Origin: Clostridia bacterium
GTDB taxonomy: Bacteria; Bacillota; DTU086
DNA length: 64,000 nucleotides
Direction: 5' to 3'
NCBI GenBank assembly: GCA_012523575.1
Contig: JAAYIF010000006.1
Span: 1 to 64,000 of the forward strand
Shown here: positions 1-64,000 of the stretch, in pieces
Position numbering within the stretch: position 1 is the first letter of the stretch
Layout of the letters: each line of letters begins with the position of its first letter
The notes under the pieces: generated by a model
Seen by the model: only the letters and a program-made list of their open reading frames with translations
What the model was told of the DNA's origin: nothing
Database searches by the model: none
Translations under genes and position numbers: made by a program

Positions 1-125
1 AAAGGATTATGTAAAAATTTGTAGTATTTTTCCTTGGAAAGGAAACCAAAAAGTAGAAAATTGCTGATAGTTGGTAAATTTGCAGAATATAGTATTTGGG
101 GTAAAGAATTTGGGGGTTGATAATA

Positions 126-3100
126 GTGCAGCAGGTTTCTAAAAGCCATCAGCTTCTTTCTTTTCTCAAAGACTTTGCTCTTCTTCGAAGAAAGCGCATT
201 ACGGCTTACGGGAGCGGGGATAGGGTTTTATGGTTTGCAGATCTCCCCAATGACTTACCTTCTTCCTGGAAGGATGCATTATGGTCGGTTTTCAGTTCGG
301 ATAAGCCGGATGAAACGCCTGATTTGTGGCTGGAGGTCCGTAAGAAGCGCATGCCGGAACTACCTCCTATCCCGGAAGAAGTAAAACGCTGGCTTCCAGA
401 AAATTTTCTTAAAGAACCAGAAGCATATGTCCGTGAAAATACAGATAATATGTTGAGTCTGCTGCGGGAAAAAATTAACATAATAAAATCTTCTGCAGAA
501 TCTAAAATAGATTTAACTGCGTTTGATGTTGCAGAGGAACAGTTTTTAAAAGATTATCCTGAAGTTGAGCAGGCTTGGCTTGAATATCTTATTAATCAAT
601 GGGAGTCCTGGGCACAGGAAATGCGTGTATGGCAGAAAGTGCAGAATGTTTATGAGAATGTAGACTTTATGCGCCGGCGCCTCGAAGAAGCCGAAGAGCG
701 CTACGAGCTTGTACTGGCAGTAGGCCTTCTGCAGTGGCGCGACCCGGGAGGTAATGTTATAAAACGCCACCTTCTTACAGCTCCGGCGGAGATTTCTCTG
801 GATGCGGTTCGCAGTGTGCTGAGAGTATCTCCTGCCGCAACCTTTGATAAATTTGGGATAGATTTAAGCATGCTGGATTTCCAGCAGATGCCGGATTTGG
901 AACCTGTGAAAGAAGAATTAGATATGCTTCTTGAAGAGTTGGATGTAAGAATATGGGATAGGGAAAAGGTAGGACAAATCCTGAATGTTATTGCCAACAG
1001 AGCGAGCTCAGATGCTCAGGTAGATGAAAATGCTTTTAAACCTTTGGAAAGAGCGGATAAAACATTTCGTATTGTTTTTGCGCCAGCTTTGGTTTTGCGC
1101 GAGCGGCGTTCTACAGCATATGAAGAACTAATAAGAAGCTTTATAGATGCTTTTGAAAACAATGAAAACTTTCCGACGACTGCTCCATGGGATCAATTTG
1201 TTGCAGAAGGAGAAACTTCAGGCGGTTCAGGTGAAGGAATGCCTGAAGGCGATAAGCTGTTTTCTAGTGATTCAAATAACAGGCTCTATTTTCCCCTGCC
1301 CATGAATAATGAACAAAAAATGATAGCAGAAAGGCTTAGTATGCGGCCATATGTTCTTGTAAAAGGACCGCCGGGAACTGGGAAAAGCCATACCATAGCC
1401 AATTTAATATGTCATCTTTTGGCTTTAGGAGAAAGGGTATTGGTAACGGCCCATGCACCGAAAGCTTTGACTGTGCTGAGGGATCTTCTGCCGGGTGATG
1501 TTCCTAACCTTTGTGTTATGGCTTCCGGCTCTACACGTGAAGAACAGAGGATACTTGAAAGCAGCGTTCGTACGATTATATCGCGCCGTAATGAATGGAA
1601 TTCCGAATGGGCTCACATAGAAATTAAGAGATTGGAAGAAGAGTTATCAAGGCTGGAAGAAAAGCGTGCGGGCCTGGAGGTGCAGCTGCGTCGCTGTCGC
1701 GAAGCGGAAACTTACGAACATACTTTATTCGGCGGTTATCAGGGTACTGCAGCACAGATTGCCAAGCAACTGAAGAGAGAACAGGAAACCTATGGCTGGA
1801 TACCGGATGTTATCAGTCCCGAAAGCCGTTGTCCACTGGAAAAATCGGATTTAAAGTTTATAGCTGAGGTACACAAAACACTTACGGATGAACGTTTAAA
1901 TGAGCTGCAGATGGAAATTGGTGATTTTTACCTTCCAGATCCGGAAGAATTCCGAAATTTTTTAAAAAATCTGAACTCTGACGAACAGCGCTTGAATGAG
2001 CTGTCTGAATCGATAGAAAAAATTAAGCTTGAAAAATTACGTAATTTGTCAGATTATGATTTAAATAACTTTAAAACCTTTTTAGAAAGTCTGGAAGAGG
2101 AAATTTTAAAAACATCCCATGAATTCAGCAGCGCTGTTAATCAAATAGTAAATGGACTGCTTTTAGAACAAAGAACACGATGTCGGAATATTATTCAAGA
2201 ACTTGAGCCTTTGGTTGGAGAGATCAAGGAAGCCTGCGGAAAAGTGAAAGGCATACGGGTAGAGCTGCCGGATAATGTTGAAAGAGCTAAATTATTGAGA
2301 GATACCCGATGCCGTTTTGAGCATTTTGAGAAGGGGGGATGGCGCGGTTTCGGTTTCATTGCACCTCAGGTGGTGCGCGAGACGCGTTATGTAGAAGAAA
2401 AGTGTTTGATTAATGGTGAAGCACCGCGGGATCTTAATCTGCTGCAGAAATTGGTTAATTACCTTGAATTGGAATTCCTTATTCAGCAGTTATGCAGTGT
2501 ATGCGTAGAACTTGCTAATTTATTGAAAAAGGTTGATCCCCGATCTGCAGATCGAGTTGTAGAAGAATTTATGAATAAAGTTTCAAATCTTCTTAAGCTG
2601 TTTGAAGAGAAGGGGGAAATCTTAAAGATTATCCCATTAAATGATAGGGTACTGCTTGTTAATCCAGATGAGATCGGTAAATGGTTGAAGCTTATAGAAA
2701 TAGAAATGATCAGACGGTCAGTCGAGAAAGCTGAGGATAAAGCAGAAGCATGGAAAAATAATATTAGAGCTTTATCTGAAAACAATGTGCATCCGTGCAT
2801 GCTCGAACTTGAAAAGGCAATATTGGAAAGAGATGCTGCTAAATGGAGAAGTGCCTGGGAAACAAGGGAGCGCGTAACAAAAGAGAGAAAGCGCCTTAAC
2901 CGCTATATGGAGCTGCTAAGCCGGTTGGACCGGGAATGCCCCGGGTTGAAAAACCTTCTTGAATCCAGTCGTGGTGATATAGAGTGGCAGGATCGGATTC
3001 TTCAGCTTGATAAGGCATGGGCTTGGGCGGCTGCAAAAGCATGGCTTTATTTGATAGTTAAAGAAAATGATTATAATGTTATTCTAGCGCAGATAAAGGA

Positions 3101-4649
3101 TATTGAGAAAAAAATAAAATCAATAATTTTGAGGCTTGTTGAGTTAAAAGCTTGGAATGCCTTTTTTGAGCGGTTGGATTCTAAAACGCAGCAGAGTCTT
3201 ATTGCTTGGCAGAAGGCTATAGCACGTGTAGGAAAGGACAAAGGAAAATATGCTTTTAAGCACCGCCGTGCAGCCCAAAGGTATTTAAAGGACTGCATTC
3301 AGAAAATTCCTGTATGGATTATGCCGGTCCATAAGCTTTGGGGTACAGTGACTGCTGTACCCGGCATGTTTGATACCATTATTATCGATGAGGCCTCTCA
3401 AGCTGGGATTGATTCCCTAATACTGCTGCTGCTGGGAAAACGAATTCTCGTTGTAGGTGATGATATGCAGAACAGTCCAGAGGGAGTGGGTATAGCTGAG
3501 GACGATATTGCGCGTTTAGCCAGGGAGCACCTGCGGGATTTTCGCTTTAGGGAAGAATTTAGACCCGATGCAAGTCTTTATGACCATGCAGAAAGAGCCT
3601 TTGGCAATGTTATTTCTCTTAGGGAGCATTTCCGCTGCGTGCCGGAGATAATTCGTTTCAGCAACAGTCTGTGCTACTCTAATTTTCTAATCTCACTACG
3701 TCAGCCTCCAATAGATAGGCTTCCTCCGTTGAAAACCACTTATGTTTCTGGGGGATATTGTGAGGGAGAAGGGCAGCGTCTGATTAATAGATCTGAAGCT
3801 GATGAGATAGTAAAGGCTGTACAGGAATGCCTGAAAGATGAGGCCTATAAAGGTAAAACTATGGGTGTTATAGTGCTTCAAGGCAGCTCTCAGGCTGAGC
3901 TTATAGAAAGAAAGCTTGCTGAAGTGCTGGATCCCAAGGAACGGGATAATAGGAAAATCCGCTGCGGTGTACCCGCAACGTTCCAGGGTGATCAAAGGGA
4001 CGTAATTTTTCTCTCTTTAGTTGTGGCTCCAAATCATTCATATAGGGCCTTAACTTCGCTGTCGTACCAGCGCCGCTTTAATGTTGCCATGAGTCGCGCT
4101 AGGGACCAGGTTTGGCTATTTCACAGTGTTCAGCAGCATGAGCTCAATCCTTCGGATCTCCGATATAAGCTGCTGCATTTCTTTAACAGCTCCAGCTTGG
4201 AAGACCTTGAGACATATCAGGAAAAAGAACGGTTAGAACGCGAATTTCTAAAAAGGCCCCATGCGCCTGGAAACCAACCTGACCCCTACGAAAGCTGGTT
4301 CGAGGTGGAGGCTGCTCTGGAGCTTCTGCGAAGGGGTTACAGGATAAAGCCCCAGTATAAAGTTTCCGGATACCGCATTGATTTGGTAATTGAAGGGTCG
4401 GAGCACCGGCTGGCTGTTGAGTGTGATGGTGATGTCTGGCATGGCGTAGAGCAGTATGTCCGCGATATGGCCCGTCAGCGACAGCTGGAAAGGGCGGGCT
4501 GGACTTTTGTCCGCATCCGTTCGTCAGAATTTTATGCTAACAAAAAGAAGGCCATACAATTAATTGAAAAAAAGTGCGAGGAGCTTAAAATTTATCCTAT
4601 GGATTTGGTTAGTTACAGTGGTGGAGAACCCCAAAAAAGGCTTGGTTAA
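126..4649 (+). CDS. Giant SF1 (DNA2/NAM7-like) helicase fused to a C-terminal PD-(D/E)XK nuclease
   Basis: This is a multidomain protein of about 1,507 residues that probably translocates on nucleic acid and cuts it. An N-terminal region of about 390 residues has no motif I recognise. It is followed by a Q-like motif (NEQKMIAERL), Walker A GPPGTGKS near residue 413, and a long charged, probably coiled-coil insertion at about 490-1060. Walker B IIIDEASQ lies near 1083, GDDMQNSP near 1110, a GVPATFQGDQRD motif near 1283 and RRFNVAMSRARDQ near 1316, as in COG1112-type helicases. The last ~115 residues hold FEVEAAL, RIDLVI and VECDGDVWHG, which fits a DUF559/Vsr-like endonuclease fold. I chose GTG at 126 because GGGGG at 112-116 is well spaced from it; TTG at 117 touches that site. 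It stands alone, with no recognisable partner. COG1112 helicase-nuclease fusions occur among anti-phage systems (for example Mokosh), so a defence role is plausible but inferred. Confidence 0.85.
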   Translation: MQQVSKSHQLLSFLKDFALLRRKRITAYGSGDRVLWFADLPNDLPSSWKDALWSVFSSDKPDETPDLWLEVRKKRMPELPPIPEEVKRWLPENFLKEPEAYVRENTDNMLSLLREKINIIKSSAESKIDLTAFDVAEEQFLKDYPEVEQAWLEYLINQWESWAQEMRVWQKVQNVYENVDFMRRRLEEAEERYELVLAVGLLQWRDPGGNVIKRHLLTAPAEISLDAVRSVLRVSPAATFDKFGIDLSMLDFQQMPDLEPVKEELDMLLEELDVRIWDREKVGQILNVIANRASSDAQVDENAFKPLERADKTFRIVFAPALVLRERRSTAYEELIRSFIDAFENNENFPTTAPWDQFVAEGETSGGSGEGMPEGDKLFSSDSNNRLYFPLPMNNEQKMIAERLSMRPYVLVKGPPGTGKSHTIANLICHLLALGERVLVTAHAPKALTVLRDLLPGDVPNLCVMASGSTREEQRILESSVRTIISRRNEWNSEWAHIEIKRLEEELSRLEEKRAGLEVQLRRCREAETYEHTLFGGYQGTAAQIAKQLKREQETYGWIPDVISPESRCPLEKSDLKFIAEVHKTLTDERLNELQMEIGDFYLPDPEEFRNFLKNLNSDEQRLNELSESIEKIKLEKLRNLSDYDLNNFKTFLESLEEEILKTSHEFSSAVNQIVNGLLLEQRTRCRNIIQELEPLVGEIKEACGKVKGIRVELPDNVERAKLLRDTRCRFEHFEKGGWRGFGFIAPQVVRETRYVEEKCLINGEAPRDLNLLQKLVNYLELEFLIQQLCSVCVELANLLKKVDPRSADRVVEEFMNKVSNLLKLFEEKGEILKIIPLNDRVLLVNPDEIGKWLKLIEIEMIRRSVEKAEDKAEAWKNNIRALSENNVHPCMLELEKAILERDAAKWRSAWETRERVTKERKRLNRYMELLSRLDRECPGLKNLLESSRGDIEWQDRILQLDKAWAWAAAKAWLYLIVKENDYNVILAQIKDIEKKIKSIILRLVELKAWNAFFERLDSKTQQSLIAWQKAIARVGKDKGKYAFKHRRAAQRYLKDCIQKIPVWIMPVHKLWGTVTAVPGMFDTIIIDEASQAGIDSLILLLLGKRILVVGDDMQNSPEGVGIAEDDIARLAREHLRDFRFREEFRPDASLYDHAERAFGNVISLREHFRCVPEIIRFSNSLCYSNFLISLRQPPIDRLPPLKTTYVSGGYCEGEGQRLINRSEADEIVKAVQECLKDEAYKGKTMGVIVLQGSSQAELIERKLAEVLDPKERDNRKIRCGVPATFQGDQRDVIFLSLVVAPNHSYRALTSLSYQRRFNVAMSRARDQVWLFHSVQQHELNPSDLRYKLLHFFNSSSLEDLETYQEKERLEREFLKRPHAPGNQPDPYESWFEVEAALELLRRGYRIKPQYKVSGYRIDLVIEGSEHRLAVECDGDVWHGVEQYVRDMARQRQLERAGWTFVRIRSSEFYANKKKAIQLIEKKCEELKIYPMDLVSYSGGEPQKRLG

Positions 4650-4868
4650 ATTTGTGCACAATTGCGAGCATTTGGTTTTATATCTTATTAAAACAAAGAA
4701 GGATTTGTTTATCTTTGGAAAGAAAAAAGGAAGCAGAGTAAGCTGCGGTTATATTAAATGGCGTAAAAAGGATGAGGTTTCTGAGGAGTATTAGGCCTTT
4801 TTTATAAAGGCTTAGGCTTAGGATGGGGGCTGCAGCAGAAGAAAATATTTTTGGCCGGAGGGGTTTTA

Positions 4869-5213
4869 ATGGGGAACTGTATTTACTGTGGGAAGCCGGC
4901 CGGATTCCTGCGCAGGAAGCATCGAGAGTGTGAGCAAAAGAGAAAAAGAGGATCTTTTCGCGGTCGACCCGTTGAAGTTTCCCAAAAGGTGCTTGTGGAT
5001 AGGGGTATTCTTGCAGTAATAACAAAGCACCTCTACTTCCACGGACAGAAAAAAGTTTTTCGTGTGCGCTGGGATAAAGTGGTTTCTTTTATGCCTTTTT
5101 CGGATGGAATAGGAATTCAGCGGGACGCAATGACAGCAAAGCCGCAGTATTTTATAACTGGTGACGGTTGGTTCGCATATAACCTGGTTGTCAATACTGC
5201 CAACCTGGGCTAG
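4869..5213 (+). CDS. Small zinc-ribbon / PH-like domain protein, apparently internally shortened
   Basis: The 114-residue product starts at ATG 4869 behind GGAGGGG. Residues 1-25 carry CIYCGKPAGFLRRKH followed by ECE, a short cysteine-containing ribbon. Residues ~35-114 contain VITKHLYFHG, WDKVVSFMPFSDGIGIQ and ITGDGWFAYNLV, which resembles a PH-like membrane or protein-binding fold. From memory, homologues in Clostridia keep these two segments at the ends of proteins two to three times longer, with a helical middle that is missing here. Function is unknown. It may be a remnant or a functional short form. It follows the helicase by about 220 bases without a shared operon signal. Confidence 0.6.
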   Translation: MGNCIYCGKPAGFLRRKHRECEQKRKRGSFRGRPVEVSQKVLVDRGILAVITKHLYFHGQKKVFRVRWDKVVSFMPFSDGIGIQRDAMTAKPQYFITGDGWFAYNLVVNTANLG

Positions 5214-5233
5214 TTTTTTAGGATCAGTGCTGA

Positions 5234-6268
<1,035 letters not shown>

Positions 6269-6367
6269 GAATTTTCTTTTTTAATGTTGAAGTTGAAAAG
6301 AGATGCTGAAGTTTTGGTTAATTTTTATGGGAACAGGCAGAATTTTTTAAGGAGTTGGTTGATTTTT

Positions 6368-6952
6368 ATGAAGAAAATATTAAGTTTAATGATTTTGCTT
6401 GTTTTGCTGATTAATGTTGGCTGCTCTTCTGGGCCTCCTCCAGAAAAAGTGGTAGAAGATTTTCTTAATGCAATGATAAAAGGGAAGTTTGAAAAGGCTT
6501 CAGAATTATGCGGGGGGACAAATGTAGAAGAAGATGTGATGAAAACTTCTGAAGATGAACAAGGTGAGCGTTTTGCCAGATCCATTTTGTCAAAGGTTAC
6601 ATATGAGATAGGGGACAAAAAAGTTGAAGGTGATAAGGCAGAAGTAAATGTAAAGATTACAGCTCCGGATTTGCTGCGCATAACTGGTAATGTAATGCGT
6701 GAACTGCTTCCCATGGCCTTTGCAATGGCTTTTTCAAAAGAACAGTCTGAAGAGGAAACTAATGCTCTATTTGAGCAGTATTTTGAAAATGCAATAAATG
6801 ATCCCAATGCGTCCATGACAACTTCGGAAGTTAATTTTATATTAGAGAAAAAAGAAGGTTCATGGGTTGTTGTTCCCAATGAAGAGCTTTTAAATGCTTT
6901 AACGGGCAACATGGGAAAGGCATTTGCTGAGATGGAGAGCGGGTTGGAATAA
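6368..6952 (+). CDS. Putative lipoprotein, DUF4878/NTF2-like
   Basis: The 194-residue product begins with MKKILSLMILLVLLINVGC, a lipoprotein signal peptide with lipobox INVGC, so the mature protein should be lipid-anchored on the outer face of the membrane. PPPEKVVEDFLNAMIKGKFEKA followed by alternating beta segments and a closing KEGSWVV strand is the usual layout of DUF4878-like NTF2-fold lipoproteins. I start at ATG 6368 because it opens the signal peptide; AAGGAG at 6349-6354 is rather distant. An upstream in-frame start at 6284 would bury the signal sequence. No specific ligand or role can be assigned. Confidence 0.72.
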   Translation: MKKILSLMILLVLLINVGCSSGPPPEKVVEDFLNAMIKGKFEKASELCGGTNVEEDVMKTSEDEQGERFARSILSKVTYEIGDKKVEGDKAEVNVKITAPDLLRITGNVMRELLPMAFAMAFSKEQSEEETNALFEQYFENAINDPNASMTTSEVNFILEKKEGSWVVVPNEELLNALTGNMGKAFAEMESGLE

Positions 6953-6998
6953 ACGGCTCTTATTATTGCATAAATATACTAAAGATGATATGTAAATA

Positions 6999-7661
6999 TT
7001 GGATCAATTTTTAAAAGAGAGCGGATCAAGAGTGCGTTCTATGTTTTTGAAGCGCTTTATTGATATAGTATTAAGTCTTATTGGACTTATAATTTTATCG
7101 CCGTTGATGATAATTATTGCTGTGCTGGTGTTTATTAATTTGGGCTCGCCTGTTTTGTTTCGTCAGGTACGTCCGGGTCTGCATGGTCGTCCTTTTGTTC
7201 TTTATAAGTTTAGAACTATGCGGGACTTACGGGATGATGAGGGCCATCTGCTTCCCGATGAATTAAGGCTGACGCGTTTTGGGCGTTTTTTGCGCTCAAC
7301 AAGCCTGGATGAGCTTCCTGAATTGTTTAATGTTTTAAAAGGAGAAATGAGTTTAGTGGGGCCTAGACCTTTGTTAATGGAATATCTTGAACGTTACACA
7401 CCAGAACAGGCTAGGCGTCATGAAGTTAAACCCGGCATTACTGGTTGGGCTCAAGTTAATGGAAGAAATGCAATATCATGGGAAGAAAAGTTTAAGCTGG
7501 ATGTATGGTACGTAGATAATTGGAGTATAGTGTTGGATTTTAAGATTTTATTGCTTACATTTATAAAGGTTTTGAAGCGCGAAAGCATCAGTGCTGATGG
7601 ACATGCTACTATGCCTGAATTTAAAGGTTCTCAAGGTTCGGGGCACCAAATAGGGGGATAA
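6999..7661 (+). CDS. pglC: Undecaprenyl-phosphate bacillosamine phosphotransferase (PglC-like)
   Basis: This monotopic phosphoglycosyl transferase of up to 220 residues moves a sugar phosphate from UDP-diacetylbacillosamine to undecaprenyl phosphate at the inner membrane face. FLKRFIDIVLSLIGLIILSP is the re-entrant membrane helix. The catalytic Asp-Glu sits in STSLDELPEL, followed by SLVGPRPLL, PGITGWAQVNGRNAISW and a C-terminal KRESISADGHATMPEF block that matches Campylobacter PglC far better than generic WcaJ enzymes. The start is uncertain: TTG 6999, GTG 7032 (AAGAGAG upstream) and ATG 7041 are all in frame, and homologues favour 7032 or 7041. It heads pglC-pglD-pglE. Confidence 0.88.
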   Translation: MDQFLKESGSRVRSMFLKRFIDIVLSLIGLIILSPLMIIIAVLVFINLGSPVLFRQVRPGLHGRPFVLYKFRTMRDLRDDEGHLLPDELRLTRFGRFLRSTSLDELPELFNVLKGEMSLVGPRPLLMEYLERYTPEQARRHEVKPGITGWAQVNGRNAISWEEKFKLDVWYVDNWSIVLDFKILLLTFIKVLKRESISADGHATMPEFKGSQGSGHQIGG

Positions 7662-7685
7662 CAATGGAGGTTTTGAATTATATCG

Positions 7686-8318
7686 ATGGAAGATAAGTTG
7701 TTGATTATTGGAGCTGGAGGTCATGGCAAGGTAGTAGCTGATATAGCTATAGAAGCAGGCTACGAAGTAATGGGTTTTATTGATGATAATATCAAAAAGG
7801 CTCCTTTGCCTGATCTGAAGGTATTAGGTAGTATTAATGTTATACCTTCTATTTTTTCGCAAGTTTCTAATGTTAGATTTATTTTGGCTATTGGTGATAA
7901 TGCTACTCGAAGGCGTATTGCTAGTTCTCTTTCAGTGGATGATAAATCTTTTGCCGTTGTTTGCCATCCTTTTACTTCGGTCTCTAAATTTGCCAATATT
8001 AACTCTGGAACAGTTATTATGCCAGGGGCAGTTATTAATGCAGGAGCATATGTAGGGAAACATGTTATAATTAATACGGCTTGCTCTATTGACCATGATT
8101 GCAATATTGGAGATTATGTTCATATATCACCAGGAGCTCATCTTGCGGGCAATGTAACTGTGGAAGAAGGAACACATATTGGAACTGGTGCTGCTGTTAT
8201 TCCTGGTTGCAAAATTGGCAAATGGTCTGTTATTGGAGCTGGAGCGGTGGTGATAGAGGATATACCTCCAGGAGTCATAGCGGTAGGGGTACCTGCCAAA
8301 CCAATAAAAAAGCTATAG
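7686..8318 (+). CDS. pglD: UDP-4-amino-sugar N-acetyltransferase (PglD-like)
   Basis: The 210-residue protein has an N-terminal Rossmann-like part (LLIIGAGGHGKVVADIA, GFIDDN) and a C-terminal left-handed beta-helix of hexapeptide repeats (IMPGAVINAGAYVG, INTACSIDHDCNIGDYVHISPGA, GTGAAVIPGC, VGVPAKPIKKL). This is the NeuD/PglD architecture. PglD acetylates the C4 amine of UDP-4-amino sugars with acetyl-CoA; the His in SIDHDC matches the catalytic base. GGAGG at 7666-7670 is somewhat far from ATG 7686. Its position between pglC and pglE supports the specific call over generic sugar acetyltransferase. Confidence 0.85.
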   Translation: MEDKLLIIGAGGHGKVVADIAIEAGYEVMGFIDDNIKKAPLPDLKVLGSINVIPSIFSQVSNVRFILAIGDNATRRRIASSLSVDDKSFAVVCHPFTSVSKFANINSGTVIMPGAVINAGAYVGKHVIINTACSIDHDCNIGDYVHISPGAHLAGNVTVEEGTHIGTGAAVIPGCKIGKWSVIGAGAVVIEDIPPGVIAVGVPAKPIKKL

Positions 8319-8364
8319 TTTACTTGCATACTATTTTAGAGATAAATTATAGAGGAGAATTAAA

Positions 8365-9486
8365 ATGCAAATCCCTTTATCCCGACCGGACATTACCCAA
8401 AAAGAAATAGATTTGGTCAATGAGGTTCTTAATTCAAGTTATTTAGCCTTGGGCCCTAAAATTAAGGAATTTGAAGAAGCTTTTGCTGGTTATGTTGGAC
8501 GTAAGTTTGCTGTGGCTGTAAACAGCGGTACCAGCGGCCTGCACCTTCTGGTAAGGGCCCTTGGTATCGGTGAGGGGGATGAAGTGATTACCACCCCCTT
8601 TAGTTTTATTGCCTCAAGCAACTGTTTGTTATTTGAGAGGGCCAGGCCTATTTTTGTAGATATAGATCCTTTAACCTTAAATATGAATGTTGATTTGACA
8701 GAAGAAAAAATAACCGAAAAAACGAAGGCTATCTTAGCGGTGGATGTTTTCGGGCATCCTGTAGAAATGGATAAAATTGAAGATCTGGCAGCAAAGTATA
8801 ATTTGTATGTTATCGAGGATGCGTGTGAAGCAATAGGAGCAAAGTATAAGGGTAGAATGGCTGGAAGCCTTGGAGATGGAGCCGTTTTTGCTTTTTATCC
8901 CAATAAACAGATAACAACTGGAGAAGGTGGCGTTATAGTAACAGATAATGAAGAAATCGCTTATTTATGCCGCAGTATGAGGAACCAAGGTAGGGGAGAA
9001 AACAGCGAGTGGCTGGCTCACGAAAGGCTGGGATATAATTATCGTATGGATGAAATGAGCGCTGCGCTGGGGATAGCACAGTTGGAAAGGATTGATGAAA
9101 TTTTAGAAAAACGTTCTCAAGTTGCCTGTATATATAATGAGAAGTTTAAGGGTGTTGAAGAGGTTGAAATTCCCTATTCTGCTCCCGAAGTGAAAATGAG
9201 CTGGTTTGTATATGTTATCCGATTGAAAAAGAATATTGACAGGAATAGAGTAATGGATTATTTAAGGAAAAATGGAGTAGGCTGCAGGGCTTATTTTCCC
9301 CCTATTCATTTACAACCTTTTTATAGGGAAAAGTTCGGCTATAAAGAGGGAGATTTTCCTGTAACCGAAGGTATTTCAAAAAGAACCATAGCGCTCCCCT
9401 TCTATAATAATCTTTCTGAAGCAGAAATAGATTATGTGGTTAAAAAACTTTGTGAGGGTATAAAATATGCTAAAAATAATTTGTAA
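8365..9486 (+). CDS. pglE: UDP-4-keto-6-deoxy sugar aminotransferase, DegT/DnrJ/EryC1 family (PglE-like)
   Basis: This 373-residue PLP enzyme would aminate the 4-keto sugar made by the downstream dehydratase. AVNSGTSGLHLLVRAL binds the cofactor phosphate. VIEDACEAIGAKY and FAFYPNKQITTGEGGVIVT follow; the Lys in NKQITTGEGG is the expected Schiff-base residue. RNQGRGENSEWLAHERLGYNYRM and the C-terminal PPIHLQPFYREKFGY are typical family blocks. ATG 8365 follows AGAGGAG. It is the last gene before a strong terminator at 9575-9612, so pglF is transcribed separately. Confidence 0.88.
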   Translation: MQIPLSRPDITQKEIDLVNEVLNSSYLALGPKIKEFEEAFAGYVGRKFAVAVNSGTSGLHLLVRALGIGEGDEVITTPFSFIASSNCLLFERARPIFVDIDPLTLNMNVDLTEEKITEKTKAILAVDVFGHPVEMDKIEDLAAKYNLYVIEDACEAIGAKYKGRMAGSLGDGAVFAFYPNKQITTGEGGVIVTDNEEIAYLCRSMRNQGRGENSEWLAHERLGYNYRMDEMSAALGIAQLERIDEILEKRSQVACIYNEKFKGVEEVEIPYSAPEVKMSWFVYVIRLKKNIDRNRVMDYLRKNGVGCRAYFPPIHLQPFYREKFGYKEGDFPVTEGISKRTIALPFYNNLSEAEIDYVVKKLCEGIKYAKNNL

Positions 9487-9574
9487 GTGGTTTCGGAGGC
9501 ATTTTGCTGGAAAATAATTGTCTGGTATAAAGTGGTATTAAAAGGAATTTGTAAAAATTTGTAGAATTTATGGA

Positions 9575-9612
9575 GCATTAAAGGAAAACTTTAATGCTTT
9601 TTTATTTTTTTG
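9575..9612 (+). terminator. Rho-independent terminator after pglE
   Basis: A perfect 9-bp stem (9575-9583 with 9589-9597, loop GAAAA) is followed by a long T tract. It lies 88 bases after the pglE stop and only 17 bases before pglF, so pglF expression needs either read-through or a promoter inside or near the hairpin. Confidence 0.85.
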
Positions 9613-9628
9613 CTACGAGGGAAGGAAT

Positions 9629-11506
9629 ATGAGCAGAAGAAAAAAAGCTTTGCTGTTAGCAGCATTTGATGCAGTCCTTGTGAATATGGCTTTTATATGT
9701 GGTTTATTGATCAGATTTGAAGGCATTGTTCCAAAAGAATTTTTTGCCGCTTATTCTAAGCTGGCATTTCCCTTTACGGCGGTTTGGCTTTTAACTTTTT
9801 ATGTTTTCAGGCTCTATCACAGGTTGTGGAAATATGCCAGCATCGGAGAGCTTACGGCTATAATAGGGGCCGTCAGTGTGGGCACTCTGGCAAATATTGC
9901 ATTGACATATTTTATTACTGTGGGAACTGATGTTGTTGTTCCCAGAAGTGTTTTTGTTCTCTTGTGGATATTAAACACGGTTTTTATAGGTGGATCCCGT
10001 CTGGGCTGGAGAATATTTAGGGACAGCTTTATTGTCAAGCGCCGTATAAATGGAGGACTCCCGGTATTGATTGTAGGCGCTGGGGATGCGGGCGCAATGG
10101 TGGCCCGAGAAATAAGAAATCACTATGCACCCCAGTTTAATCCCGTTGGCTTCATAGATGATGCTCCGGAAAAGCAGGGATTAAAGCTTTTGGATATTCC
10201 AGTGCTGGGAACCAGGAAAGATATACCGCATATAGTGGAAGAATATGCAGTCCAGCAGATTATTATTGCCATACCCTCAGCTCCGAGAAAGGAAATTAAA
10301 AAGATAGTTGAGATATGTCAGGAAACCAAAGCTAAAGTGAAAATACTCCCTGGGGTTTATGATCTCATTGACGGTAAGGTGAGCCTGAAGCAGATTAGGG
10401 ATGTGGAGGTTGAGGACCTGCTTGGAAGAGATCCCGTTTCCGTTAATTTGGAAGAAATAGCCGGCTATCTCAAGGGCCGTGTGGTTGCAGTTACGGGAGC
10501 AGGCGGTTCTATAGGATCAGAACTATGCAGGCAGATAGCCCGTTTTGAGCCAAGAGAGCTTATACTCCTTGATATATATGAAAATTCTCTTTACGATGTG
10601 CAGCTTGAATTGGAATATAAATACAAAAATTTAAAACTACAAGTAAACGTAGCTGATATTAAGGATAAGCCGGCGGTGGAAAAGATTTTTAAAAATTCCA
10701 GGCCCGATGTTGTTTTCCATGCTGCTGCTCATAAGCATGTTCCGCTGATGGAAAACAATCCTGCGGAGGCTGTTAAAAACAATATAATTGGGACTAAAGT
10801 TCTAGCTGAGTTGGCAGGCAGCTTAGGTATAAAAATTTTTGTTTTTATTTCGACGGACAAGGCTGTCAACCCAACCAGTGTTATGGGGGCAAGCAAAAGA
10901 GTGGCCGAAATGGTGGTGCAGCATTACAATACTCTCAGCAGTACAAAGTTTGCCGTTGTTCGTTTTGGGAACGTGCTGGCCAGTAAGGGCAGCGTTATCC
11001 CCATATTCAAGCAGCAGATAGCCAGGGGCGGGCCGGTTACTGTTACCCATCCAGAAATGACACGGTATTTTATGACTATTTCTGAGGCGGTGCAGCTTGT
11101 AATTCAGGCTGGAGCCATGGCAAAAGGCGGGGAAATTTTTGTCCTGGACATGGGGGAACCGGTTAAAATTGTTGATCTGGCCCGAACGCTGATAAAATTA
11201 TCTGGTTTCGAACCTGAGAAGGATATCGAGATTATATATACTGGGATAAGGCCGGGAGAAAAGTTATATGAAGAGATATTGACAAAGCAGGAAGGGATAG
11301 CTGCGACGCGCCATGAAAGGATTTTTGTTTCAAAGCTGGAGGGCTACGATGCAGGACTTCTTGAAACTTATTTGGTGCGTTTAGCAAAGAAGGGCAGCAT
11401 GATTGACGATGAAGAGGCAGTAATGATGCTGGAAGTGCTTGTCCCCGGGTACAGGAAATTTTCTTATTCCAATCAATATGGGTATTTAAATATGGGTAAG
11501 TTTTAG
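9629..11506 (+). CDS. pglF: UDP-N-acetylglucosamine 4,6-dehydratase, membrane-bound (PglF/CapD family)
   Basis: This 625-residue enzyme would make the UDP-4-keto-6-deoxy sugar that PglE aminates. About four N-terminal transmembrane helices (to ~residue 130) are followed by a CoA-binding-like Rossmann domain (LIVGAGDAGAMVAREI). The catalytic SDR domain has VTGAGGSIGSELCRQI, VFHAAAHKHVPLMENNP and STDKAVNPTSVMGASKRVAE; the TDK...K pattern is typical of 4,6-dehydratases. VRFGNVLASKGSVIPIF and GEIFVLDMGEPVKI complete the family signature. ATG 9629 has GAGGGAAGGA close upstream. It is separated from pglE by a terminator but completes the pathway. Confidence 0.9.
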   Translation: MSRRKKALLLAAFDAVLVNMAFICGLLIRFEGIVPKEFFAAYSKLAFPFTAVWLLTFYVFRLYHRLWKYASIGELTAIIGAVSVGTLANIALTYFITVGTDVVVPRSVFVLLWILNTVFIGGSRLGWRIFRDSFIVKRRINGGLPVLIVGAGDAGAMVAREIRNHYAPQFNPVGFIDDAPEKQGLKLLDIPVLGTRKDIPHIVEEYAVQQIIIAIPSAPRKEIKKIVEICQETKAKVKILPGVYDLIDGKVSLKQIRDVEVEDLLGRDPVSVNLEEIAGYLKGRVVAVTGAGGSIGSELCRQIARFEPRELILLDIYENSLYDVQLELEYKYKNLKLQVNVADIKDKPAVEKIFKNSRPDVVFHAAAHKHVPLMENNPAEAVKNNIIGTKVLAELAGSLGIKIFVFISTDKAVNPTSVMGASKRVAEMVVQHYNTLSSTKFAVVRFGNVLASKGSVIPIFKQQIARGGPVTVTHPEMTRYFMTISEAVQLVIQAGAMAKGGEIFVLDMGEPVKIVDLARTLIKLSGFEPEKDIEIIYTGIRPGEKLYEEILTKQEGIAATRHERIFVSKLEGYDAGLLETYLVRLAKKGSMIDDEEAVMMLEVLVPGYRKFSYSNQYGYLNMGKF

Positions 11507-11633
11507 ATGGAAATTTAAAAAAACCCCTTCCTATGGATTTGAATAACTTTTAAACAGATAAATGCTTTGATAGTAATTTGTAACCTTTGGCCGGTGAGCT
11601 GGATCAAATTATTTTGAAAAGGAGAAATGAAAG

Positions 11634-12002
11634 TTGCGTTTCAGGGGACACCATTTGGTTTGTCTTCATTTTTATCGGGGAGAGGGATATGATAAGAAGT
11701 TTATAGATAACCTGACAGCACTGGTTGAGAGAGCCGAATCCGGTGAAATTGTAGAAGTGGTCTCCGGTCCCGATGATGTCTGCCGCTGCTGTCCGTATCT
11801 ACAGAGTGCGCGCTGCAGTCTCCAGGGGGATTCAGAGGAGGAAATCCGGCAGCTGGATGAAAAGGCATTGAACTTTTTAAAGATTAAGCCGGGGCAGCGG
11901 GTGATGTGGCGTGAGCTCAAAAATAGGTTGGCCGGGGCACAGGAATGGCTGCAGGACTTCTGCTTTGGCTGCAGTTGGGCTGAAGTTTGCAGGAGGGTTT
12001 AA
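11634..12002 (+). CDS. DUF1284 domain protein, cysteine-rich
   Basis: The 122-residue protein starts MRFRGHHLVCLHFYRGEGY, the conserved opening of DUF1284. It carries eight cysteines, including VCRCCPYL, ARCSL and the C-terminal DFCFGCSWAEVC, which suggests metal or Fe-S cluster binding; that is inference. TTG 11634 is preceded by AAAGGAG; the nearby ATG at 11627 is out of frame. A terminator follows at 12031. The biochemical function of the family is not known to me. Confidence 0.8.
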   Translation: MRFRGHHLVCLHFYRGEGYDKKFIDNLTALVERAESGEIVEVVSGPDDVCRCCPYLQSARCSLQGDSEEEIRQLDEKALNFLKIKPGQRVMWRELKNRLAGAQEWLQDFCFGCSWAEVCRRV

Positions 12003-12030
12003 AAGTATGAGCAAAAATGACGGGGAAAGT

Positions 12031-12062
12031 GGGGAAAGAGCTTTCCCCTTATAATTTTTTGT
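12031..12062 (+). terminator. Terminator between convergent genes
   Basis: An 8-bp GC-containing stem (12031-12038 with 12041-12048) is followed on the plus strand by TTATAATTTTTT. It ends the DUF1284 transcript. The stop codon of the convergent minus-strand gene abuts the stem at 12049-12051, so it may also act on the other side. Confidence 0.7.
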
Positions 12063-12795
12063 ATTTATTTCTTTTTAGGGCAATGGTTTTCTTTGTTCTC
12101 ATGCGAGGGGGGGTAAATGCTGTTTTTTCAACGGATATGGGCCTTGAAAGGTAGCGGGGTGTGCTTTTTTTGATAGAAGGGGCCTCTTCTTGGTCAGCGG
12201 GTGCTGACTTTTCTGAGGCTTTGCCATATTCTTTTTGCTCCTGTAGGGATAATTTTTGGTCCCTGGGATTTTCAGGTGCGGGCTCCTGACCAGTGTTTTT
12301 AATCTCTTTTTTGGTTCTATTATCTTTTTTGCCAGATGCCATAGGCTGAGGGGTTGCTGTCAGAGTTGCGAGTCTTTTGATCTTATTAGTTTTTTTCTCA
12401 GGACATCCAGGTGCTTTAAATTCAACGGCTGTAATTTCCAAAAAAACGATCTCAAATATGGTGCATCCGTTAATAAGAACTATGAAATCATGCATTACGC
12501 AAACAAGAACACCGCTAAATTTATAGCCTCCGGCGAAAACGGTGATAAAATGAAGTATCAGTTTTTCCAGTTCTTTTTTGAATTTAGAGGGCGGTTCTTT
12601 TATAAATCTGGTTGAGGAAGGCTCAAATTGTTTGTTTATGTCCTTATCTGGTGCTTCGGGTTTTTCCAGATTGTCTATTTCACCGGTGATTTCATAGGCA
12701 ATTTCAATGGGAGCAGTGTTTTCCGTTTCCGAGGACACCGGGTTTTTTTCATGCCAGTCAGAAGCATTTTTATCGTTTAAGTTATGCTCTAACAT
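12049..12795 (-). CDS. Unknown protein with a DUF2642-like small domain and charged tails
   Basis: Of the 248 residues, only ~76-131 look folded (KFSGVLVCVMHDFIVLINGC, then IFEIVFLEITAVE and APGCP). This block aligns with the 94-residue product immediately upstream: both have KFxGVL, a hydrophobic strand DFxxLI, an I-rich strand and a closing A-x-GCP. The rest is acidic (1-70) or rich in Lys, Arg, Glu, Pro and Ser (135-248) and probably disordered. The pattern recalls DUF2642-type proteins of Bacillus spores, but I cannot confirm the family. ATG 12795 follows AAAGGAAG. A spore coat or surface role is speculative. Confidence 0.6.
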   Translation of the reverse strand: MLEHNLNDKNASDWHEKNPVSSETENTAPIEIAYEITGEIDNLEKPEAPDKDINKQFEPSSTRFIKEPPSKFKKELEKLILHFITVFAGGYKFSGVLVCVMHDFIVLINGCTIFEIVFLEITAVEFKAPGCPEKKTNKIKRLATLTATPQPMASGKKDNRTKKEIKNTGQEPAPENPRDQKLSLQEQKEYGKASEKSAPADQEEAPSIKKSTPRYLSRPISVEKTAFTPPRMRTKKTIALKRNKYKKL

Positions 12796-12863
12796 ATTTT
12801 TCTTCCTTTCATTCTTTTTTACTATTATGTTATGTTATGGTAATCGTTTTTGATATTGTTTGT

Positions 12864-12899
12864 TAAAAAATTGGGGCTACGGATTTTTGCCGTAGCCCC
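12864..12899 (-). terminator. Terminator after the Arg-Asp repeat gene
   Basis: A perfect 10-bp stem GGGGCTACGG / CCGTAGCCCC (12873-12882 with 12890-12899) is followed on the minus strand by AATTTTTT. It separates the two paralogous minus-strand genes, so they are not one simple operon. Confidence 0.85.
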
Positions 12900-12941
12900 T
12901 GCTGATACGTTTTCTGTTGAGGGATTACAAGGCTGCTAATC

Positions 12942-13226
12942 TTATTCCTCTTCTGTGTCGCGGTGGTCTTTATCACGATCATCATCGCGGTCGCGATCGC
13001 GGTCACGGTCGCGGTCGCGGTCGCGGTCGCGGCGGTCAGGGCAGCCCTCTGCTCTTCTTTCGATGGATTCAATTTGATCAATGTGTATTTGAAGTATTTT
13101 ACAGCAGTCAATTAAAATTACAAAGTCATCTTTAACATCGCAGAGGACTCCTTTGAATTTTTTGTTAATCACAACAAACTTGAAACGATTGTCTCTTAAG
13201 ATATCACGGAGATCATCTTTGTGCAC
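12942..13226 (-). CDS. Small DUF2642-like protein with Arg-Asp repeat tail
   Basis: The 94-residue protein starts at GTG 13226 behind GGAGG (13235-13239). Residues ~5-62 form a small predicted beta-rich domain (FKFVVINKKFKGVLCDVKDD, ILID, ILQIHIDQIESIE) shared with its downstream paralogue, ending in GCP. Residues ~65-85 are almost pure Arg-Asp dipeptides, then a DKDHRDTEEE end. The repeat is encoded by a hexanucleotide tandem array. Function is unknown; the small domain resembles DUF2642 and might be a spore or surface component. Confidence 0.65.
   Translation of the reverse strand: MHKDDLRDILRDNRFKFVVINKKFKGVLCDVKDDFVILIDCCKILQIHIDQIESIERRAEGCPDRRDRDRDRDRDRDRDRDDDRDKDHRDTEEE
12987..13037 (-). 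repeat. Tandem hexanucleotide array (CGGTCG-type) encoding Arg-Asp repeats
   Basis: About eight near-identical 6-bp units (GCGGTC with a few variants) lie within the preceding gene. The unit preserves the reading frame, so copy-number change would lengthen or shorten the Arg-Asp tail without a frameshift. Confidence 0.85.
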
Positions 13227-13583
13227 AAAAATCAGGCCTCCTTTAAAATTTTTGAATTGTTAATTTTCAATTCCATACTATGCCGTTAAAGGATAAAGGT
13301 TCCATTATTGGTGTAATGTGTTTAAATTTTTTTATAAATAATAAAAGGTTGCTATAGATGTGGATAAGCCTGTGGAAAAGTACATTTGTTTGTGGATAAT
13401 TTGTCCCAAATATTCTAACGATCCACATAGGACCTTTAAAATAAAAAAAGACCGTCTCGGCCGATACGTTAGCTGGGCTGTTTCCTACAATGGGAAAAAT
13501 GAGGCTGTTGCACTGCTCTTATGATTTTTTTGTCCCAGGGCACAATATTAGTGCATAGATTATAAAGTGTAGGAGATGATTTT
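13227..13583. other. Intergenic region with DnaA boxes, no gene seen
   Basis: This stretch separates the divergent Arg-Asp gene (-) and BON-domain gene (+). It is AT-rich at 13,320-13,350, then carries two perfect DnaA-type 9-mers and one imperfect one (13,359-13,399). Next is a GC-richer part (13,450-13,530) with a small possible hairpin (TTTCC/GGAAA around 13,480-13,497). I see no reading frame with a ribosome site and no tRNA. Confidence 0.5.
13359..13399 (-). promoter_or_regulatory. Cluster of DnaA boxes
   Basis: TGTGGATAA occurs at 13359-13367 and again at 13391-13399; both are the exact complement of the DnaA consensus TTATCCACA. A third, imperfect copy TGTGGAAAA lies between them at 13371-13379. 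Boxes are in the same orientation, 32 bases apart, next to an AT-rich tract. Confidence 0.55.
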
Positions 13584-14165
13584 ATGGGTACTGTAAAGGG
13601 TCCGGGAGGAATGGGCTTGGGGCGCTCTGAAACTCAAAGGGATGTCCACCGCCCTGCAGGTTCACCCCAGAAAAGGGAAGCAAAATCCCAGCTGGCGCAG
13701 CTGAAAAGCGTTCATGATCATGGTACGAAAAAAGACGTTAAAAGGGGAATGGAATTCAAAGACGGAAGGGCAGAAAAAGAAATGTGGGGGGAGTGGAACG
13801 AGCCTTTCAGTGATTGGACCCTTGAAGAGCGAGTGCAGATGTTATTGGACAGCGATGCTGATTTATGGAAGTATGACCTTCATTCCAGTGTGGAAAATGG
13901 TGTAGTGGAAGTAACCGGTGTAGTTGATGTGGAAGAAGAAAAGGAGCGTCTGGAAAAGTTAGTGCGGGGTATTGAAGGAATAAAGGGTTACGAAATCAAT
14001 GTTGCTGTTAATGCTGATGAGGCCAATGTGCTGCCACCAGAAGAAGAAAAAAGGATAAGGGAAGGTGAGGAGGGAGAAGAGGGAGAGGAAAGGCTTATTG
14101 CTTCAATGGAAAATGAAAGGATCTTTCACAACCAGGTAAGAAACGATGATGAAGATTTTGGATAA
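13584..14165 (+). CDS. BON-domain protein of unknown role
   Basis: The 193-residue soluble protein has a Gly-rich N-terminus (MGTVKGPGGMGLGRSE) and a basic stretch with repeated Lys. A BON-like domain at about 78-135 is recognised by the pattern LWKYDLHSSVENGVVEVTGV, then VDVEEEKERLEKLVRGIEGI and a final INVAV strand. A Glu-rich linker (EEEKRIREGEEGEEGEER) follows. BON domains bind phospholipid or mediate protein contacts. There is no signal peptide, so it should be cytoplasmic. ATG 13584 has TAGGAG upstream. I cannot assign a pathway. Confidence 0.7.
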   Translation: MGTVKGPGGMGLGRSETQRDVHRPAGSPQKREAKSQLAQLKSVHDHGTKKDVKRGMEFKDGRAEKEMWGEWNEPFSDWTLEERVQMLLDSDADLWKYDLHSSVENGVVEVTGVVDVEEEKERLEKLVRGIEGIKGYEINVAVNADEANVLPPEEEKRIREGEEGEEGEERLIASMENERIFHNQVRNDDEDFG

Positions 14166-14213
14166 AGGCCGTGCAGCTGGGACAAATTGACTGCTGTATA
14201 ATGTTTTCCCCTT

Positions 14214-14230
14214 TTCGACATAACTCGACA
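14214..14230. promoter_or_regulatory. Possible Spo0A box
   Basis: TTCGACA at 14214-14220 is the exact complement of the 0A core TGTCGAA, with a second partial TCGACA at 14225-14230. Both lie just upstream of the extended -10 promoter at 14249-14257, a sensible place for an activator or repressor. A seven-base match is weak evidence alone. Confidence 0.3.
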
Positions 14231-14248
14231 AATTTCTCCCATTGAGGG

Positions 14249-14257
14249 TGTTATAAT
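14249..14257 (+). promoter_or_regulatory. Extended -10 promoter (TGTTATAAT)
   Basis: TG-T-TATAAT is a perfect extended -10 element; no good -35 is visible at 17 bases. Transcription would start near 14,264, just before the hairpin-bounded RNA. Confidence 0.55.
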
Positions 14258-14263
14258 ACTACT

Positions 14264-14380
14264 AAGCTTGACTCCTATTATCCGGGTGGAGCCGGTTGGT
14301 TTGTGATCTTTTTCTCTCCTTTCCTAAAGTTTTATATATTATTTCTGTGATAACAGCTTTTCTCCACCCGGATTTTTTAA
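14264..14380 (+). ncRNA. Candidate small RNA or attenuated leader
   Basis: A transcript from the extended -10 promoter would contain 11 perfectly complementary bases (14281-14291 with 14362-14372) closing a loop of ~70 bases and followed at once by TTTTTT. The loop holds a pyrimidine tract (CTTTTTCTCTCCTTTCCT) and a small CTGT-GATA-ACAG hairpin. The whole looks like a discrete ~115-nt RNA ending in its own terminator, or a leader controlling the gene at 14409. The pyrimidine tract could pair with the GGAGGGAG ribosome site of that gene. No known RNA family is recognised. Confidence 0.45.
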
Positions 14381-14408
14381 AATTAAATTTCAATGGAGGG
14401 AGCGATGA

Positions 14409-14846
14409 ATGGGGAAGGTCGAAAGAAAACTTCTCCTAGCATACGTTAACAATGTTAGGCCGATAACCCGTTATGATAAGCAACTTCATAAAGATTTTTT
14501 TTATTTTAAGATGATTATGGAAGAAGAGTTTGATTTGCGCCCAGACCTCTATTTTGAGCTGATTGACGAAAAAAAGGGGAAGACGGAGTTTAAAAATGAA
14601 CCATACTGCCATGGGCTGGAGATGCTGGTTTTTAAACTGCTTGAGGAAGGAAAATTTGAATACGTTGAAGCGGGTTTAATCGATATATCCAAAGAGGGGT
14701 ATAAGGAGCTTGTGGAGCTAAGAAAGGTGGTTGACCCCATAGCTCCATCGGTACGCTATATGATAACAAGGTTTGATGATGATAAATATCATCAAAAATA
14801 CCGCCTTAAAATTAAGCAGATGAAAGAAAAAAAAGAGCCCTATTAA
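14409..14846 (+). CDS. Unassigned 145-residue protein
   Basis: I do not recognise this family. The product is soluble and charged, with no signal peptide or membrane segment. It opens MGKVERKLLLAYVNNVRPIT, has an aromatic stretch (LHKDFFYFKMIMEEEF) and a Lys-rich end. ATG 14409 is preceded by GGAGGGAG at 14395-14402. It is preceded by the candidate sRNA/leader and followed by a clear terminator, so it is a single-gene unit whose expression may be set by attenuation. Confidence 0.65.
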   Translation: MGKVERKLLLAYVNNVRPITRYDKQLHKDFFYFKMIMEEEFDLRPDLYFELIDEKKGKTEFKNEPYCHGLEMLVFKLLEEGKFEYVEAGLIDISKEGYKELVELRKVVDPIAPSVRYMITRFDDDKYHQKYRLKIKQMKEKKEPY

Positions 14847-14878
14847 AGGGAGTGGGCCTTAAGTTGGCTTTTTGCAAT

Positions 14879-14902
14879 ACCAGATGTTAATCTGGTTTTT
14901 TT
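14879..14902 (+). terminator. Terminator
   Basis: ACCAGAT-GTTA-ATCTGGT (14879-14885 with 14890-14896) is followed by a run of T. It ends the preceding plus-strand gene and reaches the end of the convergent ttcA-like gene. Confidence 0.85.
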
Positions 14903-15686
14903 ATTTTGAGCCGTTGTCCATGGGCATGAAATCAAAGGAGTTTGGAATTAACTTTGGGTCCCATAAGGGCTTCTCGCTTTTCAGAAATGCGGTAAGAAAG
15001 CGTTTTTTTATTTTGGGATAGCGTTTTTGTAGATAGTTAACCACCTCTTTTATGTCTTCCCGTTTGGTTTTACCGCTTGCGGGGCAGGGATTTTTCACCA
15101 CAGGGAGGTTCTCTGCTTTTGCTATGGCAGCCACCGTTTCTCCGGTTAGGTAAACCATGGGCCTTATGAGCCACAGGTTTGTCCGGTCGAGATATGTATT
15201 GGGTTTAAAGGTGTTCATCTGTCCTGTATAAATTAGGTTAAGGAAAAAGGTTTCAATGGCATCATCAAGGTGATGCCCCAGGGCAACTTTGTTGCAACCC
15301 AATTTTATAGCGGTTTCATGAAGGGCACCCCTGCGCAGATTGGAGCAAAGGGCACAGGGGTTTTTTTCCTTTCTTATGTCAAAGACTATTTTTCCTATAT
15401 CAGTTTTTTCTACGTGGTAGGGCAGCCCTTCTTCTCTGCAGAATTGTTCCACCGGTAAAAAGTCCATATTAAAACCAAGGTCAAGGGATATGGGATATAT
15501 TTCGAATTTAAAATTTGACCACTTTTTTAAAAGGTTGAGGATAAAGAGAAGGGTGACGCTGTCTTTTCCCCCGGAAACTCCCACGGCAATTTTATCCCCA
15601 TCCTGGATCATTTTAAAATCAATAATGGCATGCTTTACCTTTGTTAAAAACCATTTGCTGTAGTTTTTGCGAATCTTTCTGTTCAT
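14901..15686 (-). CDS. TtcA-like tRNA 2-thiolation enzyme (PP-loop ATPase)
   Basis: The 261-residue N-type ATP pyrophosphatase has the PP-loop GVSGGKDSVTLL near residue 36, then NPCALCSNLRRGAL, GHHLDDAIETFFLN and NPCPASGKTKRED. The cysteines in CALC and the later NPCP match the TtcA group, in which three cysteines hold an Fe-S cluster used to thiolate cytidine 32 of tRNA. Other members of this superfamily modify other bases, so the exact target is uncertain. ATG 15686 has GGAGGAAG seven bases upstream, which excludes the longer upstream frame. Cytoplasmic; transcribed divergently from the gene at 15832. Confidence 0.8.
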   Translation of the reverse strand: MNRKIRKNYSKWFLTKVKHAIIDFKMIQDGDKIAVGVSGGKDSVTLLFILNLLKKWSNFKFEIYPISLDLGFNMDFLPVEQFCREEGLPYHVEKTDIGKIVFDIRKEKNPCALCSNLRRGALHETAIKLGCNKVALGHHLDDAIETFFLNLIYTGQMNTFKPNTYLDRTNLWLIRPMVYLTGETVAAIAKAENLPVVKNPCPASGKTKREDIKEVVNYLQKRYPKIKKRFLTAFLKSEKPLWDPKLIPNSFDFMPMDNGSK

Positions 15687-15831
15687 ATATGCTTCCTCCG
15701 TTTTTTTAATTTTTTTATTTTTTATACGGGATATAGTTTTTCCTTTAAAAGGCCCATTCAATTTTTCCTTTAATGTAAAATTAATAATTTTTTTGTGGTA
15801 AAATAGGATTTGCCGGGGAGGTGTGTCGATT

Positions 15832-16398
15832 TTGGAAAACGGCATTCTGTCGGATATGGACCTTTTAAACCAGGCAAGATATATCCGCAAAAAGCTGCGG
15901 GAAACCCCCGAGATTTTTGATTGGAAGCAGCTTTTGATACCTCAGCTTACCCTTGCCGCAGCTCTGGCCTTTAGCGCTTTTACCATTTATAGGCCTTCCC
16001 TTATTTCGTACAGCATTTTTTTTGGGAGTTTTTCTATTTTAGCCCTAGTTTTTTGGGTATATCAGTGCCTCAGGAATAAACAGGCTGCCAATAAAATACA
16101 GGATATTGGCCTTGAGGTATGTGCAAGGATTACAAGCCTGGCACTGGACAAAAATGTTATCAATGAAGGCAAAGAATTGTACAAGGAGATTGAACAGCAT
16201 GAGTACCGTTTGGTGGAAGAAGTAAAACGCGTGGGCAGCAGTATATTAATTTATACTTTTATGTTTCTTGCTTGGCTTGTTTTTGTTATGGGGGATATTT
16301 CTGAAGTTTTTAGGTATGAGTCCACCTTTATAGGTAATATATTAATTATTATTGCTATGTTTTTTATAATGAGGGACATGACGAAAAAACGCAGGTAA
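15832..16398 (+). CDS. Hypothetical four-helix membrane protein
   Basis: Residues of this 188-residue product include two adjacent hydrophobic helices (LIPQLTLAAALAFSAFTIY and SYSIFFGSFSILALVFWVY), a charged cytoplasmic-looking middle part rich in Glu and Lys (~80-130), and two more helices (ILIYTFMFLAWLVFVMGDI and NILIIIAMFFIMRDM). TTG 15832 is favoured over GTG 15823 because GGGGAGG at 15815-15821 is ten bases from it. No family is recognised. Confidence 0.6.
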   Translation: MENGILSDMDLLNQARYIRKKLRETPEIFDWKQLLIPQLTLAAALAFSAFTIYRPSLISYSIFFGSFSILALVFWVYQCLRNKQAANKIQDIGLEVCARITSLALDKNVINEGKELYKEIEQHEYRLVEEVKRVGSSILIYTFMFLAWLVFVMGDISEVFRYESTFIGNILIIIAMFFIMRDMTKKRR

Positions 16399-16475
16399 AA
16401 AATAAGCCCGAAGGGATAATTTTAAAGAAATTGGGAATATCATAAAAAAAGCTTTTTATGAAGAAAGGGATTAGT

Positions 16476-17393
16476 ATGAAGACTTTAAAATTTTGGTTTA
16501 AGGCCTTTAGGGCTCATTTTTTCCCTGCGAGTATTATTCCTGTATTCCTAGGAACATTTCTCGCCGGTTATGAAAAAGGTGATATAAACTGGCTTTATTT
16601 TGCCTTGGTTCTCATTAGTGCTCTGGCATGCCATAGCGGTTCAAATTTGATAAACGACTACTATGATCATTTTATTGGTACAGATGAGATCAATGAAAAC
16701 CGCACTGTTTTTAACGGGGGTAGTGGATATATTCAAGGCAAGCTTTTGCCTCCGGAGAAGTTCAAAAGTTTAGCGTTAATAAGCTATGTTATTTCTTTTG
16801 CAGCGGGGCTTATTTTATCCTTTTTCAGCGGGTCTTTTGTATTATTTTTCACCATTGCGGGAATTGCAGCAGGGTATTCCTACAGCGGGTATCCGTTTTT
16901 CGGCTGCCGGGGTATAGGGGAGCTCCTGGTGGGATTGAGCTTCGGCCCACTTATTGTGACGGGAGCTTTTTTTGTGCAGGCGGGGTATATTTCAAGTACG
17001 GCAGTTATTTCTTCCATACCCGTAGGCCTGCTCATCGCAGCGGTATTGTACATTAATCAGTTCCCCGATTACGAAGCGGACGGTTTGTGCGGTAAAAGAA
17101 ATTTAGTGGTACGATTGGGGTTAAATCGTGCCCTGCCTCTCTTTTATGCTCTTGTGTTGGGGGCTTATTCAATCGTTGCTGCTGAAATAATACTTAAGAT
17201 GATACCAGTTTCAGCGGTAGCGGTTTTTCTTACCCTTCCCTTGGCAGTGGGAGCCATGATCACTGCCAAAAACTATTATTTCTGCCCTAAGAAGCTTTTA
17301 CCCGCCAGCATGTTTACCGTGATGACCCATTTGGGATTAATGCTCCTTTTAACGGTGGTCTTTGCCTTGGAGATGCTGGCAGGAAAGAAGTAG
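16476..17393 (+). CDS. MenA/UbiA-family prenyltransferase
   Basis: The 305-residue integral membrane protein has about eight to nine hydrophobic segments and two aspartate-rich motifs, NLINDYYDHFIGTDE and YINQFPDYEADGLCGKRN. These bind the prenyl diphosphate through magnesium. Layout and opening (MKTLKFWFKAFRAHFFPAS) match MenA, 1,4-dihydroxy-2-naphthoate prenyltransferase, which makes demethylmenaquinone. No other menaquinone genes lie nearby, so the acceptor remains unproven. ATG 16476 follows GAAAGGG; ATG 16458 lacks such a site. The last 45 bases overlap a convergent HAD gene. Confidence 0.82.
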   Translation: MKTLKFWFKAFRAHFFPASIIPVFLGTFLAGYEKGDINWLYFALVLISALACHSGSNLINDYYDHFIGTDEINENRTVFNGGSGYIQGKLLPPEKFKSLALISYVISFAAGLILSFFSGSFVLFFTIAGIAAGYSYSGYPFFGCRGIGELLVGLSFGPLIVTGAFFVQAGYISSTAVISSIPVGLLIAAVLYINQFPDYEADGLCGKRNLVVRLGLNRALPLFYALVLGAYSIVAAEIILKMIPVSAVAVFLTLPLAVGAMITAKNYYFCPKKLLPASMFTVMTHLGLMLLLTVVFALEMLAGKK

Positions 17394-18080
17394 TTTTTCA
17401 AGGTCCTCCAATGTTCCTTGATAGTCCCAGCTTATGCTGCCGTTTTTTCTGCTGATAACAAAGTCTTCAACGAGAAAGGTTTTCATACCCATTTTTTTTA
17501 CCACCATGTCTTCTTCAACATCATTTCCCACCATAAGGCAGTTTTCCGGCACTTCATTTATTTTGTCAAGCACTTCTTTGTAGTATTCCAAATGGGGTTT
17601 GCAGAAATGCATATTTTCATAAGTTGTGATGAGATCAAAATCCTCCGGATTTAAGAAAGCCCATCTCATCCTTTCCAGTACGGCTTTTTCCGGGAAAACG
17701 GGATTAGTGGCAAGGACGATTTTAAACCCTTTTCGCTTCACCTTTCTTACCAGTTCTGAGGCCTTGGTATCGGCGGGAATGTCTCTGCCCAGCAGTTTGA
17801 AATCCTTTTCATAAAATTCGTTGACAAGGGGCAACAGTGTTTCTATTTTATCAGGCACCCTTTGGGACATATGCATCCAGAAAACCTCTTCGTTGGTCAT
17901 ACGGGAATTGAGATCCTCTATCATTTTTTCAGTGGCATAAAATAAGTGGTCCAGAAATTCATCGGGCTCCATAACGGCTGATATTTTTTTTGAAAGAGCT
18001 GCGGTATATTTTTTAAGAAAAGAACGGGTATCGAGGGGAAGAAGGGTACCGTCCAGGTCAAAGAGCACTGCCCTTAGCAA
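17349..18080 (-). CDS. HAD-superfamily hydrolase
   Basis: The 243-residue protein opens MLRAVLFDLDGTLLPLD, motif I with the nucleophile and acid-base aspartates. It continues with VLATNPVFP (motif II Thr), a Lys in the FCKPHLEYYKEVL block and MVGNDVEEDMVVKKMGMKT (motif IV). A helical cap is inserted after motif I, as in subfamily I phosphatases and phosphoglycolate phosphatase relatives. The substrate cannot be inferred. TTG 18080 has AAAGGA nine bases upstream. Its 3' end overlaps the prenyltransferase gene on the opposite strand. Confidence 0.82.
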   Translation of the reverse strand: MLRAVLFDLDGTLLPLDTRSFLKKYTAALSKKISAVMEPDEFLDHLFYATEKMIEDLNSRMTNEEVFWMHMSQRVPDKIETLLPLVNEFYEKDFKLLGRDIPADTKASELVRKVKRKGFKIVLATNPVFPEKAVLERMRWAFLNPEDFDLITTYENMHFCKPHLEYYKEVLDKINEVPENCLMVGNDVEEDMVVKKMGMKTFLVEDFVISRKNGSISWDYQGTLEDLEKLLLSCQHLQGKDHR

Positions 18081-18226
18081 CTAACTTCATCCTTTCGTCT
18101 ATGAAATTTGTTCATGCTCTATGATAACACAATTTATTCCAATTGTCCTATGGACCAATATCTAGGTTCTATATTTTATTTAACGGCAATACAAATAACC
18201 TAGAAACCTTAAGGGGTAAATAAGCA

Positions 18227-19045
18227 ATGCGGGTTACTTTAGTCCGGCTGCGTACTGTTCTGTGTGTACTTTTTTTTCTAATTATTTTAGGTGCTGTTTC
18301 TGCTGTTGCAAGCAGTTTTATCCGTAAAGGTGATATATCTAGTCCCGTTTATTCTGACAATGCCCCAAAGCCGGAAATTATAGGGATTTCTCCAAAGAAT
18401 TACTCTAAGGGCGTATTTATGAATGAGAAAATTATAGTGGAAGCTGATCAGGATATTGCAGAGGCAAAATTTATTGTTTCGGAAGCTAATAAGATAGAGA
18501 AAAAAATAGTGGGAAGGGTTGAAGTAAAGGGAAGAAGGGCTGAATTTACTCCTTTGCATTTGTTGGAACCCAACACATTATACAAAGTTAAAGTTTCCGT
18601 GAAATCTAAAGGAGAAAAATGGAGTGGAACTGCTAAATCAGTTTTTACCACAAAGGATATGGGCAGTGAGCTGTGGGTTGGGGTAAACCTTGGGAAAGTG
18701 CATACAGTGAGAATCTATAAAGGAAATTTTCCCGTTCATATGATGCTTGCTTCCGGGGGCAAGGATGAAAGGGAGAACGTTACTCCCAGGGGTGTTTTTA
18801 GGGTGCAAGACAGGGGGCAGAGCTTTTGGTCAGAACGGTTTCATGAAGGTGCCTATTATTGGGTAAGGGTAAAGGACCAGATATTATTTCATTCAGTGCC
18901 CAAGGATTTCCGGTGGAAAACAAAGGAAGAAGAACATAGAAAATTGGGGCTGCCCGCCAGTCACGGCTGCATTCGTTTGGATGAAAAGGATGCAAAATGG
19001 TTTTATGAAAATATTCCCGAGGGAACGCTGGTGATAATTCATTAA
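18227..19045 (+). CDS. L,D-transpeptidase with SbsA-type Ig-like domain
   Basis: The 272-residue exported or membrane-anchored protein starts with a hydrophobic helix (VLCVLFFLIILGAVSAVASS). Residues ~45-145 form a Big_5/SbsA Ig-like module (PENGxxGIS-type opening, then LLEPNTLYKVKVS). The YkuD catalytic domain occupies ~150-272 with LPASHGCIRLDEKDAKW, in which the Cys of SHGCIR is the nucleophile, and an upstream HSVP. Such enzymes make 3-3 cross-links in peptidoglycan, often in spores or stationary cells. ATG 18227 follows AAGGGG. Confidence 0.88.
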   Translation: MRVTLVRLRTVLCVLFFLIILGAVSAVASSFIRKGDISSPVYSDNAPKPEIIGISPKNYSKGVFMNEKIIVEADQDIAEAKFIVSEANKIEKKIVGRVEVKGRRAEFTPLHLLEPNTLYKVKVSVKSKGEKWSGTAKSVFTTKDMGSELWVGVNLGKVHTVRIYKGNFPVHMMLASGGKDERENVTPRGVFRVQDRGQSFWSERFHEGAYYWVRVKDQILFHSVPKDFRWKTKEEEHRKLGLPASHGCIRLDEKDAKWFYENIPEGTLVIIH

Positions 19046-19087
19046 GGGTATCTGGGACAGCATTTTGAAAAACCGGAGTGATGTTTG

Positions 19088-19672
19088 ATGAATTTTGTTT
19101 TTGGATTTCTTATCATTACCGGGATAATAGTTTCTATGCTTACGGGAAATGTGGATGCTGTAACCAATGCCGCAATATCCTCAGCAAGATCAGCCGTTGA
19201 AAGGGCAGCCAGTCTTGTGGGTATTTTTGCCCTTTGGCTTGGGGTAGCAAAGGTAGCGGAGGATTCAGGTTTTTTACGCATTATTACCCGCATTCTTGAA
19301 CCCTTTGTTCGTTTTTTATTTCCCAGTATACCTAAAGGGCATCCGGCAATGGGTTCAATTTTAATGAATTTTAGCGCCAATCTCTTTGGTTTTGGCAGTG
19401 CAGCCACTCCCTTTGGATTGAAGGCTATGAAAGAGCTTCAACAGCTCAATAGAAAGAAAGAAGAAGCCAGTGAAGCCATGTGCACCTTTCTTGCCATTAA
19501 TGTTTCCAGCATAACTTTTCTTCCTACAACCATCATTGCTCTGCGGATGGAGGCCGGTTCCGCTAATCCCATGGAAATTGTGGGAACTACTTTATTTGCT
19601 ACTTCCGTTTCAACATTAACTGCGGTTTTAGCTGACTATGTTTTTAGAATAATCAACAGAGGGAGGATATAA
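19088..19672 (+). CDS. spmA: Spore maturation protein A
   Basis: This 194-residue membrane protein of the nucleoside-recognition (Gate) family acts with SpmB in spore core dehydration. It has several membrane segments, FALWLGVAKVAEDSG, RFLFPSIPKGHPAMGSILMNF and SANLFGFGSAATPFGLKAMKEL, the last being a strong SpmA signature. ATG 19088 is preferred over an adjacent upstream TTG. spmB starts one base after the stop, so the two are co-translated. Confidence 0.93.
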   Translation: MNFVFGFLIITGIIVSMLTGNVDAVTNAAISSARSAVERAASLVGIFALWLGVAKVAEDSGFLRIITRILEPFVRFLFPSIPKGHPAMGSILMNFSANLFGFGSAATPFGLKAMKELQQLNRKKEEASEAMCTFLAINVSSITFLPTTIIALRMEAGSANPMEIVGTTLFATSVSTLTAVLADYVFRIINRGRI

Positions 19673-19673
19673 G

Positions 19674-20210
19674 TTGCTGATAAAGATATTTGCCGCGGTA
19701 TCCCTTTGGCTCATCCCCTCTTTCCTTCTATTGGTTTTTTTATATTCTGCTGCGTCCGGCATTAAAATATTTGATTCCTTTGTGGAAGGGGCAAAGGAAG
19801 GTTTTTGGCTGGCACTGAGGATCATGCCCTATATAGTTGGGATTTATTTAGCCATAGGTATTTTTCGGGCATCGGGAACCATGGACCTTTTGGCAGAAAT
19901 ACTAAAGCCCATACTTAAAATATCCGGGGTTCCGACAGAGGTACTGCCGCTGTTTATAGTAAAGCCCCTATCTGGACCTGCGTCTTTAGGGCTTACCGCC
20001 GATCTCATTGAGCGGTACGGGCCCGATTCCTTTGTTGGACGCCTTGCTTCCACTTTGTACGGTAGCAGCGATACTACTTTGTATATATTAACCATCTATT
20101 TTGCTTCCGTTGGAGTAAAAAGGGCCCGCTATTCCCTTCCGGTGGGACTGATGTCCGACGCTGCGGGCTTCTGTGCCGCTGTATATATATGCAATCATGT
20201 ATTTAATTGA
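19674..20210 (+). CDS. spmB: Spore maturation protein B
   Basis: The 178-residue polytopic partner of SpmA contains FVEGAKEGFWLALRIMPYIVG, FIVKPLSGPASLGL and LYGSSDTTLYILTIYFASVGV, all typical of SpmB. TTG 19674 is used, with GGGAGG inside the end of spmA giving tight coupling. Its presence marks the host as an endospore former. Confidence 0.93.
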   Translation: MLIKIFAAVSLWLIPSFLLLVFLYSAASGIKIFDSFVEGAKEGFWLALRIMPYIVGIYLAIGIFRASGTMDLLAEILKPILKISGVPTEVLPLFIVKPLSGPASLGLTADLIERYGPDSFVGRLASTLYGSSDTTLYILTIYFASVGVKRARYSLPVGLMSDAAGFCAAVYICNHVFN

Positions 20211-20217
20211 CTTATTT

Positions 20218-20224
20218 TGTCGAA
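20218..20224 (+). promoter_or_regulatory. Possible Spo0A box
   Basis: TGTCGAA, the exact 0A core, lies between spmB and the first Asp23 gene, about 160 bases before its start. A seven-base match can occur by chance. Confidence 0.25.
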
Positions 20225-20384
20225 TTTGGCTTTGATTGGATAAAACGGCTTATTTTTGAGGTAAATGGCTGATTTTTAGCTAAAGGAGCGGTAGGACATT
20301 TCTTATTGAAAACCTGAAGTTTTGACAGCAGAGGGGCAATAAAATATAATAAGCTCCAATAATTGAAAATGGAGGGATTGGCTT

Positions 20385-20822
20385 TTGGAAACAACAGTGG
20401 AAGAAAGAGGAGAAAAAGAGTATAAGGAATCTATAGAGATAGCAGATGAAGTGATACAGGTAATTGCAGGCATTGCTGCCAGCAAGACCGAAGGGGTAGC
20501 AGCTATGAGCGGCGGTATTACCGACGGTATTGCCAAGCGCCTGGGACGGAAAAATTTGTCCAGAGGGGTAAAGGTGACAGTAAATGAGAAAGGGGCAAAT
20601 ATTGACGTTTATATCATTGCCAAGGCCGGTACAGTGCTAACGGCTTTGTTTAGGGAGGTCCAAAAGAACGTAAAAAATGCTGTAGAAGGAATGACTGGCA
20701 TTACCGTTGAGGAAGTGAATGTATATACCCAGGGACTGTCCTTTGGAAACGAGGAAGATACGGAGGAAGTTGAGGAAGAAAAGTCGGTGGTAGAAGCTGA
20801 AAATAGTGTGGAAGGTGGTTGA
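20385..20822 (+). CDS. Asp23/Gls24 family envelope protein (first copy)
   Basis: The 145-residue protein has the Asp23 core from about residue 15 to 125: EIADEVIQVIAGIAASKTEGV, then VKVTVNEKGANIDVYIIAKAG and a closing helix plus VEEVNVYTQGLSF strand. A Glu-rich tail follows. Asp23/Gls24 proteins associate with the membrane and are linked to envelope stress or division in Firmicutes. TTG 20385 is preceded by GGAGGG. The next gene encodes a second member, an arrangement that suggests a hetero-complex. Confidence 0.82.
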   Translation: METTVEERGEKEYKESIEIADEVIQVIAGIAASKTEGVAAMSGGITDGIAKRLGRKNLSRGVKVTVNEKGANIDVYIIAKAGTVLTALFREVQKNVKNAVEGMTGITVEEVNVYTQGLSFGNEEDTEEVEEEKSVVEAENSVEGG

Positions 20823-20823
20823 T

Positions 20824-21138
20824 TTGGGCGAGGTGCAGGGAAAGTTTGCCATTTCAGACGATGTTATAATATCACTGGTTTCCCATGTGCTGGAGGAAAT
20901 AGAAGGATTAAGCCCTGAAGCATCATCGGGGTTTGCCAGGTGGGGCAAAAAAAGCATCAAGGTGAAGCAGGGGGAACAGGGCATAAACATTGAGGTCCGG
21001 GTAAGAGCAGATTACGGGGTTGCCATACATAAAGTAGCTGAAGAAGCCGTGGAAAAAATTGTTTCTAGGATCAAGGATATTACGGGTTTAAAAGTTTCAG
21101 AAATTAGTATAAGGGTAGAAGGGGTTAATTATGAATAA
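20824..21138 (+). CDS. Asp23/Gls24 family protein (second copy)
   Basis: The ~104-residue product carries the same fold as its neighbour: ISDDVIISLVSHVLEEIEGL, then IKVKQGEQGINIEVRVRADYG, a helix with AVEKIVSRIKDI and a final VSEISIRVEGV strand. It begins directly after the upstream stop codon. TTG 20824 with AAGGTGG just upstream is my choice; GTG 20806 would overlap the first gene. It lacks the acidic tail of the first copy. Confidence 0.78.
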   Translation: MGEVQGKFAISDDVIISLVSHVLEEIEGLSPEASSGFARWGKKSIKVKQGEQGINIEVRVRADYGVAIHKVAEEAVEKIVSRIKDITGLKVSEISIRVEGVNYE

Positions 21139-21284
21139 TGAAAAATGGGGTATCCGCTTTAGCTAGGATGCCTATTTTTTTTGAAAAGAGGTTTTTATTG
21201 GTAATTTAACGGGGATCAATGTAGGAAAAAATATAATTAATAATATTAAAAATAAATTTTTCATTCCTTGGAAGGAGACCCCTT

Positions 21285-21536
21285 ATGAACCAGGTTTGTC
21301 CCGTATGCAACGGTATGGCAGCGCTTCTAATTCAATGTCCGGAATGTGGGAAGCCCATGGAGGATCAGGGGCGTGTAAGGAATTTTTATGGCCCGTACAG
21401 CCCCTATGAAGAAAATCTATGGCCGCAGCTTACGGGATTATCGGGACGGGCTGTATCTTCCAGATGTATTCACTTTCTTTTCTGCAGCCGGTGCCGTATA
21501 GGCAGGAAAAGGGCAGTAAAGAAAATATTAATTTAG
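21285..21536 (+). CDS. Small zinc-ribbon protein
   Basis: The 83-residue product has VCPVCNG and QCPECGKPME in its first 26 residues, a clear two-CxxC zinc ribbon, and a third pair in LFCSRCRIGR near the C-terminus. ATG 21285 follows GGAAGGAG. The end overlaps the convergent YhaM-like gene by four bases. Function is unknown; conserved positions point to a structural zinc site and perhaps nucleic acid contact. Confidence 0.65.
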   Translation: MNQVCPVCNGMAALLIQCPECGKPMEDQGRVRNFYGPYSPYEENLWPQLTGLSGRAVSSRCIHFLFCSRCRIGRKRAVKKILI

Positions 21537-22468
21537 AATGGAAATTTGTCGAATATTTTGATAAATTTTGAATTGGCAGGGGATCTGGTTCCTGCTGCCT
21601 GGTTGATTCTTGCGCTGGTGAGGTCTGCGTGGAAAAGAGCCAGAGCCTCTATTGTTTTTGGGGTTTCAGGGGAGCCCCATTCCCGACAGCCGTGGTGTGA
21701 GAGGATCATATGTCCCAATTCATCTTCCAATTCCTGGGGGAAATTTTTTATTTTTGAAATGCCTCTTAAGAGGATATCCCGACCCAGAACTAAATGGCCG
21801 TGCAGCTTACCCCTTAAGGTTCTTTGAAAGGAAAAACTTTCAATATCGTATTCAATGGTTTTTCCTATATCGTGGAGTAACGCTCCGGCAATAAGTAAAT
21901 CTTTGTTCAAAAAATCAGGAAATATATTGGTAAGGTTTTCGGCTATTGAAGCAACCTCAAGGGTGTGCTCCAGCAGTCCTCCGCGGTAGGCATGGTGGAT
22001 CTTTTTTCCCCCCGGGGCTGCACAGAATATTTCTTTAAAGGAATCATCGAAGAGTTTGTTTAACAGTTCATTAATGTATGGGTTCTCTATTTCATTTATA
22101 TATTGAAGAAGCTTTTCCCACATTAGATCAATGTCACATCCGGTGGTGGGTACAAAATCGGAAATTTCCACTTCGTCAACGGAAACCCTTTCGATTTCAT
22201 GAACGGTTATTTGAAGGCCGTTGTATTTACAGACTGTACCTTTAACAAGAACAATATCATCAATTTCAAATTGAAGATCATAATAAGAAGCATTTTCCCA
22301 AATTCTGCCTTCTATGCATCCCGATCTGTCCTTTAAAATAAGTTTAAGATAGAACTGACCGGCTTTTGAACTTTTGTTTGAGTAAGGTACCAAATTTTTG
22401 GACGCCACCACAAAGCAGCTTTCTACCTTATCACCATTTTTTAAATCAGCAGCATACTGTTTAACCAT
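21533..22468 (-). CDS. yhaM: YhaM-like 3'-5' exoribonuclease (OB fold plus HD domain)
   Basis: The 311-residue protein combines an N-terminal OB-fold nucleic-acid binding part (FYLKLILKDRSGCIEGRIW, DDIVLVKGTVCKYNGLQIT) with an HD-superfamily metal phosphohydrolase domain. The metal ligands are visible in HHAYRGGLLEHTLEV, AGALLHDIGKT, KLHGHLVLG and MILSHHG. This is the YhaM arrangement, which degrades single-stranded RNA or DNA from the 3' end with manganese. AGGAGG lies 14 bases from ATG 22468, rather far; no better start is in frame. Transcribed divergently from the UPF0158 gene. Confidence 0.85.
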   Translation of the reverse strand: MVKQYAADLKNGDKVESCFVVASKNLVPYSNKSSKAGQFYLKLILKDRSGCIEGRIWENASYYDLQFEIDDIVLVKGTVCKYNGLQITVHEIERVSVDEVEISDFVPTTGCDIDLMWEKLLQYINEIENPYINELLNKLFDDSFKEIFCAAPGGKKIHHAYRGGLLEHTLEVASIAENLTNIFPDFLNKDLLIAGALLHDIGKTIEYDIESFSFQRTLRGKLHGHLVLGRDILLRGISKIKNFPQELEDELGHMILSHHGCREWGSPETPKTIEALALFHADLTSARINQAAGTRSPANSKFIKIFDKFPF

Positions 22469-22690
22469 AATAAATGATTTGGCCTCCTAGTTTTGTAATT
22501 CTTAAGGTTCATTAATAACTTCTATTCAAAAAGTCTTTTTCCTTGAAGGCTTATAATATTTTATTTTTTGTTTGGAAAAGGAGAACTACCATCGCAAGGA
22601 AACTTACCGGGTAATGGCAGGAAGAAGCCTATACGAGTAGAACATTATATTGAATGTGCAAGGGAAAGATAATGGAGGTGTTTTTAAGAA

Positions 22691-23125
22691 ATGCGTGAGA
22701 TAAATGTTGATTTTGAAACCATAGTTGGGGCAGTGGCCCATGGTTCGGAAAGCAATCGCTGGTTTCTTGACACTGAAACGGGAAGGGTTTTTTTAATTTC
22801 CGTTGATTTTTATGATGAAGAGCTTACTCTGAAAATGGCTGAAGAAGTTAAACAGAACCCGGAAAGGTATATCCCTCTGCCGTTCCTTACTCAGGAAGAT
22901 TTTTTAGATGAAGTGCGCCTGTATAGCCGTCTTCAGACGGACAACCCTGCTCTGGCAAAACTCCTCGATGAAGCGGTGGAAAAAAAATATACAAGGGCTC
23001 AGGTTAAGAAAATTTTAAATAGGGAGCCGGGACAGGGCAAAAAATTCGGTGACTTTTATATAAACAGGGTTCGTGAGCGGGTGCAGTCATGGCTTGATTA
23101 TCAAGGAATAAAATTGGTGGAATAG
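22691..23125 (+). CDS. UPF0158 family protein
   Basis: The 144-residue soluble protein has the family layout: an N-terminal strand-rich part (NRWFLDTETGRVFLIS), ERYIPLPFLTQEDFLDEVRLY, and a C-terminal FGDFYINRVRERVQSWLDYQGI block. Function is unknown. ATG 22691 is preceded by GGAGGTG a little upstream. The leader before it (22,570-22,690) contains an unexplained purine-rich sequence. Confidence 0.75.
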   Translation: MREINVDFETIVGAVAHGSESNRWFLDTETGRVFLISVDFYDEELTLKMAEEVKQNPERYIPLPFLTQEDFLDEVRLYSRLQTDNPALAKLLDEAVEKKYTRAQVKKILNREPGQGKKFGDFYINRVRERVQSWLDYQGIKLVE

Positions 23126-23142
23126 TTTTGGGGGAAATTGTT

Positions 23143-26143
<3,001 letters not shown>

Positions 26144-26150
26144 AATTATT

Positions 26151-26174
26151 CCTCCTTGCTAGAGGAGGTTTTTT
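26151..26174 (+). terminator. Hairpin between pyrR and pyrK (terminator or attenuator)
   Basis: CCTCCT (26151-26156) pairs with AGGAGG (26163-26168), followed by TTTTTT. This small hairpin lies right after the pyrR stop, 26 bases before pyrK. It is in the position where PyrR-controlled attenuators often lie, but I do not see a clear PyrR anti-antiterminator consensus. Confidence 0.55.
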
Positions 26175-26199
26175 CTATGTTAAAAAGGAGAGAGGGGAA

Positions 26200-26991
26200 A
26201 TGAAGTTAAAGGCTGAGATTGTGGAACATACAAGGAAAGGACATTATTTTCTTCTCAGTTTATATGCACCTGAAATTGCTCGTGTTGCTGAAGCGGGTCA
26301 GTTCGTGAACATTAGATGTGCTAATACCCTGGACCCTTTGCTTAGAAGGCCCTTCAGTTTTTATTCCATTGACAGAGATACCGGAATGATAAAAATCCTG
26401 TATGAAGTGAAGGGAAGGGGCACGGAAATCCTGTCAGGATATCAAGAGGGGGATTTCCTTGACATTATGGGCCCTTTGGGTAGGGGCATTTCTGTGCCGG
26501 AAAAGGGTTCCCAGGTGATACTGGTGGGGGGCGGCGTTGGCAGCGCTCCTATGGCAGCTTTGGCAGAAAAACTCTATAACCATGATATTAAAGAAATTTG
26601 CGTTCTTTTGGGGGCTTCTACCAGGGACAGGTTGATCCCCTTTGAAGTTTTTCAATCCCTTGGGTTGGAAATTTCTGCGGCCACAGAGGATGGCAGCATG
26701 GGATATAAAGGTTTTGTAACGGATCTACTGTTGGAGAATATTGAAAGGTTCAGTAGAGAGAAATGTTTGGTATATGCCTGCGGTCCCAAAGGTATGCTTA
26801 GGGCAACGGCGAAAATATGCAACCAGAGGAAGGTAAGGTGCATTGTTTTGATGGACGCTTTTATGGCATGTGGTGTGGGGGCGTGCCAGAGCTGTGTCCA
26901 TAAGGTTAGGAAGGAAAAGGGAGAAGAGACCTACGTTCGTGTTTGCACTGAAGGTCCCCATTTTGATGCCCGGGAGGTAGTATGGGAATGA
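26200..26991 (+). CDS. pyrK: Dihydroorotate dehydrogenase B, electron transfer subunit
   Basis: The 263-residue flavoprotein passes electrons from PyrD to NAD. FAD binding is in DPLLRRPFSFYS and a GGVGSAPMAALAEKL nucleotide site follows. The C-terminal Fe-S motif CGVGACQSC...CTEGPHF gives the four cysteines of a [2Fe-2S] cluster. ATG 26200 follows GGAGAGAGGGG. Its end overlaps the pyrD start. Presence of PyrK implies the NAD-dependent type 1B enzyme. Confidence 0.93.
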   Translation: MKLKAEIVEHTRKGHYFLLSLYAPEIARVAEAGQFVNIRCANTLDPLLRRPFSFYSIDRDTGMIKILYEVKGRGTEILSGYQEGDFLDIMGPLGRGISVPEKGSQVILVGGGVGSAPMAALAEKLYNHDIKEICVLLGASTRDRLIPFEVFQSLGLEISAATEDGSMGYKGFVTDLLLENIERFSREKCLVYACGPKGMLRATAKICNQRKVRCIVLMDAFMACGVGACQSCVHKVRKEKGEETYVRVCTEGPHFDAREVVWE

Positions 26992-27908
26992 GCGGTGAAG
27001 TGGATTTAAGGGTTGATATAGCGGGAATTAAAATGAAAAATCCTGTAATGACGGCTTCAGGTACATATGGCTTTGGACTGGATTATCTCCAGTACTATGA
27101 CGTTAATGAGCTTGGGGCCGTGGTGGTGAAAAGCATTACAAAAAACAGAAGGGAAGGTAATCCCCCTCCAAGGGTTATAGAAACCCCGGCGGGGGTGCTC
27201 AATTCCATAGGGCTGGCTAATCCCGGTATAGATTGTTTCATTGAGGAAATAATACCGCAGATGGACATTGTTCAGGTTCCTATTATCGTCAGCATAGCAG
27301 GGGATGAAATTGAAGAGTATGTTGAGCTGGCTTCCCGTCTGGACAAACAGGATAGGGTTTCTGCCCTTGAAATAAATATTTCATGTCCCAATGTGGAGAA
27401 AGGGGGACTTGAATTTTCAACCAGTGCAGAGCAGGTTGAGGAACTTACCTCTTCCGTAAGGAAGGCCACAAACCTTCCCATAATAGTGAAGTTATCTCCC
27501 AATGTGACAGACATTGTTGAGATTGCTCAAGCCGCCGCCGCCGGGGGTGCCGATGCTCTGTCCCTAATAAATACGGTTTTAGGAATGGTGATTGACATTC
27601 ATAAAAGAAGACCTATGCTGGGAAACAAGAAAGGGGGATTGGCAGGTCCGGCAATTAGGCCCATTGCAGTGAGAATGGTTTGGGAGGTTTCCCAGGCAGT
27701 GGAAATTCCCGTAATAGGGATGGGGGGAATCTGCACTGCTGAGGATGCTCTGCAGTTTATAATGGCAGGGGCCAGTGCCGTTGCTGTGGGAACGTGGAAT
27801 TTTGTGAATCCCACTGCTCCGGTGGATATAATTAATGGACTGAGGGACTTCTGCTTAAAAGAAGGTATTAAGGAAATTAAAGATTTAATAGGTTGCGCGT
27901 GGAAGTGA
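26988..27908 (+). CDS. pyrD: Dihydroorotate dehydrogenase B, catalytic subunit
   Basis: The 306-residue FMN enzyme oxidises dihydroorotate to orotate in the heterotetramer with PyrK. It is a TIM barrel with ASGTYGFGLDYL near the N-terminus, NISCPNVEKGG holding the catalytic Cys of the class 1B subgroup, KLSPNVTDI and a C-terminal GMGGICTAEDALQFI phosphate site. ATG 26988 has GGAGGT nine bases upstream; ATG 26982 is only three bases from it. It overlaps pyrK, so the two are translationally coupled. Confidence 0.95.
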   Translation: MSGEVDLRVDIAGIKMKNPVMTASGTYGFGLDYLQYYDVNELGAVVVKSITKNRREGNPPPRVIETPAGVLNSIGLANPGIDCFIEEIIPQMDIVQVPIIVSIAGDEIEEYVELASRLDKQDRVSALEINISCPNVEKGGLEFSTSAEQVEELTSSVRKATNLPIIVKLSPNVTDIVEIAQAAAAGGADALSLINTVLGMVIDIHKRRPMLGNKKGGLAGPAIRPIAVRMVWEVSQAVEIPVIGMGGICTAEDALQFIMAGASAVAVGTWNFVNPTAPVDIINGLRDFCLKEGIKEIKDLIGCAWK

Positions 27909-27930
27909 AATAATGGGGGGATATAACAAA

Positions 27931-28647
27931 ATGAATGGGAATGCCGAAAGGTTAATTGTGGCCCTTGATTTTGATAATTTTAGGGAGGCTGCGGAGGTTG
28001 TTGATCAGGTGCATGATGTTGTGGGGATGTTTAAAGTGGGAATGCAGCTTTTCTACAGCGAAGGTGCAAAGGTATTGGATTATATCCATGAAAAAGGTTC
28101 AAAGGTGTTTTTGGATCTTAAACTTCACGACATCCCCAATACAGTGGCCCAGGCAGCCAGGGCATTAACCCGTTACGGGGCGGCGGTGATAGACGTTCAC
28201 ATTTCCGGGGGAAAGGAAATGGTGCAGAGGGCAGTGGAGGCAGCAAAGGAGGAAGCTTACAAACTTAACATAACACCGCCCCTGGTTGTGGGGGTAACGG
28301 TTCTTACAAGCTTAACGGAAGAAATGCTGAGGGAAGAAGTGGGAATTCAGGAAACTCCTGAGGAAACTGTATTGAGATGGGCTAAAATGGGGCTTGAAGC
28401 AGGTTTGGATGGAATTGTGGCTTCGGCCAAAGAAGCCGCCGCCATTACCAGGGAATTAAGCTGCGGTTTGATCATTACCCCAGGGATAAGACCTGTGTGG
28501 GCTGCGGAAAACGATCAGAAGAGGGTCCTTACTCCCAGGGAGGCAGTGGAATCAGGAGCCACCCATCTAGTGGTAGGAAGGCCGGTAACCCAAAGCAGTG
28601 ATTCCAGGTCTGCTGTGCTTAGGATATTAGAAGAACTGGAAAATTGA
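27931..28647 (+). CDS. pyrF: Orotidine 5'-phosphate decarboxylase
   Basis: This 238-residue TIM-barrel enzyme converts OMP to UMP. VALDFDNFREAAEVV and the catalytic block FLDLKLHDIPNTV (Lys-x-x-Asp) are clear. GLDGIVASAKEAA and ITPGIRP followed by HLVVGRPVT form the phosphate-gripping C-terminus. ATG 27931 follows GGGGGGAT; the upstream in-frame ATG at 27913 would use no ribosome site. It sits between pyrD and pyrE. Confidence 0.94.
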   Translation: MNGNAERLIVALDFDNFREAAEVVDQVHDVVGMFKVGMQLFYSEGAKVLDYIHEKGSKVFLDLKLHDIPNTVAQAARALTRYGAAVIDVHISGGKEMVQRAVEAAKEEAYKLNITPPLVVGVTVLTSLTEEMLREEVGIQETPEETVLRWAKMGLEAGLDGIVASAKEAAAITRELSCGLIITPGIRPVWAAENDQKRVLTPREAVESGATHLVVGRPVTQSSDSRSAVLRILEELEN

Positions 28648-28676
28648 GGTTAAAAGTAAAGGGGGATTGGGAAGAA

Positions 28677-29249
28677 ATGCTTACGCAGGAAAAGGTTGAA
28701 GAAATTTTGAAAAGCTGCGGTGCATTATGGGAAGGGCATTTTTTATTTACTTCGGGACTGCACGGAAATAAATACATACAGTGCGCAAAGGTTACACAAT
28801 ATCCCAAATACAACGAGCTTTTCTGCAAAGAATTGGCTTCCCGTTTTGAAGCCGATAAAGTTGACGTGGTTTTGGGACCTGCTATAGGAGGAATCTTAAT
28901 AGCCTATGAGATGGCCCGTCAGCTGGATGCCAGGGCAATTTTTACCGAAAGAGTTGACGGAAAGATGACACTGCGCAGGGGAATGGGTATAGAGGAAGGA
29001 GAAAATGTCCTTGTGGTGGAGGATGTTATTACAACAGGGGGCACAGTAAGGGAGCTTATACCTATTGTTCAGGAATATAAAGGGAATGTGGTGGGGATTG
29101 CGGCCTTTGTTAACCGAAACAAGGAAAGGGTTAAATTTGATTACCCTGTGGAAACACTTTATGAAGGGGTTATGGAGGATTATAAGCCTGAGGACTGTCC
29201 CCTTTGCAAAGAAGGACTACCTTTGATAAAGCCCGGCAGCAGGAAATAA
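28677..29249 (+). CDS. pyrE: Orotate phosphoribosyltransferase
   Basis: The 190-residue enzyme joins orotate and PRPP to give OMP. GHFLFTSGLHGNKYIQC is the family N-terminal block and VLVVEDVITTGGTVREL the PRPP loop. The C-terminal CPLCKEGLPLIKPGSRK tail resembles the longer OPRTs of Clostridia and archaea. ATG 28677 aligns with the family start; a leftward TTG at 28644 overlaps pyrF and is less likely. It closes the pyr cluster, which lacks pyrB, pyrC and carAB here. Confidence 0.93.
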   Translation: MLTQEKVEEILKSCGALWEGHFLFTSGLHGNKYIQCAKVTQYPKYNELFCKELASRFEADKVDVVLGPAIGGILIAYEMARQLDARAIFTERVDGKMTLRRGMGIEEGENVLVVEDVITTGGTVRELIPIVQEYKGNVVGIAAFVNRNKERVKFDYPVETLYEGVMEDYKPEDCPLCKEGLPLIKPGSRK

Positions 29250-29325
29250 AGATTGCCAAAAGTTGTTTTAATATGCTCCTTATGGTATATTTTTAACAAA
29301 ATATGATACCGGTGGGGTGCTGTGT

Positions 29326-30021
29326 ATGCCTGAAATAACTTTTCACGGACATTCCTGTTTTGTTATTTCCGGAAATGAGGGTAGCGTTATCATAGCTCCC
29401 TTTCTAACTGGCAATTCTATGGCGGATATAAAACCCGAAGATGTTTCCGTTGATGCCATTTTAGTTACCCATGGACACGGAGATCACCTAGGGGATACCC
29501 TGGAAATTGCAAAGAAAACAGGGACCCTTGTAGTGGCACCCTTTGAATTGGCCATCTACTGCGAGTTGAAGGGGGCACCTAAAGTCCACGGCATGCATAT
29601 AGGGGGAAGCCATAATTTTGATTTTGGATGGGTTAAGCTGGTTCCGGCAAATCACGGTTCCGCCTTTATAGAAGATGACGGTAGTATTGTCTATACGGGT
29701 AATCCCTGCGGTTATTTAGTTAAGATTGACGGAAAATTAATTTATCATGCCGGGGATACGGGGCTTTTTGGAGATATGAAGCTGTGGGGAGATCTTTATA
29801 ATATAGACGTTGCTCTTCTTCCCATTGGCGATAATTATGTGATGGGTCCGGAAGATGCGGTGGTTGCCGCTGGATTTCTAAAATCAAAAATAGTTGTACC
29901 CATGCATTACGATACCTTTGATCTTATTAAGCAGGATGCTGAAAAATTTAAAAAAGTTGTGGAGGAAAAAACAAGCAGCAGCTGCAGAATATTGAAACCC
30001 GGTGAAAGCTTAAATTTATAA
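29326..30021 (+). CDS. UPF0173 metal-dependent hydrolase (beta-lactamase superfamily)
   Basis: The 231-residue enzyme has the HxHxDH motif in LVTHGHGDHLGDTLEIA, GMHIGGSHNFDFGWVKL, IYHAGDTGLFGDMKL (metal Asp) and a final VPMHYDTF. These are all metal ligands of the metallo-beta-lactamase fold in the YtkL/UPF0173 group. Its substrate is unknown. ATG 29326 follows GGTGGGG. A terminator lies 90 bases after its stop. Confidence 0.85.
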   Translation: MPEITFHGHSCFVISGNEGSVIIAPFLTGNSMADIKPEDVSVDAILVTHGHGDHLGDTLEIAKKTGTLVVAPFELAIYCELKGAPKVHGMHIGGSHNFDFGWVKLVPANHGSAFIEDDGSIVYTGNPCGYLVKIDGKLIYHAGDTGLFGDMKLWGDLYNIDVALLPIGDNYVMGPEDAVVAAGFLKSKIVVPMHYDTFDLIKQDAEKFKKVVEEKTSSSCRILKPGESLNL

Positions 30022-30113
30022 GCCTGTTGATAAATGGTCTCCGCTGCAGTTTTCTCTACTTGCGAACTCACACCGGACATCTCTAAGTAAAGCTTTAATT
30101 TTGACAGTCTGAA

Positions 30114-30140
30114 AGGTGGTTTTTAGAACCGCCTTTTTTA
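30114..30140 (+). terminator. Terminator after the UPF0173 gene
   Basis: An 8-bp stem with one G-T pair (AGGTGGTT with AACCGCCT) and five-base loop, followed by TTTTTT. Confidence 0.8.
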
Positions 30141-30246
30141 TATGCTGTTTTTATTAAGAACATTGAAAAAGAAGGAAATTGGCAGGGATATGCAAAATTT
30201 TTAATTAGTTTCTTATTATTTTTTTCTGCCGTCGAGGTGATTTTAC

Positions 30247-32244
30247 GTGCCTAATCACGCAAACGAAACATCGGAAGTTTTTGCCCTGGATATAGGAACC
30301 CGTACGGTTATCGGTCTTGTGGGAACGGTTTTTAAAAACAGCTTGGAAATAAAGGCCGCTGAAATTGAAGAGCACAGCAGCAGGGCGATGGTGGACGGCC
30401 TGATACATAATATAGAAGAAGTTGTAGAATTGGTGAAAAAAATTAAAAAAAATCTGGAGAAAAAATGTGGTTGTTCATTAAAGAAAGTTTCCGTTGCTGC
30501 CGCCGGCAGGGCTTTAAAAACCCTGAGAGCTACTGCAGAAAGGCAAGAAACCCCCTTAAGGCAGTTGACCAGGGATGATGTTGCAGCTTTGGAAATTCAG
30601 GGGGTACAGAATGCATTAAAGTCATTAATTGAGGAAAGCAAAGAAAGCAAAGTAAGCGGCTATCACTGTGTGGGATACAGTGTGGTTCAATATATGCTTG
30701 ACGGTGAACCCATTGGAAGTCTTGTGGGACAGAGGGCTAATAAGGTGTCGGTGGAAATTATTGCCACCTTTCTTCCCAGGGTTGTTGTGGATTCTTTGTA
30801 TTCCGTTCTGGATGCCACAGGGCTGGAACTGGAAAGCATCACTTTGGAGCCTATTGCTGCAAGCACCGTTGTGATTCCTGAAAACATGAGAAAGTTAAAC
30901 CTTGCCCTTCTCGATGTGGGGGCTGGTACAACGGATATTGCCGTTTCCTCTGTCAATACCATGATTGGATATGGAATGGTGCCGTGCGCAGGGGACGAAA
31001 TTACCGAAGCCATATGCAGTAAGTATCTTGTGGACTTTGATACCGGAGAAAAAATAAAAAGGTCACTTTCTCCCGGAAAAATGGTTGAGTTTCAGGATGT
31101 TTTGGGGATAAGCCATGAAGTCAGTTCCGAAGAGATAGCAGCGTGCTATCAAGAAGTTTTGGAAGAATTGGCGGAAGAGGTTAAAAAAAATATTTTGGAA
31201 ATTAATGGCAAATTGCCCCAAGCGGTAATTTGTATCGGGGGAGGAAGCTTAACCTTTGGCCTTGCAGATGTTTTTGCCCGTATCCTGGAACTGCCCCGGG
31301 AAAGGATTGCCGTGAAGGGAAGAGAAGTGTTCCATGAAATAAAGGGTGCAGAAAATCTCAAGGGGCCGCAGGCTGTGACGCCCATTGGGATTGCCGTGGC
31401 TTCCAAAACAAATAAAACTTTAGAACGGTGTAAGGTCTTTGTTAATGGAATGCCGGTTATAATCTTTAAGGAAAATGACTTTACCGCTGCGGATGCTCTG
31501 CTTTCATGCGGATTGAAAGTTTCAGATATTTTAGGAAAACCCGGGAAAGGAATTGCCATAGAGATAAACGGTGAGGTTAGATTTATTAAAGGAAAAATGG
31601 GGGAACCCGGTAAAATTTTCGTTAATGGAGAAGAAGCTTTTCTTGAAAAAGTTATAAAATCCGGTGATAAGATTGAATTTATTCCCGCCAAAAAAGGTGA
31701 GCAAGCAAAGCCCAAAGTTAAAGATGTAATAGGTGAAGGGGAAGCCATAAAAGTTAAAGTAAACGGAAAGGAATATGTATTAAACCCGGTTATAACCGTT
31801 AATGGGAAAAAAGCTGACAAAGACATGCTGTTATCGGATAATGACAAAATATCTGTAAAAAAATATGATACGTGTAAAGAGGTATTGGAATATCTTGGGG
31901 TGGACCACAGCCGTATTGAAAATATATTTATCAACGGTAGACCGGCCGAGTTTTATTCCGGTATCACAAACGGTGATGAAATAGAATTTTTTGAAAAAAA
32001 TAATGAAGAGAATAAAAATACAGAAAAAATTAATATCACTGTTAATGGGGAATCCTATACCCTTTCAGGGTATAAAGATAAAAAACCAATTTTTTCAGAT
32101 GTTTTTTCTCTGATTAAATTTGAAACAACCCCTCCTACCAAAAACAGTAAATTAATTATGCTTGTTAACGGAAAGCAGGCACAATTTACTCAAAAATTAA
32201 ATGAAGGGGATCAGATAACTATAAAATGGGAAGACAATCAATAA
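30247..32244 (+). CDS. FtsA-like actin-family ATPase with a long C-terminal extension
   Basis: The first ~375 residues are an FtsA/SHS2-type actin-like ATPase: VFALDIGTRTVIGLVG (phosphate 1), LLDVGAGTTDIAVSSV (phosphate 2) and ICIGGGSLTFGLADVFA (adenosine). Residues ~385-665 contain at least four similar beta-rich units, each around a hydrophobic-VNG core (VFVNGMPVIIF, IFVNGEEAFLEKV, VKVNGKEYVL, MLVNGKQAQF) with a closing DxIxF/DxIxI strand; they look like small ubiquitin-like (beta-grasp) modules. GTG 30247 follows GAGGTG. Classical FtsA anchors FtsZ, but no ftsZ is nearby and the extension is not in classical FtsA, so this is a separate clostridial relative of unknown role. Confidence 0.8.
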   Translation: MPNHANETSEVFALDIGTRTVIGLVGTVFKNSLEIKAAEIEEHSSRAMVDGLIHNIEEVVELVKKIKKNLEKKCGCSLKKVSVAAAGRALKTLRATAERQETPLRQLTRDDVAALEIQGVQNALKSLIEESKESKVSGYHCVGYSVVQYMLDGEPIGSLVGQRANKVSVEIIATFLPRVVVDSLYSVLDATGLELESITLEPIAASTVVIPENMRKLNLALLDVGAGTTDIAVSSVNTMIGYGMVPCAGDEITEAICSKYLVDFDTGEKIKRSLSPGKMVEFQDVLGISHEVSSEEIAACYQEVLEELAEEVKKNILEINGKLPQAVICIGGGSLTFGLADVFARILELPRERIAVKGREVFHEIKGAENLKGPQAVTPIGIAVASKTNKTLERCKVFVNGMPVIIFKENDFTAADALLSCGLKVSDILGKPGKGIAIEINGEVRFIKGKMGEPGKIFVNGEEAFLEKVIKSGDKIEFIPAKKGEQAKPKVKDVIGEGEAIKVKVNGKEYVLNPVITVNGKKADKDMLLSDNDKISVKKYDTCKEVLEYLGVDHSRIENIFINGRPAEFYSGITNGDEIEFFEKNNEENKNTEKINITVNGESYTLSGYKDKKPIFSDVFSLIKFETTPPTKNSKLIMLVNGKQAQFTQKLNEGDQITIKWEDNQ

Positions 32245-32257
32245 AAATAATAAACTT

Positions 32258-32308
32258 TTAAACTATAAAGGACCGGTCAGCGGTGACCGAGCCCTTTATA
32301 GTTTTAGG
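32258..32308. terminator. Bidirectional terminator
   Basis: AAACTATAAAGG (32260-32271) pairs with CCTTTATAGTTT (32293-32304), with an inner GGTCA-TGACC stem. A/T runs on both sides let it serve the FtsA-like gene and the convergent 3D-domain gene, whose stop codon is in the right arm. Confidence 0.8.
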
Positions 32309-32778
32309 TTTTCGTTGTTTTCACCGTTTTCTAAAACGTAAGCTGTTAACTTTTTTACCCCAAACTGTTTTGCCTGCTCATGGGTGCTCATAAAAATATC
32401 TATTTTATTACCTTTAATTTTCCCTCCCGTATCTTCTGCTGTATATATTATACCCAGCTCAGCTATATAAACTTTGGAGCCTAAGGGTATTACTTCCGGG
32501 TCTACAGCTATGGTATGGTTTGTTTTTGCCTTTGTTCCGGTTTTTGTGATTCCGTCAGTTTTCCCGCAGCATATTTCACAGCTGTCGTAGGCAGTGGCTT
32601 CTACCTTAATAACTTTTTTCAATTGATATCCGTTCAGCTGCATTGCTGTTATGGCATAGACAGTCTTAAAATCTTTAAAATCCACTGCCTGTTGTTCTTT
32701 TATTTCAGCGGCAGCTGTTCAACTGGGGAATAAAGTTAAATATGTTGCCAGAATACATCCGGCTAATATTTTTTTCAT
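32296..32778 (-). pseudogene. 3D-domain (MltA-like barrel) exported protein interrupted by an in-frame TGA
   Basis: From ATG 32778 (GGAGG eight bases upstream) the frame reads a textbook signal peptide, MKKILAGCILATYLTLFPS. It then meets TGA at 32719-32721 exactly where cleavage would occur, and continues as TAAAEIKEQQAVDFKDF into an intact 3D domain. The domain has KVEATAYDS, a TKTGTKAKTNHTIAVDPEVIP block and AEDTGGKIKGNKIDIFM, with all three catalytic-type aspartates. Such proteins are peptidoglycan-active, YabG/YuiC-like lytic enzymes. An internal GTG at 32685 could give a cytoplasmic form, but it has no good ribosome site. Either a recent nonsense mutation or a sequencing error explains it. 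Confidence 0.7.
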
Positions 32779-32913
32779 TTTTAAACCTCCTTTTGCGTTA
32801 TTTATTTTTTCTTATAATTCAATAATTAGACATGAATTTTATGATCCTTGTGGAAAAAATTATCATTTTTTTAATTTACAAAAATATAATACTCCCTAAA
32901 GGGGGTTTTTTTA

Positions 32914-33414
32914 GTGGAAAAGTTTTATAGGAAAATAATGAAAAATAGATTTATTGTTATTTTTGTGATTATTTCAGCTGTGGTAACCATTGGTTTTAGT
33001 ATAAAAATTAAAGGGGATAATAATACTAAATACGAACTTAAAGAAACCTTTAAGGCGCTGGATGCCGAAGATTATAAAATCCAGAGCTTGGTGGGAAAGG
33101 AAAAGGACCTTAGAGGGGCTGCTGAAAAAATTTTTGAGCAGCCGCAGCTGGATAAGGTATTGAACTATTTACAGGAAATGAAGAGAAAAGGCGTTTGTTT
33201 TAAGGTGAACTCTGTAAATTATGACCATATACAGGTGACGGATTTCAGTAGGGAAGAAGCGGTGCTCATTGTAAAAACCACAGTGAAGGGGGGGTATTAC
33301 AGTATTAAGGAACCTAAGAAAAAAATAAAAGGAGTTGATCTTTCCAGCAGTTATAGGGTTCATATGGTCAATCGTAATAATAAATGGAAAATTAGGGATA
33401 TTGAATCCTTATAA
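32914..33414 (+). CDS. Hypothetical single-pass membrane protein
   Basis: The 166-residue product has one N-terminal helix (FIVIFVIISAVVTIGFSI) preceded by a basic start, so most of the protein faces outside. The extracytoplasmic part has helices followed by strands (VNSVNYDHIQVTDFSREEAVLIVKTT and YRVHMVNRNNKWKIRDI) that resemble NTF2/DUF4829-type folds. GTG 32914 follows AAGGGGG. No function can be given. It precedes dinB but lies upstream of the LexA promoter. Confidence 0.6.
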   Translation: MEKFYRKIMKNRFIVIFVIISAVVTIGFSIKIKGDNNTKYELKETFKALDAEDYKIQSLVGKEKDLRGAAEKIFEQPQLDKVLNYLQEMKRKGVCFKVNSVNYDHIQVTDFSREEAVLIVKTTVKGGYYSIKEPKKKIKGVDLSSSYRVHMVNRNNKWKIRDIESL

Positions 33415-33437
33415 AGTTTTTTAACAATTTTTTTGCC

Positions 33438-33467
33438 TTGACATCGAACATATGTTCCCATTAGAAT
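33438..33467 (+). promoter_or_regulatory. SigA promoter with LexA (DinR) operator for dinB
   Basis: TTGACA (33438-33443) and TAGAAT (33462-33467) are separated by 18 bases. The spacer holds CGAACATATGTTCC (33445-33458), matching the Gram-positive SOS box GAAC-N4-GTTC. LexA bound there would block RNA polymerase, so dinB should be induced by DNA damage. Confidence 0.9.
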
Positions 33468-33494
33468 TTTTAGCAGAAGGGAGGAGGAAAAGGA

Positions 33495-34673
33495 ATGAGC
33501 TGCTGGGTTATCCTTGCGGATATGAATTCTTTTTTCGCTTCTGTGCATCAGGCTGAAAATGCTTCCCTTAGGGGTAAACCTGTTATAGTAACGGGCGATC
33601 CGGATAAAAGGCGGGGTATTGTTCTGACTGCTTCCTATGAAGCAAAAAAATACGGGGTAAAGACAGGTATGCCTATATGGGAGGCTAGAAAATTGGTTCC
33701 TGACGCAGTTTATATAAAGGCCGAGCATGATAAATACCTCCAGTATTCCATGCAAATTTTAAATATAATGCGGGAGTTTACTCCCCTTGTGGAGCCTTTC
33801 AGTATTGATGAGGCATTTATGGATGTAACGGGCTGTGAGGATCTTTTTGGTTCCCCTATGGAAATTGCCAAAAAGCTGAAGGATCGAATTAAGAAGGAAG
33901 TAGGGGTAATGTGTTCGGTGGGAATAAGCACCAATAAACTCCTTGCCAAGATGGCCGCTGAGCTGAAAAAGCCTGATGGGTTAACCATGCTCCTTCCCGA
34001 GGAAGTACCCCAACGTCTTTGGCCCCTTCCCGCCAGGGAACTGTTTGGTGTGGGGCCCAGAATTGAGAGGAGGCTAAACCGCCTGGGCCTTAAAACCATT
34101 GGAGACATAGCAAAATGCCCTGTGGAAATCCTAAAAAGGGAATTTGGGTTGGTGGGCAATACACTGCATATGGCTGCAAGGGGTATAGATTACAGTCCTG
34201 TAGACCCGGAATCCCTAAATGTAGTAAAAGGGGTTAGCAACCGGTATACCCTTCCCAAGGACTGCAGGGGGAAGGAAATAAAGGCCGCAGTGGTTGATCT
34301 TTGTGAGAAGGTGGTCAGAAGAGCGAGGAAGGGAGGTTATGTGGGAAAGTGCGTAGGGCTTACGTTAAGGGATACGGATCTTGTTTATTATCACTGGACT
34401 AAAAGGCTTTCGGAGCATACGGATATAACGGAGGACGTTATTGATACGGCCCTTGAACTTTTATATGCTCACTGGTCCCTGGAGAAGCCTGTAAGGCTTG
34501 TGGGGATCAGCCTTTCGGAGCTTATAAAAAAGAAGTGGGAACAGCCGGACATATTTGGAAGAAAAAAACGCCTCGGGCGACTTGCCCACACCTGCGACCT
34601 TTTAAAAGATCGTTACGGGGAAGATTCCATCCAGAGAGCCTTATTGCTAGAAAAAAAGAGTATGTTTTCTTAA
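33495..34673 (+). CDS. dinB: DNA polymerase IV (Y-family translesion polymerase)
   Basis: The 392-residue polymerase opens WVILADMNSFFASVHQAEN, the first catalytic Asp block, then VVEPFSIDEAFMDVTG-like FSIDEAFMDVTGCEDLFG with the SIDE catalytic pair, and GISTNKLLAKMAAELKKPDGL. Helix-hairpin-helix residues lie in ELFGVGPRIERRLNRLGLKTIGDI. A little-finger domain follows, but no clear clamp-binding peptide is visible at the end. Strong ribosome site GGGAGGAGG before ATG 33495. The LexA operator in the promoter shows SOS control. Confidence 0.95.
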   Translation: MSCWVILADMNSFFASVHQAENASLRGKPVIVTGDPDKRRGIVLTASYEAKKYGVKTGMPIWEARKLVPDAVYIKAEHDKYLQYSMQILNIMREFTPLVEPFSIDEAFMDVTGCEDLFGSPMEIAKKLKDRIKKEVGVMCSVGISTNKLLAKMAAELKKPDGLTMLLPEEVPQRLWPLPARELFGVGPRIERRLNRLGLKTIGDIAKCPVEILKREFGLVGNTLHMAARGIDYSPVDPESLNVVKGVSNRYTLPKDCRGKEIKAAVVDLCEKVVRRARKGGYVGKCVGLTLRDTDLVYYHWTKRLSEHTDITEDVIDTALELLYAHWSLEKPVRLVGISLSELIKKKWEQPDIFGRKKRLGRLAHTCDLLKDRYGEDSIQRALLLEKKSMFS

Positions 34674-34741
34674 ATATTTTCCAGTGTACAGGGGACAATA
34701 TTTATTAAAGAAAAAGGAGTGATATCTGATAATCAGGCGTG

Positions 34742-35155
34742 ATGAAAACAATAGAGATGTTCATAAATATCCTTAAAAATAAAGATGTAGACGATTTGAC
34801 TTACAGAGTGTTGGTAAAAGGTGAAACAGAGCCGCCCTTTACCGGAAAATATTACAATCACAAAGAAAAGGGCATATATGTCTGCGCCGGCTGCGGAAAT
34901 CCCCTTTTTTCCTGGAAAAACAAATTTGAATCAAATACAGGGTGGCCTAGTTTCACAAAACCCGTAAAAGAGGAACATGTTTCAAAAGAACCGGACTTCA
35001 GCTTTGGTATGGTGCGTACGGAAGTTAGGTGCTCAAAATGCGGATGCCATTTGGGCCATGTGTTTGATGACGGTCCAGAACCCACAGGAAAAAGATACTG
35101 CATTAATTCCGCAGCCCTTGATTTCAAAAAAGCCGAAGATGAAGAAGATAAATGA
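34742..35155 (+). CDS. msrB: Peptide-methionine (R)-S-oxide reductase
   Basis: The 137-residue enzyme repairs R-methionine sulfoxide. Zinc-binding CAGCG and CSKCGCHLGHVFDDGP, plus WPSFTKPV and the catalytic Cys in RYCINSAALDF, are all present. The start is uncertain: the AAGGAG at ~34,712 is too far from ATG 34742. An msrA domain is not fused or adjacent. A bidirectional terminator follows at 35,236. Confidence 0.93.
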   Translation: MKTIEMFINILKNKDVDDLTYRVLVKGETEPPFTGKYYNHKEKGIYVCAGCGNPLFSWKNKFESNTGWPSFTKPVKEEHVSKEPDFSFGMVRTEVRCSKCGCHLGHVFDDGPEPTGKRYCINSAALDFKKAEDEEDK

Positions 35156-35235
35156 AAGAGCAGCAGAAAATGGGTAAAGATAAAATTAGTTTACATAATA
35201 TTTATTATAGGAAATTTTATTTTTACAAAAAAATT

Positions 35236-35281
35236 AAAGCAGCCGGCCCCTTTTAATACTTTCAATACCGGCTGCTTTTTA
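35236..35281. terminator. Bidirectional terminator between msrB and paaK
   Basis: AAAGCAGCCGG (35236-35246) pairs perfectly with CCGGCTGCTTT (35268-35278), with A/T tracts outside both arms. Confidence 0.85.
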
Positions 35282-35302
35282 TGTCTTTGTCTTATGTCCT
35301 AA

Positions 35303-36577
35303 TTAAACTTTTCTGTTATCAATTATTCTCTTTGTTTTCTTTTCGCTTCTGGGAAGGGATTTAAAGCTTAAAACTTCAACTTCAATGGTAATTCCTATTT
35401 TATTTTTTATTTCCTCCCTTAATTTTTTCGCCACTGCCTCAGCTGTAGCCCGGGAATGTTCGTTCCTTTCAACCTGCAGCAGGATGCTGTCCCTTCCGTT
35501 TGTGCGGTTAACCATAATACGATATTCAGAACTGATTTCCGGAATGGATTTGAGTATGTATTCAATATCAGCAGGAAAAACCTGTACTCCCTTTATTTTT
35601 ATCATATCATCGGTTCTTCCCGTTATCCTGTCTATCATTGGATAAGAACTTCCGCATGAACATCTTGCGGGAATTATCCTGGTAATATCCCTGGTTCTGA
35701 ATCGCAGAAGGGGCATTCCTTCCTTTGTTAATGTGGTGATTACCAATTCCCCTTTCTTGCCCGGTTCCAGTTGTTTTCCCGTTTCCGGATCGATGATTTC
35801 AAAAATAAAATGATCATTCCAATAATGAAGCCCTGTATGATGGGGGCAGTCAATGGCAATTCCCGGTCCATATATTTCCGTAAGCCCGTATATGTCAAAG
35901 GTGTCGATGCCGAAAAGCTGTTCAATTCTGCTTCTCATTTTTTCTCCCCATCGTTCTGACCCCAAAATACCTATACGCAGTTTAATTTTATCCAGCAGGC
36001 CCCTTTTTTCCGCCTCTTCAGCTAGCAATAATCCGTAAGAGGAGGTGCCAATTAATACCGTTGTTTTTAAATCCACCATCATTTGCAGCTGGCGTTCGGT
36101 ATTTCCCGGTCCCGTTGGTATGGACATAGCTCCGATTTTTTCCACTCCGGCCTGAAAACCTATGCCAGCAGTCCAAAGTCCATATCCTGGAGTTATTTGA
36201 ACCCTATCTTTATTTGTAACTCCCACCATCAGCATGCAACGAGCCATCATTTCCGCCCAGTTGTTAACATCCCGTTGGGTATAAGGTATCAAAACGGGTT
36301 TACCCGTTGTTCCTGAAGAAGAGTGTACCCTTACTATATCTTCATCAGGAGCAACCTGCATTTCCAGAGGATAATTATTTCTTAAATCTGCTTTTTCTGT
36401 GAAAGGCAGTATATGTAAATCCTTTAGCCCTTTTATGTCACCGGGGTGTAGGCCAATTTCGCTGAATTTCTTCCTATAAAAACTGCTTTTCTCATAGAGG
36501 GTATTTACCATTTTGCAAAATAATTGTTCTTCTTTAGACGAAGCATATTCTGCCTTTGCGTAATTCCCCTTTGACAT
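35303..36577 (-). CDS. paaK: Phenylacetate-CoA ligase
   Basis: The 424-residue adenylate-forming enzyme activates an aryl acid with ATP and CoA. The AMP-binding loop VRVHSSSGTTGKPVLIPYTQ, then FDIYGLTEIYGPG and RITGRTDDMIKIKGVQVFPADIE (hinge) are all PaaK hallmarks. The C-terminal part carries SLPRSEKKTKRIIDNRKV with the catalytic Lys. ATG 36577 follows AGGAGG; a longer in-frame version from ATG 36655 is discussed under findings. In anaerobes PaaK often works in aromatic amino acid breakdown with ferredoxin oxidoreductases, none of which is seen here. Confidence 0.92.
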   Translation of the reverse strand: MSKGNYAKAEYASSKEEQLFCKMVNTLYEKSSFYRKKFSEIGLHPGDIKGLKDLHILPFTEKADLRNNYPLEMQVAPDEDIVRVHSSSGTTGKPVLIPYTQRDVNNWAEMMARCMLMVGVTNKDRVQITPGYGLWTAGIGFQAGVEKIGAMSIPTGPGNTERQLQMMVDLKTTVLIGTSSYGLLLAEEAEKRGLLDKIKLRIGILGSERWGEKMRSRIEQLFGIDTFDIYGLTEIYGPGIAIDCPHHTGLHYWNDHFIFEIIDPETGKQLEPGKKGELVITTLTKEGMPLLRFRTRDITRIIPARCSCGSSYPMIDRITGRTDDMIKIKGVQVFPADIEYILKSIPEISSEYRIMVNRTNGRDSILLQVERNEHSRATAEAVAKKLREEIKNKIGITIEVEVLSFKSLPRSEKKTKRIIDNRKV

Positions 36578-36596
36578 TGGTCTTCCTCCTTGTCTC

Positions 36597-36639
36597 CGAA
36601 AAAAACAAACGGCTGAGACCCTTAAAAGGGCCCAGCCGT
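36597..36639 (-). terminator. Terminator or attenuator upstream of paaK
   Basis: On the minus strand ACGGCTG...CAGCCGT (with inner GGCCC/GGGTC) is followed by TTGTTTTTTT, about 20 bases before the paaK ribosome site. It could end the dapB-dapA operon upstream or attenuate paaK. Confidence 0.65.
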
Positions 36640-36766
36640 ACCGCTTTCCGTCCATGACTGGTCCTTTCTCGGCTCATCTTTAACTAAACTCAGCTCAGCT
36701 CAACTCTTTAATTTTAACTTTACGTTAGCATAATTTAATAAATGTGTCAATAAATAATTTTTGTCC

Positions 36767-37639
36767 TTAGTAGCTCTCCAAAGTTTTCTTTAATACTTCC
36801 AATTCTTGTTCAGTCAGGTTAACCAGCGGTAGTCTTACTCCTCCCACATCGAAACCCTTTAACTTTAATGCTGCTTTAACCGGTACGGGATTGCTTGCAA
36901 TGAAAAGAACCTTAAACAGAGGAAATAATTTAATATGTATTTCTAATGCATTTTCAAAATTTCCTCTTATAAACTGAGTTATCATTTCTTTGATCTCATT
37001 TCCGGCTATATGGGAAGCCACACTTACTATTCCGTAGCCGCCCAGGGAAAGGATGGGTAAAGTAAAGGAATCGTTTCCGCTGTAAATTTTAAAATCTGAG
37101 GGGCAGATTCTTTTGATTTCCGTAACCTGTTCCACATCATTGTTTGCTTCTTTCAAAGCAACTATATTATCAATTTGAGATAATCTATAAACCGTTTCCG
37201 GTTTCATATTTAAGGATGTTCTGGAAGGCACGTTATAGAGCATTACGGGAAGTTTGGTGGAAGCAGCCACTGCTTTAAAATGTTGGTATAAACCCTCCTG
37301 GGACGGTTTATTATAATATGGAACCACAGCCATAATACCATTAACACCCACAGCTTCTGCTTCTTTAGTTAGTTTTATGGTATTTTCGGTGCTGTTGGAC
37401 CCTGTACCGGCAATTACATAAGTTTTCTCTGAAACTGCTTCCCGAACGGTTTCATATAATTTGATTTTTTCTTCAAAGGACAGAGTTGGACTTTCCCCCG
37501 TGGTGCCGGAAACTACTATACCTTCACTGCCATTATTCTCTAACATTTGGGCCAGCTGTGCTGCTTTTTTATAATCAACGGAAAAATTTTCATCAAAGGG
37601 GGTTACCATGGCTGTTAAAACTCTACCCAAATCCTCCAT
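36767..37639 (-). CDS. dapA: 4-hydroxy-tetrahydrodipicolinate synthase
   Basis: The 290-residue TIM-barrel aldolase condenses aspartate semialdehyde with pyruvate, the branch point shared by lysine and dipicolinate. VSGTTGESPTL binds pyruvate; YNVPSRTSLN and the Schiff-base Lys in IVALKEANND are clear. Start at ATG 37639 (MEDLGRVLTAMVTPF); ATG 37651 is also in frame. It is the last gene of dapB-spoVFA-spoVFB-asd-dapG-dapA and gives the substrate for the SpoVF proteins. Confidence 0.95.
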   Translation of the reverse strand: MEDLGRVLTAMVTPFDENFSVDYKKAAQLAQMLENNGSEGIVVSGTTGESPTLSFEEKIKLYETVREAVSEKTYVIAGTGSNSTENTIKLTKEAEAVGVNGIMAVVPYYNKPSQEGLYQHFKAVAASTKLPVMLYNVPSRTSLNMKPETVYRLSQIDNIVALKEANNDVEQVTEIKRICPSDFKIYSGNDSFTLPILSLGGYGIVSVASHIAGNEIKEMITQFIRGNFENALEIHIKLFPLFKVLFIASNPVPVKAALKLKGFDVGGVRLPLVNLTEQELEVLKKTLESY

Positions 37640-37676
37640 GCATTTCACCATCCTAAAAAGACTTTATATTATAATT

Positions 37677-38900
37677 TTATGCTTCGCTAAGATCAAATTC
37701 TTTAAGCAGTGCTTTTACAGCTCTTTTCATATCTTTATTATCCACTAGACACCATATGGTGGTGTAAGAATCCGCTGACTGAAGTACATCAATTCCTTCC
37801 TCAGCTAGTGCTTTAACAATTCTTGCCATAACCCCGGGTACACCAGTCATGCCTGCACCCACTGCGGCAACCTTGGCACAATTTTTAAGAACACTCACTT
37901 TATGTCCTTTAGAGGATATAATTTTTTCCACTTCGTCAGCCAGAAAATCCGGTACCGTAAATACAATTTGATCCGGGAAAATATTTATAAAATCTATACT
38001 GATACTGTTGTTGGCAATAGTTGTTAAAATTTCCTTTTTTGTTTCCATTTTTGATATTTCAGGGGAGTTTATTTTAATTTGGGAAATGTTTGTGATCTGA
38101 GCGATGCCGGTTACTAATCTGTCTCCTCTTATCTGTTTGCCTTCATAGGGATATAATTTGCTTACCACCAGGGTTCCCGGCTCATTAGTAAAGGTGCTTC
38201 TGATTCTTAAAGGTATGCTTCCCTGCATTGCAATTTCAACAGCCCTTGGATGTATTACCCTAGCACCTTCATAAGCAAGTTGACATACTTCATTATAAGT
38301 AACTTTATCCAAGGTCTTAGCATCCTCTACAATCCTTGGATCCGCAGCTTTAAGTCCATTAACATCGGTATATATCTCCACTATTTCAGCGTTTAGGGCC
38401 ACACCAAGGGCCGCGGCAGTGGTGTCACTGCCCCCGCGGCCCAAGGTAGTAATTTCCCCGTCTTCGGTTATTCCCTGGTAACCTGCTACAACAACTATAT
38501 AATCTTGATTCAGATAATTATGAATTAGTTCGGGATTAACTTTGATTATTCTGGCACAGCCGTGATAATTATCCGTTATTATTCCTGCCTGAGCACCGGT
38601 TAGACATATGGCTTTATATCCCTGCCTTTGCAATAATCCTGTTAAAATTACTCCTGAAATAATTTCTCCACAGGAAAGTAAGAGATCCATGTCTCTATCT
38701 GATATATTATCTTTGCAGTTTTCTACCAGTCCTATTAAATTATCCGTGGAATATGGATCCCCTTTTCTCCCCATGGCGGAAACGACTACAACAACAGATT
38801 TTCCTTCGTCTTTTGCTGAAATTATCTTTTGAACAACTTTTTGTCTGCTTTCAAGGGTGGATACTGAAGTTCCCCCGAACTTCTGTACTATTATTCCCAT
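37677..38900 (-). CDS. dapG: Aspartokinase (DapG type)
   Basis: The 407-residue enzyme phosphorylates aspartate. The kinase part has VQKFGGTSV, EITTLGRGGSDTTAAALG and VYTDVNGLKAADPR. Two C-terminal ACT domains (~265-330 and 345-400) follow, typical of feedback-controlled aspartokinases. Bacillus DapG (aspartokinase I) is made during sporulation and inhibited by diaminopimelate, and the gene sits in the same spoVF-asd-dapG-dapA order, supporting the symbol over lysC. Confidence 0.93.
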   Translation of the reverse strand: MGIIVQKFGGTSVSTLESRQKVVQKIISAKDEGKSVVVVVSAMGRKGDPYSTDNLIGLVENCKDNISDRDMDLLLSCGEIISGVILTGLLQRQGYKAICLTGAQAGIITDNYHGCARIIKVNPELIHNYLNQDYIVVVAGYQGITEDGEITTLGRGGSDTTAAALGVALNAEIVEIYTDVNGLKAADPRIVEDAKTLDKVTYNEVCQLAYEGARVIHPRAVEIAMQGSIPLRIRSTFTNEPGTLVVSKLYPYEGKQIRGDRLVTGIAQITNISQIKINSPEISKMETKKEILTTIANNSISIDFINIFPDQIVFTVPDFLADEVEKIISSKGHKVSVLKNCAKVAAVGAGMTGVPGVMARIVKALAEEGIDVLQSADSYTTIWCLVDNKDMKRAVKALLKEFDLSEA

Positions 38901-38918
38901 AAGCTTCCTCCACTAAAA

Positions 38919-39926
38919 TTAAATGAGTTTTTTCTCTATGAGCAGCTCGGCAATTTGTACGGCGTTTGTGGCTGCTCCTTTACGAAGGTTATCAGCCACA
39001 ACCCACATATTCAGACCGTTATCGACGGTATTATCTTCTCTAATTCGGCCTACAAAAACCTCATCTCTATCTGCACATCTAATGGGCAGAGGGTACAAAT
39101 TAGTGCTTAAATCATCTTCCACAATAATTCCTGGAGCTTGGGACAGAATGGTACGTGCTTCCTCAGCAGTTATTTTCTTTTCTGTTTCGATATTAATAGC
39201 TTCAGCATGTCCTATATAAACAGGAACCCTTACAGCTGTGGCCGTTACTTCTATGTTGTCATCCCCCATTATTTTCTTGGTTTCATTAACCATTTTCATT
39301 TCCTCTTTTGAGTATCCATTTTCCAAAAAGATATCTATATGAGGCAGTAAATTAAAAGCTATTTGATGGGGAAAAACATTTTCAGTATATTCTTTTCCCT
39401 GAAGTATGGCTTCGGTTTGGTTGGTCAGCTCTTCCACTGCTTGACTGCCGGCTCCTGAAACTGCTTGATATGTTGATACAACCACACGTTTTATAACCGC
39501 GGCATCATGTATTGGCTTCAATGCCACTACCATTTGGATTGTGGAACAGTTTGGATTAGAAATAATGCCTTTATGTTTTTCAACAGCGTCAGGATTTACT
39601 TCCGGTACCACAAGGGGCACGTCAGGATCCAGTCTAAAAGCACTGCTGTTATCGATAACCACTGCTCCCCTTTTAACGGCATCATGGGCAAATTCTGTAC
39701 TGGCTTTCCCCCCTGCAAAGAATGCAATGTCTACTTCATCAAATGAAGAGGGTTGTGTTTCTTCAATGATAATTTTTTCTCCCCGAAACATCATTTCTTT
39801 TCCCGCTGATCTTTTTGTGGCAAGGAGCTTCAAATTATTTATAGGAAAATTCCTTTCTTCCAGTAATTTAAGGATTGTATTACCTACAGCCCCAGTCCCA
39901 ATTATGGCCACATTATAATTTCTCAT
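38919..39926 (-). CDS. asd: Aspartate-semialdehyde dehydrogenase
   Basis: The 335-residue NADP enzyme reduces aspartyl phosphate. It opens NVAIIGTGAVGNTILKLLEER with the nucleotide loop, and holds the active-site Cys in ISNPNCSTIQM and a downstream VSTYQAVSGAGSQAVEEL block. The final residues include NLRKGAATNAVQIAELL. Full length. It supplies both dapA and, through homoserine, threonine and methionine. Confidence 0.95.
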   Translation of the reverse strand: MRNYNVAIIGTGAVGNTILKLLEERNFPINNLKLLATKRSAGKEMMFRGEKIIIEETQPSSFDEVDIAFFAGGKASTEFAHDAVKRGAVVIDNSSAFRLDPDVPLVVPEVNPDAVEKHKGIISNPNCSTIQMVVALKPIHDAAVIKRVVVSTYQAVSGAGSQAVEELTNQTEAILQGKEYTENVFPHQIAFNLLPHIDIFLENGYSKEEMKMVNETKKIMGDDNIEVTATAVRVPVYIGHAEAINIETEKKITAEEARTILSQAPGIIVEDDLSTNLYPLPIRCADRDEVFVGRIREDNTVDNGLNMWVVADNLRKGAATNAVQIAELLIEKKLI

Positions 39927-39980
39927 ATTCCTACCACTGCCTCCAATCTTTTACCACAAAAAATTTTTCGTGGCTATATT

Positions 39981-40571
39981 CTATGTTTTATATTCACGTA
40001 AAACAGGCTGTAGCTGCCTGCCTTTCAATGCTTCTTTAATTGTATCAGGAATCAAGTTCATGTGTGATACTATTGAATTTATTTTTTTAGTGGGATTATC
40101 CTGCCCAAAGGGGACAATATAAATATTTTTCATATTTAGGACTAAGCCCAAGTTTTTAGCATTAATGCTGAGGCCGTCATTTGTGGAAATCCCCAGCACC
40201 AAAGGTCTATTATTTCTCAGATGAGCTTTTGCTGCCATAAGTACAGGGGTATCTGTAATACCTGTAGCCAATTTGGCAAGGGTATTGCCACTGCAGGGTG
40301 CTATCACCATTATGTCAAATAATTTTTTAGGGCCAATTGGTTCTGCTTCAACTATATTCATGATAGGTTTTTTCCCGGTTTTGCTGATAATTTCATTGAT
40401 TAGCTCATAAGCTTTACCAAATCTGCTGTCAGTTTTTTGCACTGAGTAGGAAATAATTGGTGTTACATCGGCTCCTTTGTTTATTAAATTATCAATTTCC
40501 CTAATGACTTTTTCAATGGTGCAGTGGGAACCGGTTAAGGCAAAACCAATTCTAATACCCTTAAGTTCCAT
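39981..40571 (-). CDS. spoVFB: Dipicolinate synthase subunit B
   Basis: The 196-residue flavoprotein-like subunit shows IGFALTGSHCTIEKVI, TPIISYSVQKTDSRFGKA and IVEAEPIGPKKLFDIMVIAPCSGNTLAKLA, the SpoVFB/DpaB pattern shared with phosphopantothenoylcysteine decarboxylase-like folds. With SpoVFA it oxidises dihydrodipicolinate to dipicolinic acid in the mother cell. Follows spoVFA closely. Confidence 0.95.
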   Translation of the reverse strand: MELKGIRIGFALTGSHCTIEKVIREIDNLINKGADVTPIISYSVQKTDSRFGKAYELINEIISKTGKKPIMNIVEAEPIGPKKLFDIMVIAPCSGNTLAKLATGITDTPVLMAAKAHLRNNRPLVLGISTNDGLSINAKNLGLVLNMKNIYIVPFGQDNPTKKINSIVSHMNLIPDTIKEALKGRQLQPVLREYKT

Positions 40572-40597
40572 TCAAGCACCTCCAATAATATCGATAA

Positions 40598-41488
40598 TCA
40601 ATTTTTATCAACATATTGGCGGATAAGCTTGGGAAGTATCCGGGCTAAAATTTCTCCTGCGGTTCTAGGAGCAACTTTCCCCGGCAGTCCCGGGGCTAAA
40701 ATTGCTTTTATCCCCAGTCTTTCTGCCAGTTCAAAATTTGTTCCGGCAGGGGTAGTGGCAATATCTATAATTAAAGCTTCTTTGTTAACTGCTTCAAGGA
40801 CGGCTCCATCTAAAACCCTAGCGGGTATAGTGTTAAAGATTATATCGGCCTGGTCGATTGCGTAGGCAAGCTCCTCAAGTTTTATAATGCTACAGCCCTG
40901 CTCAAAAGCTCTTGCTAATTCTACGTCGTTTTTGGATACTACGAAGGTTCTAGCTCCCAGGCTACAGAGCATTCTTGCAAGGGTAGTGCCCACCCGACCA
41001 TAGCCCAAAACAAAACAGCAGCTGTTGTGTATGGTATACGGAGTTTCCTGCATTGCTATCTGTATAGCTCCCTCCGCTGTTGGGATGCTATTGAGAATTG
41101 CAAATTCGTCAAGTTCAGCAATTTCCACAAGTTTAATATTGTAATCAGCGCATAGTTTCTTTATATAGGTTTTTGCTACTCCAATAAAAAGGGGTTTGCC
41201 GGATAGTTTGTCTGCGGCTTCTTTTGTAAATACAAGTCTTTTTGCTGAAAAAATGGCTCTTATTCTACCCTCTTCGTCTGTACCCGGCATTGGCATAATA
41301 GCAGCATCAACGTTTTCCACTGCCTCTTCTACGGAATCACAATATATGACTTCTCTTGGAAGGCTGCTTTTATCAAAACCTACAGCATTTACTTTGGCAC
41401 CCATTTTTATTAACTGGGGTATAAATATAAGCTCTCTTTCATCTCCGCCTAATACAGCTAGGGATATGCCGGAAAGATCAAGGGCCAT
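40598..41488 (-). CDS. spoVFA: Dipicolinate synthase subunit A
   Basis: The 296-residue subunit has an N-terminal domain (LAVLGGDERELIFIPQL) and a C-terminal NAD-binding Rossmann part (CCFVLGYGRVGTTLARMLCSLGA, FNTIPARVLDGAVLEAV). It ends in LAPGLPGKVAPRTAGEILA, a strong DpaA signature. Product is pyridine-2,6-dicarboxylate, a major spore core solute. The promoter upstream of dapB drives the whole group; sporulation-specific control is expected but no sigma-K motif was verified. Confidence 0.95.
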   Translation of the reverse strand: MALDLSGISLAVLGGDERELIFIPQLIKMGAKVNAVGFDKSSLPREVIYCDSVEEAVENVDAAIMPMPGTDEEGRIRAIFSAKRLVFTKEAADKLSGKPLFIGVAKTYIKKLCADYNIKLVEIAELDEFAILNSIPTAEGAIQIAMQETPYTIHNSCCFVLGYGRVGTTLARMLCSLGARTFVVSKNDVELARAFEQGCSIIKLEELAYAIDQADIIFNTIPARVLDGAVLEAVNKEALIIDIATTPAGTNFELAERLGIKAILAPGLPGKVAPRTAGEILARILPKLIRQYVDKN

Positions 41489-41579
41489 ATCTAAGTAATG
41501 CCTCCTTTACTGTGAACCCTCGAGACACTTTTAATATATGAGACAATTTTTTTGGAGGTGCTTGTATTCTGTTATTTAA

Positions 41580-42395
41580 CTATATATCCATTAGATTTTC
41601 TAATCCAATAATCACCCCTTTTCTTTTCGGAGCTTCTTTAATGGCCAGAAGTACTCCTGGAATAAAGGATTCTCTGCTTATGGAATCGTGACGAATACTG
41701 AACGTCTGCCCCAGGCCGCCAAAAACAACCTCTTGGTGAGCCACGAGGCCTGGTAAGCGTACGCTGTGGATATGTATTCCTTCTAGGTCTCCTCCTCGAC
41801 AACCTTCTAACCTTTCTATCAGCTTTTGCTCTGTATCCTTAGAGTATGAATTTCTTTCCAGCGCTATGAGTTCAGCTGTTCTTAAGGCAGTACCGGAAGG
41901 TGAGTCAAGCTTTTTGTCGTGGTGGAGTTCAATGATTTCAACATCAGGGAGGAATCTTGCAGCAATTTTTGCGCACTGCATCATCAAAACAGCACCAATT
42001 GCAAAATTTGGTGCAAAAAAAGCTCCTATATTAGTATTTTCACAAAAATTTTGAATTTCCTCCATTTCCTTTTCTGCTAAGCCTGTGGTTCCTACTATGG
42101 GATAGACATTTGACTTTAAAGCAATCATAATGTTGTCAAATGCTGCCTCGGCGTTTGTAAAATCCACCATAACGTCGGGCTGGGTTTCTTCTAAAACCTG
42201 CTGAAGATCCCTTTCTATTTTTACCCCTATATTTTCGGATCTTATAAGCTTACCCACATCCGTTCCTATCAACGTTACATCCACTGCACCCACAAGGGAA
42301 CAATCCGGGTCTTCGAACACACCTTTCATTACTGCTTGTCCCATTTTCCCTGCGGCACCGGTTACCACAACTCTTATTTTCTTGCCTGTGTTCAT
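41580..42395 (-). CDS. dapB: 4-hydroxy-tetrahydrodipicolinate reductase
   Basis: The 271-residue enzyme reduces the DapA product. VTGAAGKMGQAVMKG binds NAD(P), VDFTNAEAAF follows, and IIELHHDKKLDSPSGTALRTAE holds the catalytic His-His and Lys. The last GLGQTFSIRHDSISRESFIPGV block is typical. AAGGAGGT precedes ATG 42395. It leads the lysine/dipicolinate operon and has a leader with a terminator-like hairpin. Confidence 0.95.
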   Translation of the reverse strand: MNTGKKIRVVVTGAAGKMGQAVMKGVFEDPDCSLVGAVDVTLIGTDVGKLIRSENIGVKIERDLQQVLEETQPDVMVDFTNAEAAFDNIMIALKSNVYPIVGTTGLAEKEMEEIQNFCENTNIGAFFAPNFAIGAVLMMQCAKIAARFLPDVEIIELHHDKKLDSPSGTALRTAELIALERNSYSKDTEQKLIERLEGCRGGDLEGIHIHSVRLPGLVAHQEVVFGGLGQTFSIRHDSISRESFIPGVLLAIKEAPKRKGVIIGLENLMDI

Positions 42396-42410
42396 TTAAA
42401 GACCTCCTTA

Positions 42411-42451
42411 TAAAAAATTAACGGCTGGGAATATTGTCCTCCACAACCGTT
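42411..42451 (-). terminator. Terminator-like hairpin in the dapB leader
   Basis: On the minus strand AACGG...CCGTT, extended by GG/CC, is followed by AATTTTTTA just ahead of the dapB ribosome site. Since a promoter lies upstream at 42,502-42,530, this hairpin is within the dapB leader and is a likely attenuator. Confidence 0.5.
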
Positions 42452-42501
42452 ATAAGCTAAAAATATACATTTACCCCAGCATAATGCAAATTACTGCGAT
42501 C

Positions 42502-42530
42502 ATGCTACCATATATCACAATAAATGTCAA
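42502..42530 (-). promoter_or_regulatory. SigA-type promoter for dapB operon
   Basis: Minus-strand TTGACA (42525-42530) and TAGCAT (42502-42507) are spaced by 17 bases. Transcription would begin near 42,495, giving a ~100-base leader before dapB. Confidence 0.65.
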
Positions 42531-42580
42531 TAAACCGGAAGATTTAGTGTCGTAAGGCTATTTGCACCTAAGTGAATTTC

Positions 42581-43630
42581 TCAATTTATAAGAACTGGAT
42601 TTCTAAAGGGATTTATTGGCTGTTTTTCTTTATAGGCAGGAATGGATAGCAACTCATTAACAGTGACGAACTCATAACCTTGGGACTGTAGGGTATAGAT
42701 TATTTCCGGCAATACCTGACCAATTATTTTGCTGGGTTGTACGCCGGGAAGAGTATGGAAAAGTATAATTGAACCACCTCTCACATCCCGTAGAGTATTG
42801 ATAATCACCTGGTCTCCATGGTCGGGGTATTTCCAATCCAGGGAATCCACCGACCAGTTAACTACGTTGTATCCGTGTTGCTGGAGGTATTCCAGCTCCT
42901 CTCTGTTCAGAATACCGTACGGCGGCCTCAGCATTAAGGGTCTTTTTCCGGTAATTTGCTTGATTGCTTCTTCCGTAAAAAATAATTCTTCTTTAAAACG
43001 TTCCAAGGATACTTGATCCAGTTTAACATGGGACCAGGAGTGAAGGCCCACCGTATGCCCTTCTTTAACTATCCTAGTTGCCACATGGGGATACTTATAA
43101 ACCTGCTCCCCTACCAGGAAAAAGGTAGCGGGTATATTAAATTCTTTCAACAGATCCAGGGCCTGATTGCAGGTTACATCACCGGGACCGTCATCAAAAG
43201 TTAAAGCAATCTTGTTCCCATGGGAACTGCCGCAAAAAAATACAATATTTTTGTATTCTTTGTAGAGCTCAGCCAGATTTCGAATCTGATTATTGTAAAC
43301 TCCTACTCCATTGTTATCCTCCGGAGCTGACCCTGCAAAATTATCACCGTCGCCCTGGGATTCACTACTGGGTACTTGACGCTGTTCATAGGTTTCCCAC
43401 TGCACTTCTTTTTCAGGAATAATCAAAAGTTGGCCAGGAACTAAACGGTCAGGGTAGCGCAAATATCTGTTGCTGGAAATAATTTCGTTTAAAGTAATAC
43501 CGTATTTTTGGGCGATAATATAAAGACTGTCTCCTGGCTGGGCGCGGTAAACACGTTCCCCATAGGCTGGAGGGCACAGCAGGAGAATAAATAACACGCT
43601 TGAAAGAAGCAGTCTCCTTGCTCGTTTCAT
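42581..43630 (-). CDS. LysM plus polysaccharide deacetylase, exported
   Basis: The 349-residue protein has a signal peptide (RRLLLSSVLFILLLCPPAYG). A LysM domain (YRAQPGDSLYIIAQKYGITL, next to a NRYLRYPDRLVPGQLLIIP end) is followed by a NodB deacetylase domain with ALTFDDGPGDV (catalytic Asp and metal ligand), GLHSWSHVKLDQV and RPPYG, all motifs intact. It would deacetylate peptidoglycan GlcNAc in wall or cortex. ATG 43630. Not in the same operon as dapB (separate promoter). Confidence 0.9.
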   Translation of the reverse strand: MKRARRLLLSSVLFILLLCPPAYGERVYRAQPGDSLYIIAQKYGITLNEIISSNRYLRYPDRLVPGQLLIIPEKEVQWETYEQRQVPSSESQGDGDNFAGSAPEDNNGVGVYNNQIRNLAELYKEYKNIVFFCGSSHGNKIALTFDDGPGDVTCNQALDLLKEFNIPATFFLVGEQVYKYPHVATRIVKEGHTVGLHSWSHVKLDQVSLERFKEELFFTEEAIKQITGKRPLMLRPPYGILNREELEYLQQHGYNVVNWSVDSLDWKYPDHGDQVIINTLRDVRGGSIILFHTLPGVQPSKIIGQVLPEIIYTLQSQGYEFVTVNELLSIPAYKEKQPINPFRNPVLIN

Positions 43631-43779
43631 AATCTACATTCCCTTCGTAAATAAGCCTCCCGAATTTTTTATTCAACTAGCGTAGCCCAAAGCCTTTATG
43701 AAAATTGTGGATGCAGGACTAAGGAAGGAAATTTAAGCTGGTTAATGAGCAAGAAGGGATATATCAAGTATAAAAGGCA

Positions 43780-43831
43780 TAAGAAAAGCCGTTTCCAGGA
43801 GCCTGCCCGTTGCGCCCTAAAAACGGCTTTG
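43780..43831 (-). terminator. Terminator after ymxH
   Basis: AAAGCCGTTT (43785-43794) pairs with AAACGGCTTT (43821-43830), a 10-bp stem with a 26-base loop, followed on the minus strand by TCTTATGCC. It abuts the ymxH stop. Confidence 0.65.
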
Positions 43832-44107
43832 TTAAAATCTTTGCCTGTTAATGAGGGGATTTTCATCAATATCAACCAATATTACTTCATTTCCAATCTT
43901 GACCACTGCTTCCCACGGAATTATTAACTGATGCCTATTTCCCCATAGATCGAAAATATTCCCCCTGTTGGGTATGATAATAGATTCAATTTGACCGGTT
44001 TCATTATCTATTAATAAATCGGAATCCGCAACCCTACCCAAACGGGTTCCGCTGTGTATATTAATAATATCCTTTCCCACCAGTTCCCCTAACTTCAATT
44101 TTGGCAC
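43832..44107 (-). CDS. ymxH: YlmC/YmxH family sporulation protein (PRC barrel)
   Basis: The 91-residue protein has the single PRC-barrel-like domain of this family: LKLGELVGKDIINIHSGTRL, then ADSDLLIDNETGQIESIIIP and IIPWEAVVKIGNEVILVDID. GTG 44107. In Bacillus, ymxH follows the M16 peptidase (ymxG/mlpA); here a dUTPase-like gene is inserted between. The biochemical role is unclear. Confidence 0.85.
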   Translation of the reverse strand: MPKLKLGELVGKDIINIHSGTRLGRVADSDLLIDNETGQIESIIIPNRGNIFDLWGNRHQLIIPWEAVVKIGNEVILVDIDENPLINRQRF

Positions 44108-44173
44108 CTTCTACATATTTTAACTTTTACATAAATGATATTATTTTTATAAAACTAAATATATAACCCAAAC

Positions 44174-44533
44174 CTACCTAGCTTTATATCCAGTTTTTTC
44201 CGACAACCCCCACTGTCTGTTAAAGTTTTCTTTATTTTTCTCAACATAGGCTTCATAAAGTTCGTTGGCAGATATTCCGGCCTTTATACACATGCTTATA
44301 AAAAAGTGAAGGATATCCACCAGTTCTTCCTTTACCCCTTCCCTATTTACTTCCTGATCTTTCCACCACTTAAAGGATACCTCATTGAGCAGTTCCCCTA
44401 ATTCTGCAACCACTGCAAGAACTTCCCTTTGTATCCATTCATTCCATGGTATAGGGTCGATATTTCTTATACGAAAAAGCTCCTCATCAAATTTTTTTTG
44501 TAAAGCAAAAATTTCATCAAGCTTATCCCCCAT
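44174..44533 (-). CDS. Dimeric dUTPase / MazG-like nucleotide pyrophosphohydrolase
   Basis: The 119-residue all-alpha protein carries VLAVVAELGELLNEVSFKWWK and KEELVDILHFFISMCIKAGIS, the E-x-x-E and E-x-x-D magnesium-binding motifs of the dUTPase_2/MazG superfamily. The FKWWK segment fits dimeric dUTPases best. It would cut dUTP or another non-canonical NTP. Lies between the M16 and ymxH genes in the same direction. Confidence 0.8.
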   Translation of the reverse strand: MGDKLDEIFALQKKFDEELFRIRNIDPIPWNEWIQREVLAVVAELGELLNEVSFKWWKDQEVNREGVKEELVDILHFFISMCIKAGISANELYEAYVEKNKENFNRQWGLSEKTGYKAR

Positions 44534-44548
44534 AATATCAGCACTCCC

Positions 44549-45817
44549 TCAACAAATTGCCAATTTTTGCATCATATCCTTCAAATCTATATCTCCTCTA
44601 AAAGGACCTATCAAAGCCAAACCGAAATTTTCAGAAACAAAAAGTTCCTTTGCCAGTTCAGAAACCTGCTCTAAACTCACCGCCATTATTTTTTCTACCA
44701 TTTCCTCAATGGTTATAACTCTGTTATGGGTTAGTTCCGATTTTCCCAATCTACTCATGTGATTCATTGTATTTTCCTCAGATAAAAGCAATTCCCCTCT
44801 AAGCTGCTGCTTTGCCCGTTCCAATTCGTCTTCCCTAACTCCCTTTTCCTTTATAGATGATATAATATTCAGGCATATTTCCAGAACCTGATAAACATTA
44901 TTGCTGCTAGTTCCCGTGTGGATACCCCATAAACCGCAGTCAAAAAAAGATACGTTATATGAATATATTGAATAAGCAAGGCTGTGTTTTTCACGGATTT
45001 CTTGGAATAGACGGGAACTTAGACTGCCCCCCAAAATATTATTTAAAACAGTTAATGTGTATATGTTTTCATCGGTATGGGGCAAAGCCGGAGTCCCTAT
45101 ACAGATTTGTACCTGTTCGGAATTCTTATATTTTATTATTTCACGGGGCTTGGTTTCCGGAGGGATATAGGTAAAATTTCCCCCGGCAGGGATGTTGTTT
45201 TCAAATAAATAACCCAGCCTGTCCACCACTTCATTGTGATCAACATTACCGGACACAGAAATTATAATATTACCGCCAACATATTCCCTCTCTAAAAAAT
45301 TAAATACTTTATCCTTTGTAAAGGAAGAAACGGATTCAATTGTTCCAAGGATAGGCTTGCCCAGGGGATGACCATCAAAAAAGGCTTTTACAAAATATTC
45401 GTGGACTATTTCTTCTGGCATATCTTCATAAGATTTAATTTCTTCAATTATTACCTTCTTTTCGTTTTCAATATCCCCGCTGGAGTATATGGAGTTGAAA
45501 AACATGTCACAGAGGATGTCAACAGCATCAAAAAGGTACTCTCCCAATACTTTTAACAAAAAACACGTATATTCTTTTGTTGTGTATGCATTTACCTGAG
45601 CCCCTATTTTTTCAAAGGCTTCTGATATTTCAAAGGCACTGCGTAGTTTTGTACCTTTAAATTGCATGTGTTCTATAAAATGGGAAATCCCATGTTCATC
45701 ATCTTTTTCATTCCTTGAACCTGTTTTTACCCAAATCCCAAAGGATGCTGATTTTACATATGGGATTTCTTCCGTAACTATCCGCACTCCATTTCTGAGG
45801 GTTGTTTTATACAGCAA
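44549..45817 (-). CDS. M16 family zinc peptidase (YmxG/MlpA-like)
   Basis: The 422-residue protein has the inverted zinc motif HFIEHMQFKGT (HxxEH), with the distal Glu in VIIEEIKSYEDMPEEIVHEYF. A second, inactive half of the fold follows, with RLFQEIREKHSLAYSIYSYN. TTG 45817. In Bacillus, MlpA/YmxG sits after pnp and ylxY, and the same order holds here apart from dacF. It degrades peptides in the cytoplasm. Confidence 0.9.
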   Translation of the reverse strand: MLYKTTLRNGVRIVTEEIPYVKSASFGIWVKTGSRNEKDDEHGISHFIEHMQFKGTKLRSAFEISEAFEKIGAQVNAYTTKEYTCFLLKVLGEYLFDAVDILCDMFFNSIYSSGDIENEKKVIIEEIKSYEDMPEEIVHEYFVKAFFDGHPLGKPILGTIESVSSFTKDKVFNFLEREYVGGNIIISVSGNVDHNEVVDRLGYLFENNIPAGGNFTYIPPETKPREIIKYKNSEQVQICIGTPALPHTDENIYTLTVLNNILGGSLSSRLFQEIREKHSLAYSIYSYNVSFFDCGLWGIHTGTSSNNVYQVLEICLNIISSIKEKGVREDELERAKQQLRGELLLSEENTMNHMSRLGKSELTHNRVITIEEMVEKIMAVSLEQVSELAKELFVSENFGLALIGPFRGDIDLKDMMQKLAIC

Positions 45818-45855
45818 TAAATTTCTTAACCTCCTCTTTTAATGGACCAATGGGA

Positions 45856-47010
45856 TCAAAATCCGGTCATATTTCTTAATTTGGATTTTATCTTTTCCGG
45901 TAAAGTCGTTGGTCTAACAGCTTCTTCAACGGCTACGGGAATTTTTTTGCTTTCCATGGTTTCTGCCGTAACTTTTAAATATCCCACTATTTCGCCTTTT
46001 TTTAGGGGTAGCTTTAAATTGTTTATTATTAATTCTCTATTTAAGGAAGAAGCCATATCTCTAGAAATAGTATAGCTGCAATCTTCCGCAACTACAAGGT
46101 TAACTTGGTAGGGTTTTGCATGGAAAAAGTACAGTTTTCCTATTTGCATTCCTTTAGGTAAATAAAAATTTTTATACTGGTTAAACCCGTATTCCAGGAG
46201 TTCTTTTGTATCACCATAGCGATCCCTGCTTTTTAGAACAACGCTGATTAACCAATGATTTCCCCTCGTGGCCGAAGCAATCAAACACTGACCTGCTTTA
46301 TTGGTTGTTCCGGTTTTTACGCCGTTAATCCCGGGATATTTTCCCAACAAAAGGTTTGTATTTTTAATATAGCGCTTCCAGGTTGTATTTTTTTCAAGAA
46401 TTTCGGCTTTTTCTGTTTTTACCACTGAAGCAAAAAAAGGGTTGTCCAAAGCATAATCAGTAATTTTCGCCAAATCGTAGGCTGTAGAGTAATGATTCTC
46501 ATCGGGCAGTCCATGGGGATTTTCGAAATGGGTATTAAGCGCCCCCAGCAGCACAGCTTTTCTATTCATCAGTTCGATAAAAAATTCTTCACTCCCGCCC
46601 ACTGCTTCTGCTAAAGATACTGCAGCATCGTTGCCCGATCTAATCATAGTACCCAGAACTAAGTCTTTTACGGTAAATCTTTCCCCTTGACTTAAGTAAA
46701 TAGAAGCTCCTCCTGTTAAGGCTGCCTTTTTGCTGATAACCACCTCTTCATTTAATGAGGATAGTTCTATGGTTAAAATCCCAGTCATTACCTTAGTGGT
46801 GCTGGCCGGGGGGCGCTTTTCATGGGCATTTTTTTCGTAGAGAATTTTATCAGCTTTCCTATCGTAAATAATAGCCGACCGCGCCGTAATATGTGGCTCA
46901 AGGGCATAACAAAAAATAGGGGGAAAAGAAAAAAGGATAACCGCTATAATCATGATTTTTACGAATATTTTAACAGCAATTGCTTTGTTTTTTATTCTAT
47001 TTCCTATCAA
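45856..47010 (-). CDS. dacF: D-alanyl-D-alanine carboxypeptidase (DacF-type)
   Basis: The 384-residue penicillin-binding protein has an N-terminal signal segment (IFVKIMIIAVILFSFPPIF) and the SxxK motif STTKVMTGILTIEL, SGNDAAVSLAEAVGG (SxN) and GVKTGTTNKAGQC (KTG). A C-terminal beta domain (residues ~275-375) ends in a probable amphipathic anchor. It trims pentapeptide stems on the outer membrane face. The location beside ylxY and the sporulation genes suggests DacF, but DacA/DacB paralogues look similar. Confidence 0.85.
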   Translation of the reverse strand: MIGNRIKNKAIAVKIFVKIMIIAVILFSFPPIFCYALEPHITARSAIIYDRKADKILYEKNAHEKRPPASTTKVMTGILTIELSSLNEEVVISKKAALTGGASIYLSQGERFTVKDLVLGTMIRSGNDAAVSLAEAVGGSEEFFIELMNRKAVLLGALNTHFENPHGLPDENHYSTAYDLAKITDYALDNPFFASVVKTEKAEILEKNTTWKRYIKNTNLLLGKYPGINGVKTGTTNKAGQCLIASATRGNHWLISVVLKSRDRYGDTKELLEYGFNQYKNFYLPKGMQIGKLYFFHAKPYQVNLVVAEDCSYTISRDMASSLNRELIINNLKLPLKKGEIVGYLKVTAETMESKKIPVAVEEAVRPTTLPEKIKSKLRNMTGF

Positions 47011-47046
47011 CTGGCTGATAACACTCCTTCTAAGTTTATTGCCGCA

Positions 47047-47778
47047 TTATCTATTTTGACCCTTTGCCCCCGGGGTTATTTGTGATATAGTTTTAAATCT
47101 AAATCCTTGTTCCTTCAATTCATCAATAATGGTTGGCAGAGCTTCCAATGTTGCTTCTTTAGGATGCATTAGAACTATTGCACCGTTATGAGCTCCATTG
47201 ATAACTTTATTTACTATTTCATCGGCAGGTTTATTTTTCCAATCCACCGTATCTATGGTCCACATAACGGTTTTGTATCCAATATCATGGGCCCACCTGA
47301 CAACATTGGGGCTGCACTCTCCATAGGGAGGAGCATACATTTTAACATACCTTACACCTAACTTTTTGAATACTTTTTCCGTTTTTAAAATTTCTTCTTT
47401 ATTTTTTTCCTCATTGGAGCTGTTGGGATGAAAGTGTGAATATCCGTGATTTCCTATTTCAAATTCTAGAGTATCTATTTTTTTAACCAAATCAGGGAAT
47501 TTTTCCGCAAATCTACCGGTAATAAAAAACGTAGCCTTTATTTTTTTTTCTGAAAGTAGTTTCAGTATATCCGGTAATACTTCCTCTCCCCAATCCACAT
47601 TAAAGGTAAGGGCAATATCTTTTCTTTCAGGAGAACCCTGGTATAGGGGTTCTAGGGTAACCATACTGCTTTGTTGATTGTAATAGGTATTAATTCCCTC
47701 CCAACCCATAATTGACGCTGCTGTTAAAAAGAAAATTATAAAGAGAATTTTAATCCTGCTGACGTAAAATATTTTCAA
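47047..47778 (-). CDS. ylxY: YlxY family polysaccharide deacetylase-like protein
   Basis: The 243-residue NodB-fold protein has an N-terminal membrane anchor (ILFIIFFLTAASIMGWEGI), then IALTFNVDWGEEVLPDIL, FEIGNHGYSHFHPN and KMYAPPYGECSPNVV. The first motif is TFNVDWGE rather than TFDDG, as in YlxY/PdaB-like members, so activity is uncertain. The pnp-ylxY order is conserved with Bacillus. Confidence 0.85.
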   Translation of the reverse strand: MKIFYVSRIKILFIIFFLTAASIMGWEGINTYYNQQSSMVTLEPLYQGSPERKDIALTFNVDWGEEVLPDILKLLSEKKIKATFFITGRFAEKFPDLVKKIDTLEFEIGNHGYSHFHPNSSNEEKNKEEILKTEKVFKKLGVRYVKMYAPPYGECSPNVVRWAHDIGYKTVMWTIDTVDWKNKPADEIVNKVINGAHNGAIVLMHPKEATLEALPTIIDELKEQGFRFKTISQITPGAKGQNR

Positions 47779-47870
47779 TAAAAAACCTCCCTCGGATTCA
47801 ATATCAATACTATAAAAATGCTGTATGATATCTATGAATTACGGGAGGTCCATTATGCCTTTAATTTTTA

Positions 47871-47910
47871 AAAAAATAAAAAAACCATAAACCTTATTGG
47901 TCTATGGTTT
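47871..47910 (-). terminator. Terminator after pnp
   Basis: AAACCATAAACC (47882-47893) pairs with GGTCTATGGTTT (47899-47910). On the minus strand it is followed by TTTTATTTTTTT. Clear rho-independent terminator. Confidence 0.85.
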
Positions 47911-47916
47911 GTAAGT

Positions 47917-50151
47917 TTACTTATTTTTCCTATGCTCTCTGGATTTGTTTCTTGGTCTGTTTTTAGCATTTCTTTCTGTTTCTTTGTTTGTATTCCGTAG
48001 TGCCTCTTTGCGGGAAAGTTTCAATCTACCCAATTGATCAAAACCTATGGCTTTAACCATAATTTCATCCCCGGCTTTGACAATATCTTCTACTTTATTT
48101 ACCCTTTCTTCTGCCAGTTGAGATATGTGAACCATTCCTTCTTTGCCGGGAAGTCCCATTACACCCGGAATAACTTCCACAAAGGCACCAAAATCTGTAG
48201 TACGTGTTACCTTGCCCAGATATATTTTCCCTATTTCTACATCCTCTGTAAGGCTTTTAATCATTTCCAGGGCCTTTTCAGCTCCGCTCTGATCCACTGC
48301 AGCAATATAGACCTTTCCGTCATCTTCAATATCTATCTTTACGCCGGTTTCATCAATGATCTTTTTTATGATTTTTCCTCCCGGTCCAATAATGTCGCGG
48401 ATCTTGTCAGGATCAATTTCTGTTTTTATTATGCGCGGAGCATAGGGTGAAAGGCCTGGTCTGGGAGCAGGAATGGTATCCAATATTTTATCCAAAATGG
48501 TCATTCTGGCTTTTCTGGCCTTTTCCAGCGCCCTTCTTAAAATTTCCGTATTTATTCCTTTTATTTTTATATCCATCTGTAGGGCCGTTATTCCTTTTTT
48601 TGTTCCTGCAACTTTAAAATCCATATCTCCTAAAGCATCTTCAATTCCCTGGATATCCGTTAAAATTTCAACTTTATCTCCTTCTTTTACAAGCCCCATG
48701 GCAATTCCCGCCACAGGTGCTTTTATGGGAACTCCGGCATCCATAAGGGCTAAAGTGCTTCCGCACACGCTAGCCATGGATGTTGACCCATTGGATTCTA
48801 AAACCTCGGAAACAAGCCTTATGGTATAGGGAAACTCATCTTCAGAAGGCAGTACCCTTACCAGAGCCCGTTCAGCTAAGGCCCCGTGACCAATTTCCCT
48901 TCTTCCTGGACCCCGTATGGGTTTTGCCTCACCCACTGAGTAAGGTGGAAAATTATAATGATGCATGTATCTTTTGGTTTCTTCAACATCAATTCCGTCA
49001 AGGATCTGCTCTTCCCCAAGGGCTCCTAAAGTACTGACCGTTAAGACCTGGGTTTCTCCCCTTACAAATAATCCTGAACCATGGGTTCGAGGAAGAATGC
49101 CTACTTTGCATTCTAAGGGCCTAATTTCATCAAGTTTTCTGTTATCTATCCTTTCTTTCTTTTCCAAAATCATATTTCTAACTATCTCTTTTTCTACATC
49201 AACAATTATGCCTTCTATCTGTTTTTGCAAATGGGGATCCTCTTCAAAAAGTTCAGGCCTCAATACCATTGCTTTGGCAATTATTTCTTCCCTGGCCTCT
49301 TTAAGTACTTTTTCCCTTTCTAATTTTTGATATCCCTTTGTCTTTACTTCTTCAATGGCTTGGGCAATCCGTTCCTTAGCCATTTTTTGAACTTCTGCTT
49401 CCAAATCGCTGTCCATTGGCTCCATTGAAATTTCTATTTTTTCCTTGGCAATACCCTCCTTTAGACATTCCTGCCTTAAATCTTTTATAAACTTAACGAT
49501 TTTTTTGATTTCCGCATGAGCAAGTTCAAAGGCTTCAAGGATTATTTCTTCTGGGACTTCGCTGGCTTCAGCTTCTACCATTACTACAGCCTCTTCTGTT
49601 CCGGCTATAACCAGATCCAGTTCACTCTTTTCCCATTGTTCTAAAGTGGGGTTTATTATCAAATCGTTTCCTATTTTTCCAACCCAAACCGCAGCAATGG
49701 GATCCTCAAGGGGGATATCAGAAACCATTAATGCAGCTGAAGCACCATTTATGGCAGTAACGTCCGGGCGATTGTCTTGATCTACGGATAAAACCGTTGC
49801 TACAATATGGATATCATTATGAAAACCTTTAGGGAAAAGGGGTCTTAAGGGCCTATCTATTAAACGGCTGGACAGGATGGCTTTTTCGCTGGGCTTTCCT
49901 TCCCGCTTTATAAAACCTCCGGGTATTTTCCCAACGGAATAAAGCCTTTCTTCATAATCCACCGTTAAAGGTAGAAAATCTACTCCCTCTCTGGGTTCTT
50001 CTGAAGCAGTGGCTGTAACCAGTACACATGTGTCCCCATACCTGACAAATACTGAGCCGTTTGCTTGGGTGGCTAAACTTCCCACATTGAAGCTTAATTC
50101 TCTCCCTGCAACTTCTATGGATTTAGTTATGTTTACTCTGTTGTTAAGCAT
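47917..50151 (-). CDS. pnp: Polynucleotide phosphorylase
   Basis: The 744-residue 3'-5' exoribonuclease has two RNase PH domains ([11 protein letters not shown] and [21 protein letters not shown] mark the catalytic one), a KH domain with [16 protein letters not shown] and a C-terminal S1 domain ([33 protein letters not shown]). An Arg/Lys/Asn-rich tail follows. It degrades mRNA with phosphate. Follows rpsO, as in most bacteria. Confidence 0.97.
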
Positions 50152-50310
50152 TGCAAGAACATTACCTCCTTTTTAGACACAAAAATAAATCCTCAGCCCT
50201 GTTTTAATTTTTAAATTCATCCAAATAATTCAATTTTTATTTTAGTATATCCTTCAAAAAAATTTTAAAAACATTATTATATTTAATCTTTAGTGGTTCA
50301 AACAATAACA

Positions 50311-50337
50311 ATAAAGAGCGGTCTCGCCGCTCTTTTT
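50311..50337 (-). terminator. Hairpin between rpsO and pnp
   Basis: AAAGAGCGG (50313-50321) pairs with CCGCTCTTT (50327-50335). A T-rich run follows on the minus strand, though interrupted by A. In other bacteria pnp is partly read through from rpsO. Confidence 0.7.
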
Positions 50338-50605
50338 ATCGCCTTAAATTAAGCTTGGAAATTATGGCCTTATACCTTTCCATATCTTTGTTCTTTAAGT
50401 AATTCAACAACCTTCTGCGCTGTCCTACCATTTTAAGCAGTCCACGCCTTGAATGATGATCCTTTTTGTGTACTTTTAAGTGTTCACTTAGCTGTTCTAT
50501 ACGTTCTGTTAAAATTGCTATTTGTACCTCTGGGGAACCTGTGTCATTTTCATGGAGCCTAAACTTCTCAATAATTTCACTTTTCTTTTCTTTGATTAGT
50601 GCCAC
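50336..50605 (-). CDS. rpsO: 30S ribosomal protein S15
   Basis: The 89-residue protein shows [21 protein letters not shown] and [25 protein letters not shown], the whole S15 sequence pattern, which binds the central domain of 16S rRNA. GTG 50605 with GGAGGTG upstream. A structured leader precedes it. Confidence 0.97.
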
Positions 50606-50634
50606 TTTTAAATTTACACCTCCACAATTTTAAA

Positions 50635-50690
50635 TCGCCGCCTGCCAAGTAAAACGCCGGAGTATTCGCTTCACCTAGCAGGTGGTTCAC
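50635..50690 (-). promoter_or_regulatory. Possible S15 autoregulatory leader RNA
   Basis: On the minus strand CCACCTGC pairs with GCAGGCGG (one mismatch) across about 30 bases that contain other small hairpins, just before the rpsO ribosome site. S15 represses its own mRNA through leader structures of this kind in several bacteria; the family was not verified. Confidence 0.35.
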
Positions 50691-50784
50691 TGATTTATAT
50701 TATATTCTATTTTTTTGATATTAGCAAAAGAATTCAATGAATTTATAGATAACTTTTAAGAAAAGTCTTTTCCGGCCTTTTCCC

Positions 50785-51717
50785 CTATTCCAATTTAGTT
50801 TTGGTTTTAACAAACTCAATATCTTTTTTTATATGTTCCTTTAATTCTTCAATATTTTGAAACTTTGTTTCATCTCTCACTTTCTCTCTAAAGGAAAAAC
50901 TTATGGTTTTTCCGTATAAATCTCCGTTAAAGTCGATTACATGAACTTCGACCTTTACTTCTTCCTTATGGGTTACTGTAGGTCTGACGCCAATATTTGC
51001 TGCCCCTAAATACTTCTTATTATCAATTACCACCACTCCCGCATAAACACCATTGGGAGGAAGCAGTATATCTTCATTTATATGTATATTGGCTGTGGGA
51101 AAACCTAATTTTCTTCCCAACCTATCTCCAACAACAACTTTTCCTTCAATAAAAGGCCAATAGCTAAGGCATTCTTTAGCCCTGTCAATTTTCCCGACAG
51201 ATATATATTTTCTTATCAATGTGCTGCTTATGGGTTGACCTTCCAAACAAACGGGAGAAAATATTTTTACGCCAAAATTATGCTTTTCACCGTAAGTCTT
51301 AAGAAGTTCTGCAGTGCCAATTCCCCCGGAACCAAAGGTGTAATTATATCCAACATACACAGAAGAAGTGTTAAAAATATCTACCAATATGTTTTGAATA
51401 AAATCCGAAGGTTTTATGCTGGCTATTTTATTGTCAAAAGGGAAAAATACTAGAGTATCAACATTTAATTCTGAAATTAATTTGGCTTTAGACTGATTAG
51501 TTGTAATAAGTTTAGTGTACCTGCTGCTTATAATTTTACCGGGATGAGGGTCGAAGGTTACAACAATACTACTTGCACCCATTTTCTTTGCATCATCCAC
51601 CATGGTGCTTATGATCTTTCTATGTCCCCGGTGAACTCCGTCAAAATTGCCAAGGGCTATAAAATTAGTATTGTTCAAAAAAGTGCTTTGGGAAGGAAGA
51701 CCTTTTATTACTTCCAT
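50785..51717 (-). CDS. ribF: Bifunctional riboflavin kinase / FAD synthetase
   Basis: The 310-residue enzyme makes FMN and FAD. FAD synthetase part: FIALGNFDGVHRGHRKII with the HxGH site, VVTFDPHPGKI and SSTLIRKYISVG. C-terminal riboflavin kinase: VVVGDRLGRKLGFPTANI and VYAGVVVIDNKKYLGAANIGVRPT. ATG 51717; begins eleven bases after truB. Confidence 0.95.
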   Translation of the reverse strand: MEVIKGLPSQSTFLNNTNFIALGNFDGVHRGHRKIISTMVDDAKKMGASSIVVTFDPHPGKIISSRYTKLITTNQSKAKLISELNVDTLVFFPFDNKIASIKPSDFIQNILVDIFNTSSVYVGYNYTFGSGGIGTAELLKTYGEKHNFGVKIFSPVCLEGQPISSTLIRKYISVGKIDRAKECLSYWPFIEGKVVVGDRLGRKLGFPTANIHINEDILLPPNGVYAGVVVIDNKKYLGAANIGVRPTVTHKEEVKVEVHVIDFNGDLYGKTISFSFREKVRDETKFQNIEELKEHIKKDIEFVKTKTKLE

Positions 51718-51728
51718 TTGCCGCCCCT

Positions 51729-52643
51729 CTAAACAAAAACTTTCTTCGGCTTAACCAAGTTTTTATAATTATCAACAATTATATGTCCCACTGCTATTAA
51801 TCTGCCGTTATGGACAATCTGAACCGGCAAATTGTTTTTAACATTTTTATGTTCAGTTAAATTAACGCCCACTGGTACACCATTTTTAATTTTTTTTGCC
51901 GCCGTTAAATCAACTTCTATTATGGGTAAATGCTGAACAACGTAGGACATTGGGAGTATAAACTCATATTTATCATTTAAAATATTTTCCTTAATTTCTT
52001 CAAAGGTCAAAGCATCTTCTAAAAGAAAGGGTCCTGAAGCAGTTCTTATCAAAAAGCTTAGAACTGCTCCTGTCCCCAATTTATCTCCAATATCTGAACA
52101 CAATGATCGGATATATGTTCCCTTTGAGCAGGTTATATCTAAAATAATTCTTGGGTGAGGACCCTGGGGATAAAAATTGAAAATTTCCAATTTGAATATA
52201 TGAACAACTCGGCTTTTTTTTGATACCTTAATTCCTTTTCTCGCAAGCTCATACAGTTTTCTTCCTTGATAACGTACGGCTGAGAAATCCGGCGGTGTTT
52301 GTTCAATTTTACCCTGAAAATCTTTTATTACATTTTTAATATCTTCCAAAGATATGTCAAAAACGCTTTTTTGAGATAATATTTTTCCTGTGGCATCCTG
52401 TGTGTCCGTTGTAATTCCTAAAGTTGCTTCGGCTCTGTAGGATTTGGTGTGCTGTAGGGCATATTCTGCCAGTCTGGTTGCCTTACCAACCAATATGGGC
52501 AGGACGCCACAGGCAGCAGGATCTAAAGTACCTGTATGCCCAACTTTTTTTTCTTTCAATAATTTTCGAATATAGTTCACCGCATCGTGGGAAGTTATTC
52601 CAGGAGGCTTTAACAAATTAATAACACCGCTTTTTTTCCTAAT
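51729..52643 (-). CDS. truB: tRNA pseudouridine(55) synthase, probable AUU start
   Basis: The enzyme makes the T-loop pseudouridine of tRNA. The catalytic Asp lies in VGHTGTLDPAACGVLPI; TRLAEYALQHTKSYRAEATLG and a C-terminal PUA-like part follow. Family members begin with a conserved GVINLLKPPGITSHD-type block, which here is encoded upstream of the only conventional start (TTG 52616). No ATG, GTG or TTG precedes it in frame after the nrnA stop. ATT at 52643 has AAGGGGG about ten bases upstream and would give the expected N-terminus, so I place the start there (304 residues). Confidence 0.93.
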   Translation of the reverse strand: MRKKSGVINLLKPPGITSHDAVNYIRKLLKEKKVGHTGTLDPAACGVLPILVGKATRLAEYALQHTKSYRAEATLGITTDTQDATGKILSQKSVFDISLEDIKNVIKDFQGKIEQTPPDFSAVRYQGRKLYELARKGIKVSKKSRVVHIFKLEIFNFYPQGPHPRIILDITCSKGTYIRSLCSDIGDKLGTGAVLSFLIRTASGPFLLEDALTFEEIKENILNDKYEFILPMSYVVQHLPIIEVDLTAAKKIKNGVPVGVNLTEHKNVKNNLPVQIVHNGRLIAVGHIIVDNYKNLVKPKKVFV

Positions 52644-52647
52644 TTTT

Positions 52648-53619
52648 TTAATCCCCCTTTTTTATAACTGTTTTTTGAGCTTCCTTTACCACCTGTTCTA
52701 TTACTTCCTTTAATGGAGCTTCCAATATGCAACCTGCTGCTCTTTTATGTCCCCCACCGCCAAATTTTTGAGCCAATTTATTGACATCAACTTTAGATTT
52801 TGATCTAAAGCCGACTTTTACTTTGTTAGGTTCAATTTCTTTAAAAAATAAACCTATTTCTACCCCTTCAATGGATTTAGGATAATTAACAAACCCTTCA
52901 ATATGCTCTAAGCTGGATTCATATTCTTTATATATTTCATAGGGCATGACCGCCCAGGCTATTTTTTGGGTTTCGTCCATTTCTAAAGTATCCAGCAGTT
53001 TCCTTTGCAGCTTAACACTTTTCGGCGGTATGTTTTCCCATAAAAAACTTCTTATGATGGCAAGATCAATACCTTTAGAGATCAAATCGGCTGCTATTAT
53101 ATGGGTTCTTTCCGTTGTATTTTCAAACTGAAAGGAACCTGTATCCGTTACAATGGCAGTATAGAGACAGGTAGCGATCTCTTCATTAATGGGGCAATCC
53201 AGCAAATTTATTAAATTATATATTATCTCTCCCGTTGCCGCTGCCCTTGTATCAATGTAATTAGCGTTTCCAAAGAATGTATTGCTCACGTGATGATCAA
53301 TGTTAATAATATACCTGCCTGAACTTGAAATGGTATCACCCAAAATTCCGACTCTGCTAATATCACTGCAGTCTAAAAGAATTATTGTATCTGGTATAAA
53401 TAAAAAGCTGGATCTAATCAAGTCGCTGCCGGGAAGAAAGGAATAAATTCTGGGAATATTATCCTGATTAACAAGTTGAACATTATAGCCCATATTTTCC
53501 AATGCCAATCCCAGTGCCAGTGTAGACCCAATGGCATCCCCATCGGGATTGGTATGGGAAACCACAGCTAGGTCTTTTTCTCCGTTTTTAATTAATTTGG
53601 CAATATCCGTCAAATCCAA
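52648..53619 (-). CDS. nrnA: DHH-family oligoribonuclease / pAp phosphatase (NrnA-like)
   Basis: The 323-residue phosphoesterase has VVSHTNPDGDAIGSTLALG, ILLDCSDISRVG, INIDHHVSNTFFG and the DHHA1 end KFGGGGHKRAAGC. It degrades short RNAs and dephosphorylates pAp. TTG 53619 directly follows the rbfA stop. NrnA is a standard partner of the infB-rbfA-truB group. Confidence 0.94.
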   Translation of the reverse strand: MDLTDIAKLIKNGEKDLAVVSHTNPDGDAIGSTLALGLALENMGYNVQLVNQDNIPRIYSFLPGSDLIRSSFLFIPDTIILLDCSDISRVGILGDTISSSGRYIINIDHHVSNTFFGNANYIDTRAAATGEIIYNLINLLDCPINEEIATCLYTAIVTDTGSFQFENTTERTHIIAADLISKGIDLAIIRSFLWENIPPKSVKLQRKLLDTLEMDETQKIAWAVMPYEIYKEYESSLEHIEGFVNYPKSIEGVEIGLFFKEIEPNKVKVGFRSKSKVDVNKLAQKFGGGGHKRAAGCILEAPLKEVIEQVVKEAQKTVIKKGD

Positions 53620-53973
53620 TTAATTTTCCTCTCCTTGATTTACCTGAGTTAAAAGTTTGTTAATATATGCTCCTCGTTCCAAAGATTTATCAAGCTTAAA
53701 GGTTATTTCAGGGGTAAATCGCAATCTTATACGCTTTCCAATTTCACTTCTTATAAAACCTTTGGCATTATTCAATACTTCCAACGTCTCGGTTTCTTTT
53801 TCCTCTGAAGAAAGTATGCTTATATATATTTTGGCATAGCGAAGATCATTGGAGATATCCACTCCCGTAACCGTTACAAATCCCACCCGGGGATCCTTTA
53901 ATTCTTCCTGAATTATTTGAGAAACTTCCTTTTTCATCTGCTCGGCAACGCGGGAAGCCCTATAAGAAGTCAT
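53620..53973 (-). CDS. rbfA: Ribosome-binding factor A
   Basis: The 117-residue KH-like protein ([45 protein letters not shown]) helps mature the 30S subunit at low temperature. ATG 53973. Full length and in its usual position between infB and nrnA. Confidence 0.96.
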
Positions 53974-53996
53974 TTGACCACCTCATTTTTTTCAGT

Positions 53997-56102
53997 TTAT
54001 AGCTGACGGGATACTTCTTCTATAATATAAGCTTCTAAAATATCGCCTACTTTTATATCATTGAAGTTTTCAATCCCTATACCACATTCATAACCTTGTT
54101 CCACTTCTTTTACGTCATCCTTAAACCTCTTAAGGGATGCAACATTTCCTTCATAAATTATAGTACCTTCCCTAATTATCCGTACCTTTGACTTATTTTT
54201 AATTTTGCCGTCTATCACGTAACTTCCCGCAATAGTTCCAACTTTAGGCACTTTGAAAGTTGCTCTTACCTCTGCTCGGCCAAGATATTTTTCCTTCAAT
54301 TCCGGTTCAAGCATTCCGCTTATCAATGAAGTTATATCTTCAATGGCATCGTATATAACCCTATAAAGTCTTATTTCAACCCCTTCATTTTCTGCTGTCT
54401 TTTTAGCATTGGTATCCGGGGTAATATTAAATCCTATTACTATAGCGTTGGAAGCTGCGGCAAGCATTACGTCCGTCTCATTTACAGCACCCACACCGCT
54501 GTGAATTATTTTAATCTCTACTTCATCATTGTCAATTTTTTCAAGGGAATTTTTAAGAGCTTCCAGGGAACCCTGCACATCAGCTTTTAACACGATTTCC
54601 AGTTCTTTCTTTTCTCCTTTATCCAGCTGTTTAAACAGATCCCCTACACTGATTTTTGACTGCTGCAGTTTTTTCTCCCTTTGTTCTTCTTTCCTTTGTT
54701 CAGAAAGAAGTTTAGCCGTTTTTTCATCGACAACATAAAATTTTTCTCCTGCTTGGGGAACTTCTGAAAATCCTTGAACCTGAACGGGAGTTGAAGGTCC
54801 TGCTTCCTTTAGCCTCTTACCCTTATCATTTGTCATGGAGCGAACTCTACCAAATGTGGTTCCGGCAAAAACGCTATCTCCCACTTTAAGGGTCCCAGAT
54901 TGAACGATTACTGTGGCTACAGGGCCACGCCCTCTATCCAGTTGCGATTCTATTACTATTCCTGTAGCCGGTCCATGGTGATCCGCTTTTAACTCCTCCA
55001 ATTCTGCCACCAATAATATCATTTCTAACAGCTGATCTATACCTTCTCCTTTAATTGCTGAAATCTCAACGCAGACTGTTTGACCTCCCCATTCTTCAGG
55101 AATTAAACCATGTTCAGTAAGCTGCTGTTTTACCCTATCGGGAGCAGCACTGGGTTTATCAATTTTATTTATGGCCACAATAATTGGTATTTCTGCTGCT
55201 TTAGCATGGTTGATAGCTTCAACGGTTTGGGGCATAACACCATCATCAGCTGCCACAACAAGGACCGCGATGTCAGTGGCCTGCGCGCCCCGAGCCCTCA
55301 TGGTTGTGAAGGCCTCATGTCCAGGGGTATCAATAAAAGTTATAAGCTTTCCACCCACTTCCACTTGATAAGCACCAATATGCTGCGTTATTCCTCCGGC
55401 TTCCTGCTCTGTAACCTTTGTATTTCTTATGGCATCCAGTAATGTCGTTTTTCCGTGGTCCACATGCCCCATTACTGTAACGACAGGGGGGCGTTCCTCC
55501 AAATTTTCACTTTTTTCCTCAAGGGTATCTAAGGCAATTTTGTTTTTTTGAGAATCATCCTCCATTTCAGCTTTAATCTCAACCCCAAACTCTTCTCCTA
55601 CAATTGCTGCGGTTTCTGCATCAATTTCTTGATTTATTGTGGCAATAATTCCAAAATCCATTAGTTTCTTAATTACCTCTGTTGATTTAACCCCTATTTT
55701 TTTAGCCAGCATATCAACACTAATGGTGCTCCCGATACTTATGACATTTTTATCCACTTTTTTCTTTTCCTTTTCTTCAAAGGCGGCAGGAGGAGAAGCT
55801 TTTTTAGTACCCTTTCCTTTTTTTTCTTTAATTCTATGTTCCCTTTTTTCTTTTTTTTGCAAACGTTGAGCTTTAGTTTTTTTCTTCTCAGTCTCCTTTA
55901 TATACACTTTTTCCTGACTTTTAGCCGGGGGCTTGGTTTCTTCTTTATCAAGAATTTTTTTCTTGATCCATTCAACCTGGTGAGCATCTAAAGTGCTCAT
56001 GTGAGACTTTACAGAAATGTCATAATCTTGTAAAATCTTTATAAGTTCCTTACTGGATTTATTTAGCTCTTTTGCTAGCTCATATACCCGCTGTTTAGAC
56101 AT
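53997..56102 (-). CDS. infB: Translation initiation factor IF-2
   Basis: The 701-residue GTPase brings initiator tRNA to the 30S subunit. An N-terminal helical domain ([20 protein letters not shown]) and a Lys/Glu-rich linker (~60-115) are followed by the G domain with [17 protein letters not shown] (G1), [11 protein letters not shown] (G3) and VAINKIDKP (G4). Domains II-IV follow, ending in [20 protein letters not shown]. Rather short linker. Confidence 0.97.
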
Positions 56103-56123
56103 TTAATCACCTCCGTATTCTAC

Positions 56124-56420
56124 TCATTCGTTATGCATCTTACTTCTCTCCTTAGCTGCTTTTTCTAGAGCTGCATCAAGCTCTACCCAAAGTTCCGGCT
56201 GAATATTAATCTGAAGAGCCCTTTCCAGGGCCTTATTTTTTTGGGCCTTTTCAAGACAAGTTATATTATAGCAAATATAAGCTCCTCTGCCGGATTTTTT
56301 TCCTGTAAAATCCAGTTCAACGTTTCCTTCAGGGGAACGGACGATTCGAACCATATCACGTTTGGGCTTTTTCTCCCTACAACCCACACACATTCTCTCA
56401 GGTATCTTCCTCTTTTTCAT
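56124..56420 (-). CDS. ylxR: YlxR family protein
   Basis: The 98-residue basic protein holds MCVGCREKKPKRDMVRIVR and KSGRGAYICYNITCLEKA, the characteristic YlxR pattern; related proteins bind RNase P RNA. It overlaps the end of nusA by 23 bases, so the two are translationally coupled. The L7Ae-like gene that often follows it is absent. Confidence 0.95.
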   Translation of the reverse strand: MKKRKIPERMCVGCREKKPKRDMVRIVRSPEGNVELDFTGKKSGRGAYICYNITCLEKAQKNKALERALQINIQPELWVELDAALEKAAKERSKMHNE

Positions 56421-57519
56421 CCACGTTATCCCCCTCTTTTTCTAAATCTAAAGGAAATAACATATTCTCGCGAGATGATTTTTCCTGTAGATCGCTTTTG
56501 ATGTCTATTTTTAGCCCGGTGAGTTTAGCTGCAAGCCTGGCATTCTGTCCTTCCTTTCCTATAGCCAAAGAAAGTTGGTAATCCGGTACCACTACCTTTG
56601 CAACTTTATCGCTAACCAGTTCTACAGATAGGACCTTAGCAGGGCTCAGTGCATTGGCAACATATTTTGCCGGATCTTCATCCCACTCAATGATATCGAT
56701 CTTTTCCCCCCTTAACTCATTTACAATGGCCTGAACCCTTGCTCCCTTAGCTCCCACACAGGCACCTACAGGATCAACATTTTCATCTCTGGAAGATACC
56801 GCAATTTTTGATCTTGAACCAGGTTCCCTGGCCACCGCCTCAATAACAACTACACCTTCATATATTTCAGGAACTTCCAATTCAAACAAACGTTTTAAAA
56901 GCCCAGGATGGGTTCTGGAAACCATAATCAAGGGCCCCTTTGTGGTTTTTTTAACTTCTAAAATATAAACCTTTATTCTATCTCCCTGCTTATATGTTAC
57001 ACAAGGAACTTGTTCTGAGGGAGCTAAAATAGCTTCAATTCTACCTAAATCAATATAGACATTATTATTTTCATAACGTTGTATTATACCCGTAACTATA
57101 TCATCTTCCCTTTTTGCAAATTCTTCGTAAATTATATTTCTTTCTGCTTCACGAATCCTTTGTATAACAACTTGTTTTGCTGTCTGAGCTGCGATTCTGC
57201 CAAAATTTTTAGGTTTGATTTCAATTTCCACAATGTCCGAAATATCATAAATGGGATCAATTTTCCGCGCTTCTTCTAAAGAAATTTCTGTGCGCGGGTC
57301 GCTTATTTCTTCTACAACTTCTTTTCTGGAATAAACCTGTATCTTGCCTGTTTCTTCATTTATGTTAATTCTGACGTTTTGGGCAGAGCCGAAATTTTTT
57401 TTATAAGCGGACACTAGTGCCGCTTCTATGGCTTCCAAAAGTGTTTCCTTGTCTATTCCCTTCTCTTTCTCAATATCATCAAGGGCCTCTACAAAATCTA
57501 AATTAAGATCCATACTCAT
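56398..57519 (-). CDS. nusA: Transcription termination/antitermination factor NusA
   Basis: The 373-residue RNA-binding factor has an N-terminal RNA polymerase domain (LDDIEKEKGIDKETLLEAIE), S1 domain around residues 135-200 (DIVTGIIQRYENNNVYIDLG) and two KH domains (DPVGACVGAKGARVQAIV, AIGKEGQNARLAAKLTGL). AGGAGGAC precedes ATG 57519. No C-terminal acidic repeats, as in most Firmicutes. Confidence 0.96.
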   Translation of the reverse strand: MSMDLNLDFVEALDDIEKEKGIDKETLLEAIEAALVSAYKKNFGSAQNVRININEETGKIQVYSRKEVVEEISDPRTEISLEEARKIDPIYDISDIVEIEIKPKNFGRIAAQTAKQVVIQRIREAERNIIYEEFAKREDDIVTGIIQRYENNNVYIDLGRIEAILAPSEQVPCVTYKQGDRIKVYILEVKKTTKGPLIMVSRTHPGLLKRLFELEVPEIYEGVVVIEAVAREPGSRSKIAVSSRDENVDPVGACVGAKGARVQAIVNELRGEKIDIIEWDEDPAKYVANALSPAKVLSVELVSDKVAKVVVPDYQLSLAIGKEGQNARLAAKLTGLKIDIKSDLQEKSSRENMLFPLDLEKEGDNVDEKEEDT

Positions 57520-57545
57520 AAGAACTATTGTCCTCCTTCTAAACA

Positions 57546-58007
57546 TTAATCAAACTGGGGCACCAAGCGGGCTGACAAAATATTTTCCTGGGGTATAAGG
57601 AATGTTTCCGTATCCGTTAACACCTCTATTTGCCCCTCATTTATTCCCATAAGTTTTCCGGTTATCTTTCTTCTATTGCCCACTGCTTCCTTTGTTTTAA
57701 CTGTGATAATGTTTCCCTGAAAGCGCTCAAAATCTTTTTCTTTCTTTAACGGTCTATCTAAACCGGGGGATGATACTTCCAAGATATAGCTGTATGGAAT
57801 TGGATCCTTTGCGTCTAAAAAATTGGATAATGCTCTGCTGACCTTTTCACAGTCTTCAATACCAATTCCCTTAGGATGATCTATAAAAACCCTTAATATC
57901 CATTGGGCCCCTTCTTTTCCATAGGTAATATCTACCAACTCGTATCCAAGGTTTTCAATGTAGGGAGTACATAATTCCTCTAACTTCACCTTCATACTTT
58001 TGGACAA
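57546..58007 (-). CDS. rimP: Ribosome maturation factor RimP
   Basis: The 153-residue protein contains ENLGYELVDITYGKEGAQWILR, IEDCEKVSRALSNFLD and LEVSSPGLDRPLKKEKDFERF, all RimP marks. It assists 30S assembly. TTG 58007 with GAGGTG upstream. First gene of the nusA operon. Confidence 0.95.
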   Translation of the reverse strand: MSKSMKVKLEELCTPYIENLGYELVDITYGKEGAQWILRVFIDHPKGIGIEDCEKVSRALSNFLDAKDPIPYSYILEVSSPGLDRPLKKEKDFERFQGNIITVKTKEAVGNRRKITGKLMGINEGQIEVLTDTETFLIPQENILSARLVPQFD

Positions 58008-58075
58008 TTAAAGCACCTCGTTTCCAAAAAATTTCATTTTCCTTTTTAACTCCTTACTAAATTTCTTTCATAATG

Positions 58076-58100
58076 AAAGAGTGGGGTTTACCCACTCTTT
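58076..58100 (-). terminator. Weak hairpin before rimP
   Basis: AAAGAGTGGG / CCCACTCTTT (10 bp) between the glycosyltransferase and rimP. No clean T tract follows, so its role as terminator is doubtful. Confidence 0.4.
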
Positions 58101-58218
58101 TGGAACATACCTTCTCAACGGTTTTACATGGATAGTATATCATAAGCGATAATGATTAGCAAGATTCCCCAAAGTTTAGAGGTTTTCAGCCAATTATGTA
58201 AAGGGTTTATATAAAAAT

Positions 58219-58872
58219 CTATATTTTTAGATGCTTTCGCATATATTGAGCAATTTCCCGATACATTCTTAGTCTGGCAGAAATCCCTTTTACCAGACCA
58301 AATTTTTCCTCTTTCATGCGGTGAGACATATCTTCTAAGACCACTTCTTTTACCTTTAATTTATTTTCTATAGCATATCTGGTCAGTGCTATTTCAACTC
58401 CAAATCTTGCAGCGTCCAAGTCCGACATGCCCTCTAAAAGATGTTTTCGAACGGCCCTTTGACCGGATAAAAATGGGGCAATGGTTTGGGCAAAATCAGT
58501 TAAAACCCTTCCTTTTTCAAAAACTCCCACTGTCATATCTGCTTCACCGTCAATAACGGGTTTTATGAGTTTTTTTACATGGCCTGGACTTAAGCCTATT
58601 AGATCGGCATCTAAAAAGAGGATAATATCATTTTTGGCATTTCTAACTCCTTCCATCATTGCCCCACCTTTACCAATGTTTTGGGGCAGCTCGATTACTT
58701 TGTCGGCTCCTTTTTCTCGCGCTATTTGGGACGTATTATCAGTACATCCGTCACACACCACGATAATTTCTTGAATTTCGTTATCTTTGTTTTCTTTTAA
58801 CATACTTAGGACTTTAATAATCTCTCCAATGGTTTCTTGTTCATTAAAAGCAGGTATAACGACGGAAATCAA
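58219..58872 (-). CDS. Family 2 glycosyltransferase, soluble
   Basis: The 217-residue GT-A protein opens ISVVIPAFNEQETIGEIIKVL, then VCDGCTDNTSQIA, NIGKGGAMMEGV and FLDADLIGLSPGHVKKL with the DxD-type metal motif. It has no membrane segment. TTG 58872 has GGAGGGA eight bases upstream. The acceptor is unknown; glucosyl-phosphoglycerate synthase-like enzymes share these motifs. Such a gene lies between proS and rimP in some clostridia. Confidence 0.78.
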   Translation of the reverse strand: MISVVIPAFNEQETIGEIIKVLSMLKENKDNEIQEIIVVCDGCTDNTSQIAREKGADKVIELPQNIGKGGAMMEGVRNAKNDIILFLDADLIGLSPGHVKKLIKPVIDGEADMTVGVFEKGRVLTDFAQTIAPFLSGQRAVRKHLLEGMSDLDAARFGVEIALTRYAIENKLKVKEVVLEDMSHRMKEEKFGLVKGISARLRMYREIAQYMRKHLKI

Positions 58873-58918
58873 AAGTGCAATCCCTCCTTGGAAGGGTAAT
58901 TTAAAGCTAATCAAAATG

Positions 58919-60625
58919 TCATACCTTAATTAGAGACTTAATATAATTTCCCACTTCATTAATATTTATTGTCACTTCCTCCCCGTTTAACCTGCTTTTA
59001 ATGTCTACGGTGTTATCGGTAACGGTTTTTTTGCCTACGGTAATCCTGTATGGATACCCAATTAAATCTGCATCTTTAAATTTTACCCCCGCACGTTCAT
59101 CCCTGTCATCCAACATGACTTCCAGACCCAAGTTATTTAATTCCTCATATATTTTTTCTGCGGCATTCATCATTTTTTCATCTTTTTCACTTACGGGTAT
59201 TATCACAACATGAAATGGGGCAATGGAAAGGGGCCATATAATACCATCTTTATCATTATACTGTTCAATAATTGCAGCCATGGTTCGAGAAACTCCTATA
59301 CCATAGCAGCCCATGAGGATTTTTTTGTTTTCACCCTTTTCATCGGTATACAAGGCATTTAGGGCTTCACTGTACTTATCCCCTAATTGGAAAATCTGCC
59401 CCACTTCAATTCCCCTTGTTTTGTGTAAAATACCGCTGCAATTGGGACAAGGTTCTCCTTCTTCAACAATCCTTAAATCTAAAGCCTCATATATTGAAAT
59501 GTCCTCTTTGGGATTAATACCTACATAGTGGTAATCTTCTTTATTGGCACCCACCACTGCATAATCCATTAAAGGAATTTCTAAATCAGCAATAATTTTT
59601 ATATCCTCTAACCCTATGGGTCCCACATATCCCTTAACTAAATTATTATTAAAAAATTCTTCATCGGTAGCCAAGTATAGATTATTACATCCAAGTTCAT
59701 TTTTAAGCTTTATTTCATTTATTTGTCTGTCACCACGAATAAGAACACATATAAGTTCGCCATCGGCTACGTAAATAAGGGACTTAATCATATGCTGGGG
59801 ATCAATTTGCAGAAATTGAGATATTTCTTCTATGGATTTCATGTCCGGAGTATACACAAGTTCTTTTTTAATATATTTCTTGCTTTCAACGGCTTTTGGA
59901 GGAGTGGGCTTACAAGGAGTTACTTCCACATTGGCTGCGTAATCACATGCATCGCAATATACGATTTCTGCTTCTCCTGTGTCTGCTAAGGCAATAAATT
60001 CATGGCTCTTATTACCTCCTATGGCACCTGTGTCCGCTTCAACTATTTTATAGTTCAAACCACAGCGGTCAAAAACATTGACATAGGCCTGATACATTTT
60101 TTCATAACTTTTTCTCATACCCTCTTCATCACAATCAAAGGAATACAAATCCTTCATAATAAATTCCCGCCCTCTAATGAGGCCAAATCTGGGGCGCTTT
60201 TCATCCCTATATTTATTCTGTATTTGATAAAGAAGCAGGGGCAGATGTTTGTATGATGATACTTCTGACTTAACAAGAATTGTTATAATTTCCTCATGGG
60301 TGGGGCCTAAACAAAAGTCCCTGCCATGTCTGTCCTTTAGACGAAACATTTCTTCTCCGTATACATCCCACCTGCCGCTTTCTTTCCAAATTTCAGCGGG
60401 CTGTACAATGGGAAGAAGAAGTTCCTGCCCCCCCGCTTTGTTCATTTCTTCTCTAATTATTTTCATTATTTTTTCCAGTACCCTATAACCCAGGGGAAGA
60501 TATGTATAAATTCCAGCTGCAGCCTTTCTAACCATTCCCGCTTTCAACAGCAGTTGATGGCTAGGTATTTCTGCCTCCGATGGGATTTCCCTTAATGTGG
60601 GTGCAAAATATTCAGAAGCTCGCAA
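58919..60625 (-). CDS. proS: Prolyl-tRNA synthetase, bacterial type with editing domain
   Basis: The 568-residue class II enzyme has GIYTYLPLGYRVLEKIMKII, LGPTHEEIITILV, KYRDEKRPRFGLIRGREFIMKDLYSF and GCYGIGVSRTMAAIIEQY. Between motifs 2 and 3 lies the INS editing domain (~225-395). TTG 60625 has GGGAGGG upstream. Follows ispG directly. Confidence 0.96.
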   Translation of the reverse strand: MRASEYFAPTLREIPSEAEIPSHQLLLKAGMVRKAAAGIYTYLPLGYRVLEKIMKIIREEMNKAGGQELLLPIVQPAEIWKESGRWDVYGEEMFRLKDRHGRDFCLGPTHEEIITILVKSEVSSYKHLPLLLYQIQNKYRDEKRPRFGLIRGREFIMKDLYSFDCDEEGMRKSYEKMYQAYVNVFDRCGLNYKIVEADTGAIGGNKSHEFIALADTGEAEIVYCDACDYAANVEVTPCKPTPPKAVESKKYIKKELVYTPDMKSIEEISQFLQIDPQHMIKSLIYVADGELICVLIRGDRQINEIKLKNELGCNNLYLATDEEFFNNNLVKGYVGPIGLEDIKIIADLEIPLMDYAVVGANKEDYHYVGINPKEDISIYEALDLRIVEEGEPCPNCSGILHKTRGIEVGQIFQLGDKYSEALNALYTDEKGENKKILMGCYGIGVSRTMAAIIEQYNDKDGIIWPLSIAPFHVVIIPVSEKDEKMMNAAEKIYEELNNLGLEVMLDDRDERAGVKFKDADLIGYPYRITVGKKTVTDNTVDIKSRLNGEEVTININEVGNYIKSLIKV

Positions 60626-60641
60626 TTAAATACCCTCCCTT

Positions 60642-61712
60642 TTAAGAATCAACTTTTAATATTTCCATTAAAAGAGCATCAACAATTTCATCTACAGGTA
60701 TCTTTTTAATAACTTGTCCTTTTTTAAATAAAAGGGCTTCTTTTTTCCCTCCAGCAATTCCTATATCAGCATGTTTAGCTTCACCTGGCCCGTTCACAGC
60801 ACATCCCATTACAGCAATTTTAATGGGTTTATTGGGAGTTATATTATTAATTTTTTCCTCAATCTCCTTAACCACTTCGGATAAATTCCATTCACATCGG
60901 CCACAGGTGGGGCACGAAATAATGTCAAAGCCGGCTTTTTGGCGAAGACCAAGGGAACTTAATATTAAATATGCCGCTTCAACCTCCTTTACAGGGGAAC
61001 CTGTCAGGGAAATTCTTATAGTATCACCTATTCCTTTGGATAAAAGTATTCCTAAAGCAACGGATGATTTGATGGAACCAGAAAAAATACTGCCGGCCTC
61101 GGTTACCCCTAAATGTAGGGGATAGGATGTCTTTTCACTTAACAATTCATAGCTGGAAATAACAGTCAGCACTTCAGATGACTTAATAGATACTTTAATG
61201 CTGTCATAACCAAACTTTTCAATAATTTCAATATTTCTCAATGCACTTTCCACCAAGGCTTCGGGAGTTGGGCCGCCGTATTTTCGTTCAATGTCTTTTT
61301 CTAAAGAACCGGCATTTACTCCCACCCGTATTGGAACAGAATATTCCTTTGCATATTTTACCACTTCCCTTATTTTATCTTCATTTCCAATATTTCCAGG
61401 ATTAATGCGTATTCCTTGTACACCGGATAAAATGGACTTTATTGCAAGTTTATAATTAAAATGTATATCAGCAATGATGGGCAATGGGGACAATTTTACA
61501 ATTTCTTTTATAGCCTGGGAACTTTCTTCATCCTTTACTGCCACTCTAACAATTTCACAGCCTGCTGTAAAAAGCTCTTTAATCTGATCAACGGTGGCTT
61601 TGATATCTTTAGTGTCAGTTTTAGTCATTGACTGAACTCGTATGGGTTCCGTTCCGCCAATTTTAACATTACCAACGCTAATAACCTTAGTTTTCTTCCT
61701 TTTGATTTTCAT
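60642..61712 (-). CDS. ispG: 4-hydroxy-3-methylbut-2-enyl-diphosphate synthase
   Basis: The 356-residue Fe-S enzyme acts in the MEP isoprenoid pathway. VGNVKIGGTEPIRVQSMTKTDT, RINPGNIG and SCPTCGRCEWNL with VMGCAVNGPGEAKHADIGIAGG supply the [4Fe-4S] cysteines. ATG 61712. Lies in the order ispC-rseP-ispG-proS common in Firmicutes. Confidence 0.96.
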   Translation of the reverse strand: MKIKRKKTKVISVGNVKIGGTEPIRVQSMTKTDTKDIKATVDQIKELFTAGCEIVRVAVKDEESSQAIKEIVKLSPLPIIADIHFNYKLAIKSILSGVQGIRINPGNIGNEDKIREVVKYAKEYSVPIRVGVNAGSLEKDIERKYGGPTPEALVESALRNIEIIEKFGYDSIKVSIKSSEVLTVISSYELLSEKTSYPLHLGVTEAGSIFSGSIKSSVALGILLSKGIGDTIRISLTGSPVKEVEAAYLILSSLGLRQKAGFDIISCPTCGRCEWNLSEVVKEIEEKINNITPNKPIKIAVMGCAVNGPGEAKHADIGIAGGKKEALLFKKGQVIKKIPVDEIVDALLMEILKVDS

Positions 61713-61727
61713 TTGTTATTTCTACCT

Positions 61728-62738
61728 TTATCCAAAAATTCTAATAATATCCTGATAGGTTACTATTAACATTATAAGAAGCAATATGGCAAAGCCAATA
61801 AAATGAATAAAGTTTTCCTTCTGGGGATCTATAGGTTTCCCCCTAAGCCATTCAACGAATATAAACAGAAGGCGGCTCCCATCTAAAGCGGGAATGGGGA
61901 ATAAGTTAATTAAACCTAAATTAAGGCTTAAAACCGCCGTGAAATTTAAAATATTTGCCAGACCAAAACGTGCCACATCTCCTATAATGCTAACAATACC
62001 TACGGGACCCGCAACTTCTGCAGGAATCTCTCCAACTATCATTTTGATAAGACCCCAAAAGATCATATAAATAATATTTAATGCATTGCTAACGCCCAGA
62101 TAAATGGAATGTAAAAGGTTTTGTTTTTCTACACTCTGCTTTATGCCTATTAATCCTACATTTCTTTCGGAATCCAAGTAGGGAACTACATTTACAGCGA
62201 ATTTTGTATCATCCCTCTGTACGATCATTTCAAGTTTTTTCCCAGGGTTTTTGTGGATAACTCCCACTAAATCATTCCAGTTATTTACTTTCTTGCCGTC
62301 AATCTCTAATATTTTATCTCCCGACCTTAAACCGGCTTCGGCAGCCGGGCTATGGGCCATAACTTCACCCACCACGTTGGATGTCGAGGGAATACCGATC
62401 ACAGTAAATACAAAAACAAAGAGAACAATGGCCAGCAAAAAATTCATCAGTGAGCCTGCGCTGATAACGGCAGCCCTTTGAAACAAACTCTTTTTGTTAA
62501 ATCCCCTAGGGTTATTCTCATCACCGGGTTCCATTCCTGCCATTTTAACATAGCCGCCTAGGGGAAACATACGTAACGAATATTTTGTTTCCCCTATTTT
62601 TTTGCTTATAATGGCAGGTCCCATGCCAATGGAAAATTCGTAAACTTGAATTCCTGCCTTTTTGGCAGTTAAAAAATGACCCCATTCATGAACTAAAATG
62701 AGCAAGCTTAATATTAAAAGAGACAGTATAATGGTCAA
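61728..62738 (-). CDS. rseP: Site-2 metalloprotease RseP
   Basis: The 336-residue membrane protease has LVHEWGHFLTAKKAGI (zinc HExxH), a PDZ domain (VMAHSPAAEAGLRSGDKILEI) and the LDGSRLLF motif carrying the second active-site Asp. Four or more transmembrane helices. It cleaves membrane anchors of anti-sigma factors or signal peptide remnants. TTG 62738 with AGGAGGT. Confidence 0.95.
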   Translation of the reverse strand: MTIILSLLILSLLILVHEWGHFLTAKKAGIQVYEFSIGMGPAIISKKIGETKYSLRMFPLGGYVKMAGMEPGDENNPRGFNKKSLFQRAAVISAGSLMNFLLAIVLFVFVFTVIGIPSTSNVVGEVMAHSPAAEAGLRSGDKILEIDGKKVNNWNDLVGVIHKNPGKKLEMIVQRDDTKFAVNVVPYLDSERNVGLIGIKQSVEKQNLLHSIYLGVSNALNIIYMIFWGLIKMIVGEIPAEVAGPVGIVSIIGDVARFGLANILNFTAVLSLNLGLINLFPIPALDGSRLLFIFVEWLRGKPIDPQKENFIHFIGFAILLLIMLIVTYQDIIRIFG

Positions 62739-62773
62739 GAACTTACCTCCTTTTCAAAGGGGATAAAAAATAA

Positions 62774-63946
62774 TCACAGGGACAGCTTTTCTGCTAACTG
62801 TAAAGTCTTTTGTCGGGTAACAGCATCCGTTTCCAATATCTTTTCTAATTTAGGATTTGCAGAATTGTCAAAGCTATCCAACATTGCTTCCACTAAATAG
62901 GGAATATGTAAAAAACCAATTTTTTTCTTTAAAAAGAGATCTACGGCCATTTCATTGGCTGCATTTAAAACCACAGGCTTGAGTCCTCCTTCTTCTCCTG
63001 CTCTTCTAGCAAGTCTAAGGCATGGAAACAGTTTTTCATCGGGAGCTTCAAAGGTTAAAGCCTTCAATTCCGCAAAATTAATTTCCATTGAGTTTGAAAT
63101 GGGTCTTCTTTCGGGCCATGTTAATGCATATTGAATGGGAATTTTCATATCAGGAATACTCATAAGGGAAACAACTGTATTGTCAATAAATTCAACCATT
63201 GAATGAATTATGCTTTGGGGATGAATGACCACATCAATCTGATTATAGGGAATATCAAAAAGCCACTTTGCTTCTATTATTTCCAGGCCCTTGTTCATCA
63301 TTGTTGCCGAATCCACGGTGATTTTTTTTCCCATGGACCAGTTGGGATGGGAAAGAGCCATATCCGGAGTGACACCACTTAAATCCTTAACGCTGTAATT
63401 CCTAAATGGCCCACCGGAAGCCGTTAGAATTATTTTTTTAATATGTTTTTTGTCTGTTGTACCTTGAATACATTGGAAAATCGCCGAATGTTCACTGTCA
63501 ACGGGTATAATGGGAGCATTGGATTTTTTTGCCTGCTCCATCACTATATGACCAGCAACCACAAGGGTTTCCTTATTTGCCAAAGCAACAACCTTCCCCG
63601 CCTGAATAGCGGCCAGGGTTGGCAGCAAACCTACAATACCACTAACGGCGATAAAGGCTATATCCACCTTTGGAGCAGCAGCTATTTCATTTAAGTTTTT
63701 TTCTCCGGATAGGATTTTTGTGTGTTTAAAACCGTCAAGATCCCTGGCAAGATTTTGGGCGGCTTCTTCATCGGTAACCACGGCTACTTCCGGTTTAAAT
63801 TTTATTATTTGCTCCTTCAGTATTTTAATATCGTTATGTGCTGCCAGCGCATAAATCTCAAACTGATTTTTATTTGCTTCAACAACTTCTAAGGTCTGTC
63901 TACCCACAGAACCCGTAGAACCTAAAAGAGCCAAACTTTTTTTCAT
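62774..63946 (-). CDS. ispC: 1-deoxy-D-xylulose 5-phosphate reductoisomerase
   Basis: The 390-residue NADPH enzyme of the MEP pathway shows ALLGSTGSVGRQTLEVVEAN, VPVDSEHSAIFQCI, LTASGGPFRNYS and GKKITVDSATMMNKGLEIIEAKWLF, the metal and substrate sites. ATG 63946 with GGGGGATA upstream. The remaining ~50 bases of the window hold no complete feature. Confidence 0.96.
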   Translation of the reverse strand: MKKSLALLGSTGSVGRQTLEVVEANKNQFEIYALAAHNDIKILKEQIIKFKPEVAVVTDEEAAQNLARDLDGFKHTKILSGEKNLNEIAAAPKVDIAFIAVSGIVGLLPTLAAIQAGKVVALANKETLVVAGHIVMEQAKKSNAPIIPVDSEHSAIFQCIQGTTDKKHIKKIILTASGGPFRNYSVKDLSGVTPDMALSHPNWSMGKKITVDSATMMNKGLEIIEAKWLFDIPYNQIDVVIHPQSIIHSMVEFIDNTVVSLMSIPDMKIPIQYALTWPERRPISNSMEINFAELKALTFEAPDEKLFPCLRLARRAGEEGGLKPVVLNAANEMAVDLFLKKKIGFLHIPYLVEAMLDSFDNSANPKLEKILETDAVTRQKTLQLAEKLSL

Positions 63947-64000
63947 CCTATATCCCCCAACTAAAATCTAAAACCATTTGGATAATATACTTCCCCGTAC

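Follow-up and report, generated by a model that had tools for sequence, protein, structure and literature searches.

Near the start of the stretch of DNA analysed here (64,000 nucleotides, hereafter the window) lies a gene for a protein of 1,507 amino acids in which a UPF1-like SF1B helicase is joined to a C-terminal MTES_1575 nuclease (positions 126 to 4649, forward strand), and we consider it most likely to be an ordinary candidate for one-gene phage defence. The explanation that we favour, with somewhat better than even confidence, is that the protein is a stand-alone effector against invaders, most likely phages, in which the helicase would drive a nuclease acting on invading DNA. Taken separately, a function in defence appears likely, as does action as a single gene, and a DNA-cleaving mechanism is moderately likely.

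The open reading frame is intact, with a GTG start at 126 and a stop at 4649. A TTG at 117 is a possible alternative start, and the nearest homologue (L017:8890-13401 of genome G099), which is 68% identical across the full length, begins one codon before. Besides the reading frame, the assignment of the gene draws on Pfam and PADLOC matches and on the comparison with L017, in which pN for the whole gene was 0.187 against a pS of 0.727 (saturated). When the gene was divided into parts, pN was lowest in the nuclease (0.108) and reached 0.187 in the N-terminus and 0.25 in the insertion described below. Purifying selection acts on all parts of the gene, the nuclease included.

Pfam placed AAA_11 from residue 394 and AAA_12 at residues 1149-1332. 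According to Pfam and the alignment, the first part of RecA1 (residues 391-470; 1296 to 1535, forward strand) carries Walker A (GPPGTGK, 414-420) and motif Ia; the rest of RecA1, with Walker B (DEASQ, 1088-1092), and RecA2, with motifs III-VI, occupy residues 1077-1345 (3354 to 4160, forward strand; Pfam, alignment and Foldseek). The further motifs are VGDD..Q (1110-1115), EHFR (1167-1170), FQGDQRD (1286-1292) and RFNVAMSRA (1317-1325). The full set of SF1 motifs claimed in the preliminary description was thus present, and it proved near-invariant when 91 homologues were aligned: the Walker A lysine is kept in 90 of 90, DE..SQ of motif II in 91 of 91 and the motif VI arginine in 91 of 91. The protein was modelled by AlphaFold2 as two pieces, and Foldseek searches with the helicase piece (60 sequences; mean pLDDT 87.4, pTM 0.58) matched SETX, Sen1, UPF1, IGHMBP2 and DNA2 with E values of 1e-12 to 1e-9. 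With motifs I-VI and RecA folds nearest to those of UPF1 and SETX, the protein belongs to the UPF1-like SF1B helicases.

In the same model, residues ~471-1057, between Walker A and Walker B (1536 to 3296, forward strand), were almost wholly helical, with several helices of at least 30 residues. A coiled-coil-like insertion of about 570 residues had been described at this place, and the description holds at a length of ~590 residues. The segment 383-1345 has a nearly constant length across all family members, which argues that the insertion is a structured element, and the PADLOC profile PDC-S37 also spans it. The protein has its RecA domains in common with UPF1, SETX, IGHMBP2 and DNA2, and tentatively also a stalk/1B region, but differs from them in carrying this extra helical insertion and a C-terminal Vsr nuclease.

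The nuclease, a Vsr-like PD-(D/E)XK domain of the MTES_1575 type, covers residues ~1386-1490 (4281 to 4595, forward strand). PF18741 (REase_MTES_1575) matched residues 1392-1481 with an E value of 9.7e-29 and 99.7 bits against a gathering score of 38.2. The motifs FEVEAAL, RIDLVI and VECDGD, on which the nuclease tail had originally been proposed, begin at residues 1392, 1417 and 1431, and the catalytic residues D1419, E1432 and D1434 are conserved in 90, 85 and 86 of the 91 aligned homologues, respectively. A homologue that departs from this pattern is L023:9054-13634 (reverse strand), in which RVPVA and SCN replace RIDLV and ECD, so that the catalytic residues are gone and the helicase motifs are retained; the same genome also encodes a second, intact family member, L022. 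Judging from its sequence, L023 appears to have a nuclease-free role in at least one genome, and this counts against the explanation we favour. Most relatives (for example L038-L041) carry ~200 extra residues at the C-terminus, reminiscent in sequence of a DUF3320 winged helix, which the proteins of the window and L017 lack; no such extension was seen past the stop in another frame in either.

The N-terminal ~390 residues had been called unrecognised and a possible sensor, a reading that is weakened by the model described next, which leaves residues 1 to ~140 without an assignment. The AlphaFold2 model of residues 1-470 (pLDDT 89.4, pTM 0.77) has a long helix at 145-188 followed by a beta domain at 193-236, and its top Foldseek matches in the PDB were all of UPF1 type (UPF1, NAM7 and IGHMBP2), albeit weak (best E value 3.8e-3, TM 0.21) and perhaps stemming in part from the beginning of RecA1, which this model includes. 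We tentatively regard residues ~145-330 (558 to 1115, forward strand) as an ordinary UPF1 stalk/1B region. Residues 1-140 (126 to 545, forward strand) form an alpha/beta domain that is conserved in the family and modelled with high confidence; Foldseek gave no specific fold match for it.

Of 101 relative genomes, 11 (one of them the window's own) had family matches with E values of 1e-30 or better, whereas the three genomes of the same genus or family had none. A scan of GTDB genomes yielded at least 564 relatives, spread over phyla of Bacteria and some of Archaea; many bacterial phyla and two groups of archaea are represented among the best 80. In the tree, many rows of which are MAG contigs, the window gene and L017 clustered with sequences of Acidobacteriota and Chloroflexota (SH-aLRT 98-100), apart from most Bacillota members, and horizontal transfer across phyla would be the simplest reading of this position. 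Homologues were also found on plasmids. On one of these (Deinococcus plasmid CP029776.1, L146:8001-13534) the homologue is apparently split by an IS701-family transposase and is annotated as several hypothetical proteins. A phage origin was rejected, since a single weak match was obtained in 50,697 phage records, from which the family is practically absent.

The neighbourhoods of the homologues were examined in 91 loci. No partner gene was constant, each neighbour being common to a minority at most, and many homologues adjoin ordinary genes. In 1.06 Mb of flanking DNA, DUF262/GmrSD genes occurred in 11 loci and four McrC genes in three; there were also 4-5 HsdM-like genes, four DISARM-like (DrmA-like) loci and several restriction-type helicases. 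These counts include three Streptomyces islands that are near-copies, and the gene names other than DUF262 and McrBC are our own reading of the sequences. For comparison, 101 whole genomes, together very roughly 260 Mb in size, gave 47 matches over the cutoff for GmrSD_N and about 27 for McrC; at a mean genome of ~2.6 Mb this would be ~0.2 and ~0.1 per Mb, respectively. As a rough guide, with a baseline from one phylum that is not taxon-matched, GmrSD and McrC are some tens of times denser in the flanks. A PADLOC tally of 144 neighbours did not discriminate them from 86 random genes, the control having caught a Wadjet operon by chance. On two Acinetobacter plasmids (L147:7254-11984 and L150:5693-10423), a homologue of 1,576 amino acids (28% identity over 157-1496) directly follows the pglX/DUF262, pglZ and brxL genes of a type I BREX system, and may possibly be an auxiliary BREX effector there.

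The homologues are thus not confined to housekeeping contexts; GmrSD, McrBC, type I RM, DISARM-like and BREX genes recur beside them. One could still envisage a cellular helicase-nuclease for repair or RNA processing, DNA2- or UPF1-like and with no part in defence, given the fold kinship with DNA2 and UPF1 and the homologues that sit among ordinary genes. We regard this as very improbable, because the gene is missing from the genomes of the same genus and family and from ~90% of the relatives, its tree crosses phyla, and it occurs on plasmids and near BREX, GmrSD and McrBC genes.

The contig starts only 125 bases 5' of the gene, and its left neighbour lies beyond the edge. The claim that the gene stands outside any housekeeping operon, beside a glycan locus, can therefore be judged on the downstream side only, where glycan genes follow, beginning with galE at ~5252. 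The equivalent glycan locus of G099, whose galE is 84% identical to that of the window, also contains the helicase-nuclease (L017); there it has a GmrSD_N gene 133 bp upstream and lies between this gene and one for an HD-domain protein, with a DarG-like gene as a further neighbour. The HD gene is absent from the window, whereas the stretch that follows it is retained: blastn aligned 61 bp (4677 to 4737) that are 87% identical to the sequence just 3' of the HD gene in L017. In G001, of the same genus, galE is 93% identical at the DNA level and no helicase was found; a probable transposase remnant (L140:165-959) lies directly upstream of galE, where the window has the helicase. From the GmrSD and HD genes of G099 and the transposase remnant of G001, the place next to galE looks to be a variable slot. 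A short open reading frame at 4851-5213 begins like a zinc ribbon, with a CxxC motif, and is conserved at its C-terminus in a few plasmid proteins; it had no Pfam, PADLOC or PHROG match over the cut-off and no counterpart in the G099 locus. Farther along the window, the open reading frames at 12942-13226 and 12049-12795 (both reverse strand) share a similar core of the 'FVVINKKFKGVLCDVKDDFVILI' type, with a long series of RD dipeptides at the end of the former.

We compared the protein with known defence systems. The best match was to PDC-S37 (E value 3.6e-52, residues 410-1488 against profile positions 311-1342), a single-gene PADLOC candidate with an HMM of 1,550 positions, which was also the match with the best E value for all 12 family members scanned. 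The two are collinear through helicase, insertion and nuclease, so the gene is no fresh discovery: a database candidate already has the same layout. Profile positions 1-310 and 1343-1550 are unmatched, the last ~200 corresponding to the missing C-terminal extension, and the protein was therefore filed as a close relative rather than a member; the relative L038, with its longer C-terminus, matches to profile position 1533. Our literature search found no paper testing PDC-S37 and no phage test for the branch to which the window helicase-nuclease belongs. The NCBIfam anti-phage proteins Hhe and ProA can be aligned with it over RecA2 and the MTES_1575 C-terminus (132.5 and 187.5 bits), far below their cut-offs of 2000 and 1500 bits, and Pfam gave no DUF4011, the domain expected for Hhe. 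Homologues on Klebsiella plasmids are annotated as Hhe, for which we found only a listing in the literature. The SF1 helicase core is also shared with Mokosh (MkoC 96 bits, MkoA 106 bits). Mokosh bears a PLD-type nuclease (PMC10952713), whereas Pfam found MTES_1575 and no PLD domain in the window protein. Membership in Hhe, ProA or Mokosh was rejected, the cut-offs and domains speaking against it.

By description, the layout resembles that of CnuH of type III-B CoCoNuT, a UPF1-like helicase with a large helical insertion after Walker A and a fused C-terminal Vsr-like nuclease; CoCoNuT requires the McrB/McrC-type proteins CnuB and CnuC (PMC11090510). The window protein differs in its N-terminus of ~390 residues. 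This likeness, the McrBC upstream in L018 and the GmrSD gene 133 bp upstream in L017 would accord with a subunit of a multi-gene system, either McrBC with a CnuH-like helicase or GmrSD paired with a helicase, that has its partner on the 5' side past the nearby contig end. Two further observations make this quite unlikely: the 91 loci have no common partner, and the genome itself lacks GmrSD and holds only broken McrBC reading frames on contig C20 (L138:9346-10941, where the GTPase and McrC portions are split into short ORFs of their own), with no McrB or McrC homologue downstream of the gene. A CoCoNuT subunit and an obligatory GmrSD partner were rejected on the same grounds. For the one-gene defence system of the preliminary description there speak the patchy, cross-phylum distribution, the lack of a partner, the defence neighbours and the conserved residues; its "orphan" status on the left concerns DNA beyond the contig start.

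Nucleases of the Vsr/MTES_1575 type are generally DNA enzymes, and the neighbouring systems are mostly directed at DNA restriction; for these two reasons we prefer DNA as the substrate. RNA is possible since the nearest solved folds, SETX, Sen1, UPF1 and IGHMBP2, are RNA helicases, although DNA2, also among the matches, is a DNA enzyme. A stand-alone defence protein might then run as a UPF1-like motor on phage or host transcripts and cut RNA, so that translation is shut down or the infection aborted, an outcome proposed for CoCoNuT; Bell et al. 2024 (PMC11090510) argue that RNA is the target of relatives bearing an insertion of this kind. In view of the nuclease class and the neighbours, we hold this to be an appreciable but lesser possibility.

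On the preferred reading, that of a helicase-driven nuclease acting on invading DNA, the helicase would load on single-stranded nucleic acid exposed by the invader, most likely intermediates in the replication or end processing of phage or plasmid DNA, and move along it at the expense of ATP. The helical insertion may serve as a clamp or lid that restrains the C-terminal nuclease until translocation on a proper substrate frees it. The freed nuclease would cut the invading DNA and, if loosely controlled, also that of the cell, causing abortive infection. The adjoining glycan genes would be merely the variable locus that houses the helicase-nuclease.

An unlikely but far-reaching version is one-protein surveillance, in which a UPF1-like RNA motor would sense the transcripts of an invader through the conserved ~390-residue N-terminus and the insertion and release the fused nuclease. 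If true, immunity in hundreds of species would employ a bacterial counterpart of RNA surveillance built into a single chain. The kind is already listed as a defence candidate in a database, and the individual locus adds little beyond the picture of the family. That picture is of PDC-S37-type helicase-nucleases as a very widespread, phylum-hopping and probably self-sufficient defence gene related to Hhe and the CoCoNuT helicases, and the family is a good, simple subject for learning how motors of the UPF1 type control, in immunity, a nuclease fused to them.
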